The notes beneath the pieces were generated by a model. The model made no database searches. It was given only the letters and a program-made list of their open reading frames with translations, and was not told the DNA's origin. Position numbers and translations under genes: made by a program. Positions 1 to 64,000 of a stretch of DNA of 64,000 nucleotides are shown one piece after another (positions within the stretch are counted from its first letter, which is position 1; each line of letters opens with the position of its first letter). The stretch covers positions 124,001 through 188,000 of the forward strand of contig NZ_QXIL01000001.1 in the NCBI RefSeq assembly GCF_004115745.1, in the 5' to 3' direction. Origin of the DNA: Levilactobacillus suantsaii. Its GTDB lineage: Bacteria; Bacillota; Bacilli; Lactobacillales; Lactobacillaceae.

Positions 1-939
1 GTTTTCAATCCCACTGGTGTAGCCCATCTCGCGCATCATTTCCACGTCGTAGGTGGTCCGTTGCTTCAGCCGTTGAGCTTCCAGTAACTTCCCCTGACTT
101 TCGAACTCGGCCACCCGGTCCTTCATTTCACCTTCGATTCCAGCAGTGGCTTTCGCCATGATATCCTCATTGGTCAAAAAGTGGGTCGCCGGAAAGATAG
201 CCACGTGGTCGCGGTCGCCGACGATTTCCCCGGTCAAGGCATCGACCTCGCGAATCCGGTCGATTTCGTCGCCGAAGAATTCGACCCGTAACGCGTGTTC
301 GTCCCGCGATGCCGGGAAGATTTCGACCACATCACCGTGGACCCGGAACCGGCCCCGTTGGAAGTCGTAATCGTTGCGTTCGAATTGAATATCGACTAAT
401 TTCCGTAGTAACGCGTCCCGTTCGATTTCTTGACCGACCCGGAGTGAAACCACGTGGTTCTGGTATTCTTTGGGATCCCCTAATCCGAAGATCGAGGAGA
501 CGGAGGCCACGACGATGACATCGTTACGTTCCAGTAAGGAACTAGTTGCTGAGTGCCGTAATTTATCAATCTCATCATTAATAGATGAGTCTTTTTCAAT
601 ATAAGTGTCGCTCGAAGGGACGTAAGCTTCCGGTTGGTAGTAGTCATAATAACTGACGAAATACTCCACCGCGTTATGCGGGAAAAACTGTTTGAATTCC
701 CCGTAGAGCTGTCCCGCTAACGTTTTATTATGCGACAAAATCAGCGTCGGTTTATTGACGTTTTTGATCACGTTGGAAATGGTGAAGGTTTTCCCCGTTC
801 CCGTGGCGCCTAGTAGAATCTGCGCCTTTTCGTGATTCTGGATTCCCTTGGTCAGTTCCTTGATGGCCTCGGGTTGATCCCCCGTTGGCTGATAGTTGGA
901 GACCAAATCAAACTTCTGGTCCGTTTGTCGATCAATCAT
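1..939 (-). CDS. uvrB: UvrABC system protein B, 5' part (gene runs off the left edge)
   Basis: First 313 codons of the nucleotide-excision-repair helicase that receives damaged DNA from UvrA and loads UvrC. The N-terminus reads [20 protein letters not shown], the usual UvrB opening, and residues near 40 give the Walker A motif GATGTGKT. The ATG at 939 follows an AAGGAGGG ribosome site. The reading frame stays open to base 1, so the C-terminal helicase and UvrC-binding parts lie outside the window. A LexA-like box lies about 90 bases upstream, consistent with SOS control of uvrB in Firmicutes. Identity is secure from the motif and N-terminus. Confidence 0.95.
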
Positions 940-1029
940 GCAGGTCCCTCCTTACCCGTTCAAAATGAATTTCAGCGAAAAAAATGGGAAACGTAGCGCT
1001 CCCCATCACGTTCAAATAGTTTACCACAC

Positions 1030-1043
1030 CGAACATACTTTCG
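1030..1043. promoter_or_regulatory. LexA/DinR-like SOS box upstream of uvrB
   Basis: CGAACATACTTTCG matches the Gram-positive LexA consensus CGAACATATGTTCG at 12 of 14 positions. It lies about 90 bases upstream of the uvrB ATG and directly beyond the stop codon of the neighbouring acetyltransferase gene. No convincing -35/-10 pair was found around it. Confidence 0.5.
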
Positions 1044-1589
1044 CTAGTTTGCGGTTCGGGTGTCAAATTTATCTTGATAAATGGTCACGTTGGCACTCCG
1101 GGAGCCCCGAACTACCGTGGTTCGTTGGACCTGCGTCAGCCCCTGGTCGGTCCAAAAGGTCGGCGCGTCACGGTCGCCCATAAAGACGCTCAGCTGGAGT
1201 TGCACCGCATCGACCGTCAGTAACGTCTGGACCAGACTTTGGTACAACTCGCCCTGTTGCGCGCGCGACAGTTGCTTATCGGGTAACCACAACCCCAGCC
1301 ACACTAAGCTGGGAAGTGGGTAATCAATGATGAGGTCCACGATAAGTACCAAGCGGTCGTGGTCAAACACGCCCAGGTAGGCTTTTTGGTCCGCCGTCGC
1401 GTTGAGCGGAACGTCTTCCACGTCTTGCACCGCTTCGCGCCGCGTCACCGGATGGTCTTGAAAATGCCCAAAATATTCCGGGTGTTGGGCCTGAAACTCA
1501 TAAATCAAGTCGTCATCAGCGTGGGTCAACGCCCGCACCGTGGTACCAGTGCCTTCGAGGCGGTGATTCCACACAGTTGCTAATGTCAT
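1044..1589 (-). CDS. GNAT-family N-acetyltransferase
   Basis: A 181-residue protein with the general layout of a Gcn5-related acetyltransferase: an N-terminal helical part, a central strand VWLGLWLP, a helix QGELYQSLVQTLL and a C-terminal segment FWTDQGLTQVQRT, typical of the end of a GNAT fold. The canonical acetyl-CoA loop RGxGxG is not clear, so the family call is moderate and the substrate is unknown. It is one base from the stop of the upstream HD-hydrolase gene and is probably cotranscribed with it. Its end touches the SOS box of uvrB. Confidence 0.6.
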   Translation of the reverse strand: MTLATVWNHRLEGTGTTVRALTHADDDLIYEFQAQHPEYFGHFQDHPVTRREAVQDVEDVPLNATADQKAYLGVFDHDRLVLIVDLIIDYPLPSLVWLGLWLPDKQLSRAQQGELYQSLVQTLLTVDAVQLQLSVFMGDRDAPTFWTDQGLTQVQRTTVVRGSRSANVTIYQDKFDTRTAN

Positions 1590-1590
1590 G

Positions 1591-2235
1591 TTAGTCCTCC
1601 TTGGCGTGCTTCAACAGTTGATTCGTCAGCGCGGCGAGCTTCTGCCGGTCACTAAAGTCGGCCGACAACAGTTCGGCCAGGACTTCCTTTAAAAAGTACT
1701 GGACACACGCCATTTGTTTGAATTGTAAAATCGTGGCCAAGCTTTCGCGGTAGATCTCCGTGTAGACCGGTTCGGGATTACCCTTTTCGATTTCCCCAAA
1801 GGACTCGTACAGTAAGTCGACCTTATCGGCGACCGATAAGATACGGCCTTCTAGAGTATCGTCCTTGCCTTCACCTAGTCGCCGAGCGTACGCCGCTTGG
1901 AACTGTTCGGGAATTTCATTGTGGATGAAATTGGCAGTCAACGAATCCTCAACGTCGGCCAGCATCTTGCGCAGTTCCGGTGTCGCGTATTTCACCGGCG
2001 TCTTGATGTCACCGATAAAGCGTTCAGTGTAGTCGTGGTTTAACGATTTTTCGTATAACGACCGCCAGTTGATGGTGTGACCAGCTTGTTCCTCAACATC
2101 GCCTAAGAACTGGGCCACTTCCGCCACTTTAAACGAATGAGCGGCCACGGAGTGTTGTTCGAATTTGAAATACCCCGGTGCCCGGTTGATTGTTTCCAAG
2201 TCACTCAAACTCTGTAAATACTGGTTCATTCCCAT
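1591..2235 (-). CDS. HD-domain phosphohydrolase, YfbR-like
   Basis: A 214-residue metal-dependent phosphohydrolase of the HD superfamily. The ligands are visible: H in QHSVAAHSFKVAEVA, the HD pair in SLNHDYTERF, and a late D in SVADKVDLLYESFGE. E. coli YfbR of this family is a 5'-deoxynucleotidase; the substrate here is unproven. The frame is open upstream to 2361, but the ATG at 2235 has AAGGGAG nine bases before it and the extra upstream part lies in the trxB terminator, so the short form is chosen. It probably shares a transcript with the acetyltransferase. Confidence 0.7.
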   Translation of the reverse strand: MGMNQYLQSLSDLETINRAPGYFKFEQHSVAAHSFKVAEVAQFLGDVEEQAGHTINWRSLYEKSLNHDYTERFIGDIKTPVKYATPELRKMLADVEDSLTANFIHNEIPEQFQAAYARRLGEGKDDTLEGRILSVADKVDLLYESFGEIEKGNPEPVYTEIYRESLATILQFKQMACVQYFLKEVLAELLSADFSDRQKLAALTNQLLKHAKED

Positions 2236-2357
2236 TTTACTCAACTCCCTTGGTTGTGGTGGGTGCCCTAACGACATATCTACGTCTATCCTAGGCGATG
2301 TCCGTGCAGATTGCAAAATATATCTTAGTCGTAACGCACCCCCGAACTTAACCCGAC

Positions 2358-2393
2358 ACAAAATCGGACCGAGACTTGCCGTCTCGGCCCGAT
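2358..2393 (-). terminator. Rho-independent terminator after trxB
   Basis: A 13-base stem with one mismatched pair (ATCGGaCCGAGAC with GTCTCGGcCCGAT) around a 5-base loop, followed on the minus strand by TTTTG. It lies 22 bases past the trxB stop. Confidence 0.8.
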
Positions 2394-2414
2394 CATTGGT
2401 TTAGTTCAACTTAG

Positions 2415-3356
2415 TTAGGCTTCTGATGAGGCCTGTGCTTTGAGGGTTTCCAAGTAGTTAAAGGCTGCTTGACCAGCAGTTCCGCCTTCACCAACGGCCG
2501 TCGTGATTTGACGGAGATCCTTTTGCCGGACGTCGCCAATCGCGAAGATGCCAGGAACGGCCGTGGCCATGTGGTCATCGGTCTTGATCCAGCCCGCGTC
2601 ATCGGTGATGCCCAGGTCCGTAAAGGCCGTGGTCATTGGCAACGTCCCTACGTAAATGAAGACGCCACTAGCATCGAGGTGCCCCGTTTCGCCAGTTTGG
2701 TTGTTGTGGGTCGCCACACCGGTGACCTTCATCTTGTCACCCTGGATTTCGGTAACGTTCGTGTTCCAGACGAATTCAATCTTATCGTTAGCAAACGCCC
2801 GGTCTTGTAAGATCTTTTGGGCCCGTAATTGGTCCCGCCGAACCACAATGGTAACCTTTGACGCTAATCCAGCTAGATAGATGCCTTCTTCAATCGCGGA
2901 GTCACCTCCGCCAACGACGATGACGTCGCGGTTCTTGAAGAACGCCCCGTCGCAGACCGCGCAGTAGGACACGCCCCGGCCACCGTAGTTATCCTCACCC
3001 GGAACGCCGAGTTTCTTGTACTCGGATCCCGTGGCGATTAAAACGGCTTTAGCGCTGTAATCCCCATCATCGGTCTTGACGACTTTATGATCGCCATGGT
3101 CTTCGATACTGTCGACACTTCCATAAGCGAACTCGGCCCCAAACTGGGTGGCGCCGTCGTACATATCCTTTGCCAAGTCCGGCCCTAAGACCGACTTGAA
3201 CCCCGGATAATTTTCAATTGCCGCAGTGTTGTTCATTTGGCCACCGTAAATTCCCCGGTCTAACATCAGGACGGACAGGTTGGCCCGCGATGCGTATAAT
3301 GCACCAGTCATGCCACCTGGTCCGGCACCAATAACAATGACGTCGTAATTCTTCAA
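2415..3356 (-). CDS. trxB: Thioredoxin-disulfide reductase
   Basis: A 313-residue flavoprotein that passes electrons from NADPH to thioredoxin. The N-terminal FAD motif GAGPGGMTGALYASRA, the redox cysteines CAVC (C132, C135), the NADPH motif GGGDSAIEEG and the C-terminal FAD motif GIFAIGDVR are all present, and the length is standard for low-molecular-weight TrxB. The start is a TTG at 3356 preceded by AAGGGAAG; no ATG fits. It lies 67 bases downstream of galU. Confidence 0.95.
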   Translation of the reverse strand: MKNYDVIVIGAGPGGMTGALYASRANLSVLMLDRGIYGGQMNNTAAIENYPGFKSVLGPDLAKDMYDGATQFGAEFAYGSVDSIEDHGDHKVVKTDDGDYSAKAVLIATGSEYKKLGVPGEDNYGGRGVSYCAVCDGAFFKNRDVIVVGGGDSAIEEGIYLAGLASKVTIVVRRDQLRAQKILQDRAFANDKIEFVWNTNVTEIQGDKMKVTGVATHNNQTGETGHLDASGVFIYVGTLPMTTAFTDLGITDDAGWIKTDDHMATAVPGIFAIGDVRQKDLRQITTAVGEGGTAGQAAFNYLETLKAQASSEA

Positions 3357-3423
3357 GTTAGCGACTTCCCTTCATCTTAATTTGCCTGACCATTACTTTA
3401 CTAGGAAAAAGTAAGTTTGTCAC

Positions 3424-4323
3424 CTATTTTGACTTGGGTTGGTCTTCCGCCGTCAATTTTTTGCCTAGCGTTTCGATATAATGTCGCAATTGGGCCTTAG
3501 TTTCGGGGTGCCGCAGACCAAATTCGATATTGGTCTGTAACCAGCCAAACTTATTGCCAACGTCGTACCGTTTGCCGGTATACTCGTGGGCAAAGACCCG
3601 CTGCGTCTTGTTCAAGTGATCAATAGCATCCGTTAATTGTAATTCATTTCCCAAACCTACGGGGGTGTGTTCTAGGGCCTCAAAGATTTCAGGCGTAAAG
3701 AGGTACCGGCCAATAATAGCCAAGTCACTCGGGGCCTTATCCGGTTCTGGTTTTTCCACGAAGTTCGTGACGTTATACAAGCCGGGCAACGTCTCTTCAG
3801 ACGGATTGATGACCCCGTATTTGGCGGTGTCTTCGTGTGGCACCCGCATCACGGCTAAGGTCGACGCACCGGTCTGCTCGTAGCGGTCCATCAATTGTTT
3901 GGTCAACGGGACCTTACTTTCGGTCATATCGTCACCCAGCATGACCACGAACGGTTCATCCCCAATGAACGCTTTAGCGGTCAAGACTGCGTCTCCCAAG
4001 CCCCGTGGATAGGGTTGGCGAATGAAGTACAAGTTCATCCCCGTGGTCTCTTGGACTTGCTTGAGCAATTGATCCTTATGCTTAGCCCGCAAGTTGGCTT
4101 CCAATTCCGGGTTTGAGTCGAAATGGTCTTCAATCGACCGTTTGGACTTTCCGTCAACGATCACGATATCTTCAATACCGGACCGCCGAGCCTCCTCCAC
4201 GATGAATTGAATGGTCGGCTTGTCCACGATGGGTAACATTTCCTTCGCTAACGCCTTTGTCGCTGGTAAGAAACGAGTCCCGAGACCCGCAGCCGGAATA
4301 ACGGCCTTTCTGACTTTTCTCAT
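3424..4323 (-). CDS. galU: UTP-glucose-1-phosphate uridylyltransferase
   Basis: A 299-residue nucleotidyltransferase that makes UDP-glucose from UTP and glucose-1-phosphate, a precursor for glycolipids, teichoic-acid decoration and exopolysaccharide. The signature [20 protein letters not shown] at the N-terminus and the VVMLGDD motif in the middle are typical. The ATG follows GAGGAGGG. It sits in the conserved lactobacilli run gpsA-galU-trxB. It could feed the exopolysaccharide operon elsewhere in this window, which is an inference. Confidence 0.95.
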
Positions 4324-4356
4324 AAAATTGAGCCCTCCTCAAAATAATAAAAAACT

Positions 4357-5370
4357 CTAAAACTCCGAACGTCCTTCACGTTGCATTAAATCTGAAATGG
4401 CTGTTTTGATGTCCTTCCCCTGGTAGAGCACCTGATAAATCGCAGTCGTAATCGGCATCGAAACGCCACGTTGTTGCGCCAGCTCGTAAGCCGCCTTGGT
4501 CGTGGCGACGCCTTCGATTACCATGCCCATGTGACTGATGACGTCGTCAAGTTTTTCGCCGCGACCAAGTTCGTCCCCGGCGCGCCAGTTTCGCGAATTG
4601 GTACTGGTAGCCGTCACGATAACGTCCCCGACGCCAGATAACCCGATAAAGGTCAACGGGTCGGCACCAAATGACGTTCCCAGCCGGGAGATTTCAGCCA
4701 ACCCCCGGGTCATCAACGCCGCCTTAGCGTTGTCGCCGTAACCCAGGCCATGTAAGGCCCCGGCGCCTAACGCGATAATGTTCTTCAAGGCCGCCCCAAT
4801 CTCAACACCGATCACGTCGGAGTTGGTGTAGACCCGGAAGTACGGCGTCATGAACAAATCCTGCGTGTTCTTTGCCGCTTCGGGGTTCTCACTAGCCGCC
4901 GTAATCAAGGTGATGTCGTGTCGCGCCACGTCTTCCGCGTGACTCGGACCGGACAAGACCGTGATGGACCGCCGGTTTGCCGCCGGAATCTCTTCCGCTA
5001 AGACCTGCGAAATCCGCTTATAAGTCTTTTGCTCGATGCCTTTGCTGGCGTGAATCAACGCGGGTTGGTTGTGGTCTTTCGCTAAGACCTCGGCCACCTC
5101 ATGGGCCACCGACCGCACTGCTTTGGTCGGCACCACGAATAAGATGGCATCCACGTCGGCCAACGCGCTCGCCATATCGGCATACGCCACTAATGACTTC
5201 GAATAAGTGAAGTTTTGGATGTAGTGCGTGTTCGTATGCTGCGTATTGAGTTCCTCGACCTGCTTAGGGTTGTAAGACCACAAGCGGACGTCATGCCCGT
5301 TCTCATCCAACAAGTTGGCCAAAATCGACCCCCAGGAACCAGCACCAAGTACGGCAATTTTTTCTGACAT
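4357..5370 (-). CDS. gpsA: NAD(P)-dependent glycerol-3-phosphate dehydrogenase
   Basis: A 337-residue enzyme that reduces dihydroxyacetone phosphate to sn-glycerol-3-phosphate for phospholipid and teichoic-acid synthesis. The N-terminal nucleotide motif [13 protein letters not shown] and the catalytic-domain segment [21 protein letters not shown] are diagnostic. The ATG follows AAGGAG. Spacing to lgt upstream is 14 bases and to galU downstream 33 bases, so these are likely cotranscribed. Confidence 0.95.
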
Positions 5371-5384
5371 AGTCTCGATTCTCC

Positions 5385-6239
5385 TTAATTAGAAAGTTTT
5401 GTGCGTTCGCGGAACGGATTACCGGCTAGGTAATCGGTCGGCGGATTGGTCCGCCGCCGGTAGATCCAGATAAAAATGGCGCCGACAAACAACACCACGG
5501 ACAAGAGTTGGGACACCCGAATCGTGCCGAGTAACATCAAACTATCGGTTCGCATTCCCTCGACGAAGAAGCGGCCCAGCGAATACCACATCACGTACCC
5601 TAAGAAAACTTCGCCCTGCTTAAAGAGTTGTGGATAATGCCGCAGACTCATCAAAACCACGAAGCCCATTAGATCCCAGGTCGATTCGTACAAGAACGTG
5701 GGTTGCCGGTAAGCCCCATTGATAAACATTTGATTGATGACAAACTGGGGCAAATGCAACCCCTGCAGGAACGCCAAACTGGTAACCCGACCAAACGCTT
5801 CTTGGTTCATGAAATTACCCCACCGACCGATGGCTTGCCCCATGATCACGGTCGGGGCCGCCACGTCGAGCATCAACCAGACAGGGATGAACCGGGAGCG
5901 ACAGAAGAAGAAGACCACCAGCCCCGCCCCAATTAGCGAGCCATAAATGGCGATTCCTCCGTCCCAAATGGCCACGATTTCGTTCAAGTGCTGACTATAA
6001 TACGACCACTGAAAGACCACGTAGTACAACCGCGCGGCAATCAGGGCCGCTGGTAACGCCCACAGGATCATATCGTAGATGTCGTCGGGGTCGATGCCCC
6101 GTTTGCGCCCTTCACGGACGGCCAGGAGTACGGCTAGAATCACGCCCGAAGCGATAATCACCCCGTACCAGTGGACTTGCAACGGGCCTAAATGCACCGC
6201 AATGGGATTTAGGGCCGCCGTAAAAGGGGTTATCGTCAT
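5385..6239 (-). CDS. lgt: Prolipoprotein diacylglyceryl transferase
   Basis: A 284-residue membrane enzyme that attaches diacylglycerol from phosphatidylglycerol to the lipobox cysteine of prelipoproteins. It has about seven hydrophobic segments and the Lgt signature [14 protein letters not shown] near the middle. The ATG overlaps the hprK stop by four bases (ATGA), indicating translational coupling. It would modify lipoproteins such as the GH8 protein encoded at 50515-51651. Confidence 0.95.
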
Positions 6240-7183
6240 GATTTGCCGCCATCCTTTTGTGAATTTTGTTTGATCAAGCGGTTCAAGTTATCGTCAAAGA
6301 CCTTGGTGGCATCGTAACCCATCGACCGCGCCCGGAAGTTCATCGCCGCGGCTTCAATGATGATGGCCAAATTCCGCCCAGTTTTGACCGGGATCGTCAC
6401 CTTAGGGACCACCACATCAAAGAACCGTTGGGTATCGGTGTTATTGCCTAAGCGGTCGAAGTGATTATCATCGTGCCAAAGTTCCAGGTGGACGATCAGT
6501 TCGATATCCGCCTCACTCCGCACGGCACCAGCGCCAAAGAGGTTCATGACGTCAATAATGCCAATCCCTCTAATCTCCAACAAGTGATTCAAAATGGGGG
6601 GTGCAGCCCCGACTAGAGTCTGTTCGTCTTGTTGATAGACTTCTACGCGGTCGTCGGCAATCAACCGGTGGCCCCGCTTGACTAGCTCCAAGGCCGTTTC
6701 GCTCTTACCGACCCCGGAATCGCCGGTGATCATGACCCCGACCCCGTAGATATCGACCAAGACCCCATGAACGGATTGCCGTTCGGCGAGTTTGCCTTCG
6801 AGAAAATTGGTCATGTTACTCAAGACCCGCGACGTGGTCAGCTTAGTCCCCAGAATGGGAATCTGCGCTTCCCCCGCGGCTTGCTTCAATTCTTCCGGTG
6901 GGTCCAATTGTGTGGACACCACAAAAGCCGGCGTTTCCGGCTGACACATTTTTTGCATCACATCCAGGAGCTGTTGGTGACTCATCCCCTTGGCAAAGGA
7001 CGTTTCCGTGATGCCCAGTAGCTGGATTCGTTTGGCAGGGTAATAATTGAAATACCCCGTCAGTTCCAGACCGGGACGGGAAATATCACTGGTCGTAATT
7101 TGCCGATCCAAATAATCCTGACCGGAATAGACATCTAACCGGTTGGCTTTGACCAAATCGGCAACAGTTACGCTTTCTGGCAT
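6236..7183 (-). CDS. hprK: HPr kinase/phosphorylase
   Basis: A 315-residue bifunctional regulator that phosphorylates and dephosphorylates serine 46 of HPr, the signal that activates CcpA in carbon catabolite repression. The Walker A loop [14 protein letters not shown] and the signature [20 protein letters not shown] are both visible. The ATG has AAGGAGGAG upstream. It begins the hprK-lgt-gpsA-galU-trxB run. A cre site elsewhere in the window (57013-57028) is a plausible downstream target of the pathway. Confidence 0.97.
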
Positions 7184-7316
7184 GAACGCTCCTCCTTACT
7201 ACACAAATTTATCAACTTACTCTAATTCTAGCACTTTCATTCGGGTTCTCCTATCAAATTAAGTCCGCCGTCATCCAGCGTCACCCTAGCAAGAAAACGC
7301 TTTATCAGTTAGAGGC

Positions 7317-7688
7317 TTAACGGTGGGCTAAATGGTCACTGATGATTGCGTTAAACAGGGCCATCACGATGGCGACGACCAAGGTCACCCCAAACGAGGC
7401 GAAGGTAAAGTTACTGCCCACGACCCATGAGGTCAATTCCAACATCACCGCGTTCAACACCACGCTAAATAGGCCCAACGTCAAAATGGTGATGGGTAAC
7501 GACAAGATAAACAAAATCGGTCGTACCAGCGTGTTCAACACGGCCAGAACCAAGCTGGCCAGGAGTGCAATTCCCACACCAGACACGTAAAACGCGTGTT
7601 GGTAGGTGCCCGCTAATGAACTTTGAAAGAATCCGGCTAACGCCAAAAAGATGATGGCGTTAACTAAAATTCGTGACCAAAACCGCAT
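7317..7688 (-). CDS. YvlD/phage-holin-like small membrane protein
   Basis: A 123-residue protein with four hydrophobic segments, starting MRFWSRILVNAIIFLALAGF and containing the characteristic NTLVRPILFILSLPITILTLGLF stretch of the YvlD (superfamily 4 holin-like) family. The function is not established; relatives are often beside PspC and in envelope-stress gene groups. The ATG directly follows the stop of the PspC gene, so the two are translated from one message. Confidence 0.8.
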   Translation of the reverse strand: MRFWSRILVNAIIFLALAGFFQSSLAGTYQHAFYVSGVGIALLASLVLAVLNTLVRPILFILSLPITILTLGLFSVVLNAVMLELTSWVVGSNFTFASFGVTLVVAIVMALFNAIISDHLAHR

Positions 7689-8030
7689 CTAATCACCGTC
7701 CTTATTCTCATGGTGAACGTCACGTTCCTTCACGTCATGAATCACTTTGCGTCCCGGCTTTTGAGAAGCCTGTGTGCCGCGGCCAAACCCAAATAGATCA
7801 CTCAGATTGGGGCCGTTGGTCGGCGTATCATCTAACGGAATGAACGTCATTAAAATGACATAGACCAGTAACCCTAATACCACGTGCGCAAACGGAATTG
7901 AAATCGTGATAATCACGTAGATCAGCCGCAAGAGGTTGGCGTTCCAACCAAAGTACTCGGTAATTCCGCCCAAGACTCCCCCTACCAGGCGGTTAGTCCG
8001 GGACCGTACCAGGCGTTTTTTTGCTGCCAT
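7689..8030 (-). CDS. PspC-domain membrane protein
   Basis: A 113-residue protein with an N-terminal PspC domain: basic start RLVRSRTNRLVGGVLGGITE, then YFGWNANLLRLIYVIITI and a second hydrophobic span. PspC proteins act in envelope-stress signalling; the lactobacilli role is not known. Two in-frame ATGs exist. The one at 8030 is eight bases from AAGGAGG, the one at 8036 only two, so 8030 is chosen. The C-terminal tail is polar and charged (HDVKERDVHHENKDGD). Confidence 0.8.
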   Translation of the reverse strand: MAAKKRLVRSRTNRLVGGVLGGITEYFGWNANLLRLIYVIITISIPFAHVVLGLLVYVILMTFIPLDDTPTNGPNLSDLFGFGRGTQASQKPGRKVIHDVKERDVHHENKDGD

Positions 8031-8139
8031 CGTCATGGCCTCCTTAAATTTAGACTAGCTAGACCGGCTAAGCAGTTAGCTGTCTTAGCGACTTGTTGCC
8101 CACACTTTTAACCGGTCCTATTGGGAAAAGAATAACGAA

Positions 8140-8173
8140 AGCGGCCACTGAAAGCAAGTTTTCAGTGGCCGCT
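8140..8173 (-). terminator. Terminator of the pst-phoU operon
   Basis: A perfect 14-base stem (AGCGGCCACTGAAA with its complement) and a 6-base loop, then TTTCGTTATTCTTTT on the minus strand, 33 bases past the phoU stop. It separates phoU from the PspC gene. Confidence 0.85.
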
Positions 8174-8205
8174 AGGCAAAATCTTCAGTTTTCGCTAAGA
8201 ATTGC

Positions 8206-8883
8206 TTAGCTTTCGGTCCCTTCACTTGCCGAATTCAGTTCCACGATTTGTCCGGAACGGAGGTAGATGATCCACTCACAGACGTTCGTGACGTAATCCC
8301 CAATGCGACTCAGATCTTGCGCCACGTTCAGATAAATCGACGCGCCGGTCTCAAACGTTGCGTCTTGACGCATATCCTTGTAGCTTTCACTGCGGACCTG
8401 GTGATTCAAGTGATCTAACTGCCGGTCGACGTCGGCCAACGACCGGGCTTCGTGGTCGTCCTTGTTGACGTAAGCCGTGATGACATCTTCGACCGTTTGA
8501 GTAGTCATCTGGCCCATCTTCGCCATCAACTGTTCCAGTTCGGACACCTTTTGTTTTTGACCCATCTTAATCGTCGAATGGGCAATGTTACGGGCATGGT
8601 CCCCGGCCCGCTCCAAATCAGACACCGCTTTTAGAATCGTCACGATTTCCCGTAAATCGGAGGTCACCGGTTGGTAAAGGGCAATCATCTCAAAGGTCTT
8701 CTTCTCCAAAGCAATTTCCCGTTCGTTGATTTTGTGGTCTTCATCGATAATCTGTTGGGCCGCCGCAGCGTCCCGTTCGAGAAACGCGTCGACCGCACGT
8801 CGAATGACCCCACTGACCAACATGCCCATTTCCGTAAAGTCTGCGTCTAACTCCGCTAATTCATCATCAAATAATCGCCGCAT
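8206..8883 (-). CDS. phoU: Phosphate transport regulator PhoU
   Basis: A 225-residue all-helical protein that links the Pst transporter to the PhoR kinase and tunes phosphate signalling. The two PhoU repeats are recognisable by their metal-binding helices: SDLERAGDHARNIA in the first and DLSRIGDYVTNVCEW in the second. The frame is open further upstream, but the ATG at 8883 is six bases after TAGGAGG, and the upstream part overlaps pstB. It is the last gene of the pst operon. Confidence 0.95.
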   Translation of the reverse strand: MRRLFDDELAELDADFTEMGMLVSGVIRRAVDAFLERDAAAAQQIIDEDHKINEREIALEKKTFEMIALYQPVTSDLREIVTILKAVSDLERAGDHARNIAHSTIKMGQKQKVSELEQLMAKMGQMTTQTVEDVITAYVNKDDHEARSLADVDRQLDHLNHQVRSESYKDMRQDATFETGASIYLNVAQDLSRIGDYVTNVCEWIIYLRSGQIVELNSASEGTES

Positions 8884-8893
8884 AGCCTGCCTC

Positions 8894-9655
8894 CTATCCG
8901 AACCGACCACTAATGTAGTCTTCTGTCTGCTTATTTGCCGGGTTCATAAAGATATTCTTAGTCTGGTCCACTTCCACCAGTTCCCCGTTCATGAAGAACG
9001 CCGTGCGATCGGCAATCCGGGATGCTTGCTGGAGGTTGTGGGTTACAATAATAATCGTATAATCTTGGCGTAAATTCAAGAGAGTTGCTTCGATTTGGCT
9101 ACTCGAGACCGGATCCAACGCACTAGTCGGTTCATCGAGTAAGATGATTTCCGGGGACACGGCTAAGACCCGCGCGATGCAGACCCGTTGCTGTTGGCCC
9201 CCAGACAGCGCCAGCGCACTTTCGTGGAGGTGGTCTTTCACTTCATCCCACACGGCCGCTTGCCGTAATGACTTTTCCACTACAGCGTCGAGCTTTTCCT
9301 TGTCCCGTTCACCGGCGATGCGTAATCCGTAGATCACGTTGTCATAAATCGAGAACGGAAACGGGTTAGGCTGTTGGAAAACCATCCCGATTTCCTTGCG
9401 AATCTGAACGGTGTCCGCATTCGGGGCGTATAAGTCCTCGCCCTTGAACTCCGCGGTCCCGGTAATCGTGACCCCCGGAATCAAGTCGTTCATCCGGTTC
9501 AGCGTCCGTAAATACGTCGACTTACCACACCCAGACGGGCCAATCAAAGCCGTGATGCCTTTTTCCTCAAAGCTCAGGTTGATGCCCTTGAGCGCTTCGT
9601 TACTCCCGTAATACAGGTGCAAATCTTGCGTCGTTAAAATTTCTTTCGTCGTCAT
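8894..9655 (-). CDS. pstB: Phosphate ABC transporter ATP-binding protein (second copy)
   Basis: A 253-residue ATPase of the Pst high-affinity phosphate importer. Walker A is GPSGCGKST, the ABC signature LSGGQQQR, Walker [14 protein letters not shown] and the switch histidine in [10 protein letters not shown]. It lies 15 bases downstream of another pstB. Two tandem pstB genes are common in lactic acid bacteria. The two proteins are clearly related, but this one carries the standard LSGGQQQR signature while the upstream copy has LSGGQAQR. Confidence 0.95.
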
Positions 9656-9670
9656 CTTTTTTCGCTCCTC

Positions 9671-10495
9671 CTAACCAAAGTTCCCCGAAACATAATCACT
9701 CGTCACTTGCACCTGCGGATTCGTGAAGATTTGGCTGGTCGTGTCGTACTCCAAGACCCGACCTTGATTGAAGAACGCCGTGTATTCACTGATCCGAGCC
9801 GCCTGTTGCATGTTGTGTGTCACGATGATGATGGTGTAATGCTGCTTAAGCTTCAGCAAGGTATCCTCCAGCTGACTCGTCGACACGGGATCAAGCGCAC
9901 TAGCCGGTTCGTCCAACAATAAGATGTCGGGTTTCACGGCAATCGCCCGCGCAATACACAATCGTTGCGCCTGCCCCCCGGACAGCGCCAACGCGCTCTT
10001 GTCCAGGTCGTCTTTGACCTGTTCCCACAACGCGGCTTGTCGCAGGGAGGTCTCGACGATTTCATCAAGCTTAGTTTTAGCCGTTACACCGCGTAAGCGC
10101 AAGGCAAACGCAATATTATCGTAAATTGATTTGGCAAATGGGTTAGGTCGTTGAAACACCATCCCCACCCGCCGGCGCATCTCGTACACGTCGATATCGG
10201 GTTGGTTGATATCCACGCCCCGGTACATGATGCGCCCTTTAACCGTCGCGATGCGGTCGTTCATCCGGTTCAGTGACCGTAAATAAGTCGACTTTCCGGA
10301 CCCGGACGGCCCAATCAGTGCCGTAATCTGATTCTGGGCAAACTGCAAATCGCCCTCGAAGATGGCCTCCTTACTGCCGTAGTACACGTGGAGGTCCTCG
10401 GTCGCAAGCACGATGGGGTGCCCCGCTTCATGAGGCTGGGTCACGTGGCGCTCTTGCATGGCCGTACGCCGTTGAACATCACTACTCATAAACAT
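9671..10495 (-). CDS. pstB: Phosphate ABC transporter ATP-binding protein (first copy)
   Basis: A 274-residue Pst ATPase with an N-terminal extension of about 20 residues compared with the second copy. Walker A is GPSGSGKST, the signature LSGGQAQR, Walker [14 protein letters not shown], and the switch region [10 protein letters not shown]. An ATG at 10495 is ten bases from AAGGAGG; a second ATG two codons later is possible. It lies 15 bases downstream of pstA, inside pstSCABB-phoU. The two ATPases might form a heterodimer or alternate, which the sequence cannot decide. Confidence 0.95.
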
Positions 10496-10510
10496 CTCTC
10501 GACATCCTCC

Positions 10511-11395
10511 TTAGGCTGACGTCAGCCGCTTGTACAGGCGTTTCCCCAGATAACGGGCCGCCAGGTTGAACAGTAAGATGGCAATCACTAAGACCGCCGA
10601 CGCTCCGGACGAAATCGCCTTGGCGTCGGGCATGATGCCCTCTGAATTGATTTTCCAAATATGCACGGCCAACGTTTCGGCCGGCCGCATTGGGTTCAAC
10701 GGACTGGAGATGTTGAACGGGTTCCAGTCGGCGAAATTTAACGCCGGTGCACTTTGCCCTGCCGTATAAATCAACGCGGCGGCTTCCCCGAAGACCCGCC
10801 CGGCACTCAAGATGAACCCCGTCAAGATGCTGGGGACGGCGGCTGGTAGAATCACCCGGGTAATGGTCTCCCACCGCGACAGCCCGAGTGCCAGCCCCCC
10901 TTCGCGTTGTTGTGGGTCAATCGTGCGCAGTGAATCTTCAATGCTCCGCGTTAGTAGCGGCAAGTTGAAGAACGTCAACGCAAACGCTCCGGACAGAATC
11001 GAAAACCCCATGTTTAGCTTGACCACGAAGAACAGGAACCCAAACAGTCCCACCACCACAGACGGTAACGAACTTAGAATCTCAATCGCAGTCCGCACCG
11101 TGTTGGTCACCCAATTATCCTTAGCGTATTCGTACAGATAAATGGCCGACCCCAACGCGATGGGAAACGAAATCAACATTGCTAGAATCAATAAATAAAA
11201 CGAATTGAAGAGTTGGATGCCCACACCCCCACCCTTCGTGAAGGCTTTGGCGGGTGCCGTTAGAAAGTGCCAACTCAACTGGGGCACCCCACTGACCAGG
11301 ATATAACCGAGCAAGGCCAGCAAGATGAGGACCACCAGGCCGGCGATGCCGTATAACGTTCCAATCGCCACTTTATTTTGTCGTTTTGCGTTCAT
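10511..11395 (-). CDS. pstA: Phosphate ABC transporter permease PstA
   Basis: A 294-residue inner-membrane permease with six predicted membrane segments and the cytoplasmic coupling loop EGGLALGLSRWETITRVILPAAVPSI, the EAA-type motif of binding-protein-dependent permeases. The frame extends to a TTG at 11422, but the ATG at 11395 lies immediately after the pstC stop (TAACATG) and starts a sensible MNAKRQNKV cytoplasmic N-terminus, so it is chosen. It pairs with PstC. Confidence 0.93.
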   Translation of the reverse strand: MNAKRQNKVAIGTLYGIAGLVVLILLALLGYILVSGVPQLSWHFLTAPAKAFTKGGGVGIQLFNSFYLLILAMLISFPIALGSAIYLYEYAKDNWVTNTVRTAIEILSSLPSVVVGLFGFLFFVVKLNMGFSILSGAFALTFFNLPLLTRSIEDSLRTIDPQQREGGLALGLSRWETITRVILPAAVPSILTGFILSAGRVFGEAAALIYTAGQSAPALNFADWNPFNISSPLNPMRPAETLAVHIWKINSEGIMPDAKAISSGASAVLVIAILLFNLAARYLGKRLYKRLTSA

Positions 11396-11396
11396 G

Positions 11397-12329
11397 TTAT
11401 TGCAGCCGCCCCTTTCGTCCAATCAGTCGAATAATCAGGTTAAAGACCAGTGACATCACTAACAGCACTAACGCCAGTGACCACAGCGCGTTATTTTGTA
11501 ACGACCCCATGACCGTGTTCCCGATTCCAGTGGTCAAGACCGACGTTAAAGTTGCGGCTGGGTCGACCAGACTATGTGGCATCAAGGCCGCGTTACCAAC
11601 CACCATTTGGACCGCCAGTGCTTCACCGAAGGCCCGGGCCATCCCGAAGACCACCGCCGTCATCAAGCCCGGTGTCGCGGCCCGCAAGACCACCTTGTAA
11701 ATGGTCTGCCATTGGGTCGCTCCTAAGGCCAGTGAGGCTTCACGGTAGTAACGTGGGACCGCCCGCAAAGCGTCCGCACTCATCGACGTGACCGTCGGTA
11801 AGATCATCACGAACAACACACAGGTCCCGGACAAGATTCCGAACCCACTACCACCAAAGGTTGCGCGAGTAAAAGGTACGATGACGCTCAATCCAATGAA
11901 CCCGTAAACCACGGAGGGGATCCCCACCAGTAGTTCGGTTACGGGTTGGAGGATCTTAGCGCCTTTGCCTGGCGAGATTTCATTCATAAAGACGGCCGTC
12001 CCGATGGCAAACGGGGTCGCCACCAGCGCCGATAAAATCGTAATCAGAAATGACCCGACGATCATCGACAAAGCCCCAACTTCGGGCTTGCCGTGGGCAT
12101 CGGTAATGCTGGGGTTCCAATCTTTCCCACTTAAAAACGACCATAAATTCACGTGATTAGTGGTGAAAGTTGCCAATCCTTTGGATGCCACGAAACCGAT
12201 AATCGCAACCACCACGGCCGCGATGATAATCAGTGCGGTAAAACTCACGACCCGCCCCCAGATTTCCAGCTTAGCCGCCTTCGAGCGACGTTTTAACTCG
12301 TGTTCGAGCTGTTCCGGTGATTTGGTCAT
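11397..12329 (-). CDS. pstC: Phosphate ABC transporter permease PstC
   Basis: A 310-residue permease, partner of PstA. It has a long charged N-terminus (SPEQLEHELKRRSKAAKLEIWG), six hydrophobic spans and the coupling loop REASLALGATQWQTIYKVVLRAA. The ATG overlaps the end of pstS by four bases, so translation is probably coupled. Length is normal for the family. Confidence 0.95.
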   Translation of the reverse strand: MTKSPEQLEHELKRRSKAAKLEIWGRVVSFTALIIIAAVVVAIIGFVASKGLATFTTNHVNLWSFLSGKDWNPSITDAHGKPEVGALSMIVGSFLITILSALVATPFAIGTAVFMNEISPGKGAKILQPVTELLVGIPSVVYGFIGLSVIVPFTRATFGGSGFGILSGTCVLFVMILPTVTSMSADALRAVPRYYREASLALGATQWQTIYKVVLRAATPGLMTAVVFGMARAFGEALAVQMVVGNAALMPHSLVDPAATLTSVLTTGIGNTVMGSLQNNALWSLALVLLVMSLVFNLIIRLIGRKGRLQ

Positions 12330-13213
12330 GAGTGCTGGCCTCCAATCTTTGTGATTTGGCCGTGCACGTCCCGTTCGACGTGCATCTGGCTAGGTGACAA
12401 GTAACCCAATAGCCGGACCAGTGTTTTTTGAATGGCCGGCGATTGGACGTACTTGATAAAATCCTTGGTCAGTCCCGTGGGCTGTCCCTTCGTGTAGAGG
12501 TGTTCGTACGACCAAATTTTCCAGCGGTTATTGATGACGTTAGCTTCGGTCGGAGCCACGTGGTTCAACGCCACAGCCTGGACACCCTTGGTCACGTAGG
12601 AAAAGGCCACGTAACTGATGGCCCCCGGCGTGGTCTCCACGATTTGGCGGACCATTCCCGAAGAATCTTGTTCTTGAGCGGTCTTGGAACGATGACCGGC
12701 TAACCCGAACTGTTCAAAAGTCGCCCGGGTCCCACTGCCTTGCGCCCGATTGATCAACACGATGGGCACATCTTTCCCACCAACTTGTTTCCAGTTGGTC
12801 ACTTTGCCGGTAAAGACAGCGACTAATTGTTTGGTCGTCAATTGGGTGATCCCCGTTTTACGGTTCACGATGGGCGTGATGCCCACGACTGCCACGCGGT
12901 GATCGACCAGGCCTTTCGCCCGAATTCCCTTTTGTTCCGCCGCAAATAAATCCGAATTACCAATCTGCACGGCGCCTTCTTGAATCTGGCTCAACCCCGT
13001 CCCGGTCCCACCGCCTTGAACGTTGATAAACGTCCCCAGGTGGTCGCCGGCATATTGCTCGCCAGCCGCTTCAACCAATGGCTGTAGCGCCGTGGAGCCT
13101 ACCGCCGTAATTGATCCACCTGCATGGCTGACCTGGCGGGTCTGGTAAGCAAAGATGCCCAGAGCTACTAAAATCATGAGGAGTAGGCTCTGTAACCATC
13201 GTCGTTTTGTCAT
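12326..13213 (-). CDS. pstS: Phosphate-binding protein PstS
   Basis: A 295-residue extracellular phosphate receptor of the Pst importer. The binding-site segments GSTALQPLVEAA, QGGGTGTGLSQIQEGAVQIGNSD and INRAQGSGTRATFEQFG are characteristic. The N-terminus has a hydrophobic span (residues 6-22), but no lipobox cysteine follows it; PstS of Firmicutes is usually a lipoprotein, so this one is either released by signal peptidase I or held by its uncleaved span. It is the first gene of the operon, with a Pho box upstream. Confidence 0.93.
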   Translation of the reverse strand: MTKRRWLQSLLLMILVALGIFAYQTRQVSHAGGSITAVGSTALQPLVEAAGEQYAGDHLGTFINVQGGGTGTGLSQIQEGAVQIGNSDLFAAEQKGIRAKGLVDHRVAVVGITPIVNRKTGITQLTTKQLVAVFTGKVTNWKQVGGKDVPIVLINRAQGSGTRATFEQFGLAGHRSKTAQEQDSSGMVRQIVETTPGAISYVAFSYVTKGVQAVALNHVAPTEANVINNRWKIWSYEHLYTKGQPTGLTKDFIKYVQSPAIQKTLVRLLGYLSPSQMHVERDVHGQITKIGGQHS

Positions 13214-13269
13214 CCCGTTTGTCCCTCCTATCCCGGTTGGTTGCGTTCCGGCCGGGTATCTCAGGAATT

Positions 13270-13323
13270 AGTATACCGGGTGAATGTAAATGTGATGTAG
13301 ACGTATTGTAAAGGTTATGTAAA
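13270..13323 (-). promoter_or_regulatory. Pho box and -10 of the pst operon
   Basis: Four direct repeats read on the minus strand as TTTACA, TTTACA, TCTACA, TTTACA, starting at exact 11-base steps (plus coordinates 13318, 13307, 13296, 13285). Nine bases further is TATACT (13275-13270). This matches the PhoP-binding pattern TT(A/T)ACA with about 5-base spacers known from Bacillus PhoP. The pstS start is 57 bases downstream, and phoPR lies directly upstream in the same orientation. Confidence 0.85.
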
Positions 13324-13421
13324 TGTCCCCGCAAAGTAAGGTCAATTACGATTAAAAGTGGAGGCCAAACTGACTTTGGCTGCCGTTTCGATCTCTTATG
13401 GACACCGACTAATTGCAAAAA

Positions 13422-13465
13422 AAGCACCCCCTGCAAATGGAAATTCCATTTAAAGGTGGTGCACT
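13422..13465 (-). terminator. Terminator after phoR
   Basis: A long imperfect hairpin (AGTGCACCACC ... GGGGGTGCT with an inner AAATGG/CCATTT stem), followed by TTTTTTT on the minus strand, 25 bases past the phoR stop. It resembles the lrgB terminator at 27265-27313. Confidence 0.8.
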
Positions 13466-13489
13466 TAGTGTTTGGTCTCAGGCCCCAAC

Positions 13490-14896
13490 TTATCGAGATA
13501 GCTCCGTTTTACGAGCCGCCAAGCGCTGTTGCGCCGAAAGGGCCTCGGCCGTTTTGCGCGGAAAGGTCAAAGTCACCGTGGTCCCCTGGCCCAACTCACT
13601 TTGCAACTCCAGCTTACCGTTCAAGGCTTGGACCAATTCACGCACGATGGCTAGCCCCAAGCCACTCCCGCTGACCCGCTGGTTGGAATGGGAAAGTTCC
13701 GCCCGGTAAAAGCGTTCAAAGACTCGCAACTGGTCTGACTGTGAAATGCCTATCCCAGTATCGGCAATTATGAGGCTCCAAGTTGTGGTGGTCGTTTTCA
13801 GACGCAACGTAACGCTTCCCTGCGGCCGATTATACTTGATGGCGTTACTCAACACGTTTTTAATGATTTGGTCCAGCTTACGCTGATCGGTCGCCGCTGT
13901 GAACTCAGCGGGCACCTGGTTCGTTAACGCTACCTGATTGACGCCAGCGAGGGGCGTCAACAAGTGGACCTGGTTGGCGACCAGTTGACCCACGCCAACC
14001 TGATTGATTTCCACGGCGTTCCCCGATTCCAGGTGCGAAATAGTCAGCACGTCGTTGATCAGCTCGACTAACCGGTCGCTTTGCTGGTCGATGATCTGTA
14101 AAAACTCCACCGATTTTTCGGGGTCATCCTTGGCACCCGCCAACAGCGTCTTGGCAAACCCGGAAATCGCGGTGACTGGCGTTTTCAGTTCGTGCGAAGC
14201 ATTGGACACGAAGTCCATCTGCATCTGCTCGACCGCATAAACTTCGGTCACGTCGTACAACAACACTAGCACTTGGAAGTAGTCTTGTGATGTCGCCGTG
14301 TAGACTACCTGAGCGTCGATTGTCCGCTCGTTGGGCGACCCCGGGAGCTTCAAGACTCGGTGTTGGGTCTGCCGCTCGGACAACGCCTTGTTGATCAAAC
14401 TTGCCAGTTCGAACTGGCGGACGTCTTGCGTAAACAGGTGACGTCGTGGCGAGATACGTTGTTGCAAGAATTGCTCCATTGCTGGGTTGGCCAATTCCAC
14501 CTTGCGGTAGCGGTCAATCACCATGACCCCAATCGGCAAATAATCCAGCAAGGTCGCGAATTCTTGATTCTGCCCCGCCATCTTACGGTGGAACTTGCGT
14601 TGCTGGGTCTGTAAGTAATTGATCTGTAAGGCCAACTGGTAGAACGGGTCGTGGGGCGACAGCAACACGTGGGCCAGGGCCTCAGCGTGACGCATTTGCT
14701 GAACTTTTTTGGTCAAAATATTGATTCGTTGCTGCGCCCAACGCTGGACCCACAATAAACAGCCCCATTCGATGGCAGCAAACGACCAGCCAATGACCAG
14801 CGCCCAGCCACTGTTATCGGGGCGTAACCCCCACACCAATAACGTATTCAAACTCAATAAAACAATGGCGCTCCCCCAAGTGAATTGGCGGCTCAT
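13490..14896 (-). CDS. phoR: Phosphate-responsive sensor histidine kinase PhoR
   Basis: A 468-residue membrane kinase. It has two hydrophobic spans (about 9-24 and 30-50) with almost no extracellular loop, a PAS-like region (about 112-220), the phosphoacceptor motif FVSNASHELKTP with H235, and an ATPase domain with N-box NVLSNAIKYNRP, ADTGIGIS and GSGLGLAIV. The tiny external loop fits PhoR proteins that sense through PstB-PhoU rather than directly. It overlaps phoP by four bases. Naming rests on the adjacent pst operon with its Pho box. Confidence 0.9.
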   Translation of the reverse strand: MSRQFTWGSAIVLLSLNTLLVWGLRPDNSGWALVIGWSFAAIEWGCLLWVQRWAQQRINILTKKVQQMRHAEALAHVLLSPHDPFYQLALQINYLQTQQRKFHRKMAGQNQEFATLLDYLPIGVMVIDRYRKVELANPAMEQFLQQRISPRRHLFTQDVRQFELASLINKALSERQTQHRVLKLPGSPNERTIDAQVVYTATSQDYFQVLVLLYDVTEVYAVEQMQMDFVSNASHELKTPVTAISGFAKTLLAGAKDDPEKSVEFLQIIDQQSDRLVELINDVLTISHLESGNAVEINQVGVGQLVANQVHLLTPLAGVNQVALTNQVPAEFTAATDQRKLDQIIKNVLSNAIKYNRPQGSVTLRLKTTTTTWSLIIADTGIGISQSDQLRVFERFYRAELSHSNQRVSGSGLGLAIVRELVQALNGKLELQSELGQGTTVTLTFPRKTAEALSAQQRLAARKTELSR

Positions 14897-15597
14897 GGCA
14901 CCGCCTCGAAGGTGTAACCAAAGCCCCGCACCGTTTTCAGCAAGCTAGGATGCTTGGGGTCGGTCTCAATTTTTTCCCGTAAATGGGACACGTGGATGTC
15001 GACCATCCGCGTTTGGCCACTGTAGTCGAAGCCCCAAACCCCTTCGAGTAGTTGCTCACGACTCCAGACCTTGCCAGGACGTTTGGCAAAGAAGAGTAAC
15101 AGTTCAAACTCCTTGGGCGTTAATTCAATTTGTTGTTGACCACGCTTGACCTGGAACTTGTCCTGGTCGATGCTCAACCCCGCAATCTGGATCACGTTGC
15201 CCGCTTCCGTAGGTTGCTGCGGGTGGTCATCTTCGTGGTACCGGCGCATGACCGCCTTCATTCGTGCCAACACTTCGCGTGGACTGAATGGTTTGGTGAT
15301 GTAATCATCCGCACCTAACTCTAAGCCCACGACCGTATCGAACTCACTAGTCTTGGCGGTGATCATAATAATCGGTGTCTGGATTTTTTCCTGACGTAAC
15401 CGTTTGGTCACCTCAACCCCGTCTAACTTCGGCAGCATCAAATCTAACAAAATGACATCAAAATTCTCATGTTCCGCCAACTGTAACGCCTGTTCGCCAT
15501 CGATGGCCGTGACCACCTGATAGTCTGCTTGTTCCAAATTATACTGTAACAGCGTCACAATTGACGGCTCATCATCCACGACTAGCACTCTACTCAT
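14893..15597 (-). CDS. phoP: Phosphate response regulator PhoP
   Basis: A 234-residue OmpR-type regulator. The receiver domain (1-120) has the acidic pair DDE near residue 7, the phosphoacceptor in VILLDLMLP (about D52) and the lysine in ITKPFSP. The winged-helix DNA-binding domain (about 135-232) includes LTPKEFELLLF and the C-terminal TVRGFGYTFE. It should bind the 11-base repeats upstream of pstS. It is three bases from the MinJ-like gene and overlaps phoR. Confidence 0.93.
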   Translation of the reverse strand: MSRVLVVDDEPSIVTLLQYNLEQADYQVVTAIDGEQALQLAEHENFDVILLDLMLPKLDGVEVTKRLRQEKIQTPIIMITAKTSEFDTVVGLELGADDYITKPFSPREVLARMKAVMRRYHEDDHPQQPTEAGNVIQIAGLSIDQDKFQVKRGQQQIELTPKEFELLLFFAKRPGKVWSREQLLEGVWGFDYSGQTRMVDIHVSHLREKIETDPKHPSLLKTVRGFGYTFEAVP

Positions 15598-15600
15598 GAT

Positions 15601-16758
15601 TTACCCCTCCTGATCTCTGAATAGAACAATTCCGATTTCGTGTGGCGCCCCGGAATAAATGGCCGTTTCCGTGACTTTTAAATCGCCTGCCATGTTGCGC
15701 ACCCGCAAATGGCAGTATGTTGGGTTTTGCAATAGCGCTTCGTAAAACGCCGTTTCGCTATTCACCGCGCGATGGTTGCATTCCAAAATAATGTCGCCCG
15801 CCGCTAAGTCGAGTTTGTTAGCCGGCGTACCTGGTCGGATGGCCAGCACCCGGACCCCATCGTCTACCTGAGAATACCAAAATGATTGCCGGTGGTCATA
15901 GCGTTTGGCTTGCCATAAGCACCACCCATAACAAACTAACAACACGATAACACCAATCGGTAAGTCTTGTGGTCGCCACAGCAACCACCCCAACAAGACT
16001 ACCGCTAAGCCAGCTAACACCAAAATTTGCCGGGACAGGTGCCGATAAACCGCTTTAGGCACTTCCCGAAAGACCGTGAAGCGGACCCCCAACAGCAAGG
16101 GTAAAAACAACACGGCAAAGGTCTGTCCGTGTAGGTTCAGCATCGGCCACCAGGACAAGCCGCCTTGAACGAACCAGTCCCCGGGAACCAAGGTCACGAC
16201 CGGCACCACCAGCAACTCTCGCCAAGGATAACCGGCGATTCGCTTGCCCCGTTGCTTGGCGTAGATGCGTGGGCTATCGAAACGGCCGCCATAGTGAGCG
16301 ACCCAATGGCCTAAACCCAAGAAGGCAATCACAAATAACCAGGCAAAATTAGTTGCGGGCACGTCAGCAGTACTCAGTCCCAGCGTTTGCAGATCAAAAA
16401 CGGGCAACCAACTACTTCCCAGAACCCCGGCCAATAGTGTCGTCACCACTAAAAGGGTGATGGGCAAGACCGTGGTCGGCAAGATAAGTAAGGAAAGACT
16501 GGGTAACGCTTCGTAAATCAGAATCCAGTTAAGCGGCAGACTGAACCCCACGATGAGGGTCAAAATGGAGAGTCCCACCCCGAGGATGACGCCCTGCGTC
16601 AGCATATGTCGTAATTCATAATGATCACTATACACGGCACTACTAAAGTCATGCCGTTCGTGGGCCACCCGTGAGCGACTGGTCAGCCAAGAACGCAAAA
16701 TAGCTAACCATAACAGGGGTTGTAACGCAAAGCTACCCACAACCAATAAAGTCCGCAT
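15601..16758 (-). CDS. MinJ-like polytopic membrane protein with C-terminal PDZ domain
   Basis: A 385-residue protein with about eight hydrophobic segments in the first 295 residues and a PDZ-like domain at the end (DDGVRVLAIRPGTPANKLDLAAGDIILECNHRAVNS). Layout and length resemble B. subtilis MinJ, the bridge between DivIVA and MinD in division-site selection, encoded in the same prfB neighbourhood. No protease residues are evident. In many lactobacilli ftsEX occupies the space between prfB and phoP; here it is absent. The gene precedes phoP by three bases, so phoPR is probably expressed with it. A role in division is an inference. Confidence 0.6.
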   Translation of the reverse strand: MRTLLVVGSFALQPLLWLAILRSWLTSRSRVAHERHDFSSAVYSDHYELRHMLTQGVILGVGLSILTLIVGFSLPLNWILIYEALPSLSLLILPTTVLPITLLVVTTLLAGVLGSSWLPVFDLQTLGLSTADVPATNFAWLFVIAFLGLGHWVAHYGGRFDSPRIYAKQRGKRIAGYPWRELLVVPVVTLVPGDWFVQGGLSWWPMLNLHGQTFAVLFLPLLLGVRFTVFREVPKAVYRHLSRQILVLAGLAVVLLGWLLWRPQDLPIGVIVLLVCYGWCLWQAKRYDHRQSFWYSQVDDGVRVLAIRPGTPANKLDLAAGDIILECNHRAVNSETAFYEALLQNPTYCHLRVRNMAGDLKVTETAIYSGAPHEIGIVLFRDQEG

Positions 16759-16793
16759 GCAATCGACACCTTTCTAAAAAACTAGCTGACATC

Positions 16794-16799
16794 AGTATA
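16794..16799 (-). promoter_or_regulatory. -10 element ahead of the MinJ-like gene and phoPR
   Basis: TATACT on the minus strand, 36 bases before the ATG and immediately past the prfB terminator. The best -35 candidates (GTTACC with 16-base spacing) lie in the terminator stem, so the promoter assignment is tentative. Confidence 0.4.
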
Positions 16800-16811
16800 G
16801 CATTAACTAAA

Positions 16812-16842
16812 AACGGGTAACACCAGATTCGCGTTACCCGTT
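16812..16842 (-). terminator. Terminator after prfB
   Basis: A perfect 10-base stem AACGGGTAAC/GTTACCCGTT with an 11-base loop, then TTTTTAGTT on the minus strand, 40 bases past the prfB stop. Confidence 0.8.
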
Positions 16843-16881
16843 CAACCAATTTATTTATATGACGTGTCACCGACTCCCAGT

Positions 16882-17998
16882 CTAGTCGGGATTTTTTTGA
16901 CTCAATTGCCACTGCAAATAAGCATCGATAAACGGGTCTAAGTCGCCATCCATAACGGCTTGGCCCTGCGACGTCTCGTGGTTGGTGCGGTGGTCTTTGA
17001 CCATGGTGTACGGGTGGAAGACGTAGGAGCGAATCTGCGACCCCCAACCAATATCCATCTGGACACCTTCCAAAGCCGCCTTTTCCTTAGCCTTCTTCTC
17101 TTCTTCCAGTTCGTACAGTTTGGCCCGCAACATGGACAGTGCCGTTTGCCGGTTTTGGAGTTGCGACCGTTGGGCCTGACTTTGCGTCACGATGCCCGTG
17201 GGCAGATGGGTAATCCGCACGGCTGACGAGGTCTTATTGACGTGTTGGCCTCCAGCTCCGGAAGCCCGGTACACGTCGACCTTCAAGTCGGCGGGGTTAA
17301 TCTCCACATCGACCGAATCATCTAGTTGCGGTAACACATCTACCGATGCAAATGAGGTGTGCCGCCGCCCCGCGGAATCAAATGGCGAGATTCGGACCAG
17401 CCGGTGCACGCCCTTTTCGGAACGCAAATACCCGTAAGCGTTGTGGCCGGCAATCAACAGGGGCGCACTACTCAAGCCGGCCACTTCCCCCGCTTGGTAG
17501 TCTAAGACGGAAACTTTGAAGTGGTGCTGTTCGGCCCAGCGGGTGTACATCCGCATCAACATTGAGCCCCAGTCTTGCGATTCTGTTCCCCCGGCCCCCG
17601 GGTGAATTTCTAAAATGGCATTGTTGCGATCGTACTTCTGGTTCAATAACAAGTTCAACCGGTACTGCCGCAAAGCCGCCTGAGTCTTAGCAAAATTCTG
17701 GTTGAAATCGGCCTGAATATCGTCGTCCGGTTCCTCACTCAGAAGGTCGATGGCAACCTCCAAATCGGCAACTTGGTCGGACAATTTCTGAAAAGCGCCG
17801 ACTTTTTGCTTCATCTCGTTGGTGGCATCGATCAGTTTTTGGGCCTGTTGCGGATCGTCCCAGAATCCTGGCTCTGCCATTTGGCCTTCGTTGACACTGA
17901 TGCTCTCGTTCAGCGCATCAAAGTCAAAGTGACCTCCTAAAGCCGGTTAATTGTGTTTTCATGGTTTCAATGGCGTGTTTAGCATCCGTTAATTCCAT
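16882..17998 (-). CDS. prfB: Peptide chain release factor 2, programmed +1 frameshift
   Basis: RF2 recognises UGA and UAA stop codons. The gene begins at ATG 17998 (AAAAGGAG upstream), reads 24 codons MELTDAKHAIETMKTQ...RRSL, meets an in-frame TGA at 17926-17924, and continues in the +1 frame as DFDALNESIS and on to the stop at 16882. The product is 371 residues, the normal RF2 length. The catalytic GGQ is in SGAGGQHVNKT and the specificity region is present. A gene finder that ignores the shift would start late, at 17880. RF2 scarcity promotes the frameshift, an autoregulatory loop known across bacteria. Confidence 0.97.
17924..17938 (-). promoter_or_regulatory. prfB: RF2 recoding site: internal Shine-Dalgarno and CTT TGA C
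   Basis: Minus strand reads AGG AGG TCA CTT TGA C. An internal Shine-Dalgarno AGGAGG lies three bases before the slippery CTT and the in-frame TGA, the same architecture as E. coli prfB (AGG GGG TAT CTT TGA C). Confidence 0.95.
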
Positions 17999-18041
17999 TT
18001 TGTTGGCTCCTTTTTAAGGTGATTTTTGGTGGTGATAACCA

Positions 18042-18076
18042 AACAGGGACCCGGGACAAGTCCCCAGGTCCCTGTT
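18042..18076 (-). terminator. Terminator after secA
   Basis: A 10-base stem AACAGGGACC/GGTCCCTGTT with an inner GGG/CCC pairing, followed by TTTGGTT on the minus strand, 33 bases past the secA stop. Only about 40 bases separate it from the prfB ATG, and no separate prfB promoter is obvious. Confidence 0.7.
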
Positions 18077-18108
18077 CAAACGCTCCTATTAAGCGCGTCA
18101 CACGGTCT

Positions 18109-20472
18109 TTACCGCGTAATGTTTTGTCGAATTTCAGACTTCATGAACAACCGCGTCGTGTCATATTCGATGTCGGAAATCATTTCTTCGAACATCCGGA
18201 ACCCGTCTTGTTGGTATTCAACCAACGGGTTCAATTGACCGTAACCCCGTAAGCCGATGGATTGTCGTAACTGGTCCATCGCATCGATGTGGTCGGTCCA
18301 GTGCGAATCTACGACCCGCAACAGCACGACCTTTTCAAATTCAAGCATTTGTGCGGGATCGTAAAGTTGCTTGGACTTATCATCGTAAACTTTATTGGCT
18401 AAGTCCATGAAGAAGTCCACGATTTCATCCGCGGTTTTGTCCTTCAAACCAGCCAGGCTGATTTGGTCGGGCGAAACCATCGCTGAAATCCCGAAGTCGA
18501 GCAAGGTATCCAAATCCCAATCAGCTTGGTCACCCTGTGTATGCAAGCTAACGACCCGGCTGACGGTCCGCTTGATCATCGGCATCAAGACCCATTTCAG
18601 GGACTTTTCTTCCTGGATGACTTGGTTCCGTTCACCGTAGATGACGTTCCGTTGTTGCCGCATCACGTCATCGTATTGCAAGACGTTCTTCCGGGAATCA
18701 TAGTTGTTCCCTTCAACCCGCTTTTGCGCAGATTCCACCTGCTTGGTGATCATCCGGCTACGGATAACGGCGTCTTCGCCGTCAACGTTCATCCGTTGTA
18801 AGAAGTCTTTGACCCGGTCAGAACCGAACCGCCGCATCAAGTCATCTTCCAGCGACAGGTAGAACTGGGTCAGACCCGGGTCACCCTGCCGACCAGAACG
18901 GCCCCGCAGCTGGTTATCAATCCGCCGGGACTCGTGCCGTTCCGTCCCAATCACGGCTAAACCACCTAATTCAACCACGCCGGGTCCGAGCTTGATATCG
19001 GTCCCCCGTCCAGCCATGTTGGTGGCAATGGTGACGGCGCCCCGTTGACCGGCGTTTTGAATAATATCGGCTTCACGCGCATGGTTCTTGGCGTTTAAGA
19101 CCACATGCGGAATCTTTTCTTGGTCTAAGCGTTGCGACAGGTATTCGGACGTTTCCACGGCCACGGTCCCGATTAACATCGGTTGGCCCTTCTTATGAAG
19201 CGCCGCGATTTCCTTGACAACGGCGTCAAACTTAGCTTCCAAAGTCGGGTACAACACATCCGGATGGTCAACCCGCACGACCGGTTTGTTGGTCGGCACG
19301 GAGATGACTTCCATGTTGTAGATTTCCCGGAATTCCTCGGCTTCGGTCTTGGCCGTCCCGGTCATCCCGGCTAACTTACTGTACATCCGGAACAAGTTTT
19401 GGTACGTGATGTTGGCCATGGTCTTGGTCTCTTCTTGAATCTCGACGCCTTCCTTGGCTTCAATGGCTTGGTGCAGCCCATCGGAGTACCGCCGGCCTTC
19501 CATGACCCGGCCAGTAAAGGAATCAACGATCAAGACTTCGCCGTCTTGAACCACGTAGTCTTTATCCCGCAACATGATAAAGTTCGCCCGTAAGGCTTGG
19601 TCCATGTGGTGGGTCAACGCGGTGTTGTCCGTGTCGTATAAGTTCTTCAAATTAAAGTATTTTTCGGCCTTTTCAATCCCGGTATCCGTCAAGGACACGG
19701 TCTTGGATTCCAGGTCGATCTTAAAGTCTTCCTTTTCGTGCAAGGTCTTAGCGAACCGGTCGACCCGTTTGTAGAGCTGACTAGTTCCTTCGGATTGCCC
19801 CGAAATGATCAACGGCGTCCGGGCTTCATCAATCAAGATGGAGTCCACTTCGTCGACGATGGCGAAGTTTAGTGGCCGTTGCACCATATCTTCTTTGTAG
19901 ACCACCATGTTGTCCCGCAGGTAATCGAACCCGATTTCCCCGTTGGTGGAATACGTGATGTCAGCGTTATAAGCTTCCCGCTTTTCATCTGGCGTCTTTT
20001 CGGCGGAGTTCAACCCAACGGATAAGCCCATCCAGTTGTACAGTTCACCCATTTCCGTGGCGTCCCGTGCGGACAGGTATTCGTTGACCGTGACCACGTG
20101 GACCCCTTTGCCTGCTAAGGCGTTCAGGTACACGGGCATGGTCGCCGTCAAGGTCTTCCCTTCACCAGTCTTCATTTCGGCGATGTTACCTTCGTGAAGC
20201 ACGATTCCCCCCATGATTTGAACATGGAATGGGTACAAGCCGAGGACCCGGCGCGCACCTTCACGACAAGCCGCAAAAGCCTCAGGCAATAAATCATCCA
20301 AGGTTTCCCCGTCTTGATACCGCTTTTGAAATTCGGGCGTTTTGGCCTTCAAATCTTCGTCTGAAAGCTTTGCGTACTCGTCAGCGTAAGCACCCACTTG
20401 GTCCGCTAACTTACTGAGGCGTCGTAAAGTTCGTCGATCACTTTCGACCCATTTTTTTAAAATGTTTGCCAT
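18109..20472 (-). CDS. secA: Preprotein translocase ATPase SecA
   Basis: A 787-residue motor ATPase that drives secretory proteins through SecYEG. Walker A is [14 protein letters not shown], Walker [19 protein letters not shown]; the helicase motifs [16 protein letters not shown] and [12 protein letters not shown] are present. The C-terminal zinc-binding tail seen in many SecA proteins is absent, as in several lactobacilli. The ATG follows GAAGGGA. Gene order hpf-secA-prfB is conserved in Firmicutes. Confidence 0.97.
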
Positions 20473-20708
20473 GTGAGAATTCCCTTCAGTACTGCGTTTT
20501 AATTAGTCTATTTAAAATTACCCATTGTTTTGCAATAAATCAACCTACATTTTAACACTATCCCCCCCAAGATGAAACTCTCCACTTCGGTTCGCAAAGC
20601 CTGAACCGCTTTCATTTGCGATTTGCCAGTTTAAATTTAACAAATGCCGAACGGTTGGGTGACGGGACAGTTAATTAGTTGATTTATAATTTCGTTACCC
20701 GACTAAAA

Positions 20709-20732
20709 AAGCCCGGGCAGGCTCCCAGGCTT
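20709..20732 (-). terminator. Terminator after hpf
   Basis: Stem AAGCCTGGG/CCCGGGCTT (one G-T pair), 6-base loop, then TTTTTT on the minus strand. Nearly the same stem ends and T-run occur in the groEL terminator at 30963-30986. The rest of the hpf-secA gap holds only AT-rich sequence before secA. Confidence 0.85.
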
Positions 20733-20751
20733 GATACCATTTCACGTTAAT

Positions 20752-21315
20752 CTAGTCTTCATCGTTGGCTTCAATCAAGCCGTAGCGACCATCATTACGC
20801 CGGTAAACGATGCTGACACCATTCGTTTCAGCGTCTTGATAGATGAAGAAGTTGTGTCCCAACATATCCATCTGGAGAATGGCTTCTTCATTATCCATCG
20901 GCTTCAAAGACAACCGCTTCGTGCGGACCACTTCGAAATCATTGCCATTGGCCGATTGGTCGTCTTCGGATGTTGCTTCTGGTGCAAAGTCTAAGTTCTT
21001 ATAGCCCTTTTCACGGGACTTACGGTTAACTTTGGTCTTGTACTTACGGATTTGGCGTTCCAATTTGTCGGTCACCAAATCGACGCTGGCGTACAAGTCT
21101 GGTGAGGTCTCCTCCGCTCTTAAGGTCAAGTATGGGAGTGGGATTGTTACTTCAACCTTCGCGTTCTTGTTTTGGTAAACCTTCAGGTTGATATGCGCAA
21201 TTGCCTCGACGTTGTTGTCGAAATACTTTTCTAACTTGCTGATTCGCTTCTCAACGTAATCCCGTATTGCGTCAGTAACTTCGATGTTTTCACCACGAAT
21301 ATTAAATGTGAGCAT
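20752..21315 (-). CDS. hpf: Ribosome hibernation-promoting factor, long form
   Basis: A 187-residue protein that dimerises ribosomes into inactive 100S particles in stationary phase. The N-terminal beta-alpha domain starts MLTFNIRGENIEVTDAIRDY and contains a basic RQIRKYKTKVNRKSREKG linker; the C-terminal dimerisation domain includes VVRTKRLSLKPMDNEEAILQMDMLGHNFF. Length is that of Firmicute long HPF. The ATG follows GAAGGGAGAG. It has its own promoter and terminator, so it is monocistronic. Confidence 0.95.
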   Translation of the reverse strand: MLTFNIRGENIEVTDAIRDYVEKRISKLEKYFDNNVEAIAHINLKVYQNKNAKVEVTIPLPYLTLRAEETSPDLYASVDLVTDKLERQIRKYKTKVNRKSREKGYKNLDFAPEATSEDDQSANGNDFEVVRTKRLSLKPMDNEEAILQMDMLGHNFFIYQDAETNGVSIVYRRNDGRYGLIEANDED

Positions 21316-21400
21316 AAAACTTCTCTCCCTTCAGCCAAGAGATCGCTTGGCTTGCTTAGCACACGAAGGACCACTCTTCTGCAGTGCTTTGCTTACTTTC

Positions 21401-21429
21401 ATTATAAAGGAAAGCGCTACGATAGACAA
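21401..21429 (-). promoter_or_regulatory. Promoter of hpf
   Basis: Minus strand TTGTCT, 17-base spacer, TATAAT, giving a leader of about 80 bases. The spacer contains GTAGCGCTTTCC, which on the plus strand (AGGAAAGCGCTACGA) is two mismatches from a cre site; CcpA control is possible but unproven. Confidence 0.7.
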
Positions 21430-21454
21430 TTATTCTGCCGGACAAAAATGAACG

Positions 21455-22129
21455 TCAGCGCGCTAGAGTCAGGCTAGTAACCGCTTTCGCACCCCCTAAA
21501 TAAATTTGCGCTGCGGCGTGCCGGATGGTCCGCCCCGTCGTATAGACATCATCCAGTAGCAATACCCGGCGATTCGCCAGCACCGTAGCGGCCTACGGGA
21601 CCAACTCAAATGGTTGTGGCATGGCCAGGCGTTCGCGGCGTGTCTTACTGGACTGGGGTCGGGGCTTGCGGGCAGGGGGTACGGTCAAGACCGATTGGAA
21701 AGGTTGGTCCGTTAACCAACCGGTCACTTGATTAAACCCGCGCGTCTGCCAGGTCGTTGCGGTAATCGGAATTGGCACCAATACGTCATACTCTATTTGA
21801 GCTAATGCGCGCCGTAAATAGGGCTGCATAACCAATCGTAATCGATAATCCCCCTGAAATTTATACTGTTGCATGTAGGCCTTTATCGCCTCATCGTACG
21901 GAAAGATGGCCTGGTTATGCCACTCATCAGCCCACCGGGCACAATCTGGACAGACGGTCGCCGTGGCCTGTTGACGGCCACATTGCGGACACTGCGGCGC
22001 GTGTAGCGGCTGTAACCGCTGCGCACAGGTCGTGCACAACTTAGGAGGCACGATGACTTGCCACCGTAGCAATATCCGCAACGTTACTGGCACTTTTACA
22101 ACGGCCTGACACCATAGACAGGTTGCCAT
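21455..22129 (-). pseudogene. comFC: comFC (competence phosphoribosyltransferase-like), broken by an in-frame stop
   Basis: ComFC takes part in natural transformation with ComFA. From ATG 22129 the frame encodes a zinc-finger region (CLWC, CTTC, CPQCG, CPDC) and the start of the phosphoribosyltransferase domain (YDVLVPIPITATTWQTRGFNQV). At 21595-21593 a TAG interrupts it after PFELVP. In the same frame the missing end follows at once, with the PRPP-binding motif VLLLDDVYTTGRT and a final stop at 21455. The visible product would be 178 residues without the active-site loop. The ATG overlaps the comFA stop by one base. Confidence 0.85.
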
Positions 22130-23438
22130 TACGACCGTCCCCCTAACCGTTTCCCCCGCCGATTCAACTCGCGAATCATGTGCTGAGCGTGGTAGATTTC
22201 CCGGGTTAAGCTTTGACAATAACACCAAACGTCACCGGTCGGATAGTCGCGATGGCGCCCCACTCGACCAGCAATCTGGACCAGTGCCGCAGTCGAAAAG
22301 ACCGGGTCATCCCCACCCAAGATCACCACGAACACGGCGGGAAACGTGACCCCACGCTCTAGAATCGTAGTGGTGATAAGGCATTGTCCCTGACCATCCC
22401 GAAAGGCTTGGACCTTGGCCTGGCGGTCGGGGTCGGCGGCATGCACGGTCACGCCTTCGGGTAACCCCGCTTGCCGGAGTGCCCGGGCCACTAACCGCAA
22501 ATCGCTCACCCGCGGCACGAAGAATAAGTATCGTTGGCCCGTCTGCGCATAGGCACGTAATTGCCGCAACACTTTAGGGGGCAACCCGTGGCGCACTAAC
22601 CGGGTCCGCCCGCCCCCACTAGCTTAGTCCGCAACGGTGGTAAGAGGTGCCCGTGGTACCGCAGCGGCAGATAAGTCACCGCTAGTTGATGGCGTTTCAG
22701 TTTCCGCTGCAGGTCTGGTCCTGGGGTCGCCGTTAAATATAGGTGACATCCCGCGGGTTTTTGGGCCTGGACAATGGCGCGTTGAAGCATCGGGCTGGTT
22801 GCTAACGGAAAAGCGTCAACTTCGTCCACCACGATCCAATCGAAGGCGGCCTCGAACCGCAGCAGTTGGTGCGTGGTGCAAATAGTCAGTTGGCAGTACC
22901 GGTATGGCGCGGGTTGTCCCCCATACAAGACGGTCTGGGGCACCGCAGCAAACGCTTGGGCCAACCGTGGCGCCAGCTCCAAACACACATCGACACGCGG
23001 TGACGTCCACGCTACCCGCCATCCCCGTTGTAACGCCCACGCCAGTGCCGGGTACACCATCTCGGTCTTCCCCGCCCCAGTGACCGCCCACAACAATTGG
23101 TCACGTTGCGCCTGAACTAACCGGCAAACGGCTAAGGCAGCTTGATGCTGTTGCTCACTTAACGTCCCCGCCCAACTCAAAGGCGAATCCGACCATTTCA
23201 AAAACTGATTGGGTTCCGGAATAGTGTATAATTTAGTATGCTTAGTCAATCGCCCCAGGTTCAGACAGTGCCGACAATACGGTACGCCGTGTGGCAAGCA
23301 ATCTTGCGGTGCGACCCACTGGTGACACCGCTGACACTGCCAGTGCCCGTTGACCAACTGTAACGCCGGTTTCCCCGTGGCCTCCGGGGGCGCTTGGGTG
23401 AGTGGCACGCGACGACCAAATAACTGAGTTTTATCCAT
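22129..23438 (-). pseudogene. comFA: comFA (competence DNA-uptake helicase), broken by a frameshift
   Basis: ComFA is the DEAD-like ATPase that helps pull DNA through the competence channel. The first 280 residues (ATG 23438, after GAAAGGATGG) hold a four-cysteine zinc finger (CQRCH, CRHCL), Walker A AVTGAGKTEM and Walker B VVDEVD, then end at a TAG at 22598-22596. The C-terminal helicase half (TTTILERGVTFP, QIAGRVGRH) continues in another frame to 22129. A single lost base in the G-rich stretch at about 22600-22620 explains it. Total coding length matches intact ComFA (about 435 residues). Sequencing error cannot be excluded. Confidence 0.85.
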
Positions 23439-23513
23439 AACTGACCATCCTTTCAGGTTATCCTGAAGGTAGGTCCGTAGGTCGCCAACGAAATTTTGAA
23501 GAAGGGTGTTCAC

Positions 23514-24176
23514 ATGGAAACAGACTATTTAACCGTAAAAGCTGCTGGTAAGCATGAACTGGAAAGCAAGAAGTCGCGTTTTATTGCCGATCTCGGCCGG
23601 GTCACGACCGAAGCCGAAGCTCAGGCGTTCTTAAACGACGTCATCGCCAGAGAACCCAAGGCCACTCACCATTGTTGGGCCTATGTCTTGGGTGACCACG
23701 ACTATATCCAACGGGAAAGTGACAACGGCGAGCCCTCCGGGACGGCTGGCGTTCCCATCTTGACGGTCCTCCAACGCAACCACCTGCGCAACACGATTGC
23801 CGTGGTCACCCGTTACTTTGGTGGCATCAAGCTAGGTGCCGGAGGCCTCATTCGGGCTTATAGCAACGCCACGTCCACCGGAATCGAAGCCGTGGGCGTC
23901 GTGAAGCGCGTTCAGCAACGGGCCGTGCAGATCACCGTTAATTACCCGCACTACGACCAGCTGACCCACTACCTTGAAGAAAATCACCTCATTGTCTTAC
24001 AGACCCTTTACACTCAAGTGGTCCAGATTACCATCGGCGTCGATTTAGCTGCCGTCGAGGCGACGACTCAAGCCCTCACCGACCTGCTGAACGACCGGTT
24101 AGACATCAAGCTGGGAGACGTAGCCTATCATGAGGTCCCTGTCGAAATCCATGCCAGCAGTCGCGATGATGCTTAA
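23514..24176 (+). CDS. YigZ/IMPACT-family protein
   Basis: A 220-residue protein of the YigZ (YvyE, IMPACT) family. The N-terminal domain has the family motif DNGEPSGTAGVPIL and VVTRYFGGIKLGAGGLIRAY; the C-terminal part is a ferredoxin-like DUF1949 domain (YPHYDQLTHYLEE). The biochemical role is not settled; relatives associate with translation. The ATG at 23514 follows GAAGGG; an upstream in-frame TTG at 23496 lies inside that ribosome site and is rejected. It is divergent from comFA and ends at a bidirectional terminator. Confidence 0.9.
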   Translation: METDYLTVKAAGKHELESKKSRFIADLGRVTTEAEAQAFLNDVIAREPKATHHCWAYVLGDHDYIQRESDNGEPSGTAGVPILTVLQRNHLRNTIAVVTRYFGGIKLGAGGLIRAYSNATSTGIEAVGVVKRVQQRAVQITVNYPHYDQLTHYLEENHLIVLQTLYTQVVQITIGVDLAAVEATTQALTDLLNDRLDIKLGDVAYHEVPVEIHASSRDDA

Positions 24177-24188
24177 TACCATAATTGA

Positions 24189-24242
24189 CCAACCAAAAAG
24201 TCCCCCACAATCCTTGATGATTGCGCGGGACTTTTTGGTTGG
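24189..24242. terminator. Bidirectional terminator between yigZ and tagO
   Basis: Outer arms CCAACCAAAAAGTCCC and GGGACTTTTTGGTTGG pair perfectly; an inner CAATC/GATTG stem closes the hairpin. T-runs are within the arms on both strands, between two convergent genes. Confidence 0.85.
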
Positions 24243-24265
24243 ACCCCTAGTGGTCCATTAAACTT

Positions 24266-25360
24266 TCAATCCGAAGTTTTTGACGTAAACTGTTTCACGA
24301 TATGCTTAATCCAGTGCAATAGCGGTTGACGATTCGACCCAACCAGACCGATGGCTTCCACGAAGAGCTCTAGCCCCACCAGGATGGCCACGGTCAATAG
24401 GACCGAGCCCCAAATCGTCGACAACGGGTAAAGTAAGGCGATGAACGAAAAAATCAACGCAATCCCGTAGATGACCAACACCGTCTGGCGGTGCGTCAAT
24501 CCCAATTGCATCAAGCGGTGGTGCAAATGGTGTTTATCCGCATGCGAAATGGGTTGCTTGTTTAGAATCCGGCGAATCATCGCGTAGACCGTATCCGTAA
24601 TCGGAACCCCCAAGATGATGACCGGGCTGATAACGGAGATGAAGGTGACGTTCTTTAACCCGTACAACGAGAAGCAGGCAATCATAAACCCGATGAATTG
24701 TGCGCCCGTATCCCCTAAATAAATCCGCGCTGGGAAAAAATTATAGGGCAAAAAGCCAACCATGGCGGCGACCAACGCAAAAATCATGATGGCGACCCAG
24801 GTGTTGGCCACGTTCAAGAAGAACAGCCCGGTAATCCCGGTCGTGGTCAAGGCAATGATAGACACCCCGGTGGCCAACCCATCCAGTCCGTCAATCAGGT
24901 TGATGGCATTAATGATCGCCACAATCCAAAGCAACGTAATGGGCAACGCCAAGAGCCCCAGGTGCCAGGTTCCCACAAACGGTAACGTCAGATAACGCAT
25001 CCGCACTTCGGCCACGAAGTAAACTTCTAAGGCCGCCAGTAATTGCCCAAGCACTTTTTGATGGGGCTTGAGTTCAAAGACGTCATCGATCATCCCCTCA
25101 GCCACGATAATGCACTCCCCGCCAAACAGTCCCCACAGCTGATGAGTCGGCATTTGGTCCCGGAGTAAAAACATGGTGGAAAAGGTAAACGCAATAAAGA
25201 TGGCCAACCCACCTAAGGTCGGCATGGCCACTTTGTTAACCCGACGTTGATTGGGCTTATCTACCGCCCCAATTTTAAACGCCAAGCGCCGAATAAACGG
25301 CGTTAGAATCGCGGAGATGATCATGGTAGCAAATAAGCTAACAATAATCTCAAATTTCAT
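24266..25360 (-). CDS. tagO: Undecaprenyl-phosphate N-acetylglucosaminyl-1-phosphate transferase
   Basis: A 364-residue polytopic enzyme of the WecA/TagO/MraY family that starts wall teichoic acid or other undecaprenyl-linked glycans. About eleven hydrophobic spans, the metal-binding motif NAINLIDGLDGLATG, a second motif YLGDTGAQFIGFM and the histidine loop HADKHHLHHRLM are all visible. The frame extends to 25390, but ATG 25360 is six bases after AAAGAGG and begins MKFEIIVSLF, so it is chosen. A 185-base leader rich in hairpins lies upstream. Confidence 0.92.
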   Translation of the reverse strand: MKFEIIVSLFATMIISAILTPFIRRLAFKIGAVDKPNQRRVNKVAMPTLGGLAIFIAFTFSTMFLLRDQMPTHQLWGLFGGECIIVAEGMIDDVFELKPHQKVLGQLLAALEVYFVAEVRMRYLTLPFVGTWHLGLLALPITLLWIVAIINAINLIDGLDGLATGVSIIALTTTGITGLFFLNVANTWVAIMIFALVAAMVGFLPYNFFPARIYLGDTGAQFIGFMIACFSLYGLKNVTFISVISPVIILGVPITDTVYAMIRRILNKQPISHADKHHLHHRLMQLGLTHRQTVLVIYGIALIFSFIALLYPLSTIWGSVLLTVAILVGLELFVEAIGLVGSNRQPLLHWIKHIVKQFTSKTSD

Positions 25361-25545
25361 AACTGTCCTCTTTCTATTCTTAATAGCCAAGCTTAGCGCG
25401 GTATCCGCGCCGCTAGCTGGCGTCCCGTTTATCCCCGGGAACGTCCCCGTTGACCGCTAAACATGCGGTTCATGGCCATGACCCAAGTCCAGTCTGGAAG
25501 CCACCATGGGCTACCCTTCCCAGACCATTCCCACTCAGGTGGCCT
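25361..25545 (-). ncRNA. Hairpin-rich leader of the tagO message
   Basis: Between the tagO promoter and ATG several clear stems occur in series: CCAC/GTGG (25531-25542), GTCTGG(G)AAG/CTTCCAGAC (25492-25525), an ATGGCCAT-centred palindrome (about 25467-25483), ACCGC/GCGGT (25453-25469) and GCGCGG/CCGCGC (25396-25410). There is no T-run, so a transcription terminator is unlikely. A 16-codon minus-strand ORF starting MAMNRMF lies within it, with a weak ribosome site. I recognise no known riboswitch class. Structure is seen; regulation is a guess. Confidence 0.4.
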
Positions 25546-25552
25546 TTTGCTA

Positions 25553-25581
25553 ATTATACAAAGCCATGAAATCAAACACAA
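25553..25581 (-). promoter_or_regulatory. Promoter of tagO
   Basis: Minus strand TTGTGT, 17-base spacer, perfect TATAAT. It places the transcript start near 25545, about 185 bases before the ATG. Confidence 0.65.
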
Positions 25582-25645
25582 CCGCCAGTTTAAATTGAAA
25601 TAAACCAGTTCGGGTTAGTTCGGTCACCTAAACTCGCTTCACAAA

Positions 25646-25748
25646 ATGAGGCACTGTCAAAAAATGACGGTGACGTGGCCACTTAGCTAATTCTCCCTAG
25701 TGATGGTTAGCTTCTCAGTTGTTTTAAATAGCAACTGTTTTGCCTCAT
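25646..25748. repeat. Inverted repeats upstream of the lrgA promoter
   Basis: ATGAGGCA (25646-25653) and TGCCTCAT (25741-25748) pair perfectly, and CAGTTG-N10-CAACTG lies at 25716-25737. The inner one is placed where an activator such as a LytR-type regulator could bind; there is no direct evidence. Nothing else is seen in the 25582-25769 stretch. Confidence 0.3.
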
Positions 25749-25769
25749 AGCCATTATAAGTATTTTAGC

Positions 25770-25798
25770 TTGTACTTGAAAACTAAAATTCATATAAT
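25770..25798 (+). promoter_or_regulatory. Promoter of lrgAB
   Basis: TTGTAC, 17-base spacer, TATAAT. The leader is about 120 bases and includes a TTCAGC/GCTGAA hairpin shortly before the ribosome site GAAGGGAG. Confidence 0.75.
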
Positions 25799-25923
25799 GG
25801 GCTTATGGAGTCGGCGAAGACTGCCGGCGTCCTTTCATGGCTCCAGAAGTGTATCAAACGCTTTGTGAAATTATTATATTTTGTTCGGTTCAGCTTAGCT
25901 GAATTAGAAGGGAGATTTTTTTA

Positions 25924-26355
25924 TTGGCTACTCAAAATAAAGTCACACCAACTGACAGCCCGCAACCGACGCCTATCCTCATTCAAATGGGAATCTTCGC
26001 AGCGGTCCTCTTTGTTTCTAGTCTGATTTCACCGCTGTTTCCCGCATCGTTTCCTGTGCCAACGCCTGTTATTGGGCTGATTTTACTTTACCTGTTACTC
26101 GCAACCCACATCGTCAAACTGCATAACGTCGAAAAATTTGGCGATTTCATGATCAGTTTGATTGCCTTTCTGTTCGTGCCCTCCGGAATCCAATTAGCCG
26201 CTAACCTCGATATTTTACGGACTGAAGGGGTCCAGATTGTCTTAGTGACCCTGATTGCCACGATTATTCTCTTGGTTGTCGTAGCTTACACGACCGCTGG
26301 GTTCATCTGGTTGGCCAAGCACGTCTTCCACGTCAATACGACCGTCGACAACTAA
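25924..26355 (+). CDS. lrgA: CidA/LrgA-family holin-like membrane protein
   Basis: A 143-residue protein with four hydrophobic spans and the family motif PTPVIGLILLYLLLATHIVKLHNVEKFGDFMISLIAFLFVPSGIQL. LrgA and CidA proteins act with LrgB/CidB in control of murein hydrolases and, in B. subtilis and streptococci, pyruvate uptake. The start is a TTG nine bases after GAAGGGAG; no ATG is in range. The N-terminus is unusually long and polar before the first span. lrgB follows after 31 bases. Confidence 0.85.
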   Translation: MATQNKVTPTDSPQPTPILIQMGIFAAVLFVSSLISPLFPASFPVPTPVIGLILLYLLLATHIVKLHNVEKFGDFMISLIAFLFVPSGIQLAANLDILRTEGVQIVLVTLIATIILLVVVAYTTAGFIWLAKHVFHVNTTVDN

Positions 26356-26386
26356 TTGCCCACCATTTTTTTGAAAGGATGATATC

Positions 26387-27193
26387 ATGATTAGTTTAGC
26401 TGTAACACCGCACATGGCGGTCTGGGGCAAGTGGTTGAGCGACGCGCTTGGCACGACTGCCACCGGGGCCAGTGCCGGTAACGCCATTTTTGGAATCTTC
26501 TTGTCCCTGGTCGTTTACCTCATTGGCCAGTGGCTTTTCAAGATTGGCAAGGGCTTCTTCTTGTTCCAGCCCCTCTTCGTTGGGATGGTCCTTGGGATCT
26601 TCATTCTTTTTCTGTTGGCCAAGGCATTCGGGACCACGACTGCGGTCTTCTATAAATCCGCATACCTCCCGGGAGGTAACATTATCTTTTGGTTCTTGAA
26701 TCCAGCCACGATTGCCTTCGCCATTCCGCTTTATCGGCGGAACGACATCGTCAAACGTTTCTGGCCGGTCATCTTGCTCTCATTGATTGTGGGCCTGTTC
26801 ATTTCTTTGGTCATCATCTACTGGGTCGCCAAGCTTTTCGGCCTCAACAATGCGGGTATCGCATCGATGCTGCCACAAGCCGCCACGACTGCCATTGCCA
26901 TGCCAATCTCTACGGCTATTGGGGGCAACGCCGCGATTACGGCGATGGCCTGCATTTTAAACGCCGTCATCATTTACGCCTTGGGTGATTGGCTGGTCAA
27001 GTTCTTCCGCATCAACCACGACCCCATCGGTGCCGGCTTAGGGTTAGGAACCGCCGGGCACACCGTGGGCTCCGCTAAGGCACTTCAATTAGGATCCATT
27101 CAAGGGTCAATGGCCTCCATCGCGGTGGTCATCATCTCCATCGTGGTCGACCTGGTCGTCCCTGCCTTTGCGTCCTTCATGGGCTTACATTAA
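26387..27193 (+). CDS. lrgB: LrgB/CidB-family membrane protein
   Basis: A 268-residue polytopic protein of the LrgB/CidB family, partner of the preceding LrgA-like protein. The conserved segment SMLPQAATTAIAMPISTAIGGNAAITAM and the C-terminal GLGTAGHTVGSAKALQLGS are diagnostic. ATG 26387 follows GAAAGGATG. The N-terminal part (before about residue 25) is longer than in many relatives. No lytSR-type two-component genes are nearby. Confidence 0.9.
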   Translation: MISLAVTPHMAVWGKWLSDALGTTATGASAGNAIFGIFLSLVVYLIGQWLFKIGKGFFLFQPLFVGMVLGIFILFLLAKAFGTTTAVFYKSAYLPGGNIIFWFLNPATIAFAIPLYRRNDIVKRFWPVILLSLIVGLFISLVIIYWVAKLFGLNNAGIASMLPQAATTAIAMPISTAIGGNAAITAMACILNAVIIYALGDWLVKFFRINHDPIGAGLGLGTAGHTVGSAKALQLGSIQGSMASIAVVIISIVVDLVVPAFASFMGLH

Positions 27194-27264
27194 CTTCTAA
27201 CCTTTGAAAATCGGCTTGATAGCAACTAAACGAGCGGATGCTATTACAGCCACTGAATAACTTA

Positions 27265-27313
27265 AAAGTGCACCGCCTTTAAACGGAAAATCCGTTTAAG
27301 GGCGGTGCACTTT
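27265..27313. terminator. Strong bidirectional terminator after lrgB
   Basis: Arms AAAGTGCACCGCC and GGCGGTGCACTTT are perfectly complementary, with an inner TTAAACGG/CCGTTTAA stem. It lies between convergent lrgB and tauE and shares the AGTGCACC-CCTTTAAA core with the phoR terminator. Confidence 0.85.
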
Positions 27314-27343
27314 AGCATTTTATCGCCGTCTCATTGTTCGTCA

Positions 27344-28082
27344 CTATTTGAAAAATATATTAATCCCGAAATAAACGATGACCAGACCAATGATGGGAGT
27401 CAACCATTGGTTCAAATGGACCAGTTTAAACTTTCGCAAGACAATTGGCGTACCGACCGCCCCAATCACTGAACCGACCATCAAGGTCAACCCGGCACTC
27501 CAGGCAATCGACCCAGTAAATAAGTGACTGATCACCCCAACTAACGCCATCACGCTAATGACGTACGTCGACGTCCCAGCAGCTTGCATCGCGGGTAGCC
27601 CCAAGATCGACAGCCCCGCCGGTGGGACCACCACCAGTCAGACCGCCGATACCGACCATCAGGCCACTCAAGAAACCCAGACCGATAGCCACACCAAAGC
27701 GCGATTTACCCGCCAGGGTCTTGGCGCGGTGGCGTAAGCTTCGAATCACCACGATGGCCCCCATGACCATCAAAATGGTCCCGACGACCCAGTCATAGAT
27801 TTTCGCAGGAATGAACGGTGCCACCCCAGTCCCTAAAAGGATGCCGGGCAACGAAGCTAGAATCATTCGGTTCCCCAGGTCGTAGTGGATGTTATGAATC
27901 CGCATCTGAACCGCACACCCAAAGACCAGTGCCGGAATCGCCACGACTAACGAGGTCGGCGCGGCCACGGCGGTCGACATTCCCAGCTCACTGGTCAAGA
28001 CCCCCAGGTATAACGCGGCGCCACCGCCACCCATGATACTGATAAAGATTCCAATTAATAGTCCATAAAAGACAATTAACAT
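27344..28082 (-). pseudogene. TauE/SafE-family anion exporter, broken by a frameshift
   Basis: From ATG 28082 the frame gives a TauE/SafE-type transporter N-half (MLIVFYGLLIGIFISIMGGGGA, glycine-rich GIGGLTGGGP). After GGGP the frame runs out as TGGAVDLGATRD to a stop at 27555. The C-half (PPAGLSILGLPAMQAAGTSTYV onward, three more spans) is in the next frame and ends at 27344. Removing one C from the CCC at 27626-27624 restores a smooth GGGPPAGLS join, so a single-base insertion is the likely cause. The family exports sulfite, sulfoacetate or similar anions. The divergent TetR gene is intact. Confidence 0.85.
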
Positions 28083-28126
28083 TCCTGAGACGCCCCTTTT
28101 CACGGTTTAAGTACACCCCTCTATTT

Positions 28127-28146
28127 AAGTGGAACTGGTTCCACTT
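28127..28146. promoter_or_regulatory. Palindromic operator between tauE and tetR
   Basis: AAGTGGAAC-TG-GTTCCACTT, a perfect 9-base inverted repeat with a 2-base centre, placed between the two divergent genes. It is the obvious binding site for the adjacent TetR protein, which would control both its own gene and the exporter. Confidence 0.75.
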
Positions 28147-28204
28147 GTCAAGCCTCACCGAAAAGTGTAGGTTAGACGTAACTGATCATCGAGGAGGACT
28201 CATC

Positions 28205-28780
28205 ATGCGCGCCGATGCCCGTGCCAACCAACAAAAAATTTTGACCACCGCTAACCGGCTGTTTGCGGAGCAAGGAGTCGCCAACGTGGGGATGAAACAA
28301 CTGGCCCACGAGGCTCACATCGGGGTCGGGACTTTATACCGTAACTACCCCAGCAAGGGCGCCCTGTGCGTCGCCCTCATCCGTGACCGAATGCAGCACT
28401 ACGTTGACCAGGCCAATGCTTACCTCGACACCACGACCGACCGGCCAGAAAAGCAACTGACTGTGATCTTGCAGGGCTACCTCGACGTGCGGGTGGCTCA
28501 CGAAGGCTTCTTCACCATCATTGAAAATGAGACCACCCCGCTGGGCTTCACCCAACTCCTACAAACACCCATCTACCGCAACCGCATCGACCTGTTGATT
28601 CGGTTCCTGCGGCGCAACCAACCGGCGAGCTCCGAACAGTATTTGTGCTTTCAAGCCGACATGGTCGCCGCCATGCTCCGTAGCCGGGTCTACGCTTTCG
28701 AACGCCATCAACGACACCTGAGCAACCAAGACTTGCTCCACGCGATTCTACGTCTATTGACGGGCAAAACTCAGCAGTAG
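28205..28780 (+). CDS. TetR/AcrR-family transcriptional regulator
   Basis: A 191-residue repressor-type protein. The N-terminal helix-turn-helix domain reads ILTTANRLFAEQGVANVGMKQLAHEAHIGVGTLYRNYPSKGAL, a standard TetR pattern; the remainder is the ligand-binding dimer domain, with no recognised ligand. ATG 28205 follows GAGGAGGACTC. An upstream in-frame start at 28145 would overlap the operator and is rejected. It is divergent from the broken TauE gene. Confidence 0.85.
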   Translation: MRADARANQQKILTTANRLFAEQGVANVGMKQLAHEAHIGVGTLYRNYPSKGALCVALIRDRMQHYVDQANAYLDTTTDRPEKQLTVILQGYLDVRVAHEGFFTIIENETTPLGFTQLLQTPIYRNRIDLLIRFLRRNQPASSEQYLCFQADMVAAMLRSRVYAFERHQRHLSNQDLLHAILRLLTGKTQQ

Positions 28781-28797
28781 CCTGCAAGTCAACCTAA

Positions 28798-28833
28798 AAA
28801 ATGAGCTTCCCCAATACTGGAGAAGCTCATTTT
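28798..28833. terminator. Bidirectional terminator between tetR and kimA
   Basis: AAATGAGCTTC/GAAGCTCATTT stem with a 12-14-base loop between convergent genes, flanked by A and T runs. Confidence 0.8.
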
Positions 28834-28862
28834 GCGTTTCATTCCTGCTAACTAGAATGAAA

Positions 28863-30698
28863 CTACTCTTTTAAGTGATAATTATAAGTTGAAACGATGA
28901 TGTTTTCCCGAGAGTTCAAGACGGTCCGCAAGCGTAACGCCGTTTGGTTATGCAGAACATTTTGCCATGGGTGCCGCGGGACAAACTGCGGGACCAAGAC
29001 CGTCGTGGTAAAGTTCCGTTCAGTCGCCCGTTTAGCGATGACGTCACAGAACCGCAACGTTGGCGTCGCAATCGACCGGTAAGACGAGTGAATATCCACG
29101 AAGCGGATATCGGGGAATTCAGCCTTGAATTCCAAGGCTGTCTTGTGTTCCTTTTTGGGATTCTCGTCAAACGACACGTGCATCGCAATCACGTAGTCTC
29201 CAATGGAACGCGCGTAATTGATGGCGCCACTCGTTACCCGGGTGATGTTGCTGACCAGGACAATGACCGTGGCCCCATCGTACTCGTGGACCACCGACTT
29301 AGTCTTGGCTTCTACCCGTAACTGCCGAGCAACGTTGATGTAATGCTGATGAATCCGATAGAACATCATCAATAATAATGGCATGATGATTAGGTATGGC
29401 CAAACGTTCCCGAAATGCAAGAACAGTAAGAAGATAACCAGAATTAGTGAGATCAACGCCCCTAACAGGTTGATAGCGGCTTTACCCAGCCACCAGCCTT
29501 CTCGGACCCGGAACCAGTGAATAATCATCCCGGATTGGGACAAAGTAAACGGGACGAAGACCCCAACCGCATACAGCGGAATCAGTAAGGTCGTTTGCCC
29601 GTGGAAGATGAAAATCAACACGATGGCCCCAACGGCTAACGAAATGATTCCATTGGAATAGCCTAAGCGATCCCCACGGTCCAGATAAGCGTGTGGGAGA
29701 AATTTGTCTTTAGCCAAATTGTAAGCCAAAATGGGAAAGGCCGAGAACCCGGTGTTGGCCGCGACCGCTAAAATCAAAGCCGTAGACAGTTGCAGCAGGT
29801 AGTACAGCACCCCGTGGCCAAAGACGCCAGTGGCGATTTGGGAAAGGACGGTCTGACTCGATTCCGGTCGAATCCCCATGTAGTAACTCAAGTAGGTAAT
29901 CCCGGCAAAGAAGATGGCCAAGATTCCAGCCATAATCGCCAGCGTCGTCGCCGCATTATGCCGCTTCGGGGCCTTAAAGTTCGGCACCGCGTTACTGATG
30001 GCTTCGACCCCGGTCAGAGAAGATGACCCAGAGGAGAAAGCCCGAAAGAACAGTAGCAGCGTCATGCCTTGCACCGGCGCACCTAGTCCGGCAGCAGCAT
30101 GGTAAGTCACTTGACCCGTCGCGATGTTGTATAAGCCAACCCCGACCATGACTAGAATCATGACGATGAAGAAATACACTGGAATGGTCAAAAAGGCCGC
30201 TGATTCGCGCATCCCCCGTAGGTTCAATAACATAATCCCAATCACAATCAGGACGGATACTAACACCGAATACGGGGACAACGCCGGAATCGCCGACGTG
30301 ATGGCCTCGGTCCCAGAAGTGGTCGAAACGGCCACGGTCAACATGTAATCAACCAGTAATGATCCCCCGGCGACCAGCCCCGCGTTTTGGCCCCAATCGG
30401 TGGTCGCAACCACGTAGGCCCCCCCGCCGGAAGGATATGCCCGGATAATCTGCTGATAAGAAAGCGTGATGGCAAATAACAGTACTAAAACCAAAGCGGC
30501 AACCCAGAGTTGGTACATCAGGGCTGCAGCGGATAAGGTAATTAAGACTGTGGTAATTTGCTCAGTACCATAAGCCACGGAAGATAGCGCATCAGACGAC
30601 AGTAACGCTAAAGCTTTAAACTTAGTTAGCGCCTGGCCGCCTTCGTCCATGGTTTTGAGGGGTTTCCCAATTAAAACCCGCTTTAAATAATGCCACAT
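28863..30698 (-). CDS. KimA-like potassium importer (APC superfamily)
   Basis: A 611-residue membrane transporter of the amino acid-polyamine-organocation superfamily. From memory, the start (LKRVLIGKPLKTMDEGGQAL then ALALLSSDALSSVAYGTEQI) and length match B. subtilis KimA (YdaO), a proton-coupled K+ importer inhibited by cyclic di-AMP. About twelve membrane spans run to residue 450, followed by a cytoplasmic domain with SYRSIATPTLRFCD and LVPQFVPRHPWQNVLHNQTA. A generic amino-acid permease is the alternative. DarA, a cyclic di-AMP receptor, is encoded elsewhere in the window. Confidence 0.75.
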   Translation of the reverse strand: MWHYLKRVLIGKPLKTMDEGGQALTKFKALALLSSDALSSVAYGTEQITTVLITLSAAALMYQLWVAALVLVLLFAITLSYQQIIRAYPSGGGAYVVATTDWGQNAGLVAGGSLLVDYMLTVAVSTTSGTEAITSAIPALSPYSVLVSVLIVIGIMLLNLRGMRESAAFLTIPVYFFIVMILVMVGVGLYNIATGQVTYHAAAGLGAPVQGMTLLLFFRAFSSGSSSLTGVEAISNAVPNFKAPKRHNAATTLAIMAGILAIFFAGITYLSYYMGIRPESSQTVLSQIATGVFGHGVLYYLLQLSTALILAVAANTGFSAFPILAYNLAKDKFLPHAYLDRGDRLGYSNGIISLAVGAIVLIFIFHGQTTLLIPLYAVGVFVPFTLSQSGMIIHWFRVREGWWLGKAAINLLGALISLILVIFLLFLHFGNVWPYLIIMPLLLMMFYRIHQHYINVARQLRVEAKTKSVVHEYDGATVIVLVSNITRVTSGAINYARSIGDYVIAMHVSFDENPKKEHKTALEFKAEFPDIRFVDIHSSYRSIATPTLRFCDVIAKRATERNFTTTVLVPQFVPRHPWQNVLHNQTALRLRTVLNSRENIIVSTYNYHLKE

Positions 30699-30958
30699 GA
30701 CTATTTACTCCTTATCTCCACGAAATAATGATTGAAACCCCGGCCAGAGACCGGAAAACACCACTCGCTTTTGCGAATGCAAACGTCATTCTACTACATC
30801 TAGGTCCACATTACCACAATTCTTCGCATTAACAACCCGCAATTTTACCGCCCCGAAGCCCCTCGCCGCCACCCGCTGCTTTCACTCCTAGGTACTCGTT
30901 GCCCGTCAACTTGTTTACCGGCTTAGCGATCCACCCATTTATCGGCGCCACCGCACAC
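30699..30958. other. Intergenic region upstream of kimA
   Basis: Minus strand TTGTTA (30835-30830), 16-base spacer, TAATGT (30813-30808) is a possible promoter giving a leader of about 100 bases with a small CCGG/CCGG hairpin. I looked for the conserved blocks of the cyclic di-AMP (ydaO-type) riboswitch and did not find them. Nothing else is recognised. Confidence 0.4.
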
Positions 30959-30962
30959 AAAA

Positions 30963-30986
30963 AAGCCCGGACCGAGGTCCAGGCTT
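30963..30986 (-). terminator. Terminator after groEL
   Basis: Stem AAGCCTGGACC/GGTCCGGGCTT with TTTTTT on the minus strand, 28 bases past the groEL stop. Confidence 0.85.
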
Positions 30987-31013
30987 GATAACACATTACT
31001 AATTTAATTGAGC

Positions 31014-32648
<1,635 letters not shown>

Positions 32649-32702
32649 TCACCTCATATAGATTTTTTTAAATGAATTTTTAAATCAATCGTGGGGAAAG
32701 TC

Positions 32703-32987
32703 TTAGTCGATAACCGCAACTAAGTCCTTTTCGTGTAAAACAAGGTAAGTCTGGTCTTGGTACTTAACTTCCGTACCCGCATACTTATCGAATAAAACCT
32801 TGTCGCCAACTTTGACGCTTGGCGCAACCTTATCGCCATTGTCTAACACCCGGCCGTCGCCGACTGCGACAACGTTAGCCGTTTGCGGCTTTTCTTGCGC
32901 GTTACTTGCTAACACAATGCCGCCAACCGTTTCTTCTTGCTCTTCTGGTTGGTCTAAAATGACGCGGTCTCCTAATGGTTTTAACAC
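32703..32987 (-). CDS. groES: Co-chaperonin GroES
   Basis: A 94-residue cap of the GroEL ring, starting with GTG as [20 protein letters not shown]. The mobile loop [14 protein letters not shown] and the C-terminal [13 protein letters not shown] are standard. The GTG at 32987 is seven bases after GGAGG; a longer frame from 33152 crosses the CIRCE element and promoter and is rejected. First gene of groESL. Confidence 0.97.
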
Positions 32988-33034
32988 TTGAATCCCTCCA
33001 ATGAACTTACTATTAACATTAGTTTTTAGCACTG

Positions 33035-33061
33035 TTAGCACTTGACTAACATAAGTGCTAA
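33035..33061. promoter_or_regulatory. CIRCE element (HrcA operator) of groESL
   Basis: TTAGCACTT-N9-AAGTGCTAA, a perfect inverted repeat. The consensus is TTAGCACTC-N9-GAGTGCTAA, so both arms carry the same symmetric change at the inner base. Another half-site TTAGCAC lies at about 33026. It is placed between the -10 and the groES ribosome site. Confidence 0.93.
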
Positions 33062-33072
33062 TCACAGTTTCT

Positions 33073-33101
33073 AATATATGAGTTTTCGTTTTAAAAATCA
33101 A
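33073..33101 (-). promoter_or_regulatory. Promoter of groESL
   Basis: Minus strand TTGATT, 17-base spacer, TATATT, ending 11 bases before the CIRCE arms, so HrcA would block the transcript start. Confidence 0.75.
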
Positions 33102-33191
33102 GGAATTTAGCAAACTTTCTAAGGCGGCCCAACCAGTTGCACCCAATAACACCGTGTCGCCCCGGGCTTCTCGCCATTAGCGTACCAAAAA

Positions 33192-33217
33192 GGCGCTGGG
33201 ACCGTGGTCCCAGCGCC
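33192..33217 (-). terminator. Terminator after rex
   Basis: A perfect 12-base inverted repeat (GGCGCTGGGACC and complement) followed on the minus strand by TTTTTGG, 75 bases past the rex stop. Confidence 0.85.
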
Positions 33218-33291
33218 ATTCTCACCAATTCATCCTGCCTCTAGCATTTAAGGGGCGCAATTAGTCAGTTAAACGTGACGTTTTAAAGCCC

Positions 33292-33933
33292 TTAGGCTTC
33301 CTTTTGGTTGTAGTGTTCCAAAAAGTAGATCAGGGTCTGCAGTTCGTTGGTCAAGTCCACGTTTTGCACCCGAACGCCCTTCGGCACCGTAATCCGCAGT
33401 GGCGTGAAGTTCAAGATTCCTTTGATGCCACCCGCCACAGCTTCATTCGTCACTTCTTGGGCGACATCGGAAGGAATGGTCAAGATAGCGACCTGAATTT
33501 GCTGTTCCTCGAGTTGCGTCCGCAAATCAGACATCGGGTAAATCGGGACCCCACTTTGAATGGTGTTCGCAATTTCTTCATTGATATCAAACGCCGCACT
33601 GATCCGGACGTTACTGTCCTGGTGAAAGTTAAAGTTCAAGAGGGCGTGGCCCAAATTCCCGACCCCGATCAAGGCGACACTAGTCAGTCGGTCTTGGTTC
33701 AAGATCTTGCGGAAAAACTTAATCAAACTCTCGACGTCGTATCCGTAACCACGTTTCCCTAACGCTCCAAAGTAGGAAAAGTCCCGCCGAATCGTGGCGG
33801 AATCCACCTTTACTGCCTCGGAAAGTTCCGTGGACGAAACCCGCGTCTTATCCGCGTCCAAAAGAATATTCAAGTAGCGATAGTAAATCGGCAACCGTTT
33901 CGCCGTCGCGCGTGGAATTTTTTGTTCTGTCAA
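33292..33933 (-). CDS. rex: Redox-sensing transcriptional repressor Rex
   Basis: A 213-residue repressor that binds DNA at low NADH/NAD+ ratio. The N-terminal winged helix has [37 protein letters not shown]; the Rossmann domain has [12 protein letters not shown]. The start is TTG at 33933, nine bases after AGGAGG. An ATG five bases upstream opens a two-codon frame (ATG CTT TGA) that overlaps this TTG. The rex-ydiF intergenic region contains several TTGTGAA half-sites, so Rex probably regulates itself. Confidence 0.95.
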
Positions 33934-34019
33934 AGCATGTTACCTCCTAATCAATTCTTGCCGGTCATCGCTTGATAAGATTTCGTCACGATAACTTACA
34001 AACCTAACTTATAGTCTAA

Positions 34020-34104
34020 TTGTGAAACCTGATTTCCTATAGATTATAGCATATCAGCCCATCTTGTGAAAGAATTTGCAAATATTTTTCAAATTCCTTC
34101 ACAA
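34020..34104. promoter_or_regulatory. rex promoter with clustered Rex half-sites and a 15-base inverted repeat
   Basis: Minus-strand promoter: TTCACA (34070-34065), 16-base spacer, TATAAT (34048-34043). TTGTGAAA occurs at 34020 and 34064, and TTCACAA at 34098. The last two end a 15-base inverted repeat with one mismatch (34064-34078 with 34090-34104, 11-base loop). The Rex consensus is TTGTGAA-N6-TTCACAA; here no complete operator has that spacing. The rest of the rex-ydiF gap holds further TTTCACAAG- and CTCACAA-like half-sites (34130-34185) and a weak ydiF promoter (TTCGGC-17-TAAAAT, 34255-34283). Confidence 0.5.
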
Positions 34105-34326
34105 TCTGCATTTGTGCATAACGAGCCTAATTATTTCACAAGCCCGCCCAAAACGCAATTTTATTTCTCATATTTCTCACAAACTAGTTTACGGGGCAAA
34201 ATTGTAGCGGTCGCTTCTACCCGTTGCTTCCCTCCATTCCCCCCTAGACAATATTTCGGCTTAACTGCACAATATGCTAAAATGAAGGTTATTAATGAAA
34301 GTCATACCGAAAAGGAGGTTGGTTTT

Positions 34327-36288
34327 GTGATTCTCTTACAAGTCCAACAAGTGTCCCGGCGGTTTGGCGCTACCGTGCTGTTTCACGACGTGACTCTCGA
34401 CGTCAGTGACCACGGCCGGGTAGCGCTCGTCGGACGCAACGGGGCTGGTAAATCCACCCTAATTAAAATGATTGCCGGGGAAACCACCCCCGATGACGGT
34501 CAAATCACCCGCAAACGCGGATTGACCGTTGGCTACCAGGCGCAAAACGCCGGGTTAAACTCTACTAAAACTGTTTGGAATGAAATGTTAACCGTCTTCG
34601 CCAAGTTACGGGCGATGGAACAAAAAATGCACGACCTGGAAGGCCAAATGAGTGACCCCCAGGTCATTGCTGACGCCGACCAATTGCAGCAGATCACCAA
34701 GACCTACGATCAATTGCAACAGGACTTCAGTGACCAAAATGGATACGGCTACCAAGCCGAGATTCGGGGCGTACTCCACGGGTTCGAATTCAACGAAGAC
34801 TACTATGATAAACCTGTCAGCGAGCTTTCCGGGGGACAACGGACCCAATTGGCCTTAGCCAAGCGCCTACTGGAAAAACCGGACCTCTTGATCTTAGACG
34901 AACCCACGAACCACCTCGACGTCGAAACTTTGACCTGGCTAGAAGGCTATTTACAAAGTTACCCCGGCGCCCTACTCGTCGTCTCCCATGACCGGTACTT
35001 CCTGGACCACGTGGCAACTGAAGTCTATGACATGTCCCGTGGCAGTCTCAGCCATTATCAAGGTAACTACTCGCACTTTATCGACGAGAAAGCTCAGCGA
35101 CTCCAGCAAGCCTGGAAGGAATACGACAAGCAACAGACCGAAATCTCCAAGCTCGAAGACTTCGTTAACCGTAACATCGTGCGGGCCTCGACTACCAAGC
35201 GGGCCCAGGCCCGGCGCAAACAATTGGAAAAGATGGACCGCTTAGACCGGCCCGAGGGTGACGAAAAGGTCGCGCGTTTCTCCTTTCGTCCCCACCGCCA
35301 AAGTGGCAACGTTGTCCTCGACGTGGTCAACGCTGCCGTCGGATACGATGGCCACACCCTATCTTCGCCCATTAACTTGGACATCAAGAAACATCAAGCT
35401 ATCGCCATCGTGGGGCCCAACGGGGTCGGTAAATCGACACTGCTTAAGACCATCTTAGGCAAGCTACCGGCGTTAAAGGGCCAGATCATTTTTGGCACCG
35501 GCGTAGACACCGGCTATTACGACCAAGACCAGGCTAACCTGCATGATAAGAAGACGGTACTTCACGAGCTTTGGGACGACCACCCAACCACGCCGGAGGG
35601 CGATATCCGCTCGATTCTGGGCAGTTTCCTGTTTACCGGCTCCGATGTGGACAAGACCGTTCACAGCCTCAGTGGGGGCGAAAAGGCCCGACTTTTGTTA
35701 ACTAAGCTGGCCCTACGTCACGATAACTTCTTGATGCTTGATGAACCGACCAACCACTTGGATATCGATAGCCGTGAAGTTTTGGAAAACGCCTTAAACG
35801 ACTTCGATGGGACCATCCTGTTCGTCTCCCATGACCGGTACTTCATCAACCAAATCGCCACGCAGGTAATCGAGTTAAGCCCTAACGGGACGACCCGCTA
35901 TCTGGGCAACTACGATTACTATGTCTCCAAGAAGGCCGAACAAGATGCCTATGCGGCAAAGGAAGCCGCTGAAGCGGAGGCCGCCCACCCGACCGTCACG
36001 GCACCCAAGCAGACGCAGGTCGACTACCAACAACAAAAGGACCGCCAGAAAGCCAAACGCAAGCTTTCCCGGCAGGTCCAAGCCTTAGAAGACCAACTCG
36101 GAGACCTAGAAAAAGAGAAGACCCAAATCGAAGAAACTATGAGCCAACCAGAGTCTTTCAACGATGCCGATAAGCTGGCGGATCTTCAGCAACAGCTCGA
36201 TGTCGTAACTACCAAGCTCGACCAGACCGAAGATGACTGGACCAACAAAAGCCTTGCCTTGGAAGATTTTGACGATGCAACTGATTAA
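34327..36288 (+). CDS. ABC-F family ATPase, YdiF-like
   Basis: A 653-residue soluble protein with two ATP-binding cassettes. First cassette: GRNGAGKST, LSGGQRTQLALAKRLLEKPDLLILDEPTNHLD; second: GPNGVGKST, LSGGEKARLLLTKLALRHDNFLMLDEPTNHLD; the inter-domain linker and a charged C-terminal coiled coil (KRKLSRQVQALEDQLGDLEKEK) follow. ABC-F proteins act on the ribosome. Synteny with rex and tsaD matches B. subtilis ydiF. GTG 34327 is eight bases after AAAAGGAGG; a longer frame from 34066 covers the promoter region and is rejected. Confidence 0.9.
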   Translation: MILLQVQQVSRRFGATVLFHDVTLDVSDHGRVALVGRNGAGKSTLIKMIAGETTPDDGQITRKRGLTVGYQAQNAGLNSTKTVWNEMLTVFAKLRAMEQKMHDLEGQMSDPQVIADADQLQQITKTYDQLQQDFSDQNGYGYQAEIRGVLHGFEFNEDYYDKPVSELSGGQRTQLALAKRLLEKPDLLILDEPTNHLDVETLTWLEGYLQSYPGALLVVSHDRYFLDHVATEVYDMSRGSLSHYQGNYSHFIDEKAQRLQQAWKEYDKQQTEISKLEDFVNRNIVRASTTKRAQARRKQLEKMDRLDRPEGDEKVARFSFRPHRQSGNVVLDVVNAAVGYDGHTLSSPINLDIKKHQAIAIVGPNGVGKSTLLKTILGKLPALKGQIIFGTGVDTGYYDQDQANLHDKKTVLHELWDDHPTTPEGDIRSILGSFLFTGSDVDKTVHSLSGGEKARLLLTKLALRHDNFLMLDEPTNHLDIDSREVLENALNDFDGTILFVSHDRYFINQIATQVIELSPNGTTRYLGNYDYYVSKKAEQDAYAAKEAAEAEAAHPTVTAPKQTQVDYQQQKDRQKAKRKLSRQVQALEDQLGDLEKEKTQIEETMSQPESFNDADKLADLQQQLDVVTTKLDQTEDDWTNKSLALEDFDDATD

Positions 36289-36308
36289 TTGACCTATCCT
36301 AAATATCC

Positions 36309-36340
36309 AAAAGGACGCGGAGAATTCTCCGCGTCCTTTT
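36309..36340. terminator. Bidirectional terminator between ydiF and tsaD
   Basis: A perfect 32-base palindrome centred on GAATTC with A4 and T5 flanks, between convergent genes. Confidence 0.9.
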
Positions 36341-36362
36341 TCAATCAGGTATTCAATTCATG

Positions 36363-37406
36363 TTACTTCACCGCATCAGCAATCCAGTCGAATTCTAAGC
36401 TCGGGTCGGCATTTAGCGTGGCATCCGCAAAAACGCCATGGCGGTAGGCCACGTTGGCAAAGGCACCGATCATCGCAGCATTATCGCCACACAATTTGAG
36501 CGGCGCTTTGAGTAAATGCGTGCCGGCAACGTTGGCCAGGTCACGGTCCAAGCGTTCCCGCAAGCCGAGGTTAGCCGCCACCCCACCAGCTAAGATGAGC
36601 TGGTGGACCGGGTAATCGTGCAACGCGCGCAACGTCTTTTCAGCCAAAACGTCCACGACGGCTTGTTGGAAACTGGCCGCCAGGTCGTGCTTGTTAAGCG
36701 TGTCACCGACCTGGTCCGCGTGGTGAGTGGTGTTGATAAAGGCACTCTTCAACCCGCTAAAGCTAAAGTCGAAGTTGTCGTCGGTCTCCATCGCCCGCGG
36801 GAAGTGGAAGGTATCGTGACCCTGGTGGGCCCATTGATCAACTGTTTTGCCGGCTGGGTAGTTCACCCCCATGACCCGGCCAATCTTATCGTAAGCTTCA
36901 CCGGCCGCATCGTCACGGGTCTCGCCAATGATTTCAAATTCATTTTCGGCGGGCATGTAGACCAGCTCAGTGTGACCCCCAGAAACCAGTAAGGCCATCG
37001 CCGGAAATTCGATGGGTTCCACGTACCGGGCCGCATAAATGTGCCCCGCCATGTGGTTGACCGGAATCAGCGGTAGGTTGTGGGCAAACGCCACGGTCTT
37101 GGCCGCAGTGACCCCAATCAACAACGCGCCGACCAACCCGGGACCGTACGTTACGGCCACGGCATCGAGGTCGTCGTAAGTCACGTTAGCCTCTTGTAAG
37201 GCGTCCTTGATGCACAAGGTCACCTCTTCGATATGGTGGCGACTAGCCACTTCGGGTACGACGCCCCCAAACCGTTGGTGACTCTTGATTTGGGTGGCAA
37301 CAATGTTGGAGAGAATCCGGTGACCGTCTTCAACGACCGCCACACTGGTTTCATCACAACTCGATTCAAACGCTAGAATTAAATTTCGCTTATCCGTTGG
37401 ACTCAC
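36363..37406 (-). CDS. tsaD: tRNA N6-adenosine threonylcarbamoyltransferase TsaD
   Basis: A 347-residue enzyme that transfers the threonylcarbamoyl group to adenosine 37 of ANN-decoding tRNAs, with TsaB and TsaE. The N-terminal [17 protein letters not shown], metal-binding HMAGH and SGGHTELV motifs are clear. The only in-frame conventional start is GTG 37406, but this GTG overlaps the ribosome site (AAGGAGTGAG). An ACG three codons later has ideal spacing. The true start is therefore uncertain by a few residues. It lies 38 bases downstream of rimI. Confidence 0.95.
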
Positions 37407-37444
37407 TCCTTTTGATTATCAATCCCCACTAACTTGAGCAGTCG

Positions 37445-38047
37445 TCACTGTTCTTCCAAGTTTTCCGTCGTGGCGAGTGGCTTGTCCAAAGTCAACACCA
37501 TATCCACGGCGTCCTCGTGATCACCGAAGTAGTAACCGCGCTTGATGCCGGTTTGGTGGAAGTTTAAATGATGATAGAGATGTTGGGCCTGTTGGTTCGA
37601 GATGCGAACTTCTAGGCTCACGGTCTTATAGTTCAATTGTTGGGCTTTATCGATCATGATATTCAGCAGGAAACGGCCGAGGCCCTTCCCTTGAAAGTCA
37701 GGTAAGACGGCAATGTTCGTGATATGGGCGTCTTGCGTCCGGTCATCAAAGGTACAACCGATGAACGCCAATAATTGGTCATTCTTACGTACGACCAAGT
37801 AAAGCCGATCACGTTCACGGCGGAGTTCATTGGCAAAAGCCGTCGAATCCCACGGGGCCTTCCCCGCGTACACGGCCCGTTCGATTTCAATCATTTCTGG
37901 AATATCGGTAAAGAGCGCCTTGGCGACAAAATAAGTCGCGCCCTTAACCTCGACTTGATGGTTTTTAACCCCCAACGTCTCCTCTCGAATGATTTCCCGA
38001 TGCGTCCCAAAGACATTTTTATACCAGACTTTAAATTTTTTCAACAT
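37445..38047 (-). CDS. rimI: Ribosomal-protein-alanine N-acetyltransferase RimI-like
   Basis: A 200-residue GNAT protein. The acetyl-CoA motif is in NIAVLPDFQGKGLGRFLLNIMIDKA, followed by LEVRISNQQAQHLYHHLNFHQTGIKRGYY, typical of RimI. It is about 50 residues longer than E. coli RimI owing to an N-terminal extension (MLKKFKVWYKNVFGTHREI...). It sits between tsaB and tsaD as in many Firmicutes and overlaps tsaB by 17 bases. Its substrate here may differ from ribosomal protein S18. Confidence 0.85.
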   Translation of the reverse strand: MLKKFKVWYKNVFGTHREIIREETLGVKNHQVEVKGATYFVAKALFTDIPEMIEIERAVYAGKAPWDSTAFANELRRERDRLYLVVRKNDQLLAFIGCTFDDRTQDAHITNIAVLPDFQGKGLGRFLLNIMIDKAQQLNYKTVSLEVRISNQQAQHLYHHLNFHQTGIKRGYYFGDHEDAVDMVLTLDKPLATTENLEEQ

Positions 38048-38753
38048 AGGATTGGTTAAACTCTTTTGGGTGGTTTGCGCGCCAGTCAGCTTCTGCCTGC
38101 GTCAGCCGTAAATAGTTAGGGACGAACCGATCAACATCGGTGACTGGGTCTAGGTGCTGACCTAGTAACCCAATTGTAGCAACTTGCGGCAGATTCAGCC
38201 AGCCATTGACCGCGGGTGTCGCGGCCGAAATCGTGGTGTGAATCTGGTCGCTAAAGTGGTCGGCATCGCCTAAGAACCAGATGGGTTCGGCGTACTCTTT
38301 AACGGCCGCTAAGAAATCGGTGATGCTAGTGTGCGCGTCAGCAATCACCGGTTGTGGCCCGTTTGCCGTGATCCGGTACAGCCCCGCAAAAACGTTTTGG
38401 TTGCGGGCATCGAACATCGGCGCTACCAACGCATTCATGACCGGCACGTTGGCGGCCAACGTGGCTAAGCTGGATACCGCCACTAAGTCGATATTCAACG
38501 TAGCTGCCAAGGTCTTAGCCGTAGTCACGGCGATTCGAATCCCAGTATAGGATCCGGGTCCAGCAGCCACCACGACCCGGTCTAAATCACCAGGCGTTAA
38601 GTCCGCCATGGCCAGTAACCGTTCAATCTCCGGCAAGAGGTACTCCGCGTGCTTTTGGTGGACCGTCACCGTAATGGTCGCTAATACCGTGTCATCATCT
38701 AACACGGCCACACTTAAGGGCCGGTTGGACGTATCAATTGCTAAAACTTTCAT
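38031..38753 (-). CDS. tsaB: tRNA threonylcarbamoyladenosine biosynthesis protein TsaB
   Basis: A 240-residue ASKHA-fold partner of TsaD. The start MKVLAIDTSNRPLSVAVLDD and the motif VVAAGPGSYTGIRIAVTTAKTLA are diagnostic. ATG 38753 has GAGGGGGA about eleven bases upstream; longer frames are not supported. First of the tsaB-rimI-tsaD group. TsaE is not in this window. Confidence 0.93.
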   Translation of the reverse strand: MKVLAIDTSNRPLSVAVLDDDTVLATITVTVHQKHAEYLLPEIERLLAMADLTPGDLDRVVVAAGPGSYTGIRIAVTTAKTLAATLNIDLVAVSSLATLAANVPVMNALVAPMFDARNQNVFAGLYRITANGPQPVIADAHTSITDFLAAVKEYAEPIWFLGDADHFSDQIHTTISAATPAVNGWLNLPQVATIGLLGQHLDPVTDVDRFVPNYLRLTQAEADWRANHPKEFNQSYVEKI

Positions 38754-38798
38754 GCTTGTCAGGTCCCCCTCGACGAAATTCGCGCAACCAGATAACAA

Positions 38799-38828
38799 GA
38801 GCGGTGCGCCAGAATCGCTACACCGCTC
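38799..38828 (-). terminator. Terminator after the acyl-ACP thioesterase gene
   Basis: Stem GAGCGGTG/CACCGCTC with a 14-base loop, then TTGTTATC on the minus strand. The poor T-run makes it moderate. It separates the thioesterase gene from tsaB. Confidence 0.5.
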
Positions 38829-38953
38829 CGTTCACCCGTTGGGCGTGATTGGTTTTCTGTCCGCGCAATCAGACGGTCTTACGATTTATCCAGTTTACTA
38901 TACTACCACAAAATCGTCCCGACAACACCCTTTGGCAGAAACGGTACGCAAAC

Positions 38954-39694
38954 TTAACGCGCCTGCCAACTCACCGTTGCAATCGCAGCGATAGTGCTAC
39001 CCACTTTAATCTGGTGCTGGGTAGTCGTGGCGTCTGCTTGGACGGCCGCACTGATGACTTCGTGCCCGTATTGGACCTCATTTTCAAAACGAATCTGCAC
39101 GTCTACTGGTCGGTGCGTCCGTAAGAAGTCCGCGGACAACGTATCGAACAACCAGTCGAAATAGTGGGCATTATTGACGTGACCGTTATTGTCGATATCA
39201 AAGTAACGGACCCGGTACGGTTTCGTCACTTGCGTCTTGGTCGTGTCCAACCGTTGCGGCCGGGGTAACCGGGGTAAACGCTTGACTTCTTCACTCTGGT
39301 ACGGCGCCATCAATTCCGCGGGAATCGTGGCAATCTTGCGGGTCGCGTAACTCATGGTGACCCAGATTGAGTCGCCATATACCAAGGTGTCCCCGTTTTC
39401 CGCGAGTAACCAGTACTCGCGGTAGGCAAAGTAGCGGTTATACGACGTGGCGCGTGTCTTTAAGGTCACCCGCTCACCGATGTGGGGCAAGCGCGTTAAT
39501 TGTAAGTGGTACTGGGTGACCACCCAACCGACACCTAAGCCGTGAATCATGTCGGCGAACATCCCTAATTCGATGTTCTGGTCATCAGAGACCAGGACGA
39601 ATAAGTCAATCAGCGTCGCCACGGTCAACTGACCGGTCTCGTCGGCCTCATAATAAACAATCCGGTGGGGTTCTGTATATGCCTTAGCGCTCAT
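38954..39694 (-). CDS. Acyl-ACP thioesterase (FatA/FatB type)
   Basis: A 246-residue double-hotdog thioesterase that releases fatty acids from acyl carrier protein. The N-terminal hotdog starts after HRIVYYEADETGQLTVATLIDL, with GVGWVVTQYHLQ; the second includes YRVRYFDIDNNGHVNNAHYFDWLFDTL, where the N-H region supplies catalytic residues. Related proteins are common in lactobacilli beside rsmI. Its start overlaps the end of rsmI by 11 bases. Confidence 0.85.
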   Translation of the reverse strand: MSAKAYTEPHRIVYYEADETGQLTVATLIDLFVLVSDDQNIELGMFADMIHGLGVGWVVTQYHLQLTRLPHIGERVTLKTRATSYNRYFAYREYWLLAENGDTLVYGDSIWVTMSYATRKIATIPAELMAPYQSEEVKRLPRLPRPQRLDTTKTQVTKPYRVRYFDIDNNGHVNNAHYFDWLFDTLSADFLRTHRPVDVQIRFENEVQYGHEVISAAVQADATTTQHQIKVGSTIAAIATVSWQAR

Positions 39695-40580
39695 CCGTTG
39701 ATTCCTCCTGATTTAAATGATGATAAATGCGATAAACTTCTTGTTTCTTGAGGTGCCGTAAATTGGCGACCTCTTTAATCGCGGCGTTGGGACGTTCACC
39801 CGCCGCAATCAGGCGGTCAACTTGAACCGGAATTGGTTCACTCAAATCAATCGTATCTTCTTCCGTGGTCGGGTCCGGATTACCTCCGACCAAAACGACG
39901 AATTCCCCGCGCACGGTGTCGGTAGCGGCCCATTCGGCCAGCTCCCCTAAGGTGCCACGGAGAAATTCTTCGTACCGTTTCGTCAGCTCCCGGCACAACA
40001 CGGCGGGCCGGTCCGCCCCAAAGCCACCAGCGAGGTTTGCTAGCGTCTTCTTCAACCGGTGCGGGGCTTCATAAAAAATCAACGTTTCCGGGCGTTGCGA
40101 CAGCGCCGCGACTTCGGCCTTTTGGTCCTTGGGCTTGCGGTCCAAGAAGCCATAAAAGTAAAATGGCTGGGGCGCTAACCCGGAGGCAATCAAGGCGGTC
40201 AAGCCGGCATTGGCTCCCGGTAATGGAACTACCGGAATCTGGGCTTGGGCACAAGCCACGACCAGTTCGTGACCGGGGTCACTAATGGAGGGCATCCCCG
40301 CATCACTGACCTGGGCGATTTGGGCGCCCGCTTGGAGCTTGGCCAATAACTGCGGAATCCGTTCCTGCGTGTTATGCTCGTGAAAACTAAGTTGCTTAGT
40401 CGTAATCTCAAAGTGATTTAAGAGCTTTTGCGTGTTGCGCGTATCTTCGGCGGCAATCAGCTCAACGTCCTTGAGGGTTTTAACGGCCCGAAACGTCATG
40501 TCATCGAGGTTGCCGATGGGTGTAGGCACCAGGTACAGCCGGCCGACCGTCTCGGATTGAAAACTACGTAGTCGTTGCAT
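39684..40580 (-). CDS. rsmI: 16S rRNA (cytidine-1402-2'-O)-methyltransferase
   Basis: A 298-residue SAM-dependent methyltransferase of the tetrapyrrole-methylase fold. LYLVPTPIGNLDDMTFRA, AAEDTRNTQKLLNHF, VSDAGMPSISDPG and VVPLPGANAGLTAL are all classic RsmI segments. ATG 40580 is chosen; a GTG at 40607 lies inside yabA. The AGGAGG site overlaps the yabA stop, 12 bases ahead of the ATG. Coupled to yabA upstream and the thioesterase downstream. Confidence 0.95.
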   Translation of the reverse strand: MQRLRSFQSETVGRLYLVPTPIGNLDDMTFRAVKTLKDVELIAAEDTRNTQKLLNHFEITTKQLSFHEHNTQERIPQLLAKLQAGAQIAQVSDAGMPSISDPGHELVVACAQAQIPVVPLPGANAGLTALIASGLAPQPFYFYGFLDRKPKDQKAEVAALSQRPETLIFYEAPHRLKKTLANLAGGFGADRPAVLCRELTKRYEEFLRGTLGELAEWAATDTVRGEFVVLVGGNPDPTTEEDTIDLSEPIPVQVDRLIAAGERPNAAIKEVANLRHLKKQEVYRIYHHLNQEESTDER

Positions 40581-40596
40581 CGTTTCTAAATTCCTC

Positions 40597-40938
40597 CTAT
40601 TGATCACGATAAATAACTTCTAAACAAAAGGCGCACTCTTCGTCTTGTTTCCGCCGCGTGCCGTAGAATTCCCGGCACACGTGAAACCCCTCTTCGTAGA
40701 GTTTTTCCAGAACCTGCCGGGACTTCGACAACCCCTGCTGGGTGGTTTCCGGGGCTTCTGGCAAGGTGCGCTGGAGCTCCTGCAGAAGATCACGCAAGTG
40801 TTGATTCTCAATTTCTAGTTCTGCGTTCTGTTCAAATACCTGAGTCAACTCTGCTTGCAAGTCCGTGAACTGGGTCAAAGTCGTCTCGAGTTGTCCCTTC
40901 AAATCCTTTAATTGATCATATACTGCTTGTTTATCCAA
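40597..40938 (-). CDS. yabA: Replication initiation control protein YabA
   Basis: A 113-residue protein that restrains DnaA by bridging it to DnaN. The N-terminal half is a leucine-rich coiled coil (LKGQLETTLTQFTDLQAELTQ...), and the C-terminus carries the zinc motif HVCREFYG ... CAFC. Gene order holB-yabA-rsmI is conserved in Firmicutes. Confidence 0.92.
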   Translation of the reverse strand: MDKQAVYDQLKDLKGQLETTLTQFTDLQAELTQVFEQNAELEIENQHLRDLLQELQRTLPEAPETTQQGLSKSRQVLEKLYEEGFHVCREFYGTRRKQDEECAFCLEVIYRDQ

Positions 40939-40962
40939 ATTGCCACCCCTTTTCTGGTCGGT

Positions 40963-41979
40963 CTAGCGTGCGACTTGCGCCAAAATCTGTAACGTTAAGG
41001 TTTCTAAGATTGCTTGAAAATTCAGGTTCCCGGCGAGTTGTTGCCGAGTATTCAAGGTCAACGTGACCACCGCCACTAACCGATCGACACTCAGTTGCTG
41101 CGCGATTTGTTGGCTCTGCGTGGCGACCTGCGGGTAACTTAACGTCTCCTTGGCGACAGGTCCCGCTTGCTGTAACAGCGCGTCGTGCCAGACCTCCACC
41201 AACATATCCAAGACGATTCCTTGCCGATCGCGGTTTGTCGCCAGTGGGACCAGTTCCGTCTGGACCCGTACAAAGGCTCGTTCGTCAGCTTGGCAACAAG
41301 CACTGAACCAATGTTCAACCCGCTTCTGTGCCGTGGCCAACCAATCGTCAGCGACCAGGTCTTTAGCCGCAGCGATACTTTCGGTCAACGTCGTGAGTAA
41401 GGTTTGTTGGCTCGGAGCCACCCCCACATCAGCCAAGGCACTGGCTAGTTCCTTGGGGGCCACCGGCAAGAGGTCAACAATCTGTGTTCGCGATAAGATT
41501 GTGGGCAAAATCAAGTTTTTATTGGTGGTCAAGAGTAGGGCCACCGTGTTCCCGACCGGTTCTTCAATGAATTTCAACAGGCTGTTAGCCGCCCCGGTGG
41601 TCATCCGTTCGATTTGATCGACGATAAAGATCTTTTGGTTCCCTTCGACCGCGCTTTTGGTGAACTCGGCCTTTAGGTAACGGACTTGGTCGACCTTGAT
41701 GCGTTGGCCGTCCGGGACCACCCGAATCACGTCGGGATGGTCACCAGCCAGGATGCGCCGACACTCGGCGCACTGGCCACAGGGCAACCCATCGGCGGTC
41801 ACGTTTTGGCAAAATAACCGGAGCGCCACAGTTTCCGCTAGGGCCTGCCGTCCCGTGCCGTCCATGCCGTTAAACAGGTAGGCATGAGACAGGTCCCCAG
41901 CCTGAATCAAGTGCATGAAATGGGTCAACAGTTGTGGTTGCAGGCGTTGGACCGTCGTAATCGGGCTTTCTTCGGTCAT
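40963..41979 (-). CDS. holB: DNA polymerase III subunit delta'
   Basis: A 338-residue clamp-loader subunit. The N-terminal AAA+ region has AYLFNGMDGTGRQALAE (Walker A degenerate, as usual in delta'), the zinc finger CGQCAECRRI, the VDQIERMT segment and the sensor region PTILSRTQIVDLLP. ATG 41979 follows AGGGGG by five bases. It works with DnaX, encoded about 11 kb away beyond the inserted exopolysaccharide operon. Confidence 0.9.
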   Translation of the reverse strand: MTEESPITTVQRLQPQLLTHFMHLIQAGDLSHAYLFNGMDGTGRQALAETVALRLFCQNVTADGLPCGQCAECRRILAGDHPDVIRVVPDGQRIKVDQVRYLKAEFTKSAVEGNQKIFIVDQIERMTTGAANSLLKFIEEPVGNTVALLLTTNKNLILPTILSRTQIVDLLPVAPKELASALADVGVAPSQQTLLTTLTESIAAAKDLVADDWLATAQKRVEHWFSACCQADERAFVRVQTELVPLATNRDRQGIVLDMLVEVWHDALLQQAGPVAKETLSYPQVATQSQQIAQQLSVDRLVAVVTLTLNTRQQLAGNLNFQAILETLTLQILAQVAR

Positions 41980-41988
41980 GAGCACCCC

Positions 41989-42318
41989 CTAGAAGCGATG
42001 AAACTGGTCGACGGGGAGCACGAAGACCGTGGCGCCCCCGACCTGAACTTCTACCGGATACGACGAGGTGTTGTCCAATTGGGCATCCAGATTGACCGGC
42101 GGGGTCATAAACTGTTGCCGCGTGTGACTGGCAGTCTTGATCAAGTCCAAGACATCGTCGACCCGGTCATCCTCCAGCCCAATCATAAACGTGGTGTTCC
42201 CGGACTTGAGAAAGCCCCCGGTCGTCGATAAACGGGTTGCCCGGATGTCGTGGTCGATGAATTGGTTGCTCAACCGGTTAGCATCCTTATCCTGGACAAT
42301 GGCTATTAACATTTTCAT
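41989..42318 (-). CDS. darA: Cyclic di-AMP receptor DarA (YaaQ/PstA family)
   Basis: A 109-residue PII-like protein that binds cyclic di-AMP as a trimer. The motif MLIAIVQDKDANRLSNQFIDHDIRATRLSTTGGFLKSGNTTFMIGLEDD is very conserved in this family. Its downstream partner is unknown. It lies between tmk and holB, as in most Firmicutes, with short spacings (16 and 9 bases). Sometimes named pstA, which should not be confused with the phosphate permease. Confidence 0.93.
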   Translation of the reverse strand: MKMLIAIVQDKDANRLSNQFIDHDIRATRLSTTGGFLKSGNTTFMIGLEDDRVDDVLDLIKTASHTRQQFMTPPVNLDAQLDNTSSYPVEVQVGGATVFVLPVDQFHRF

Positions 42319-42334
42319 ATGTGGATTTCCTCCC

Positions 42335-42988
42335 TTAAGCGCCAGGGGTAAAGTAAGCCCTGGCGGTTTGTTTGATCAACGTCAACGCACTGGCCACCAC
42401 CTGAGCGGGCGGTTGCGTGGCGTCAATCAGCTTAATGCGATTTGGCTCGGCTGCTTGTAAGCGCAGGTAAGCGGCCCGGACCCGGTCGTGAAACGCCGTT
42501 TTTTCAACGTCCAACCGGTCGACCTTGCGTGGGTCGCGGTGAGCCTGGATACGTTTCAACCCGACCTCGGCGGGAACGTCGAAGTAAACGGTCAACTCGG
42601 GTAGCAACCCGTCCGTGGCAAACGTGTTCATCTTCGCCACGGCGGCCTCACCAATCTGCCGGCCGGCCCCTTGGTAAGCCACCGAGCTGTCCACGTACCG
42701 GTCACATAAGACCAGTTGGCCGGCTTCTAAGGCCGGTAAAATGGTCTCGGCCAGATGTTGGCGCCGCGCCGCCGCGTAGAGTAACGCCTCGGTGCGGTAA
42801 TCCATGGCCGTGTTGGCCCGGTCCAAAATAATCGACCGGATACTTTCTGAGATTGCGTTGCCACCGGGTTCCCGCGTGACCGTTAACCGGTCACCCAGTA
42901 GCGGCTGTAGTGTCGTGGTAATCGCCCGCAACGCACTGGTCTTGCCAGCGCCGTCCGGACCTTCAAAACTAATAAACGTTCCTGACAA
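42335..42988 (-). CDS. tmk: Thymidylate kinase
   Basis: A 217-residue kinase that converts dTMP to dTDP. FISFEGPDGAGKTSAL is the P-loop, VTREPGG the DRX-like loop, and LCDRYVDSSVAYQGAGR the second signature. The start is uncertain: TTG 42988 is nine bases after GAGG and gives the usual short N-terminus, while ATG 43003 and GTG 43009 have no ribosome site. Upstream, where recR-yaaL would be expected, is the exopolysaccharide operon. Confidence 0.93.
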   Translation of the reverse strand: MSGTFISFEGPDGAGKTSALRAITTTLQPLLGDRLTVTREPGGNAISESIRSIILDRANTAMDYRTEALLYAAARRQHLAETILPALEAGQLVLCDRYVDSSVAYQGAGRQIGEAAVAKMNTFATDGLLPELTVYFDVPAEVGLKRIQAHRDPRKVDRLDVEKTAFHDRVRAAYLRLQAAEPNRIKLIDATQPPAQVVASALTLIKQTARAYFTPGA

Positions 42989-43196
42989 AATTTTCGACCT
43001 CATTTTCACGTCATATCAGACGAGCTAATTCTCGACATTGTTGCATCCATTGTACTTTAATTCAGAATTGATGTCTATTTGCGAATGAGTCGCCCCACCA
43101 AAAAAGCCACCCCCCAGTCTCACTTTTTCTCGATTCATTTATTATGGTAGAAACCCGCTTACTTGGCACCTGATTAGCGCTCTGGCAAGCCAAAAA

Positions 43197-43223
43197 GGAC
43201 CCCTCAAAATTCTTGAGAAGTCC
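43197..43223 (-). terminator. Terminator after the exopolysaccharide operon
   Basis: Stem GGACTTCTCAA/TTGAGGGGTCC with two mismatches, then TTTTTGG on the minus strand, 10 bases past the last operon gene. The stretch from here to tmk (43010-43190) shows no gene. Confidence 0.75.
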
Positions 43224-43233
43224 CTGCAGGCAC

Positions 43234-44091
43234 CTAAACATCGTATTCCGTTTCTTTAATGCCGGCATTCATCAGATCATAAGGTGATTGCATCCGTTCG
43301 GCATCCCAGGTCGCCACCCCTACGACCAACCGGATATCTAGTGACGCTAATTCCTCGGTCGTGGTGACGGCTTCAGCGAACTGCGTTTTGATTCGTTCCG
43401 CCACCACCGTGGCCCCGTTCGACGTGGCGAACAGCAAGGCCGCCCAAGTCGGGTTATTGCGGTCCAACAAATAAGTGATGTCATTAGTCCGCATCCCCTG
43501 TTTGACGGTCTGTGACACCAATTGAAGTAACGCCTTCAACTGGGTCTCGCTCAGCATGTTGCGCATCTCATGAAAGTAGCGCACCCGAATGATCATGGTG
43601 GCTACCGGCAAGTCAAACTGTCGGTTGGTCTCCGTAAACACCGCAGTGTCTTCGATGTAGGAGACCGTAGTGCGCAGATTGGTGACCTCATCGAACGCCC
43701 CCCGCTCCACCAGGTCGCTTTGCAGCTTAACATTTTGGGCCTGCAACCGCCGCGAATGGGCCGTCATGCCGTAAAACGACAGCGATAATAATAGTGGAAT
43801 GAACAACCAATACAGCAAGACCCAGGGAACTTGATGGTCTAAGACCTGATTTTCATAAATCACCGCTAATAATTGGACAAAGATAAAGAGCAAATTAGCC
43901 AATAATCCGGTGATCAAGCCCCCAAAATGGGTCGTCAAAATGAGACAGATTGTCACCCCCAAAAAGATGGTATTCAAGAACAAGTACTGGGGACGGGTAG
44001 CTGCCATGCCAATAGCCAGGACGCTCATCCATCCCAAAAAGGCCATCAGATAGATGTCGGTCAACCAATTTTCACGGTTCTGTTTAGTCAT
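43234..44091 (-). CDS. Membrane protein with degenerate GGDEF domain, probable cyclic-di-GMP receptor (PssE-like)
   Basis: A 285-residue protein with four hydrophobic spans (about 13-33, 36-54, 58-78, 90-108), a short coiled segment, then a GGDEF-like domain (about 130-285). The catalytic motif is replaced by DRNNP (210-214), and the usual LTGLxNR start is replaced by VTNLRTT. The inhibitory site RTND (201-204) is kept exactly five residues before that position. This fits a cyclic-di-GMP receptor rather than a cyclase, as described for PssE of Listeria monocytogenes. ATG 44091 follows GAGGGGGGA and overlaps the BcsB-like gene by eight bases. Confidence 0.75.
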   Translation of the reverse strand: MTKQNRENWLTDIYLMAFLGWMSVLAIGMAATRPQYLFLNTIFLGVTICLILTTHFGGLITGLLANLLFIFVQLLAVIYENQVLDHQVPWVLLYWLFIPLLLSLSFYGMTAHSRRLQAQNVKLQSDLVERGAFDEVTNLRTTVSYIEDTAVFTETNRQFDLPVATMIIRVRYFHEMRNMLSETQLKALLQLVSQTVKQGMRTNDITYLLDRNNPTWAALLFATSNGATVVAERIKTQFAEAVTTTEELASLDIRLVVGVATWDAERMQSPYDLMNAGIKETEYDV

Positions 44092-46219
44092 AACGAGTCC
44101 CCCCTCGGTGCCGTAAACCCCGGTGCTTTCGCCACAGTAAGACGAGTGCCAGGCTGATGACGGCCATGACGCCAGCCGCAATCCCCAGGTACAGCCCCAA
44201 TTGGCGGTTCTGGGTCAACCGATGATGGGCCGTAGCTGCGGGATCGATCAGCGCTTGGCGTTGGAAACGAAAGTGCCGTTGAACGTTATCAGCATCGACT
44301 ACCAACGCGTCGCCACCGATTACTGACAAATCTGCTGGCGTACTCAGGTGAGTCGCTGCTCTGGCAGTCGCATCTGGTGTGGCGCCGGTAACGACCAGTA
44401 ACCCGCGCCGGTCATTATACGGGGAACGTAAGAGTTGCGCCGTTCCCAACGTTGCCCCGTACCGCGGTTCAACGCTCAACTTTTCGTTGGCCACTACCCG
44501 CGTCTCGGCGGTGTTGAATTGAAAATACAAATGGTCGTTGAGGTCGTGAATCAGGGGATTTTGCCGCGGCGTGCCCAACGCAATCACGTTAGCCGTCTTC
44601 AAGACGTCTTCGTGGGGTCGCTGGTGGTAAAACTGCAGTTGGCCCCGATTACTGTCGACGTAATGGCCTAAGAGGGCAAATACCCGGCTGAGTGTCTGAT
44701 AATCGGCGGCCGTCAGCTGCCGCGGACGCACAACGGCGAGATGGTCGTAGGCACCCTGCTGTAAAAAGAGCCCCGGATATTGAGCAAACAGCAAGCGGTC
44801 CGCCGGGGTGGACTTGAGGTGCGCCGCGGTCCCCGGTTCAATGATCTCCCAGGGTGTCGGCCGGGCACTCCCCTTAGCACTGGTCGCCACGGGCAAGTCT
44901 AAGGCCACCCGCACGGTAAAATCATGCCCCACGGCTAAGCGTTGGGGGATACGCACGCTAAAGGTCTCCCCATCGGCGTGGCGTGCGGTCAATCGATGAC
45001 TTCCAATGGACTGACCGTTGACGCTCACGGTCGCTAAAGCGGCTTGGAAATCCAGGTTCTTAGCGTAGCGCAATTTGACTTGAATAGTCGATCCCGCCGC
45101 AGCTACCCGGTCGACCGGCAACTTGACGAAATAATCGCGTTCCTGTCGCGTTGCCCCCACCAGCCGGTCTGCCGTGGTCGTCAAGGCGTACTCATTTTGT
45201 GGCGTCGTCTCCGGCGTGAGCACCGCACTCTGCGCGGTCAAAGTTGTACTGGCGTGGGTGGCTTGCCGCAAGAGCTCCGCGTTCGCCAGGTACCGTCCGG
45301 CTTGGGCCAACAATTTGGCGTTCGGGGCTGTGACGATCAGGTAATGTTTATTAGCTGCGTCATAACGTTGGATCCGTGCTGTTTGTCCCAGTGAAGTGCG
45401 AGAAATCTGGTGCTGGAAGCGAGCCGGTAAATGGTCGTAGGTCGCCAGCACAATCTGGTAGGTCGCTTTCTTGGCAATCGCCGTGTCCGCCGTAGTGACT
45501 GGCAACTGCTGGTCGACGGTCGGGGTAAAACGCGTCCCCCCGGTCACGGCCAGCATCCCCGCTTGCAGTTCCGCATCGGAAACCTGGTCAGGTAAAATAA
45601 CAGCCGCTCGTTGTTGACTGATGGTGTCTAAGCCCGTTAGCCGCTCGTAAAACGTGCTAATCTTTTGACCGGGTGCCCCCACCGTGTAGGCACAAGTCAC
45701 ACTTGACGCTGGCATCACGGTCAGCCAGTTGGCCGCACCAGAGGTCGTCGCGTCACTGCTCTGGTCACTGGTCAACTGCAGCTGACCACTCAACTTGACC
45801 ACGTTATGCCGCCGCACGGCCGAGACCGGCAAAGTAACTTGTCGGGTCTGCACGCTGGTGCGGTGCTGGGGCCGAAACGTCGTGACTGGCGTACCATTCA
45901 AACTCACGGTCACAGCCGATAACCGCTGATCCGTTAACGGTGACACCTGAAAGGCCAACGTGAGCGTCACGTGGCTGAGTCGCCAGTAATCGGTCGTTGT
46001 AAAATCTCCGCTAGTTACCACCGCTTGTCCAGCCAAACTGCTGGCTGTCGGGTGAAACGGTTGGGTGTAGGTCTGAGACGTCGCCGCAGCCTGGGCAGTT
46101 TTCTGCGGTCCCAGGCTCCCCCAGCTACTGACCAGCAATAACAACCCCACGGCCCACCAGAGTCTACTGATAACGCTTGGTCTTGTACCATTTTGCTGGT
46201 TGATGAAAAACTTGTTCAC
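44084..46219 (-). CDS. BcsB-like cellulose synthase accessory protein
   Basis: About 711 residues: a signal peptide (WWAVGLLLLVSSWG ... AQAA), a long extracytoplasmic region with repeated beta-sandwich segments such as SAVTVSLNGTPVTTF and ATVSVNGQSIGSHRL, typical of BcsB, and one C-terminal membrane anchor (LYLGIAAGVMAVISLALVLLW) followed by basic residues. BcsB guides the growing glucan outside the membrane. The best start is GTG 46219 (GGGGGA nine bases upstream); TTG 46249 is also open. It overlaps the GT2 gene by 56 bases, pointing to coupled synthesis of the two subunits. Confidence 0.75.
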   Translation of the reverse strand: MNKFFINQQNGTRPSVISRLWWAVGLLLLVSSWGSLGPQKTAQAAATSQTYTQPFHPTASSLAGQAVVTSGDFTTTDYWRLSHVTLTLAFQVSPLTDQRLSAVTVSLNGTPVTTFRPQHRTSVQTRQVTLPVSAVRRHNVVKLSGQLQLTSDQSSDATTSGAANWLTVMPASSVTCAYTVGAPGQKISTFYERLTGLDTISQQRAAVILPDQVSDAELQAGMLAVTGGTRFTPTVDQQLPVTTADTAIAKKATYQIVLATYDHLPARFQHQISRTSLGQTARIQRYDAANKHYLIVTAPNAKLLAQAGRYLANAELLRQATHASTTLTAQSAVLTPETTPQNEYALTTTADRLVGATRQERDYFVKLPVDRVAAAGSTIQVKLRYAKNLDFQAALATVSVNGQSIGSHRLTARHADGETFSVRIPQRLAVGHDFTVRVALDLPVATSAKGSARPTPWEIIEPGTAAHLKSTPADRLLFAQYPGLFLQQGAYDHLAVVRPRQLTAADYQTLSRVFALLGHYVDSNRGQLQFYHQRPHEDVLKTANVIALGTPRQNPLIHDLNDHLYFQFNTAETRVVANEKLSVEPRYGATLGTAQLLRSPYNDRRGLLVVTGATPDATARAATHLSTPADLSVIGGDALVVDADNVQRHFRFQRQALIDPAATAHHRLTQNRQLGLYLGIAAGVMAVISLALVLLWRKHRGLRHRGGTRYD

Positions 46220-47417
46220 GAATATATTCCCCCATCCCATAGGTTGCAACAGCCAGCCACAGCTGACTATATAGTAGGTACATCCAAATAATGATCACCA
46301 GGTTGCTAAGCGTCATTTCGCCCTTTTCCGTGGTGATGGTCACAAACGTGCTAATCACAAACAACACGATGGCAAAGACCCACAAGGTATTAGTGAATCC
46401 CTGTAATGTCGAATGAGCCACCCCCGCCACCGACAGAACGAACACGCTATCGGAAAGCACTAACGATGCCATTAAGACGAAGTAAACCACTAAGAAATAC
46501 AGCAAGTCGAAACGAATCGGCCGGCCAACCTTCCGAAACAGCAGGGGCAGATTCTTCAAAATCACGTAAATGTTGCCCTTGACCCAGCGCGTTCGTTGGT
46601 GAAACCAGACGTCAAGTGTCTGGGGTTCCTGCTCCCAGGTCACCGCTTTAGGCTGGAAGTTGATGCGGTAGCCCAACCGGTAGAGCCGAAAGCTGACTTC
46701 GGTATCTTCCGCCAGGGCCTTAGTATCAAAGCCTCCAATTCGTTCTAAGACCGAGCGACGAATCACGTAGTTGGTCCCCGGAATCGTACAAAGTTTGAAG
46801 AGTCGTAACCGCCCCGCCTGTGCCATCCACTGGAAGGCCAGGGTCTCGATATTGACGAAGCGGGTCAACAGTGTCGCCCATTTGTTACGGGTCCGGAATT
46901 TGCCAATTACTGCGCCGTAATGCTGGTTCTGCAACAGATCCGCGACCAATAACCGCAAGGCGTCGCGTTCCGGAGTGTTATCCGCATCGTAGACCGCAAT
47001 CACCGTTCCTTGCGCCCCCCGTAATGCTAGGTTCAGCGCGTTGGATTTTCCCTTACCGCCGGTCTGGGCATCGGTGTTGATGACCGTTAAGTTCCGTTGC
47101 GGGTAGTCAGCCTGTAACTGCGCCAATAACTGAGCGGAATTATCACTCGAATTATCGTTGATCACGATGATTTCGTAACGGTCGTGTGGGTAATCCAATT
47201 TCAACAACGCCACCACTGTCCGTACGATTACGATGCCCTCGTTATGGGCGGGGACCATCACACTCACGAACGGGGCCACTGCCGGCAATCTCGGCGCCGG
47301 GGTACGAACGGTCCTTAAGTATTGGGTGTATCCCGCCATCGTCAAAATCAAATTCACGACTAGAATGCCCCAAATTGCTAAAATCGCCACAAAAACAAAC
47401 CAATCTAACCCACTCAT
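46164..47417 (-). CDS. Family 2 glycosyltransferase, cellulose-synthase-like
   Basis: A 417-residue processive membrane glycosyltransferase. One N-terminal span (7-28), then the GT2 domain with VSVMVPAHNEG, the DAD metal site (144-146), ED acid pair (237-238) and QRTRW (274-278), the acceptor-binding motif of cellulose, chitin and hyaluronan synthases; three or four C-terminal spans form the channel. There is no PilZ domain, so cyclic-di-GMP would have to be sensed by another subunit, fitting the GGDEF-like protein two genes downstream. The polymer is unknown. Confidence 0.85.
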   Translation of the reverse strand: MSGLDWFVFVAILAIWGILVVNLILTMAGYTQYLRTVRTPAPRLPAVAPFVSVMVPAHNEGIVIVRTVVALLKLDYPHDRYEIIVINDNSSDNSAQLLAQLQADYPQRNLTVINTDAQTGGKGKSNALNLALRGAQGTVIAVYDADNTPERDALRLLVADLLQNQHYGAVIGKFRTRNKWATLLTRFVNIETLAFQWMAQAGRLRLFKLCTIPGTNYVIRRSVLERIGGFDTKALAEDTEVSFRLYRLGYRINFQPKAVTWEQEPQTLDVWFHQRTRWVKGNIYVILKNLPLLFRKVGRPIRFDLLYFLVVYFVLMASLVLSDSVFVLSVAGVAHSTLQGFTNTLWVFAIVLFVISTFVTITTEKGEMTLSNLVIIIWMYLLYSQLWLAVATYGMGEYIREQVFHQPAKWYKTKRYQ

Positions 47418-47436
47418 TCTGTCCTCCTCATATCAT

Positions 47437-49017
47437 TCACTGCTTGTCCTGCCGGAAAAATTTCCGCCGGTAAAGTCGTCGGCCCACCACTAGAAACCCT
47501 ACCAAAACGACCGTCGTCAGACTAAAGAACGTCAGCAACACCCACCCCTGATATTTGAAGTAGTTTTGCATCGTGACCTGCGTTGGCCGGGTAAAGTGGT
47601 AGTTGGGGATACCGGCGTTAGTGGTACTTACGGCAACAGTCTGCCCATTCAACTGGTAGGTCCCCCGGCGATAGGCAAAAGTTGCTGACGCACTGGTCAA
47701 TTCCGCCGTCAGTTCCCGTTGCGGCGCGTACCAAGTCACCTGCAAATCCTGCAAACGGTGTAATTGAGCCGTCAATTGCCGCGTCGATTGGGGAAACGGC
47801 ACCGTCACGGCCGTGGGGACCGCAAACGTCGTCGGTGTTCCCTGTCCAGTCTGCGGCGTTTGCAACTGGTCTAACTGCAACGCAAACCAACTTTGACCAT
47901 AAGTTGCACCCAAATTATCAGCGTGCCTGGTCAACGTCTCTTCCTCATCGGGGAGGAACAACACGTTTTGGGCGCGTTGTAACCCGGCTGAGCGTAGTAC
48001 CGCATCCTGGTTCCAAGTTCCCGGGGCACTTAGCCCCACTGGAATCACCTGTCGTTGCCCCAATTGGTTCAACTGGGCCACCATTTCGTGTTCCAAAGCC
48101 GGGCCGCTACTGGTCCTAGCGACCGCCCCCGTTGGCACCCGCAAGAAGATGACCCCACCACTCGTCTCAACTTCCCGCAACGTTTTGGTGAACGTGGCGA
48201 AGCCCTGGAGTCCGGTATTACGGCTCACGGTCGTCGTACTCACAGCAAACGGGATTCCCGCCGCCTTGAGCCACCGACTGAGTTGCCGCAAACGGGCCAA
48301 ATCACTATACGGGGTCACCCCGGTAATCGTCAGTAACGGCGCATGGTCCGCGGCCTGGTCAAAGAGCGTGGCCACCGTCCGCATGGCGCAGGTCATTGCC
48401 ACCCCAGTGGTCAGAAGTTCGGGCAAATAGCCGGCTTGATCCACGACGGTACCATACGCGTAGGTCGCACCACCACCTCCTGACGCGCGTAATGTCCCAA
48501 TCTTGGTTTGGGGTCCCGTTGGTTGTAGAAGCGTAATCACGGATTTAAATGGGAGCAATTGCCAGGTCGAGCCGGCCCGTAAGGTGACTTGTTGATGGTC
48601 GAGCAAGCGACGCGTGGCGTTTAATTGAGTTGCTTCTTGGGCGCTCAATCCTTGACCCACATGTAGTTTACGACCGGTAAAACGGGCGCGGTCCCGGAAA
48701 AAGGCAGCGTTTTTAACCGGGTCGTTGGGCGTGTTCACCAAAGTCACCACGCCCTGGTATTTGTCGCCAGTCAGTTGCCCCGCATGGTAGGCCGCTAACG
48801 CTTCTGTTTGGCTAGGCACTCCCACGCTGGCCAGCAACCGTTGCATCGTTGCAATCTTGGTGCGCCCCCCGTGTTGGGGGTCTTCACGGTCATAAACCAC
48901 TAAGACGCGTTGCGTCCGGTCTAACGCCGCGTGTGCCACCAGAACTCGATGTGCGTAACCCCAACTCAGTAGCACGCAGACCACCCCGGCAACCAACCAC
49001 TGCCACAACCTAAGCAT
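47437..49017 (-). CDS. Secreted/membrane-anchored DUF2334-like protein of the exopolysaccharide operon
   Basis: A 526-residue protein with a hydrophobic N-terminus (7-20), a large extracytoplasmic part and a C-terminal anchor (WVLLTFFSLTTVVLVGFLVV) before basic RRLYRRKFF. The segment LLTITGVTPYSDLARLRQLSRWLKAAGIPFAVST resembles DUF2334 proteins, distant relatives of polysaccharide deacetylases; the usual first metal aspartate is not obvious, so enzymatic activity is doubtful. Its place before the GT2 gene (20-base gap) suggests a role in modifying or exporting the polymer. It overlaps the upstream gene by eight bases. Confidence 0.55.
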   Translation of the reverse strand: MLRLWQWLVAGVVCVLLSWGYAHRVLVAHAALDRTQRVLVVYDREDPQHGGRTKIATMQRLLASVGVPSQTEALAAYHAGQLTGDKYQGVVTLVNTPNDPVKNAAFFRDRARFTGRKLHVGQGLSAQEATQLNATRRLLDHQQVTLRAGSTWQLLPFKSVITLLQPTGPQTKIGTLRASGGGGATYAYGTVVDQAGYLPELLTTGVAMTCAMRTVATLFDQAADHAPLLTITGVTPYSDLARLRQLSRWLKAAGIPFAVSTTTVSRNTGLQGFATFTKTLREVETSGGVIFLRVPTGAVARTSSGPALEHEMVAQLNQLGQRQVIPVGLSAPGTWNQDAVLRSAGLQRAQNVLFLPDEEETLTRHADNLGATYGQSWFALQLDQLQTPQTGQGTPTTFAVPTAVTVPFPQSTRQLTAQLHRLQDLQVTWYAPQRELTAELTSASATFAYRRGTYQLNGQTVAVSTTNAGIPNYHFTRPTQVTMQNYFKYQGWVLLTFFSLTTVVLVGFLVVGRRLYRRKFFRQDKQ

Positions 49018-50494
49018 GAGCCATCACCGGCTGGTCGGGACTGCACCAGAACCGTTGCGTTGCTAAGTCGGCAATCAGGACCAGGCCGACGAGTTCGAGG
49101 CTGATGGGCGCTAAGTAGATATTTTGAACCAAGTTGGTTTCCCCCGTTCTTAATAAGACCACGATTGGAATCAGTAAAAAGTTCAGTAAGCAACCGGTCA
49201 TCAAGGTCAGCCGCACCACGCCGGCGGACCGACGCACCTGCCAGTCCCGGTAAGCCCCCACCCCAAACAACGTTAGAAGTGTGCCCACTAGCAACAAGTC
49301 AAAGGCAAAGCGACGGGGGAAAAAACGGGCCAGCCCCGCACTGACCAACGTTAAACCTTGAACCTGGGCCTTGGGTCCGTGCCCACTTCGGGCGGGATAA
49401 TTGCCCACGGCCGTGACTCGAGTCTCCAGCATATGGGTCGCTGCGAGGTTCAAGAGCTGTTGTAATTGCGCGAAATGAGTCGCGTAATACTTGAAAATCC
49501 AGCTGAAGGTCATCTTTTTAGTCAAGCCAGTCGCCACCGCTGAACTGGCTGGGTCAAGGGCTGTAAAGTCCGCAGAAAAGTAGTCATCGCCGCGCATCAG
49601 GGCAAACTGGGGGTCAATGCCTCGTTGTTTCAGCGTGGGACTGGGATCACTCGCCGCATGTTGCAACACGCCGTGGGTGAAGGCCTGATATCGATTCACC
49701 TGCCGCTGTTGCGGGGTCAACGCTAAGCCCATCAGGACACCACAAGCCACCAGCCCGACGCCACCGCATAGCAGACCTAACCGCTGGGCAGGATGGCGAA
49801 AGGCCACGAAACTCCCCAGGCTCATCACCAAATAACTCAGTGTCAGCAAGGCATTTTGCGGTTGACTCGTCACCAAAAGTGCGGCACTGACAAAGTACAA
49901 GCTAATCCAGCGACCGCGGTGTTCGGGCGCACGCCCCAGCAACAGCAGACTCGCCACCATCGTCACCGACAGAATCACCAGTAACGGCATGGTGTAAAAC
50001 GAATTGAACGGTAACAGCACCGTGGTATCAGCCAACACCAAAACAATCAGGGCGGCCAAGCCGTAGCTGCGTTTGGGTTGGTCTGTCCGGGTCAACGCCC
50101 GCGTCAATAAGCCCACGGCGCCTACTAATAATCCCAAGTAGACTAGCCCTAAACAGCGAATATCAAAGACCGTGGAACTAACGATTAATTTGTTCAGCAG
50201 GATAGCCAATTGAATGAACAGGTGGCGGGATGACACCCCACTCAACCCCGTTTCGCGCCCTTCTACGTAGCCTTGTAAGAAACCAAAGCGTGCCGTCACG
50301 TAATCTGCTTGGGTGCCGGGCAGTTGAAACAACCCGTTATTGGTCAACACCCGTTGAAATGCCCCGTTATCACCCAAGCCGTGAACCGGACTGGTCAGTA
50401 ACAGACTGGCGCCGATCACAGCCGTGGCCAGCATCGCCAGTTTGACCGGCGATACCCACCATAACGCAATCGACGGCCATGTTCGTCGTGCCAC
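49010..50494 (-). CDS. Polytopic membrane protein of the exopolysaccharide operon (PssA-like position)
   Basis: A 494-residue protein with about ten or eleven hydrophobic spans, a periplasmic-type loop after the first (GLGDNGAFQRVLTNNGLFQLPG) and a large loop between about 265 and 385. I recognise no catalytic motif. General topology resembles membrane glycosyltransferases or acyltransferases. In the Listeria pss operon the first gene also encodes a large membrane protein, so the position is comparable; homology is not shown. It lies 20 bases after the GH8 gene. Confidence 0.55.
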   Translation of the reverse strand: MARRTWPSIALWWVSPVKLAMLATAVIGASLLLTSPVHGLGDNGAFQRVLTNNGLFQLPGTQADYVTARFGFLQGYVEGRETGLSGVSSRHLFIQLAILLNKLIVSSTVFDIRCLGLVYLGLLVGAVGLLTRALTRTDQPKRSYGLAALIVLVLADTTVLLPFNSFYTMPLLVILSVTMVASLLLLGRAPEHRGRWISLYFVSAALLVTSQPQNALLTLSYLVMSLGSFVAFRHPAQRLGLLCGGVGLVACGVLMGLALTPQQRQVNRYQAFTHGVLQHAASDPSPTLKQRGIDPQFALMRGDDYFSADFTALDPASSAVATGLTKKMTFSWIFKYYATHFAQLQQLLNLAATHMLETRVTAVGNYPARSGHGPKAQVQGLTLVSAGLARFFPRRFAFDLLLVGTLLTLFGVGAYRDWQVRRSAGVVRLTLMTGCLLNFLLIPIVVLLRTGETNLVQNIYLAPISLELVGLVLIADLATQRFWCSPDQPVMAHA

Positions 50495-50514
50495 GTTCCC
50501 ACTCCCCTTTCTTT

Positions 50515-51651
50515 CTATTGACTGGCCGCATTCAAGGCCGTTAAGTTGTTAAATGAGTAACTCTGCCCCGTTTGGGCGTTCCCAATTCCACCTTGAATGG
50601 CGCTATGGGCGGTAACCTGGTCTTGCCAGACCATCGCCATGGCCCGCTGGTAATTCGTACGGTCACGTACTTGGGCAAAGATCATCGCCGCTAGGGCGTA
50701 ATTAGCCGCTGATTGACCGGAATCGGTCACACTTCCGGCGGTAGTGTAGCCATTATAGAGGGTCTTATCGCGTACTTGTTGGGTCAGCCAACTGCGACTG
50801 GCCGCCTTCAGATGTTGACTTTCGGCCAAATGTAGGAGCGTTTCGAGTGCTTCCGAGGTGTTGAGCGGATGATCGCTATACGTCAGGGTATCCCAATTGA
50901 AGCTTGCCGAATACAACGGAAAGACATCCCCGAGATAACCGCCCCGCACCAACTTCAATTGCTCGCGGTAGGCCCGTCGTCCAGCAGTAGACCCCCGTTC
51001 GTAAAACCCTAATGTCCGCAAATCGATGTAAGCCAAACTACTGGTCCTTGCGACCTGCTTAGTCTGTGGATTGTAATAATCGTAGACCTTGCCGTCGCGT
51101 AACGCCCCCGCTTTTAACGCTGCAAAGTGGTCAGCGGCCGCCTGACGGTAATGGGTGGTGTGAGTCATCGCATCATAGAGATTCAACGCCTTGATCAGCC
51201 GAAGATCATCTAACGTGGCGTTGACCGCAAAGCGTTTGCTGCGGTCGGGATCGTAGCGATAACTGAATTGACCGTGCTCACCAAAGGTCGCGACCGTCAG
51301 CTGATAAAACCGCCGAAATTCCGCAAAGCGGTAATGCTCAGCTAAATAGATCAACCACATCCCCGCCGATTCACTCAGCATTTCGTGGCCCGTTGCCAGG
51401 TTCGCCTGGCGGACATCGGTCTCTACGTAATTAGTGTAGATGCCTTGCGCCGCCACTAACCGGTTGGCGATAAATTCAGACAGTGACCGCTGCTTTTGCT
51501 GGTCTTGCCGAGTATGAAACGTCACGGCTGGGGCCCGAAAAGCCTGCGGCGACTTTTGTGGTGGGGCGGCATGGGTCACCGTATGGCGGCACGCCGTCAA
51601 ACTGAATAGGGTCCCCACGAGTCCCAGCCAAAGCCAAAATTTTCGTGTCAC
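50515..51651 (-). CDS. Glycosyl hydrolase family 8-like lipoprotein
   Basis: A 378-residue lipoprotein: signal peptide with lipobox LTAC (C21), then an (alpha/alpha)6-barrel type sequence. GHEMLSESAGMWL resembles the GH8 SEG-Y motif with the general acid at E94, and NATLDDLRLIKAL the conserved acidic site. GH8 enzymes cleave beta-1,4 glucans, chitosan or xylan; BcsZ of cellulose operons and PssZ of Listeria belong to this type. Probably trims the polymer or aids its release. GTG 51651 follows AAAGGAGG. First gene of the six-gene operon; no strong promoter was identified. Confidence 0.75.
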   Translation of the reverse strand: MTRKFWLWLGLVGTLFSLTACRHTVTHAAPPQKSPQAFRAPAVTFHTRQDQQKQRSLSEFIANRLVAAQGIYTNYVETDVRQANLATGHEMLSESAGMWLIYLAEHYRFAEFRRFYQLTVATFGEHGQFSYRYDPDRSKRFAVNATLDDLRLIKALNLYDAMTHTTHYRQAAADHFAALKAGALRDGKVYDYYNPQTKQVARTSSLAYIDLRTLGFYERGSTAGRRAYREQLKLVRGGYLGDVFPLYSASFNWDTLTYSDHPLNTSEALETLLHLAESQHLKAASRSWLTQQVRDKTLYNGYTTAGSVTDSGQSAANYALAAMIFAQVRDRTNYQRAMAMVWQDQVTAHSAIQGGIGNAQTGQSYSFNNLTALNAASQ

Positions 51652-51743
51652 GGTCTCGTGCCTCCTTTATATTTAATAGTGCTAACATCTCATTTCAATT
51701 GAACCAGTTCGCTCAACCTTCCCCGCAGTTTACCGAAAAAAAG

Positions 51744-51777
51744 AACGCCTGGCCAGCTTTACTGCTGACCAGGCGTT
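51744..51777. terminator. Terminator between yaaL and the exopolysaccharide operon
   Basis: Stem AACGCCTGG(t/c)CAGC with perfect outer arms and a short loop; CTTTTTTT follows on the minus strand and GTTTTTAAA on the plus strand. It ends the dnaX-recR-yaaL transcript before the exopolysaccharide genes. Confidence 0.85.
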
Positions 51778-51807
51778 TTTAAACGCAACTATTGATAAGA
51801 ATTTTTG

Positions 51808-52071
51808 TTAATCTTGAAAAACGGTCGCCGCGATGTGCTTACTGCGGACACGCCGGCGCCGGGCTTCCCGGTATAAAAAGAGGTACGTTTGCCGCGCCAA
51901 GGCGGTGTTGGCCGTCATTTCATTATCGGCATCGGCAATGGCTTCCTGGGTCTGCTTGGCGTGGTCCCAGTTATCTTTGGCGGCATCAATGGTCGCCAAG
52001 AGCTGATCATCGTATGCGACCCGTAAGTCTTGCAGGTGCTTGCGTTGCTTGCGTCGCTTTCGTCCAAACAT
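51808..52071 (-). CDS. yaaL: YaaL-family protein (DUF2508)
   Basis: An 87-residue, highly basic, helical protein (MFGRKRRKQRKHLQDLRVAYDD ... YLFLYREARRRRVRSKHI). The family follows recR in Firmicutes and has no established function. ATG is seven bases after AAGGAGG. It lies 12 bases downstream of recR. Confidence 0.85.
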   Translation of the reverse strand: MFGRKRRKQRKHLQDLRVAYDDQLLATIDAAKDNWDHAKQTQEAIADADNEMTANTALARQTYLFLYREARRRRVRSKHIAATVFQD

Positions 52072-52083
52072 CTCAAGACCTCC

Positions 52084-52683
52084 TTACATTTCGGTTCGGC
52101 CTTCAACAGCCTTGTACAGGGTCATCTCGTCAGCGTACTCGATATCACTACCGACCGATAACCCGTGAGCTAACCGCGTCACCCGAATGCCCGCCGGCTT
52201 GATCAGCCGCGACAGATACATCGCCGTGGCTTCCCCTTCTGGCGTGGCGTTCGTGGCAATGATAACTTCCTTAATGCCCGGGTTCTTCTGCAGGCGACTG
52301 AGTAGACTTGAGATATTCAAATCTTCAGGCCCCTTGCCCTCGATGGGGGACATAACCCCGTGCAAGACGTGGTATAGTCCGTGATACTCTTTCATTCGTT
52401 CCATCACCATAATGTCCTTGGCCTGTTCGACGACTAAGACGTGCGACTGGTCGCGCGTCTTATCCGCACAAATGGTGCAGGGGTCACTTTCGGTGATGTT
52501 CCCGCAGATCGAACAAAAATGCAGGTCCCGCTTGGCCGCAATCAGCGCCTTGGAAAACGCCGTCACGTCGTCTTGCGCCATATCAATGGTAAAAAACGCC
52601 AGCCGCGTGGCCGATTTTTGCCCGATTCCGGGAAGCTTCATGTAACTGTCAATCAGCTGCGCAATGGGTTCTGGATACTGCAT
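52084..52683 (-). CDS. recR: Recombination protein RecR
   Basis: A 199-residue recombination mediator of the RecFOR pathway. It has the helix-hairpin-helix [15 protein letters not shown], the zinc finger [16 protein letters not shown], and the Toprim domain ([33 protein letters not shown]). Two adjacent ATGs exist; the second (52683) has better spacing from AAAGGA and gives the standard [11 protein letters not shown] start. Confidence 0.95.
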
Positions 52684-52704
52684 CATGTCGTCCTTTCTGG
52701 CAGG

Positions 52705-53031
52705 TTACATGCCCGGGATGTTCATCCCTTGAGTGTACTTGCCTAACGTTTGTTTCGTTTGATCTTCGACCTTGGTCAACGCGTCGTTGACCGCCGCAAC
52801 GACCAGGTCAGCTAACATGTCAGGGTCATCGGGGTCGATGGCTTCCGGCTTGATGGTCAAATCAGTCATCTTCCGTTCGCCGGTAAAGGTGGCCTTGACC
52901 AAATCGTCTGGTGACGTCCCCGTAAAGCTCTGCGCGTTCAAGGCGGCTTGGTCCTCCGCCATCTTCTTTTGCATCTGCCGCATTTGTTTCATCATGTTGC
53001 CCATGTTACCCATATTGCCCATGTTCCGCAT
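52705..53031 (-). CDS. ebfC: Nucleoid-associated protein EbfC/YaaK (YbaB family)
   Basis: A 108-residue DNA-binding protein of the YbaB/EbfC family. It opens with a repetitive methionine-asparagine-glycine run ([17 protein letters not shown]), then [18 protein letters not shown] and the conserved [25 protein letters not shown]. Length is standard. It lies between dnaX and recR, as nearly everywhere in bacteria. Confidence 0.93.
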
Positions 53032-53053
53032 GAGTCATCCATCCCTTCAAATT

Positions 53054-54823
53054 TTAATCAGTTTTTACATCCACGACGTCTTTCCCAAAGAGCTCCTCGG
53101 CCTTCGTCACGACTGGATTAGCCGCGGACTGCGGTGGGTCGGACTCGCCCTGCTGCGTATCAGGGGTCCCCCGGTGCGTCAATTCATCCTTATGCGCCGT
53201 CAGGTAGTTCTTGCGAATGACCGGCCACTGGTCCTTGGGTACGAACACGATGGGAAGCGCCGTGCCTACCATCCGGTCTAATCCATTTTCCAGTGCGTCG
53301 GTCAATTCTTGGTCGCTGGTGGCTTGTTGGTACAAGAACGAATAATCAAATGCCACGATAACCCCCGAATCAGCGGCCGCAACGGGTTGCGACACCTTCA
53401 TCACGGCCCGCTGGGTCACGGTCAGACTGTTCAATAAGTCCGGCCAGACCTCCTGCAGCTGGGTCAGTTTCTCCCGCGTGGCCGATCCCAAGACCGGGTT
53501 GATCTTGGCTAGATTGACTTCGGGTGCCTTAGTAGCACTGACCCGTGGTTTAACTGGCCGGGCCGCGGGCTTGGCTACCGCGGGCTGTTCCAACTGTTGG
53601 ACAGCGACTTTTAATTGGTCGACTTGATGTTGTAAAGCCGTGATGGTATCTGCCGCCACTGCCGTAGTCGGCGCCGCTGCGTCGGCCGGAGTCGCTGGCG
53701 CTGTAGCAGCCGGTTGTGCCGGGGCCGCTCCCTGTGTCCGGCCGATTTCAGCCAACTTGATGGTCAAAATCTCCAGGTAGACGTCGGGGTGGGTCGTGAA
53801 GCGCATCTGTTGTTGAATCGTGTTCAATTCGTTAATCATAGCGTACATGGTCGTCGCCGGGGTTTGCTTGGACAATTGTTGAAAGTCTTCGCCCACGCTG
53901 CCCATCTCAGCTTCTTCCACCAATTGTGGGGCTTGTTGATAAAGTAAAAGGTCGCGCGCATAACCCACTAAATCTTCGGTGAACCGTTCGGCGTCCTTAC
54001 CAGCTTCGAGGACTGATTGTAGCGTGGCCAGAGCTTTCTTGGTGTCGCCCCCTAAAACCTGTTGGACGTAAGCCGCTAACAGGTCGTGGGTGACGCTTCC
54101 CGTGACCAGCAAGGCGTTGTCTAAAGTAATTTCGTTATCCCCAAACGACAACGCTTGATCTAAGATACTGAGGGCATCGCGCATGCCCCCTTCGGCGGCC
54201 TTAGCGATGACCTTGACAGCCTGGTCGTCATAGGTCACCTTTTTCTGGTCAAGAATGTAGGTCATCCGGTCGTAACTGTCACTGGCCGCAATGCGTTTGA
54301 AATCAAAGCGTTGGACCCGGGAAATGATAGTTGCCGGGATCTTGTGTGGTTCGGTCGTGGCTAAGATAAAGATGACGTTAGCCGGTGGCTCTTCTAGCGT
54401 CTTCAATAACGCGTTGAACGCCCCCGTCGATAACATGTGCACTTCATCGATGATGTAGACCTTGTAATCAGCCACCGTGGGCGCGTACTTGACCTTGTCT
54501 CTGATGTCCCGGATCTCTTCGACCCCGTTGTTGGACGCCGCATCGATTTCGATGACGTCGTTTAACGTCCCCGCCGTGATGGCCTTGCAAGTATCACACT
54601 CGTTACACGGTTCGCCATCTTGTTGGTGGTGACAGTTAATCGCCTTGGCTAAAATCTTAGCGGCCGAGGTCTTCCCGGTTCCCCGAGGGCCGGCGAACAG
54701 ATAGGCGTGACTAATTTGATGAGTAGTGATCGCGTTTTTTAAGGTCCGCGTAATCACTTCTTGACCGATCATGTCGTCGAAGCGTTGTGGTCGCCAGACC
54801 CGATAAAGTGCTTGATACGCCAT
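53054..54823 (-). CDS. dnaX: DNA polymerase III subunits gamma and tau
   Basis: A 589-residue clamp-loader ATPase. Walker A FAGPRGTGKTSAAKI, zinc finger CHHQQDGEPCNECDTC, Walker B VYIIDEVHMLS, sensor 1 ILATTEPHKIPATIISR are all present. An alanine-rich linker (about 370-400: APAQPAATAPATPADAAAPTT) leads to the polymerase- and helicase-binding C-terminal part. The ATG follows GAAAGGA. I did not see an obvious A-run slippery site for a short gamma form. Confidence 0.96.
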   Translation of the reverse strand: MAYQALYRVWRPQRFDDMIGQEVITRTLKNAITTHQISHAYLFAGPRGTGKTSAAKILAKAINCHHQQDGEPCNECDTCKAITAGTLNDVIEIDAASNNGVEEIRDIRDKVKYAPTVADYKVYIIDEVHMLSTGAFNALLKTLEEPPANVIFILATTEPHKIPATIISRVQRFDFKRIAASDSYDRMTYILDQKKVTYDDQAVKVIAKAAEGGMRDALSILDQALSFGDNEITLDNALLVTGSVTHDLLAAYVQQVLGGDTKKALATLQSVLEAGKDAERFTEDLVGYARDLLLYQQAPQLVEEAEMGSVGEDFQQLSKQTPATTMYAMINELNTIQQQMRFTTHPDVYLEILTIKLAEIGRTQGAAPAQPAATAPATPADAAAPTTAVAADTITALQHQVDQLKVAVQQLEQPAVAKPAARPVKPRVSATKAPEVNLAKINPVLGSATREKLTQLQEVWPDLLNSLTVTQRAVMKVSQPVAAADSGVIVAFDYSFLYQQATSDQELTDALENGLDRMVGTALPIVFVPKDQWPVIRKNYLTAHKDELTHRGTPDTQQGESDPPQSAANPVVTKAEELFGKDVVDVKTD

Positions 54824-54999
54824 ATTATCTGTTCCTTTCTCTCATTATTCGGTAAAATTCGCTGCTCACTATTATAGCCTTTTTCTAGGGGGGCTGTCAC
54901 GTATTCCACCGGGGAATTTAGGGGAACTTAACCTTGCTTGACCCCGCCGTGAACCGTTTCGCTCTCTGTCACCCACGGCGCAGAATTTTTCTGCAAATC

Positions 55000-55043
55000 A
55001 AACGGGAAGTCATGCCACGATTCGTGGTGTCGACTTCCCGTTT
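55000..55043 (-). terminator. Terminator after the beta-glucuronidase gene
   Basis: Outer stem AAACGGGAAGTC/GACTTCCCGTTT and inner CCACGA/TCGTGG stem, 26 bases past the uidA stop; T-rich on both sides (TTTGATTTG on minus). The rest of the gap to dnaX contains nothing I recognise. Confidence 0.75.
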
Positions 55044-55068
55044 TAAACTCAATCTACGTCACAATCAA

Positions 55069-56877
55069 CTAAGCCTTCTTTGGCTTATACCCTAGACTTG
55101 GAATGGCTCGCCACCGCCGCTGCAGGTAGCGCACGACCATCTTGGGCTCGCGGTCACGCGTAAAGATCCCCTTCTTGTTGCCCTGGACCCGCTGAATCCC
55201 AAACTTGGTCTGGAAGTCCGCGAAGTTCCACAGTTGTTCCCCGACGAAGTTCTCGAAGTCGTCGAAGACCCGGCTGGCCATCCGGTAGTAGTCCTCCTGA
55301 AATTCCTCGGAGAACGGTTCTCCATAGTTGCTGTGGACCCCGGCAATCGTATCGGCCCCGTATTCCGTGTACATGATGGGCTTATTCGGATAAAGCCGTT
55401 GATAGAGAGCCAATTCGTCACGGGTCGCCTTTTCGGCCGCCTTCAGGTCACCAGTCTGAACATACCAGCCGTAGTAACGGTTCAAGGCGATGACGTCCAC
55501 TAAAGACAAGCACTTGTCGGTCTTAGCCGTGGTCTGCATGATACTGGTGTAGGTGCACGGGCGTTGCTGTGGGTCTAGCCGTCGTGCTAAATCGAACAGG
55601 GGCTTAAAGTATTCGTAAGCTCCGTCTTCAAAGTTAGCCGCTTCGTTGGCCAGTGACCACATCGCCACACAGGCATGGTTTTTGTCCCGACCAATCATCT
55701 CGCGAATTGCCTGTTGGTGCGCCGTAGCGGTCTGCATAACCTGCCAAGTCTGGTCCTGCTTCGTCGAATTCAAATCAAAGCCAAAAGATTCAAATAACCC
55801 TACGACTGGCACTTCGTCGATAACCACGATTCCGGCGCGGTCACACAACCGCATCATCTCTTCGGAGTACGGGTAATGCGACGTCCGAAACGAATTAGCG
55901 CCCATCTTCTTCATCAAGTTAACGTCCAACACGTTAGCGGGTTGGTTCAGCCCTCGTCCATGGATGGCCGTATCTTCGTGCTTGCCGAAGCCCTTAAAGT
56001 AGAAGGGTTGCCCGTTGAACAGGAATTGACCGTTCGTAACCTCGATCTTGCGGACCCCAAACGGTTCGCTGTACTGATCGACGACCTCATCGTTACGCAA
56101 AGCCGTCACTTGGGCCGTGTAAAGGTAAGCGTGCAGGGGTTGCCATAGGTGGACGTCGGTGAGGGTCAGTTGACTCGCCTTACCACTTCCCTTAGCAACC
56201 AGTTGTTGGTCCTCATCGAAGAGTTTAACCTGAACTTTATCGATGTCTCCTTGCGTGGTGACCCGGGTCTGGATAGTCGCCTGATGAGCGGTCAAATCGA
56301 CCGTCGGCACCACGGCCACATCTTCCACGTAACTTTGCGGCGTGGTGTAGATTTTGACCGGTCGTTGGAGCCCCGCGTAGTTGAAGAAGTCAAAGTTTTC
56401 ATCAAGGTGACGCACCAAATGTCCGGCGTCGTCCGTGGTCTCGGAATAGTGAGCGACTGGCAAACTGGTGTAATCCAACATATTGCTAAGTTTGACCGTC
56501 AACCGGTTTTCTCCGGCAACCAAAGCCTGATTAATGGCCACTTCAAACGGCGTAAATCCACCCTTATGATGGGTCATCAACTGGCCGTTCAAGTAGACCC
56601 ACGCCTCGTGGGTGGCGGAGCCAAACCGCAAGACTAACCGTTGGGTCCGTAAGAAGTCCGCGATGTTAAAGGTCGTCTCGTACCACACGTACCCCACGTG
56701 GTTGCGAATCTTAGCCTGAGAGCTTTGGTCGTTAAAGGACGCGGGAACCGCCACGTCATCGTGGGTGGGTAAGGGGTGCGTGACGTCAACCGGTGAGTTT
56801 TCGTCTTCAATCATAAAGCGCCACAGCCCCGACAAATCAAGTACGGTCCGGGTAGGCGTCGTTACTGGATATAACAT
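55069..56877 (-). CDS. uidA: Beta-glucuronidase, glycoside hydrolase family 2
   Basis: A 602-residue cytoplasmic hydrolase. It has the sugar-binding N-domain, a beta-sandwich and the TIM barrel. Catalytic residues are visible: acid/base in SLANEAA (E412) and nucleophile in MYTEYGADT (E505). The N-x-K motif (N567-K569, in QGNKKGIFTRDREPK), known to recognise the glucuronate carboxylate, separates it from beta-galactosidases. No transporter or uronate pathway genes adjoin. ATG follows TTGGAGG. It is divergent from an AraC regulator, with a weak-35 promoter (-10 TATAGT, 56952-56947) suited to activation. Confidence 0.92.
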   Translation of the reverse strand: MLYPVTTPTRTVLDLSGLWRFMIEDENSPVDVTHPLPTHDDVAVPASFNDQSSQAKIRNHVGYVWYETTFNIADFLRTQRLVLRFGSATHEAWVYLNGQLMTHHKGGFTPFEVAINQALVAGENRLTVKLSNMLDYTSLPVAHYSETTDDAGHLVRHLDENFDFFNYAGLQRPVKIYTTPQSYVEDVAVVPTVDLTAHQATIQTRVTTQGDIDKVQVKLFDEDQQLVAKGSGKASQLTLTDVHLWQPLHAYLYTAQVTALRNDEVVDQYSEPFGVRKIEVTNGQFLFNGQPFYFKGFGKHEDTAIHGRGLNQPANVLDVNLMKKMGANSFRTSHYPYSEEMMRLCDRAGIVVIDEVPVVGLFESFGFDLNSTKQDQTWQVMQTATAHQQAIREMIGRDKNHACVAMWSLANEAANFEDGAYEYFKPLFDLARRLDPQQRPCTYTSIMQTTAKTDKCLSLVDVIALNRYYGWYVQTGDLKAAEKATRDELALYQRLYPNKPIMYTEYGADTIAGVHSNYGEPFSEEFQEDYYRMASRVFDDFENFVGEQLWNFADFQTKFGIQRVQGNKKGIFTRDREPKMVVRYLQRRWRAIPSLGYKPKKA

Positions 56878-57012
56878 TATTAATTTCCTCCAAGCATTGT
56901 ACTTTTCACAGGACGAGGCCTTGTTTTCCCGCCCGTGATTACCTACACTATAAATAACTCACCGTTAAATTGCTTGGCGATTGCTATCCTAATTTGGTTA
57001 GTTATGACTTTT

Positions 57013-57028
57013 ATGTAATCGTTAACAT
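57013..57028. promoter_or_regulatory. cre site (CcpA operator) upstream of the AraC regulator gene
   Basis: ATGTAATCGTTAACAT matches the consensus WTGNAANCGNWNNCAW at every defined position. It lies 4 bases before the AAAGGAG ribosome site of the araC-type gene and about 135 bases from uidA. Binding would act as a roadblock on the regulator, and so reduce uidA expression indirectly when a preferred sugar is present. Confidence 0.8.
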
Positions 57029-57047
57029 TTCAAAGGAGCTTGTTTGT

Positions 57048-58211
57048 ATGTTCCCTACCAGTACCGTCGCTCAGTTGATTCAAACTACCCTGCACCTCGA
57101 CGTGCGTGCTTACGACCGCCAAGCCCAATTGGTGGTCGCCGTCAATAATCCCGCCGTCACGCCACCGCATCGCCCGGCGTTTCCCGACCTGCGCACCCTG
57201 ACTAAATGCACCCGCTTTACGGATGTCTGGCAACTTAGCTATTTTTTAATCCCACAGTCGGCTATCGTGTGGGTCGTGGGGCCCTTCACCACCACAGCCT
57301 TGACCTCCCAACTAATTGCCAGTGTCCTCTCTCGTAATCAAGCGACCATCAGCGACCGGCACCAATTCGCGCAATTCTACAATACCTTGCCGATCTTAAG
57401 TCAACACGAAGTCCAGACTACCGGCACCTTGCTGGTCAATCTTCTGGCCCACCCACTGCGCATCCCCGCTTGGCAGACCCTGACGACCCCCCAAACAGCG
57501 CCAGCACCGGCCGCGCTCCCCTTCAAACGCCCCACCACCACGGCGCACCACTACCAAATCGAAGCCAACTTGATGGCCACGATTCGCACTGGCGACACTG
57601 ACAAAATCACCGATTACTTCGCCCCAATGACTGCCATGCTGGACTTCTTTCAAAATCGCCTAGCCAACCGGCCACTACGTTCCTGTCAGGATATGTGTCT
57701 GGTCAGCAATACCATCGACCGCATTGCCGCGCGCCAAGGTGGGGTCCACCCCGGCGACCTCGACAGTTTATCGGAAAAATTTGCGCTTTTGATTGAACGT
57801 CAGCGGAGCATCGTTGGATTGAAGCGCCTCATCGTGGCCATGCTCACGGAATACACCCAACTGGTCCACGACCGGTCGACTGCGGGGTATAGCCCCCTCA
57901 TTCAACGGGCCGTTGCCGCCATCTGGCAACACTTAGGCGATTCCTTTAAGGTCGCTTCATTAGCCCAGTGGCTCCAGACCAGTCCCAGCTACTTGTCCCG
58001 GCGCTTTAAGCAGGAAACGACCCAGACTCTTACCGAATTCATCACGGCCCAACGACTAGCTAGCGCTAAAACTTACCTGTTGAACACCACGACGCCCATC
58101 ACCGCCATCGCCCTTCTGGTCGGTTTTAGCGACCCAACCACGTTCACCAAGCGCTTCAAACAGGTCACCCATCAGACGCCCAGCGAGTACCGCCGACACC
58201 CCCGGTCATAG
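57048..58211 (+). CDS. AraC-family transcriptional regulator of the glucuronidase locus
   Basis: A 387-residue regulator. The first 280 residues carry no recognised sugar-binding cupin; the end has two helix-turn-helix units (FKVASLAQWLQTSPSYLSRRFKQE and ITAIALLVGFSDPTTFTKRFKQVTHQTPSEYRR), the AraC signature. ATG 57048 follows AAAGGAG; an upstream in-frame ATG at 56970 would cross the cre site. Its orientation suggests activation of uidA, with a glucuronide-derived inducer as the likely signal. Confidence 0.85.
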   Translation: MFPTSTVAQLIQTTLHLDVRAYDRQAQLVVAVNNPAVTPPHRPAFPDLRTLTKCTRFTDVWQLSYFLIPQSAIVWVVGPFTTTALTSQLIASVLSRNQATISDRHQFAQFYNTLPILSQHEVQTTGTLLVNLLAHPLRIPAWQTLTTPQTAPAPAALPFKRPTTTAHHYQIEANLMATIRTGDTDKITDYFAPMTAMLDFFQNRLANRPLRSCQDMCLVSNTIDRIAARQGGVHPGDLDSLSEKFALLIERQRSIVGLKRLIVAMLTEYTQLVHDRSTAGYSPLIQRAVAAIWQHLGDSFKVASLAQWLQTSPSYLSRRFKQETTQTLTEFITAQRLASAKTYLLNTTTPITAIALLVGFSDPTTFTKRFKQVTHQTPSEYRRHPRS

Positions 58212-58237
58212 ATTGTCGTAGGTCCGGGCCACCAAAA

Positions 58238-58273
58238 AAGCGACTGCCCCCGTTTAGTTCGGAACAGTCGCTT
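58238..58273. terminator. Hairpin between araC and the SRP RNA gene
   Basis: Perfect AAGCGACTG/CAGTCGCTT arms. TTTTTTGG follows on the minus strand; the plus side has only TAATTAC, so it terminates the minus-strand SRP RNA transcript better than the araC gene. Confidence 0.7.
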
Positions 58274-58290
58274 AATTACTCAAAGAAAAA

Positions 58291-58313
58291 GAGCTCGGGA
58301 AAATCCCGGGCTC
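58291..58313 (-). terminator. Terminator downstream of the SRP RNA gene
   Basis: Near-perfect 10-base stem GAGCCCGGGA/TCCCGAGCTC (one mismatch), 3-base loop, then TTTTTC on the minus strand. Confidence 0.8.
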
Positions 58314-58324
58314 AGGTTATTTAC

Positions 58325-58426
58325 TCAAAAACTTGAAGCACAAAGCGGAGCAAACTTAGTGCTGCTTCCTTCCGGACCTGACACGATTTGTAAGTCCACC
58401 CTTGCTTCAAGGCCTTAACGGCAAGT
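58325..58426 (-). ncRNA. ffs: Small signal recognition particle RNA (4.5S/scRNA type)
   Basis: The minus strand contains the universal SRP tetraloop region GTCAGGTCCGGAAGGAAGCA with the Ffh-binding internal loop. The ends pair (CTTGAAGCA with TGCTTCAAG) and are followed by TTTTTG. Length is about 100 bases, the short form without an Alu domain. Ends are estimated to within a few bases. Confidence 0.92.
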
Positions 58427-58429
58427 CCT

Positions 58430-58458
58430 AGTGTATCACGATTAGTGCAACCTGTCTA
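58430..58458 (-). promoter_or_regulatory. Promoter of the SRP RNA gene
   Basis: Minus strand TAGACA, 17-base spacer, TACACT. The -35 overlaps the tadA stop codon. Confidence 0.6.
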
Positions 58459-58986
58459 GTGACTTTCTGGTGTGGTCGTTTGAGCCTGTCGTTGCGCCTT
58501 TTTGGCCGCTTTGCGCCGTTTGCGCGCCGCTTTAAAGAAGCTCACCAGGCGTTGACTGGCTTCGGTGGCGTACAGGCCATCGGCAACCGTGACCGTGTGA
58601 TTCAATCGCGAATCGGTCAGCGTGGTGTACAAGCTGTCAACGGCGCCGGCCTTGGGATCGGGAGCACCATAGAAGACCGTGGGAATCCGGGCGTTGATGA
58701 TGGCCCCACTACACATCAGACAGGGTTCGATGGTCACGTAGAGTTGGCAATCTTCTAAGCGCCAACTCTTCAACGTGGCACATGCCTCTTCGATAGCCAG
58801 CACCTCGGCGTGCAACGTGGCGTCGTTGGCGTGTTCGCGTAAATTGTGGCCCCGACCAATAATCTGATCATCGTGGACGATGACCGCCCCGATGGGGACT
58901 TCGTCGATGATTGCCGCTTGGTCGGCTTCAAAAAGCGCCTCCTGCATGTAGTGGCGCTGAGCCACGGTATAGGTCGTCTGGTGCAT
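58456..58986 (-). CDS. tadA: tRNA-specific adenosine deaminase
   Basis: A 176-residue zinc deaminase that makes inosine 34 in tRNA-Arg(ACG). The HAE motif (DATLHAEVLAIEEA) and PCLMC motif (TIEPCLMCSGAIINAR) hold the zinc ligands and catalytic glutamate. The C-terminus has a lysine/arginine-rich tail (KAARKRRKAAKKAQRQAQ). It lies 17 bases downstream of the RsmC-like gene and just before the SRP RNA gene, a common Firmicute arrangement. Confidence 0.95.
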   Translation of the reverse strand: MHQTTYTVAQRHYMQEALFEADQAAIIDEVPIGAVIVHDDQIIGRGHNLREHANDATLHAEVLAIEEACATLKSWRLEDCQLYVTIEPCLMCSGAIINARIPTVFYGAPDPKAGAVDSLYTTLTDSRLNHTVTVADGLYATEASQRLVSFFKAARKRRKAAKKAQRQAQTTTPESH

Positions 58987-59003
58987 CTGCCACCCACTTC
59001 TTT

Positions 59004-59618
59004 CTAAACTTCTGCCTGAAACGTACTCTCTAAGATATAGTAACCTTTATCCTTTTTCAGAATCTGGCAATTGCCAAACGTTGCCGTCATGTTTTTCTTA
59101 GCCGACGGGGCCCCCTGCTTCTTCTGCAGGACCACAGTCAACGTGCCTCCCGGTAAGAGGTGTTGGGCGGCTTCCGTCAACATGGCTGTGACCACGTCTT
59201 TGCCCGCCCGGACCGGCGGATTAGTGACGATGCCCGCGTATTTCGTGGTCCCAAGCGCCGCGTACCGGTCCGATTCGACGATTTGGACGTTCTCGATTTG
59301 GTTGGCCGTGGCGTTTTGCTGGGCCAGTTGTAGGGCCAGTTCGTTGACGTCGGCCATGGTCACCTGACGTTTAGGGTACTGCTTAGCCAACGCCAAGCCG
59401 ATGGGGCCGTAACCGCACCCCAGATCGAGCCAGGGCCCCGCCGGTGTTTGGTCGGCCCGAAACGCAGTCAATAACACGCGTGAGCCGTAGTCCACTCGGT
59501 TTTTGGAGAAGACCCCGTTATCCGTAGTAAACAACAATTCGTTGCCTAACAAGGTGAACGGCCAGTGGTGTTCTTCGTGTACAATATCTGGATTTTGTGT
59601 ATAATAGTGATTAGTCAT
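59004..59618 (-). CDS. RsmC-like class I SAM-dependent methyltransferase
   Basis: A 204-residue methyltransferase. Motif I is LDLGCGYGPIGLALAKQYP, the acidic residue MADVNELALQLAQQN, and the catalytic NPPVRAGKD loop resembles the NPPFH motif of RsmC (16S rRNA G1207), with V-R in place of F-H. It corresponds in position and length to B. subtilis YbxB-type proteins. ATG 59618 is preceded by AAAAGG; a GTG four codons upstream is within that site. Confidence 0.85.
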   Translation of the reverse strand: MTNHYYTQNPDIVHEEHHWPFTLLGNELLFTTDNGVFSKNRVDYGSRVLLTAFRADQTPAGPWLDLGCGYGPIGLALAKQYPKRQVTMADVNELALQLAQQNATANQIENVQIVESDRYAALGTTKYAGIVTNPPVRAGKDVVTAMLTEAAQHLLPGGTLTVVLQKKQGAPSAKKNMTATFGNCQILKKDKGYYILESTFQAEV

Positions 59619-59695
59619 TCTCTCGACCACCTTTTAGGTCTATTTTACCGTAGTTATTTCACTGGTGGCAACTAAAATAAATTTAAGCGGCTCAG

Positions 59696-59740
59696 CACTA
59701 TATTTAGTAGTTATTGTATCCTTCAACCACTAAATATGGT
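59696..59740. promoter_or_regulatory. Two NrdR boxes upstream of nrdHEF
   Basis: CACTATATTTAGT (59696-59708) and CACTAAATATGGT (59728-59740) have the NrdR-box pattern and start 32 bases apart, close to three helical turns, as is typical of paired NrdR boxes. They lie just upstream of the -35 element. Confidence 0.85.
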
Positions 59741-59751
59741 GCTTTTTTCGA

Positions 59752-59779
59752 TTGAAATTTCCCTAATCTGGTGTACACT
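59752..59779 (+). promoter_or_regulatory. Promoter of nrdHEF
   Basis: TTGAAA, 16-base spacer, TACACT, 40 bases before the nrdH ATG and 12 bases downstream of the second NrdR box. Confidence 0.7.
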
Positions 59780-59819
59780 AAACACATTGAGAAACAAATT
59801 TTTAGAGGATGTGGCAACC

Positions 59820-60047
59820 ATGAAAGTAACGATTTATTCTAAAAACAACTGTATGCAATGCAAGATGACCAAGCGGTTCCTAACCGAACATAACGTGGCC
59901 TTTGAAGAACGCAACATTAACCAAAATCCTGAGTATGTGAGCTATTTAAAGGATCAGGGCTTTCAGTCCCTGCCAGTAGTGGAAGCACCCGGTCACAAGG
60001 CCTTTTTTGGGTTCCGGCCAGATCAACTACAACAGATTGCGGGTTAA
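59820..60047 (+). CDS. nrdH: Glutaredoxin-like NrdH-redoxin
   Basis: A 75-residue electron donor for class Ib ribonucleotide reductase. The redox motif CMQC is at residues 11-14 in IYSKNNCMQCKMTKRFL, and the C-terminal FRPDQLQQI (WSGFRPDxL-like) is the NrdH signature. ATG 59820 follows GAGGATG; a longer frame from 59736 covers the promoter. First gene of nrdHEF. Confidence 0.95.
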   Translation: MKVTIYSKNNCMQCKMTKRFLTEHNVAFEERNINQNPEYVSYLKDQGFQSLPVVEAPGHKAFFGFRPDQLQQIAG

Positions 60048-60075
60048 TGGATGACGTGTCGACAACCCCACCCGG

Positions 60076-60109
60076 GCGGCGTCGTTTCGCAAGACGTCGC
60101 TTTTGTTTT
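60076..60109 (+). terminator. Possible attenuator between nrdH and nrdE
   Basis: Stem GCGGCGTC/GACGTCGC (one G-T pair) with a 9-base loop and TTTTGTTTTG directly after, 29 bases past nrdH and 36 bases before nrdE. It could lower nrdEF relative to nrdH. Confidence 0.65.
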
Positions 60110-60144
60110 GACTAAATTCGGTGTAAGAAAGGAAGCGTGCGCTT

Positions 60145-62310
60145 ATGAGTCTTAAAGACCTCCAAAACGTCACTTATTACGATCTAAATAACGAAATCAA
60201 TATCCCCGTCAACGGCCAGATTCCTTTGAACAAGGACCAAGAAGCCTTGCAGGCCTTCCTAAAGGAAAACGTCCAGCCCAACACCAAGACGTTCGCGTCG
60301 CTGCGTGAGCGTTTTGATTATCTGATTGATGGCAACTACGTCGAGAAAAAAGTCATCGACGAGTACCCGTTTAGCTTCATCGAGGACCTTTACAGCTACT
60401 TACAAGCCCAACATTTCCATTTCAAATCCTTCATGGCAGCCTACAAGTTCTACGCCCAATACGCGTTGAAGACCGACGACAACGCCTACTACTTAGAAAA
60501 CTTCATCGACCGGGTGGCCATGAACGCGTTGGACTTCGGTGGCGGAGACCAACAACTGGCCCATGACTTAGCCGACGAAATCATCCACCAACGCTATCAA
60601 CCGGCGACGCCTAGCTTCTTAAACGCGGGTCGGGCTCGTCGCGGCGAATTAGTGTCATGCTTCCTGATTCAATCGACCGATGACATGAACACCATCGGTC
60701 GGACCATCAACTCCGCCTTGCAGCTGTCGCGGATCGGTGGCGGGGTCGGCATCAACCTCTCCAATCTTCGGGGGGCTGGCGACCCAATCAAGCACATCGA
60801 TGGCGCCGCTTCCGGGGTCGTCCCCGTCATGAAGTTGTTGGAAGACAGCTTCTCGTACTCCAACCAATTAGGCCAACGGCAAGGGTCCGGCGTAGTCTAC
60901 TTGAGCGTCTTTCACCCCGACATCATCGCCTTTTTGAGTGCCAAAAAGGAAAACGCCGACGAAAAGATTCGGTTAAAGACCCTGTCCTTAGGGGTCACGG
61001 TACCTGATAAATTCTACGAACTCTGTGAACAAGACGCCGATATGTATCTCTTCAGCCCCTACGACGTTGAACGGATCTACGGCAAGCCATTTTCTTACGT
61101 GGACATCACCCAGGAATACGACAAGATGGTCGCTAACCCGGACATTCGCAAGAAGAAGCTCAAGGCCCGCGAACTCGAAACCGAAATCGGTAAACTCCAA
61201 CAAGAATCCGGTTACCCCTACATTGTCAACATCGACACGGCTAACCGGGAAAACCCCATCGACGGTCGCATCGTGATGAGTAATTTGTGCTCCGAAATCA
61301 TGCAGGTCCAAACCCCGACCACCTACGATAACCAACAAAACTACCAAAAGTTGGGGACGGATATCTCCTGCAACCTGGGGTCGACCAACATCGTTAATTT
61401 GATGGCATCGCCAGATTTCGGTCACTCGGTCGACACCATGGTCCGCGCCTTGACCTACGTCACGGACCACTCCGATATCGACGTGGTGCCATCCATCCAA
61501 CACGGTAACCACTTGGCCCACACCATCGGCTTAGGTGCCATGGGCTTACACAGCTACTTCGCTAAGAACCACATGATGTACGGGTCTAAGGACAGTATCG
61601 CTTTCACCAGCGTGTACTTCATGCTCTTGAACTACTGGACGTTAAAGGCATCGAACCAAATCGCCCGCGAACGTCACGAGACCTTCCACAACTTTGAAGC
61701 CAGCAAGTACGCCGACGGCTCCTACTTCGACCGTTACACGGGTCATGACTGGCGCCCTACGAACAAGAAGGTCCAGGACCTCTTTGAGGGCATTTGGCTA
61801 CCGTCTCCCGACGACTGGGCTCAATTAAAGGCTGACGTCATGAAAGACGGCCTCTACCACCAAAACCGGATGGCAGTGGCCCCGAACGGCTCGATTTCTT
61901 ACATCAATGACACCACGGCCAGCTTGCACCCAATCATCAACCGAATCGAGGAACGGCAGGAAAAGAAGATTGGGAAGATCTACTACCCGGCCCCATACCT
62001 CGACAACGACACTATGCCGTACTACAAGTCGGCTTACGACACCGACATGCGTCGGGTCATCGACGTGTACGCGGCGGCCCAAAAGCACGTGGACCAAGGT
62101 ATGAGTTTGACGTTGTTCATGCGCTCCACCATCCCCAGCGGTCTCTACGAATGGAAGAACGGCCGTACCGACAAGATGACCACACGAGACCTCAGTATCC
62201 TGCGCAATTACGCTTATCGTAAGGGCATCAAGTCCATCTACTACGTGCGGACGTTTACCGACGACAATAACGAAGTCGGCGCCAACCAATGTGAAAGTTG
62301 CGTTATCTAG
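60145..62310 (+). CDS. nrdE: Ribonucleoside-diphosphate reductase class Ib, large subunit
   Basis: A 721-residue catalytic subunit. It shows the active-site region ARRGELVSCFLIQSTDDMNTI, the NLCSEIMQVQTP loop with a catalytic cysteine, GRTINSALQLSRIGGGVGINLS, and the C-terminal redox pair CESC (in NQCESCVI). It lacks an N-terminal ATP cone, as expected for NrdE. ATG follows AAAGGAAG. nrdI, the flavodoxin that activates the metal centre, is not in this window. Confidence 0.97.
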   Translation: MSLKDLQNVTYYDLNNEINIPVNGQIPLNKDQEALQAFLKENVQPNTKTFASLRERFDYLIDGNYVEKKVIDEYPFSFIEDLYSYLQAQHFHFKSFMAAYKFYAQYALKTDDNAYYLENFIDRVAMNALDFGGGDQQLAHDLADEIIHQRYQPATPSFLNAGRARRGELVSCFLIQSTDDMNTIGRTINSALQLSRIGGGVGINLSNLRGAGDPIKHIDGAASGVVPVMKLLEDSFSYSNQLGQRQGSGVVYLSVFHPDIIAFLSAKKENADEKIRLKTLSLGVTVPDKFYELCEQDADMYLFSPYDVERIYGKPFSYVDITQEYDKMVANPDIRKKKLKARELETEIGKLQQESGYPYIVNIDTANRENPIDGRIVMSNLCSEIMQVQTPTTYDNQQNYQKLGTDISCNLGSTNIVNLMASPDFGHSVDTMVRALTYVTDHSDIDVVPSIQHGNHLAHTIGLGAMGLHSYFAKNHMMYGSKDSIAFTSVYFMLLNYWTLKASNQIARERHETFHNFEASKYADGSYFDRYTGHDWRPTNKKVQDLFEGIWLPSPDDWAQLKADVMKDGLYHQNRMAVAPNGSISYINDTTASLHPIINRIEERQEKKIGKIYYPAPYLDNDTMPYYKSAYDTDMRRVIDVYAAAQKHVDQGMSLTLFMRSTIPSGLYEWKNGRTDKMTTRDLSILRNYAYRKGIKSIYYVRTFTDDNNEVGANQCESCVI

Positions 62311-62334
62311 AGACCGTAAAGGAGTGCACAAACC

Positions 62335-63345
62335 ATGACAGCAATGAATCAAGACGGAAATTACGAAGCAATCAACTGGGACGCCGTCTCTGACGAGATC
62401 GACAAGGCGACCTGGGAAAAACTGACCGAACAATTTTGGCTAGATACCCGGATCCCCGTATCCAACGACTTGGACGACTGGCGGACCCTAGACACCGACC
62501 ACCAATGGGTCGTGGGTCACGTCTTCGGCGGGTTGACCTTACTGGATACCCTCCAATCCCAAGACGGAATGGCCGCGTTACGTCACGACGTGTGGACACC
62601 CCACGAAACCGCGGTGCTCAACAACATCCAATTCATGGAATCGGTCCACGCCAAGAGTTATTCGACCATTTTCTCGACGTTGAACACGCCCGAAGAAATC
62701 GACGAGATCTTCAAGTGGAGTGACTCTGAAGAGTTCCTCCAAAACAAGACCAAGCGCATTTACACGCTCTACCACGACGATGAACACCCACTGAAGAAAA
62801 AGATCTCCAGTGTCTTCTTGGAAACCTTCCTGTTCTACTCTGGGTTCTTTACCCCGCTGTACTACTTAGGGCATAACAAACTGGCCAACGTGGCCGAAAT
62901 CATCAAGTTGATTTTACGGGACGAATCCGTGCACGGCACCTATATCGGCTACAAGTTCCAGTTGGGCATGAAGGAATTGAGCGATAACCAACAACAGGAC
63001 ATGAAGGATTGGATGTACGACTTTCTGTACAAGCTCTACGCTAACGAAGAAAAATACACCCACCTGATGTACGACCAAGTTGGCTGGACCGACGAAGTGT
63101 TGACCTTCATCCGCTACAATGCCAACAAGGCCTTGATGAACCTGGGGCAAGATCCACTCTTCCCCGACACGGCCGAAGACGTCAACCCCATCGTCATGAA
63201 TGGGATTTCGACGTCGACCGCGAACCACGACTTCTTCTCGCAAGTCGGGAACGGTTACCTCTTAGGAAATGTGGAAGCCATGAACGATAGTGATTACCAC
63301 ATCGGCGAACCGGCCGACCCGAAGGACCCAAACCACGACCACTAA
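62335..63345 (+). CDS. nrdF: Ribonucleoside-diphosphate reductase class Ib, small subunit
   Basis: A 336-residue subunit that carries the dimetal-tyrosyl radical. Metal ligands are visible in MESVHAKSYSTIF, LETFLFYSGFF and DESVHGTYIGYKF. The ATG follows AAAGGAGTG, 24 bases after nrdE. A terminator ends the operon. Confidence 0.97.
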   Translation: MTAMNQDGNYEAINWDAVSDEIDKATWEKLTEQFWLDTRIPVSNDLDDWRTLDTDHQWVVGHVFGGLTLLDTLQSQDGMAALRHDVWTPHETAVLNNIQFMESVHAKSYSTIFSTLNTPEEIDEIFKWSDSEEFLQNKTKRIYTLYHDDEHPLKKKISSVFLETFLFYSGFFTPLYYLGHNKLANVAEIIKLILRDESVHGTYIGYKFQLGMKELSDNQQQDMKDWMYDFLYKLYANEEKYTHLMYDQVGWTDEVLTFIRYNANKALMNLGQDPLFPDTAEDVNPIVMNGISTSTANHDFFSQVGNGYLLGNVEAMNDSDYHIGEPADPKDPNHDH

Positions 63346-63362
63346 AATTCAATCTATCAATC

Positions 63363-63406
63363 TAAACGAGCCTCGTGAGACGCTACCGTCTTGCGGGGCT
63401 CGTTTA
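63363..63406 (+). terminator. Terminator after nrdF
   Basis: Outer arms AAACGAGCC/GGCTCGTTT with inner CG and GAC pairing, 18 bases past the nrdF stop. T-run is short. Confidence 0.7.
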
Positions 63407-63510
63407 GGTCTAGTCACCAAACTTAACCCCCACCCCGACTTGATTTTGCTCCCCGTTGACCACTGACCTGCAGTATAATAAAGGCATTCCAACGTAACGG
63501 GGGTCTCACT

Positions 63511-64000
63511 ATGCCAACCATTAAAAATGTCTGCGTCTTTTGCGGGTCCAACCACGGACTCGACCCGGCTTTCAAACGCCAAACTATCGCTTTGGGCGAG
63601 TCGCTCGCCGCTCATCACCACCCCGTGGTCTATGGTGGGGGCAAGGAAGGCCTGATGGGAACTATCGCCGATGCCACCCTAGCCGCTGGCGGTCAAGTCA
63701 TCGGCATCATCCCCACCTTTTTGAGTGAAATGAATCTGGCTAAAGACGGCTTAACACAACTGATTGAAACGGCCACTATGGATGAACGTAAGGACGAGAT
63801 GCTGCGGCAGTCCGACGCCTTTATCGTGTTGCCTGGCGGTTTTGGGACCTTTGAAGAGTTCACCACCATGCTGTCGTGGAGCCAACTCAACGTCCACCAA
63901 AAGCCCATCGCCCTCTTCAACATCAACCACTACTATGACAATCTGGTCGCCATGATGAAGACCTGTTGTGACCAGGGCTTCGCACCGCAGGAAAACCTCG
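63511..64000 (+). CDS. LOG-family (TIGR00730) protein, 5' part (runs off the right edge)
   Basis: The first 163 codons of a Lonely-guy-type Rossmann protein. VCVFCGSNHGLDPAF, VYGGGKEGLMGTIAD, and the signature PGGFGTFEEFTTMLSWSQL are visible. Family members are cytokinin-type nucleoside 5'-monophosphate phosphoribohydrolases; the bacterial substrate is usually unknown. The ATG has GGGGGT upstream, and a TATAAT is seen about 35 bases before it without a well-spaced -35. Confidence 0.85.
   Translation, partial: MPTIKNVCVFCGSNHGLDPAFKRQTIALGESLAAHHHPVVYGGGKEGLMGTIADATLAAGGQVIGIIPTFLSEMNLAKDGLTQLIETATMDERKDEMLRQSDAFIVLPGGFGTFEEFTTMLSWSQLNVHQKPIALFNINHYYDNLVAMMKTCCDQGFAPQENL

Follow-up and report, generated by a model that had tools for sequence, protein, structure and literature searches.

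In Listeria monocytogenes, the receptor PssE, encoded by the pssA-E operon, binds cyclic-di-GMP with a Kd of 0.79 μM and is essential for exopolysaccharide (EPS) production (PMC4125290). The polymer contains N-acetylmannosamine and galactose at 2:1 (as cited in PMC7479077). In Bacillus subtilis, EPS is abolished by an R202A or D205A substitution in the receptor YdaK as well as by inactivation of all three cyclases (PMC5422440), R202A abolishes cyclic-di-GMP binding (PMC7064775), and a lectin for α-galactose/GalNAc binds a polymer whose production depends on yda (PMC13274460). Because the B. subtilis point mutants abolish EPS, they cannot distinguish what PssE does as a structural component from what it does in sensing the messenger.

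A six-gene operon of this kind appears to be present on contig C11 of a Levilactobacillus genome of 2.43 Mb. An earlier note, made from the DNA alone, had placed six minus-strand ORFs at positions 43234-51651 of the window (the whole stretch of 64,000 nucleotides that was analyzed). All six are present and intact, and they are transcribed in the order Z-A-B-C-D-E:

51744..51777, minus strand: terminator-like hairpin between yaaL and Z, with 14 pairs and a T run after them (hairpin scan)
First gene of the operon, minus strand: Z, GH126-like lipoprotein (phmmer match to 3REN, CPF_2247)
49010..50494, minus strand: A, polytopic membrane protein, WsfD-type glycan hexosyltransferase with a possible GT-C fold and a GxxD(N)G motif (NF051875)
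47437..49017, minus strand: B, DUF2334-like/PelA-like protein and probable pseudo-deacetylase, with a signal-like helix at the N-terminus and a membrane helix at the C-terminus (Pfam, fold search)
46164..47417, minus strand: C, GT2 processive synthase with motifs ND, YDAD, EDTE and QRTRW (Pfam, NCBIfam)
44084..46249, minus strand: D, BcsB-like subunit, start codon uncertain (PF03170)
43234..44091, minus strand: E, PssE/YdaK-like protein with an N-terminal membrane part, a degenerate GGDEF domain, the I-site R201-T-N-D204 and a C-terminal YDV
43195..43225, minus strand: terminator-like hairpin of 14 pairs, directly after E and before tmk (hairpin scan)

The six ORFs are flanked by yaaL (51808-52071) on one side and tmk (42335-43009) on the other, all on the minus strand. 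Judging by the sequences of its genes, the surrounding housekeeping string is probably dnaX-yaaK-recR-yaaL before the operon and tmk-yaaQ-holB-rsmI after it. Gaps of 20 and 19 bases separate Z from A and B from C, A and B overlap by 8 bases, and D and E overlap by 8 if the ATG at 44091 is the start of E. The C-D overlap is 86 bases with the TTG listed as the start of D, whose true start is unsure. These ORF ends bear out the claim that all junctions are overlaps or gaps of at most 20 bases. The terminator said to close the operon is found as the hairpin after E, in a scan that gave 10 hairpins overall against a mean of 11.9 in shuffles and hence no excess. Because terminator-like hairpins stand both before Z and after E, the operon appears to be transcribed separately from the housekeeping string in which it lies. 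Judged by the GT2 protein, the nearest named relatives are L. zymae (85% identity) and L. acidifarinae (84%), among records from which the window's own is possibly absent. Elsewhere in the window, the sole Rfam match at gathering score is a bacterial small SRP RNA (RF00169; 58327-58413, minus strand), and a 602-aa ORF at 55069-56877 (minus strand) contains the three glycoside hydrolase family 2 domains and is presumably β-glucuronidase-like.

We checked whether a match to a GT2 synthase or to BcsB was missing, and found both well above their cut-offs. C, which has the QRTRW motif noted before, scores 115.8 bits against GT2 PF13641 (cut-off 27), and its GT2 motifs are kept in relatives; the adjoining gene encodes D, which scores 111.1 bits against BcsB PF03170 (cut-off 21). 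E had been described as GGDEF-like and matches PF00990 at 23.8 bits, exactly the cut-off of that profile. At the GGDEF catalytic position it has a degenerate DRNNP, and the RTND I-site motif is intact five residues upstream. A search of solved structures returned one chance-level match for D and none for E.

The BcsB match of D could also be read as the mark of a cellulose (Bcs-type) synthase operon, and C does align to cellulose synthases at E about 1e-19. However, C scores 173.6 bits against the PgaC_IcaA model and 93.3 against CelA, both under the cut-offs of those models. Pfam finds no PilZ domain in C, a PilZ profile search of the genome gave no match, and none of A, B and E belongs to the partners of a Bcs synthase. 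In addition, the BcsA-like GT2-PilZ synthases of other Lactobacillaceae are longer and different. We consider a cellulose operon very improbable.

The three upstream genes add detail to the earlier assignments. Z had been called a GH8 lipoprotein. With phmmer it matches the GH126 member CPF_2247 (3REN) at E 1e-26 but Listeria PssZ (6R2M) only at 0.059, so the glycosidase-family match holds while GH126 is the better name. According to PMC7479077, CPF_2247 and PssZ are both GH126, and GH8 is the label given by PssZ's authors. Residues E94 and D148/D149 of Z show a conservation of 92% or more across 93 sequences. A is a polytopic membrane protein, as noted before, and can now be assigned to the WsfD type by its 324.8 bits against the NCBIfam hexose transferase model NF051875 (cut-off 80); Pfam has no match to A or Z at E 0.1. 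Residues G39, D42, G44, D111 and D156 are invariant among 25 A sequences. The predicted model of A (pLDDT 80.2) has AglB, STT3 and ArnT as its top folds at E 0.013 or worse and TM 0.3-0.4. For B (pLDDT 85.3), the best PDB fold is PelA (9cgy, E 1.8e-8) at a TM of only 0.37. Unlike the strong WsfD match, the assignment of A to a GT-C fold and the resemblance of B to PelA thus come with low TM-scores and are possible only. The description of B as a secreted DUF2334-like protein agrees with its signal-like helix and a trace of DUF2334 (E 0.013, 15.5 bits), although this score is under the Pfam cut-off of 26.

That trace, the deacetylase-like fold of B and the fact that C lies nearest to the PgaC_IcaA model would all suit a PNAG (Pga/Ica-type) or deacetylated amino-sugar operon in which B is an active deacetylase. 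This alternative has to accommodate the presence of BcsB, and Pfam matches none of the six proteins (0/6) to a Pga/Ica partner. Moreover, no histidine is invariant among 24 B sequences; the nearly invariant H119 falls outside the DUF2334-like part (229-292). Because no histidine is invariant, we read B as a probable pseudo-deacetylase, and we judge an operon with an active deacetylase to be improbable. The polymer itself, for which a cellulose-like and an amino-sugar product had both been suggested, is more likely amino-sugar based than cellulose. Our guess is a backbone of HexNAc carrying hexose side groups, which would suit both C and A.

A cyclic-di-GMP-gated operon calls for a source of the messenger, and a genome-wide search for a diguanylate cyclase and a phosphodiesterase had been proposed. 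It yielded one predicted cyclase and three EAL proteins. Of the three PF00990 matches in the genome, one is a full cyclase and another is E of the operon; the third, a protein of 671 aa, we take to be GdpP, a cyclic-di-AMP phosphodiesterase. The sole full diguanylate cyclase (382 aa, contig C22 of the genome, G000) has GGEEF without an RxxD before the motif. One of the three proteins matching PF00563 is encoded divergently from the cyclase, at a distance of 182 bases, and the EAL motif residues, presumably the catalytic ones, are present in each of the three. Because the GGDEF and EAL searches gave no other receptor and the PilZ search none, E is the only cyclic-di-GMP receptor predicted by these profile searches. 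In a genome search for class I cyclic-di-GMP riboswitches, the control itself was silent.

Overall, we conclude with a probability of about 0.87 that the locus is a Pss/Yda-type cyclic-di-GMP-gated exopolysaccharide operon. Its gene families, gene order, I-site, lost cyclase motif and accompanying signalling genes are observed, and its relatives suggest how binding, activation and secretion might proceed. The single 382-aa GGEEF cyclase would make cyclic-di-GMP, which the divergent neighboring EAL phosphodiesterase and the two other EAL proteins would destroy. The messenger would bind the RTND I-site of the membrane protein E, itself predicted from DRNNP to be unable to make it, and bound E would switch on the synthase C. 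We propose this chain because the window's E has both residues (R201 and D204) that are needed in YdaK. C would then polymerize an activated sugar, probably an N-acetylhexosamine, and would pass the chain outward together with D, the BcsB protein, and the PelA-like B. Outside, A probably adds a hexose side group, and Z may trim or release the polymer. The locus would place a cyclic-di-GMP polymer system of the Listeria/Bacillus type in a lactobacillus whose signalling set, one cyclase and one predicted receptor, is so small that the pathway should be easy to test. We found no paper on this operon in Levilactobacillus in the open-licence literature, which is weak evidence of absence.

Such systems had been thought uncommon in lactobacilli, and here the counts disagree. 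BcsB is found in 82 of 397 Lactobacillaceae genomes, spread over 17 of 40 genera, GGDEF in 203/397 (187 of them stronger than E 1e-10), EAL in 184/397 and PilZ in 36/330. GGDEF matches weaker than E 1e-10 (16/203 genomes) were treated as no cyclase, and the others were not each checked for GG[DE]EF. A strong GGDEF match accompanies the operon in 76 of 82 genomes and occurs in 111 of the 315 other Lactobacillaceae (Fisher 1.7e-22, not corrected for relatedness). All 25 Levilactobacillus genomes sampled have a strong GGDEF match and only 8 of them, the window's own included, have BcsB, so by these counts cyclases in this genus must have outputs other than the Pss operon as well. The overall reading of the earlier note is supported in part: the Pss-type operon stands, GH126 is the better label for Z, and the counts do not support rarity in lactobacilli.

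The synteny comparison that had been called for shows the six-gene order to be conserved. Many loci of Lactobacillaceae, Enterococcus and Paenibacillus show Z-A-B-C-D-E again, and because of this recurrence a chance arrangement can be regarded as excluded. Z is absent or placed after E in some loci (Secundilactobacillus, Lentilactobacillus) and is absent from Listeria-like loci. In 16 of the 17 BcsB-less Levilactobacillus genomes yaaL adjoins tmk, with 130-537 bases between the frames, and the same holds for a genome whose operon is on another contig (G327). Since the two genes are directly adjacent in operon-less relatives and in G327, the operon at this site points to insertion or local loss. 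In the 17th genome (G201), yaaL was not found in the 6.4 kb before tmk. That region has an opposite-strand GT2-PilZ synthase cluster (synthase L238:1544-3598, minus strand; tmk L238:6462-7193, plus strand), and synthases of these kinds may preferentially land at the yaaL/tmk junction. Other BcsA-like GT2 proteins with a C-terminal PilZ measure 663 aa (L235:545-2536, plus strand) and 653 aa (L237:463-2424, plus strand), and their genomes (G111, G004) also have the Pss-operon BcsB. The GT2 of Lactiplantibacillus herbarum (L096 / L125) is 81% identical to the window's, compared with 76-77% for seven other Lactiplantibacillus, and the GT2 tree places it among Levilactobacillus; transfer between genera is likely.

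A patchy distribution could also mean that the operon is a relic, silent or in decay. The 17 of 25 sampled Levilactobacillus genomes without a BcsB match and the split ORFs of some distant relatives lean that way. Yet the six window ORFs are all intact, and in two pairs of Levilactobacillus relatives dN/dS, where computable, is 0.02-0.04 for E, D and C; the window is outside these pairs and some dS values are saturated. We consider a relic very improbable.

If the operon is gated through E, as we favor, the I-site of E can be compared with the presence of a cyclase across operon-bearing genomes. Both the I-site columns and cyclase presence are known for 98 genomes (105 loci minus two without E, one with E in pieces and four unscanned). 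From the 82 BcsB-bearing Lactobacillaceae, four drop out: G393, which was not retrieved, G170 and G199, whose retrieved stretches gave no E, and G326, in which E is in pieces without I-site columns; in G389, E is cut at a contig end with RTND visible and was counted as kept. The other families have 29 BcsB-bearing genomes, of which 18 were taken and 11 were not, and G519, G491, G568 and G544, unscanned for GGDEF, were left out. Named genomes were added (G719, G724, G726-G729), and the apparent duplicates G720-G723 and G725 were not double-counted.

The R and D of RxxD are kept in 76 of 84 cyclase-bearing genomes and in 0 of 14 cyclase-less ones. The latter comprise six sampled Lactobacillaceae (G283, G309, G340, G350, G391 and G017, which is only 87% complete), a Ligilactobacillus MAG (G724) and seven Enterococcus-group genomes (G593, G627, G638, G677, G689, G707 and G719, E. 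phoeniculicola). An EAL search was negative in all 16 cyclase-less genomes examined (0/16, including two apparent duplicates) and positive in 3/3 cyclase-bearing genomes run with them. Among 11 non-redundant cyclase-less E proteins, the I-site residues have a mean pairwise identity of 0.15 against a domain average of 0.36. In 69 other E proteins the values are 0.86 and 0.46, and 2000 resamplings of 11 from these 69 never gave an I-site identity below 0.40. The C-terminal YDV, kept in all 14 cyclase-less genomes, has an identity of 1.00 there and 0.98 in the others, and the PTW positions have 0.83 and 0.84. With dN/dS of 0.04 in both G309/G350 (dS 0.32) and G283/G340 (dS 0.04, few changes), other pairs being saturated, E in cyclase-less genomes does not appear to be simply decaying. 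Where a GT2 is present in a cyclase-less genome, its synthase motifs are likewise kept (13/13). Some of these operons may nevertheless be decaying or wrongly assembled, because three of the 13 have split ORFs in A, B or D (G283, G340, G593; L095, L107, L215) and D of G283/G340 has a dN/dS of 0.67.

We rejected a strong statistical claim from the raw 2x2 table (Fisher 9.8e-12), since there are only two or three independent events. A GT2 tree made by a quick method (97 rows) has only three changes of state for the cyclase and four for the I-site. A pair test finds two independent pairs on starred branches and three on all branches; the I-site follows the cyclase in 1.8 of 2 on average, the opposite never occurs and 0.2 show no difference, numbers that cannot reach significance. 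In this tree the Ligilactobacillus aviarius-group operons fall together with those of Enterococcus (a group of 11 rows with SH-aLRT 86, not starred), a position that suggests acquisition by transfer, and because of this grouping they may have been acquired already without the I-site.

In eight genomes a cyclase is present although RxxD is absent, namely the seven of Secundilactobacillus type (g20) and G580 (5.7 Mb, 5% contamination). As the seven Secundilactobacillus-type operons (L065, L075, L078, L082, L085, L089, L092) have lost the I-site motif despite cyclases, RxxD is not a universal need and appears dispensable in some operons. In these loci, an EAL gene with intact motifs directly follows E, and no Z was found in the stretch. 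We ruled out a degenerate EAL as replacement receptor there because this gene keeps its catalytic residues; for the same reason, its product looks like a local phosphodiesterase.

Because the I-site is lost while YDV and the synthase motifs are kept in cyclase-less genomes, PssE may be an obligate structural subunit of the synthase from which messenger control is evolutionarily detachable. Lineages in which all cyclic-di-GMP enzymes were lost would then have retained the operon while its I-site wore away, and would run a messenger-independent synthase, with the conserved YDV and a PTW-type hairpin contacting it. We give this proposal an even chance. The I-site-less receptors of cyclase-less relatives offer a way to separate the structural from the signal-sensing role of PssE. 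We found no report of I-site loss from PssE in cyclase-less genomes in the open-licence literature, again weak evidence of absence.

How, then, does the operon compare with known systems? One comparison is with the Pel systems and their proteins PelD and PelA (PMC7112194). PelD is a degenerate-GGDEF receptor, as E is predicted to be here. PelA is the best fold match of B, but the window's operon has a GT2 and BcsB synthase, and by Pfam none of its six proteins (0/6) is PelF or PelG. The gts operon of Lactobacillus acidophilus is likewise a cyclic-di-GMP-linked GT2 EPS operon in a lactobacillus. Its receptor is the degenerate EAL protein PdeB, whereas the last gene of the operon here encodes a degenerate GGDEF, and the available text of PMC6123363 describes no BcsB, GH126 or degenerate-GGDEF gene in the gts operon. 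B. subtilis ydaJKLMN also begins with a glycosyl hydrolase gene (PMC13274460), and its YdaK shares the degenerate GGDEF and an I-site, R202/D205, needed for EPS (PMC5422440, PMC7064775). However, yda has five genes with the receptor second, while the window operon has six with the receptor last. The proposed resemblance to pssA-E plus pssZ of L. monocytogenes holds for the GT2, the BcsB and the last-gene receptor, though not for a close match to PssZ. Listeria pssA-E has the GT2 PssC, the BcsB-like PssD and, last, the degenerate-GGDEF I-site receptor PssE, in which RxxD lies five residues before DKDDA (PMC4125290), just as RTND lies five before DRNNP in the window's E.
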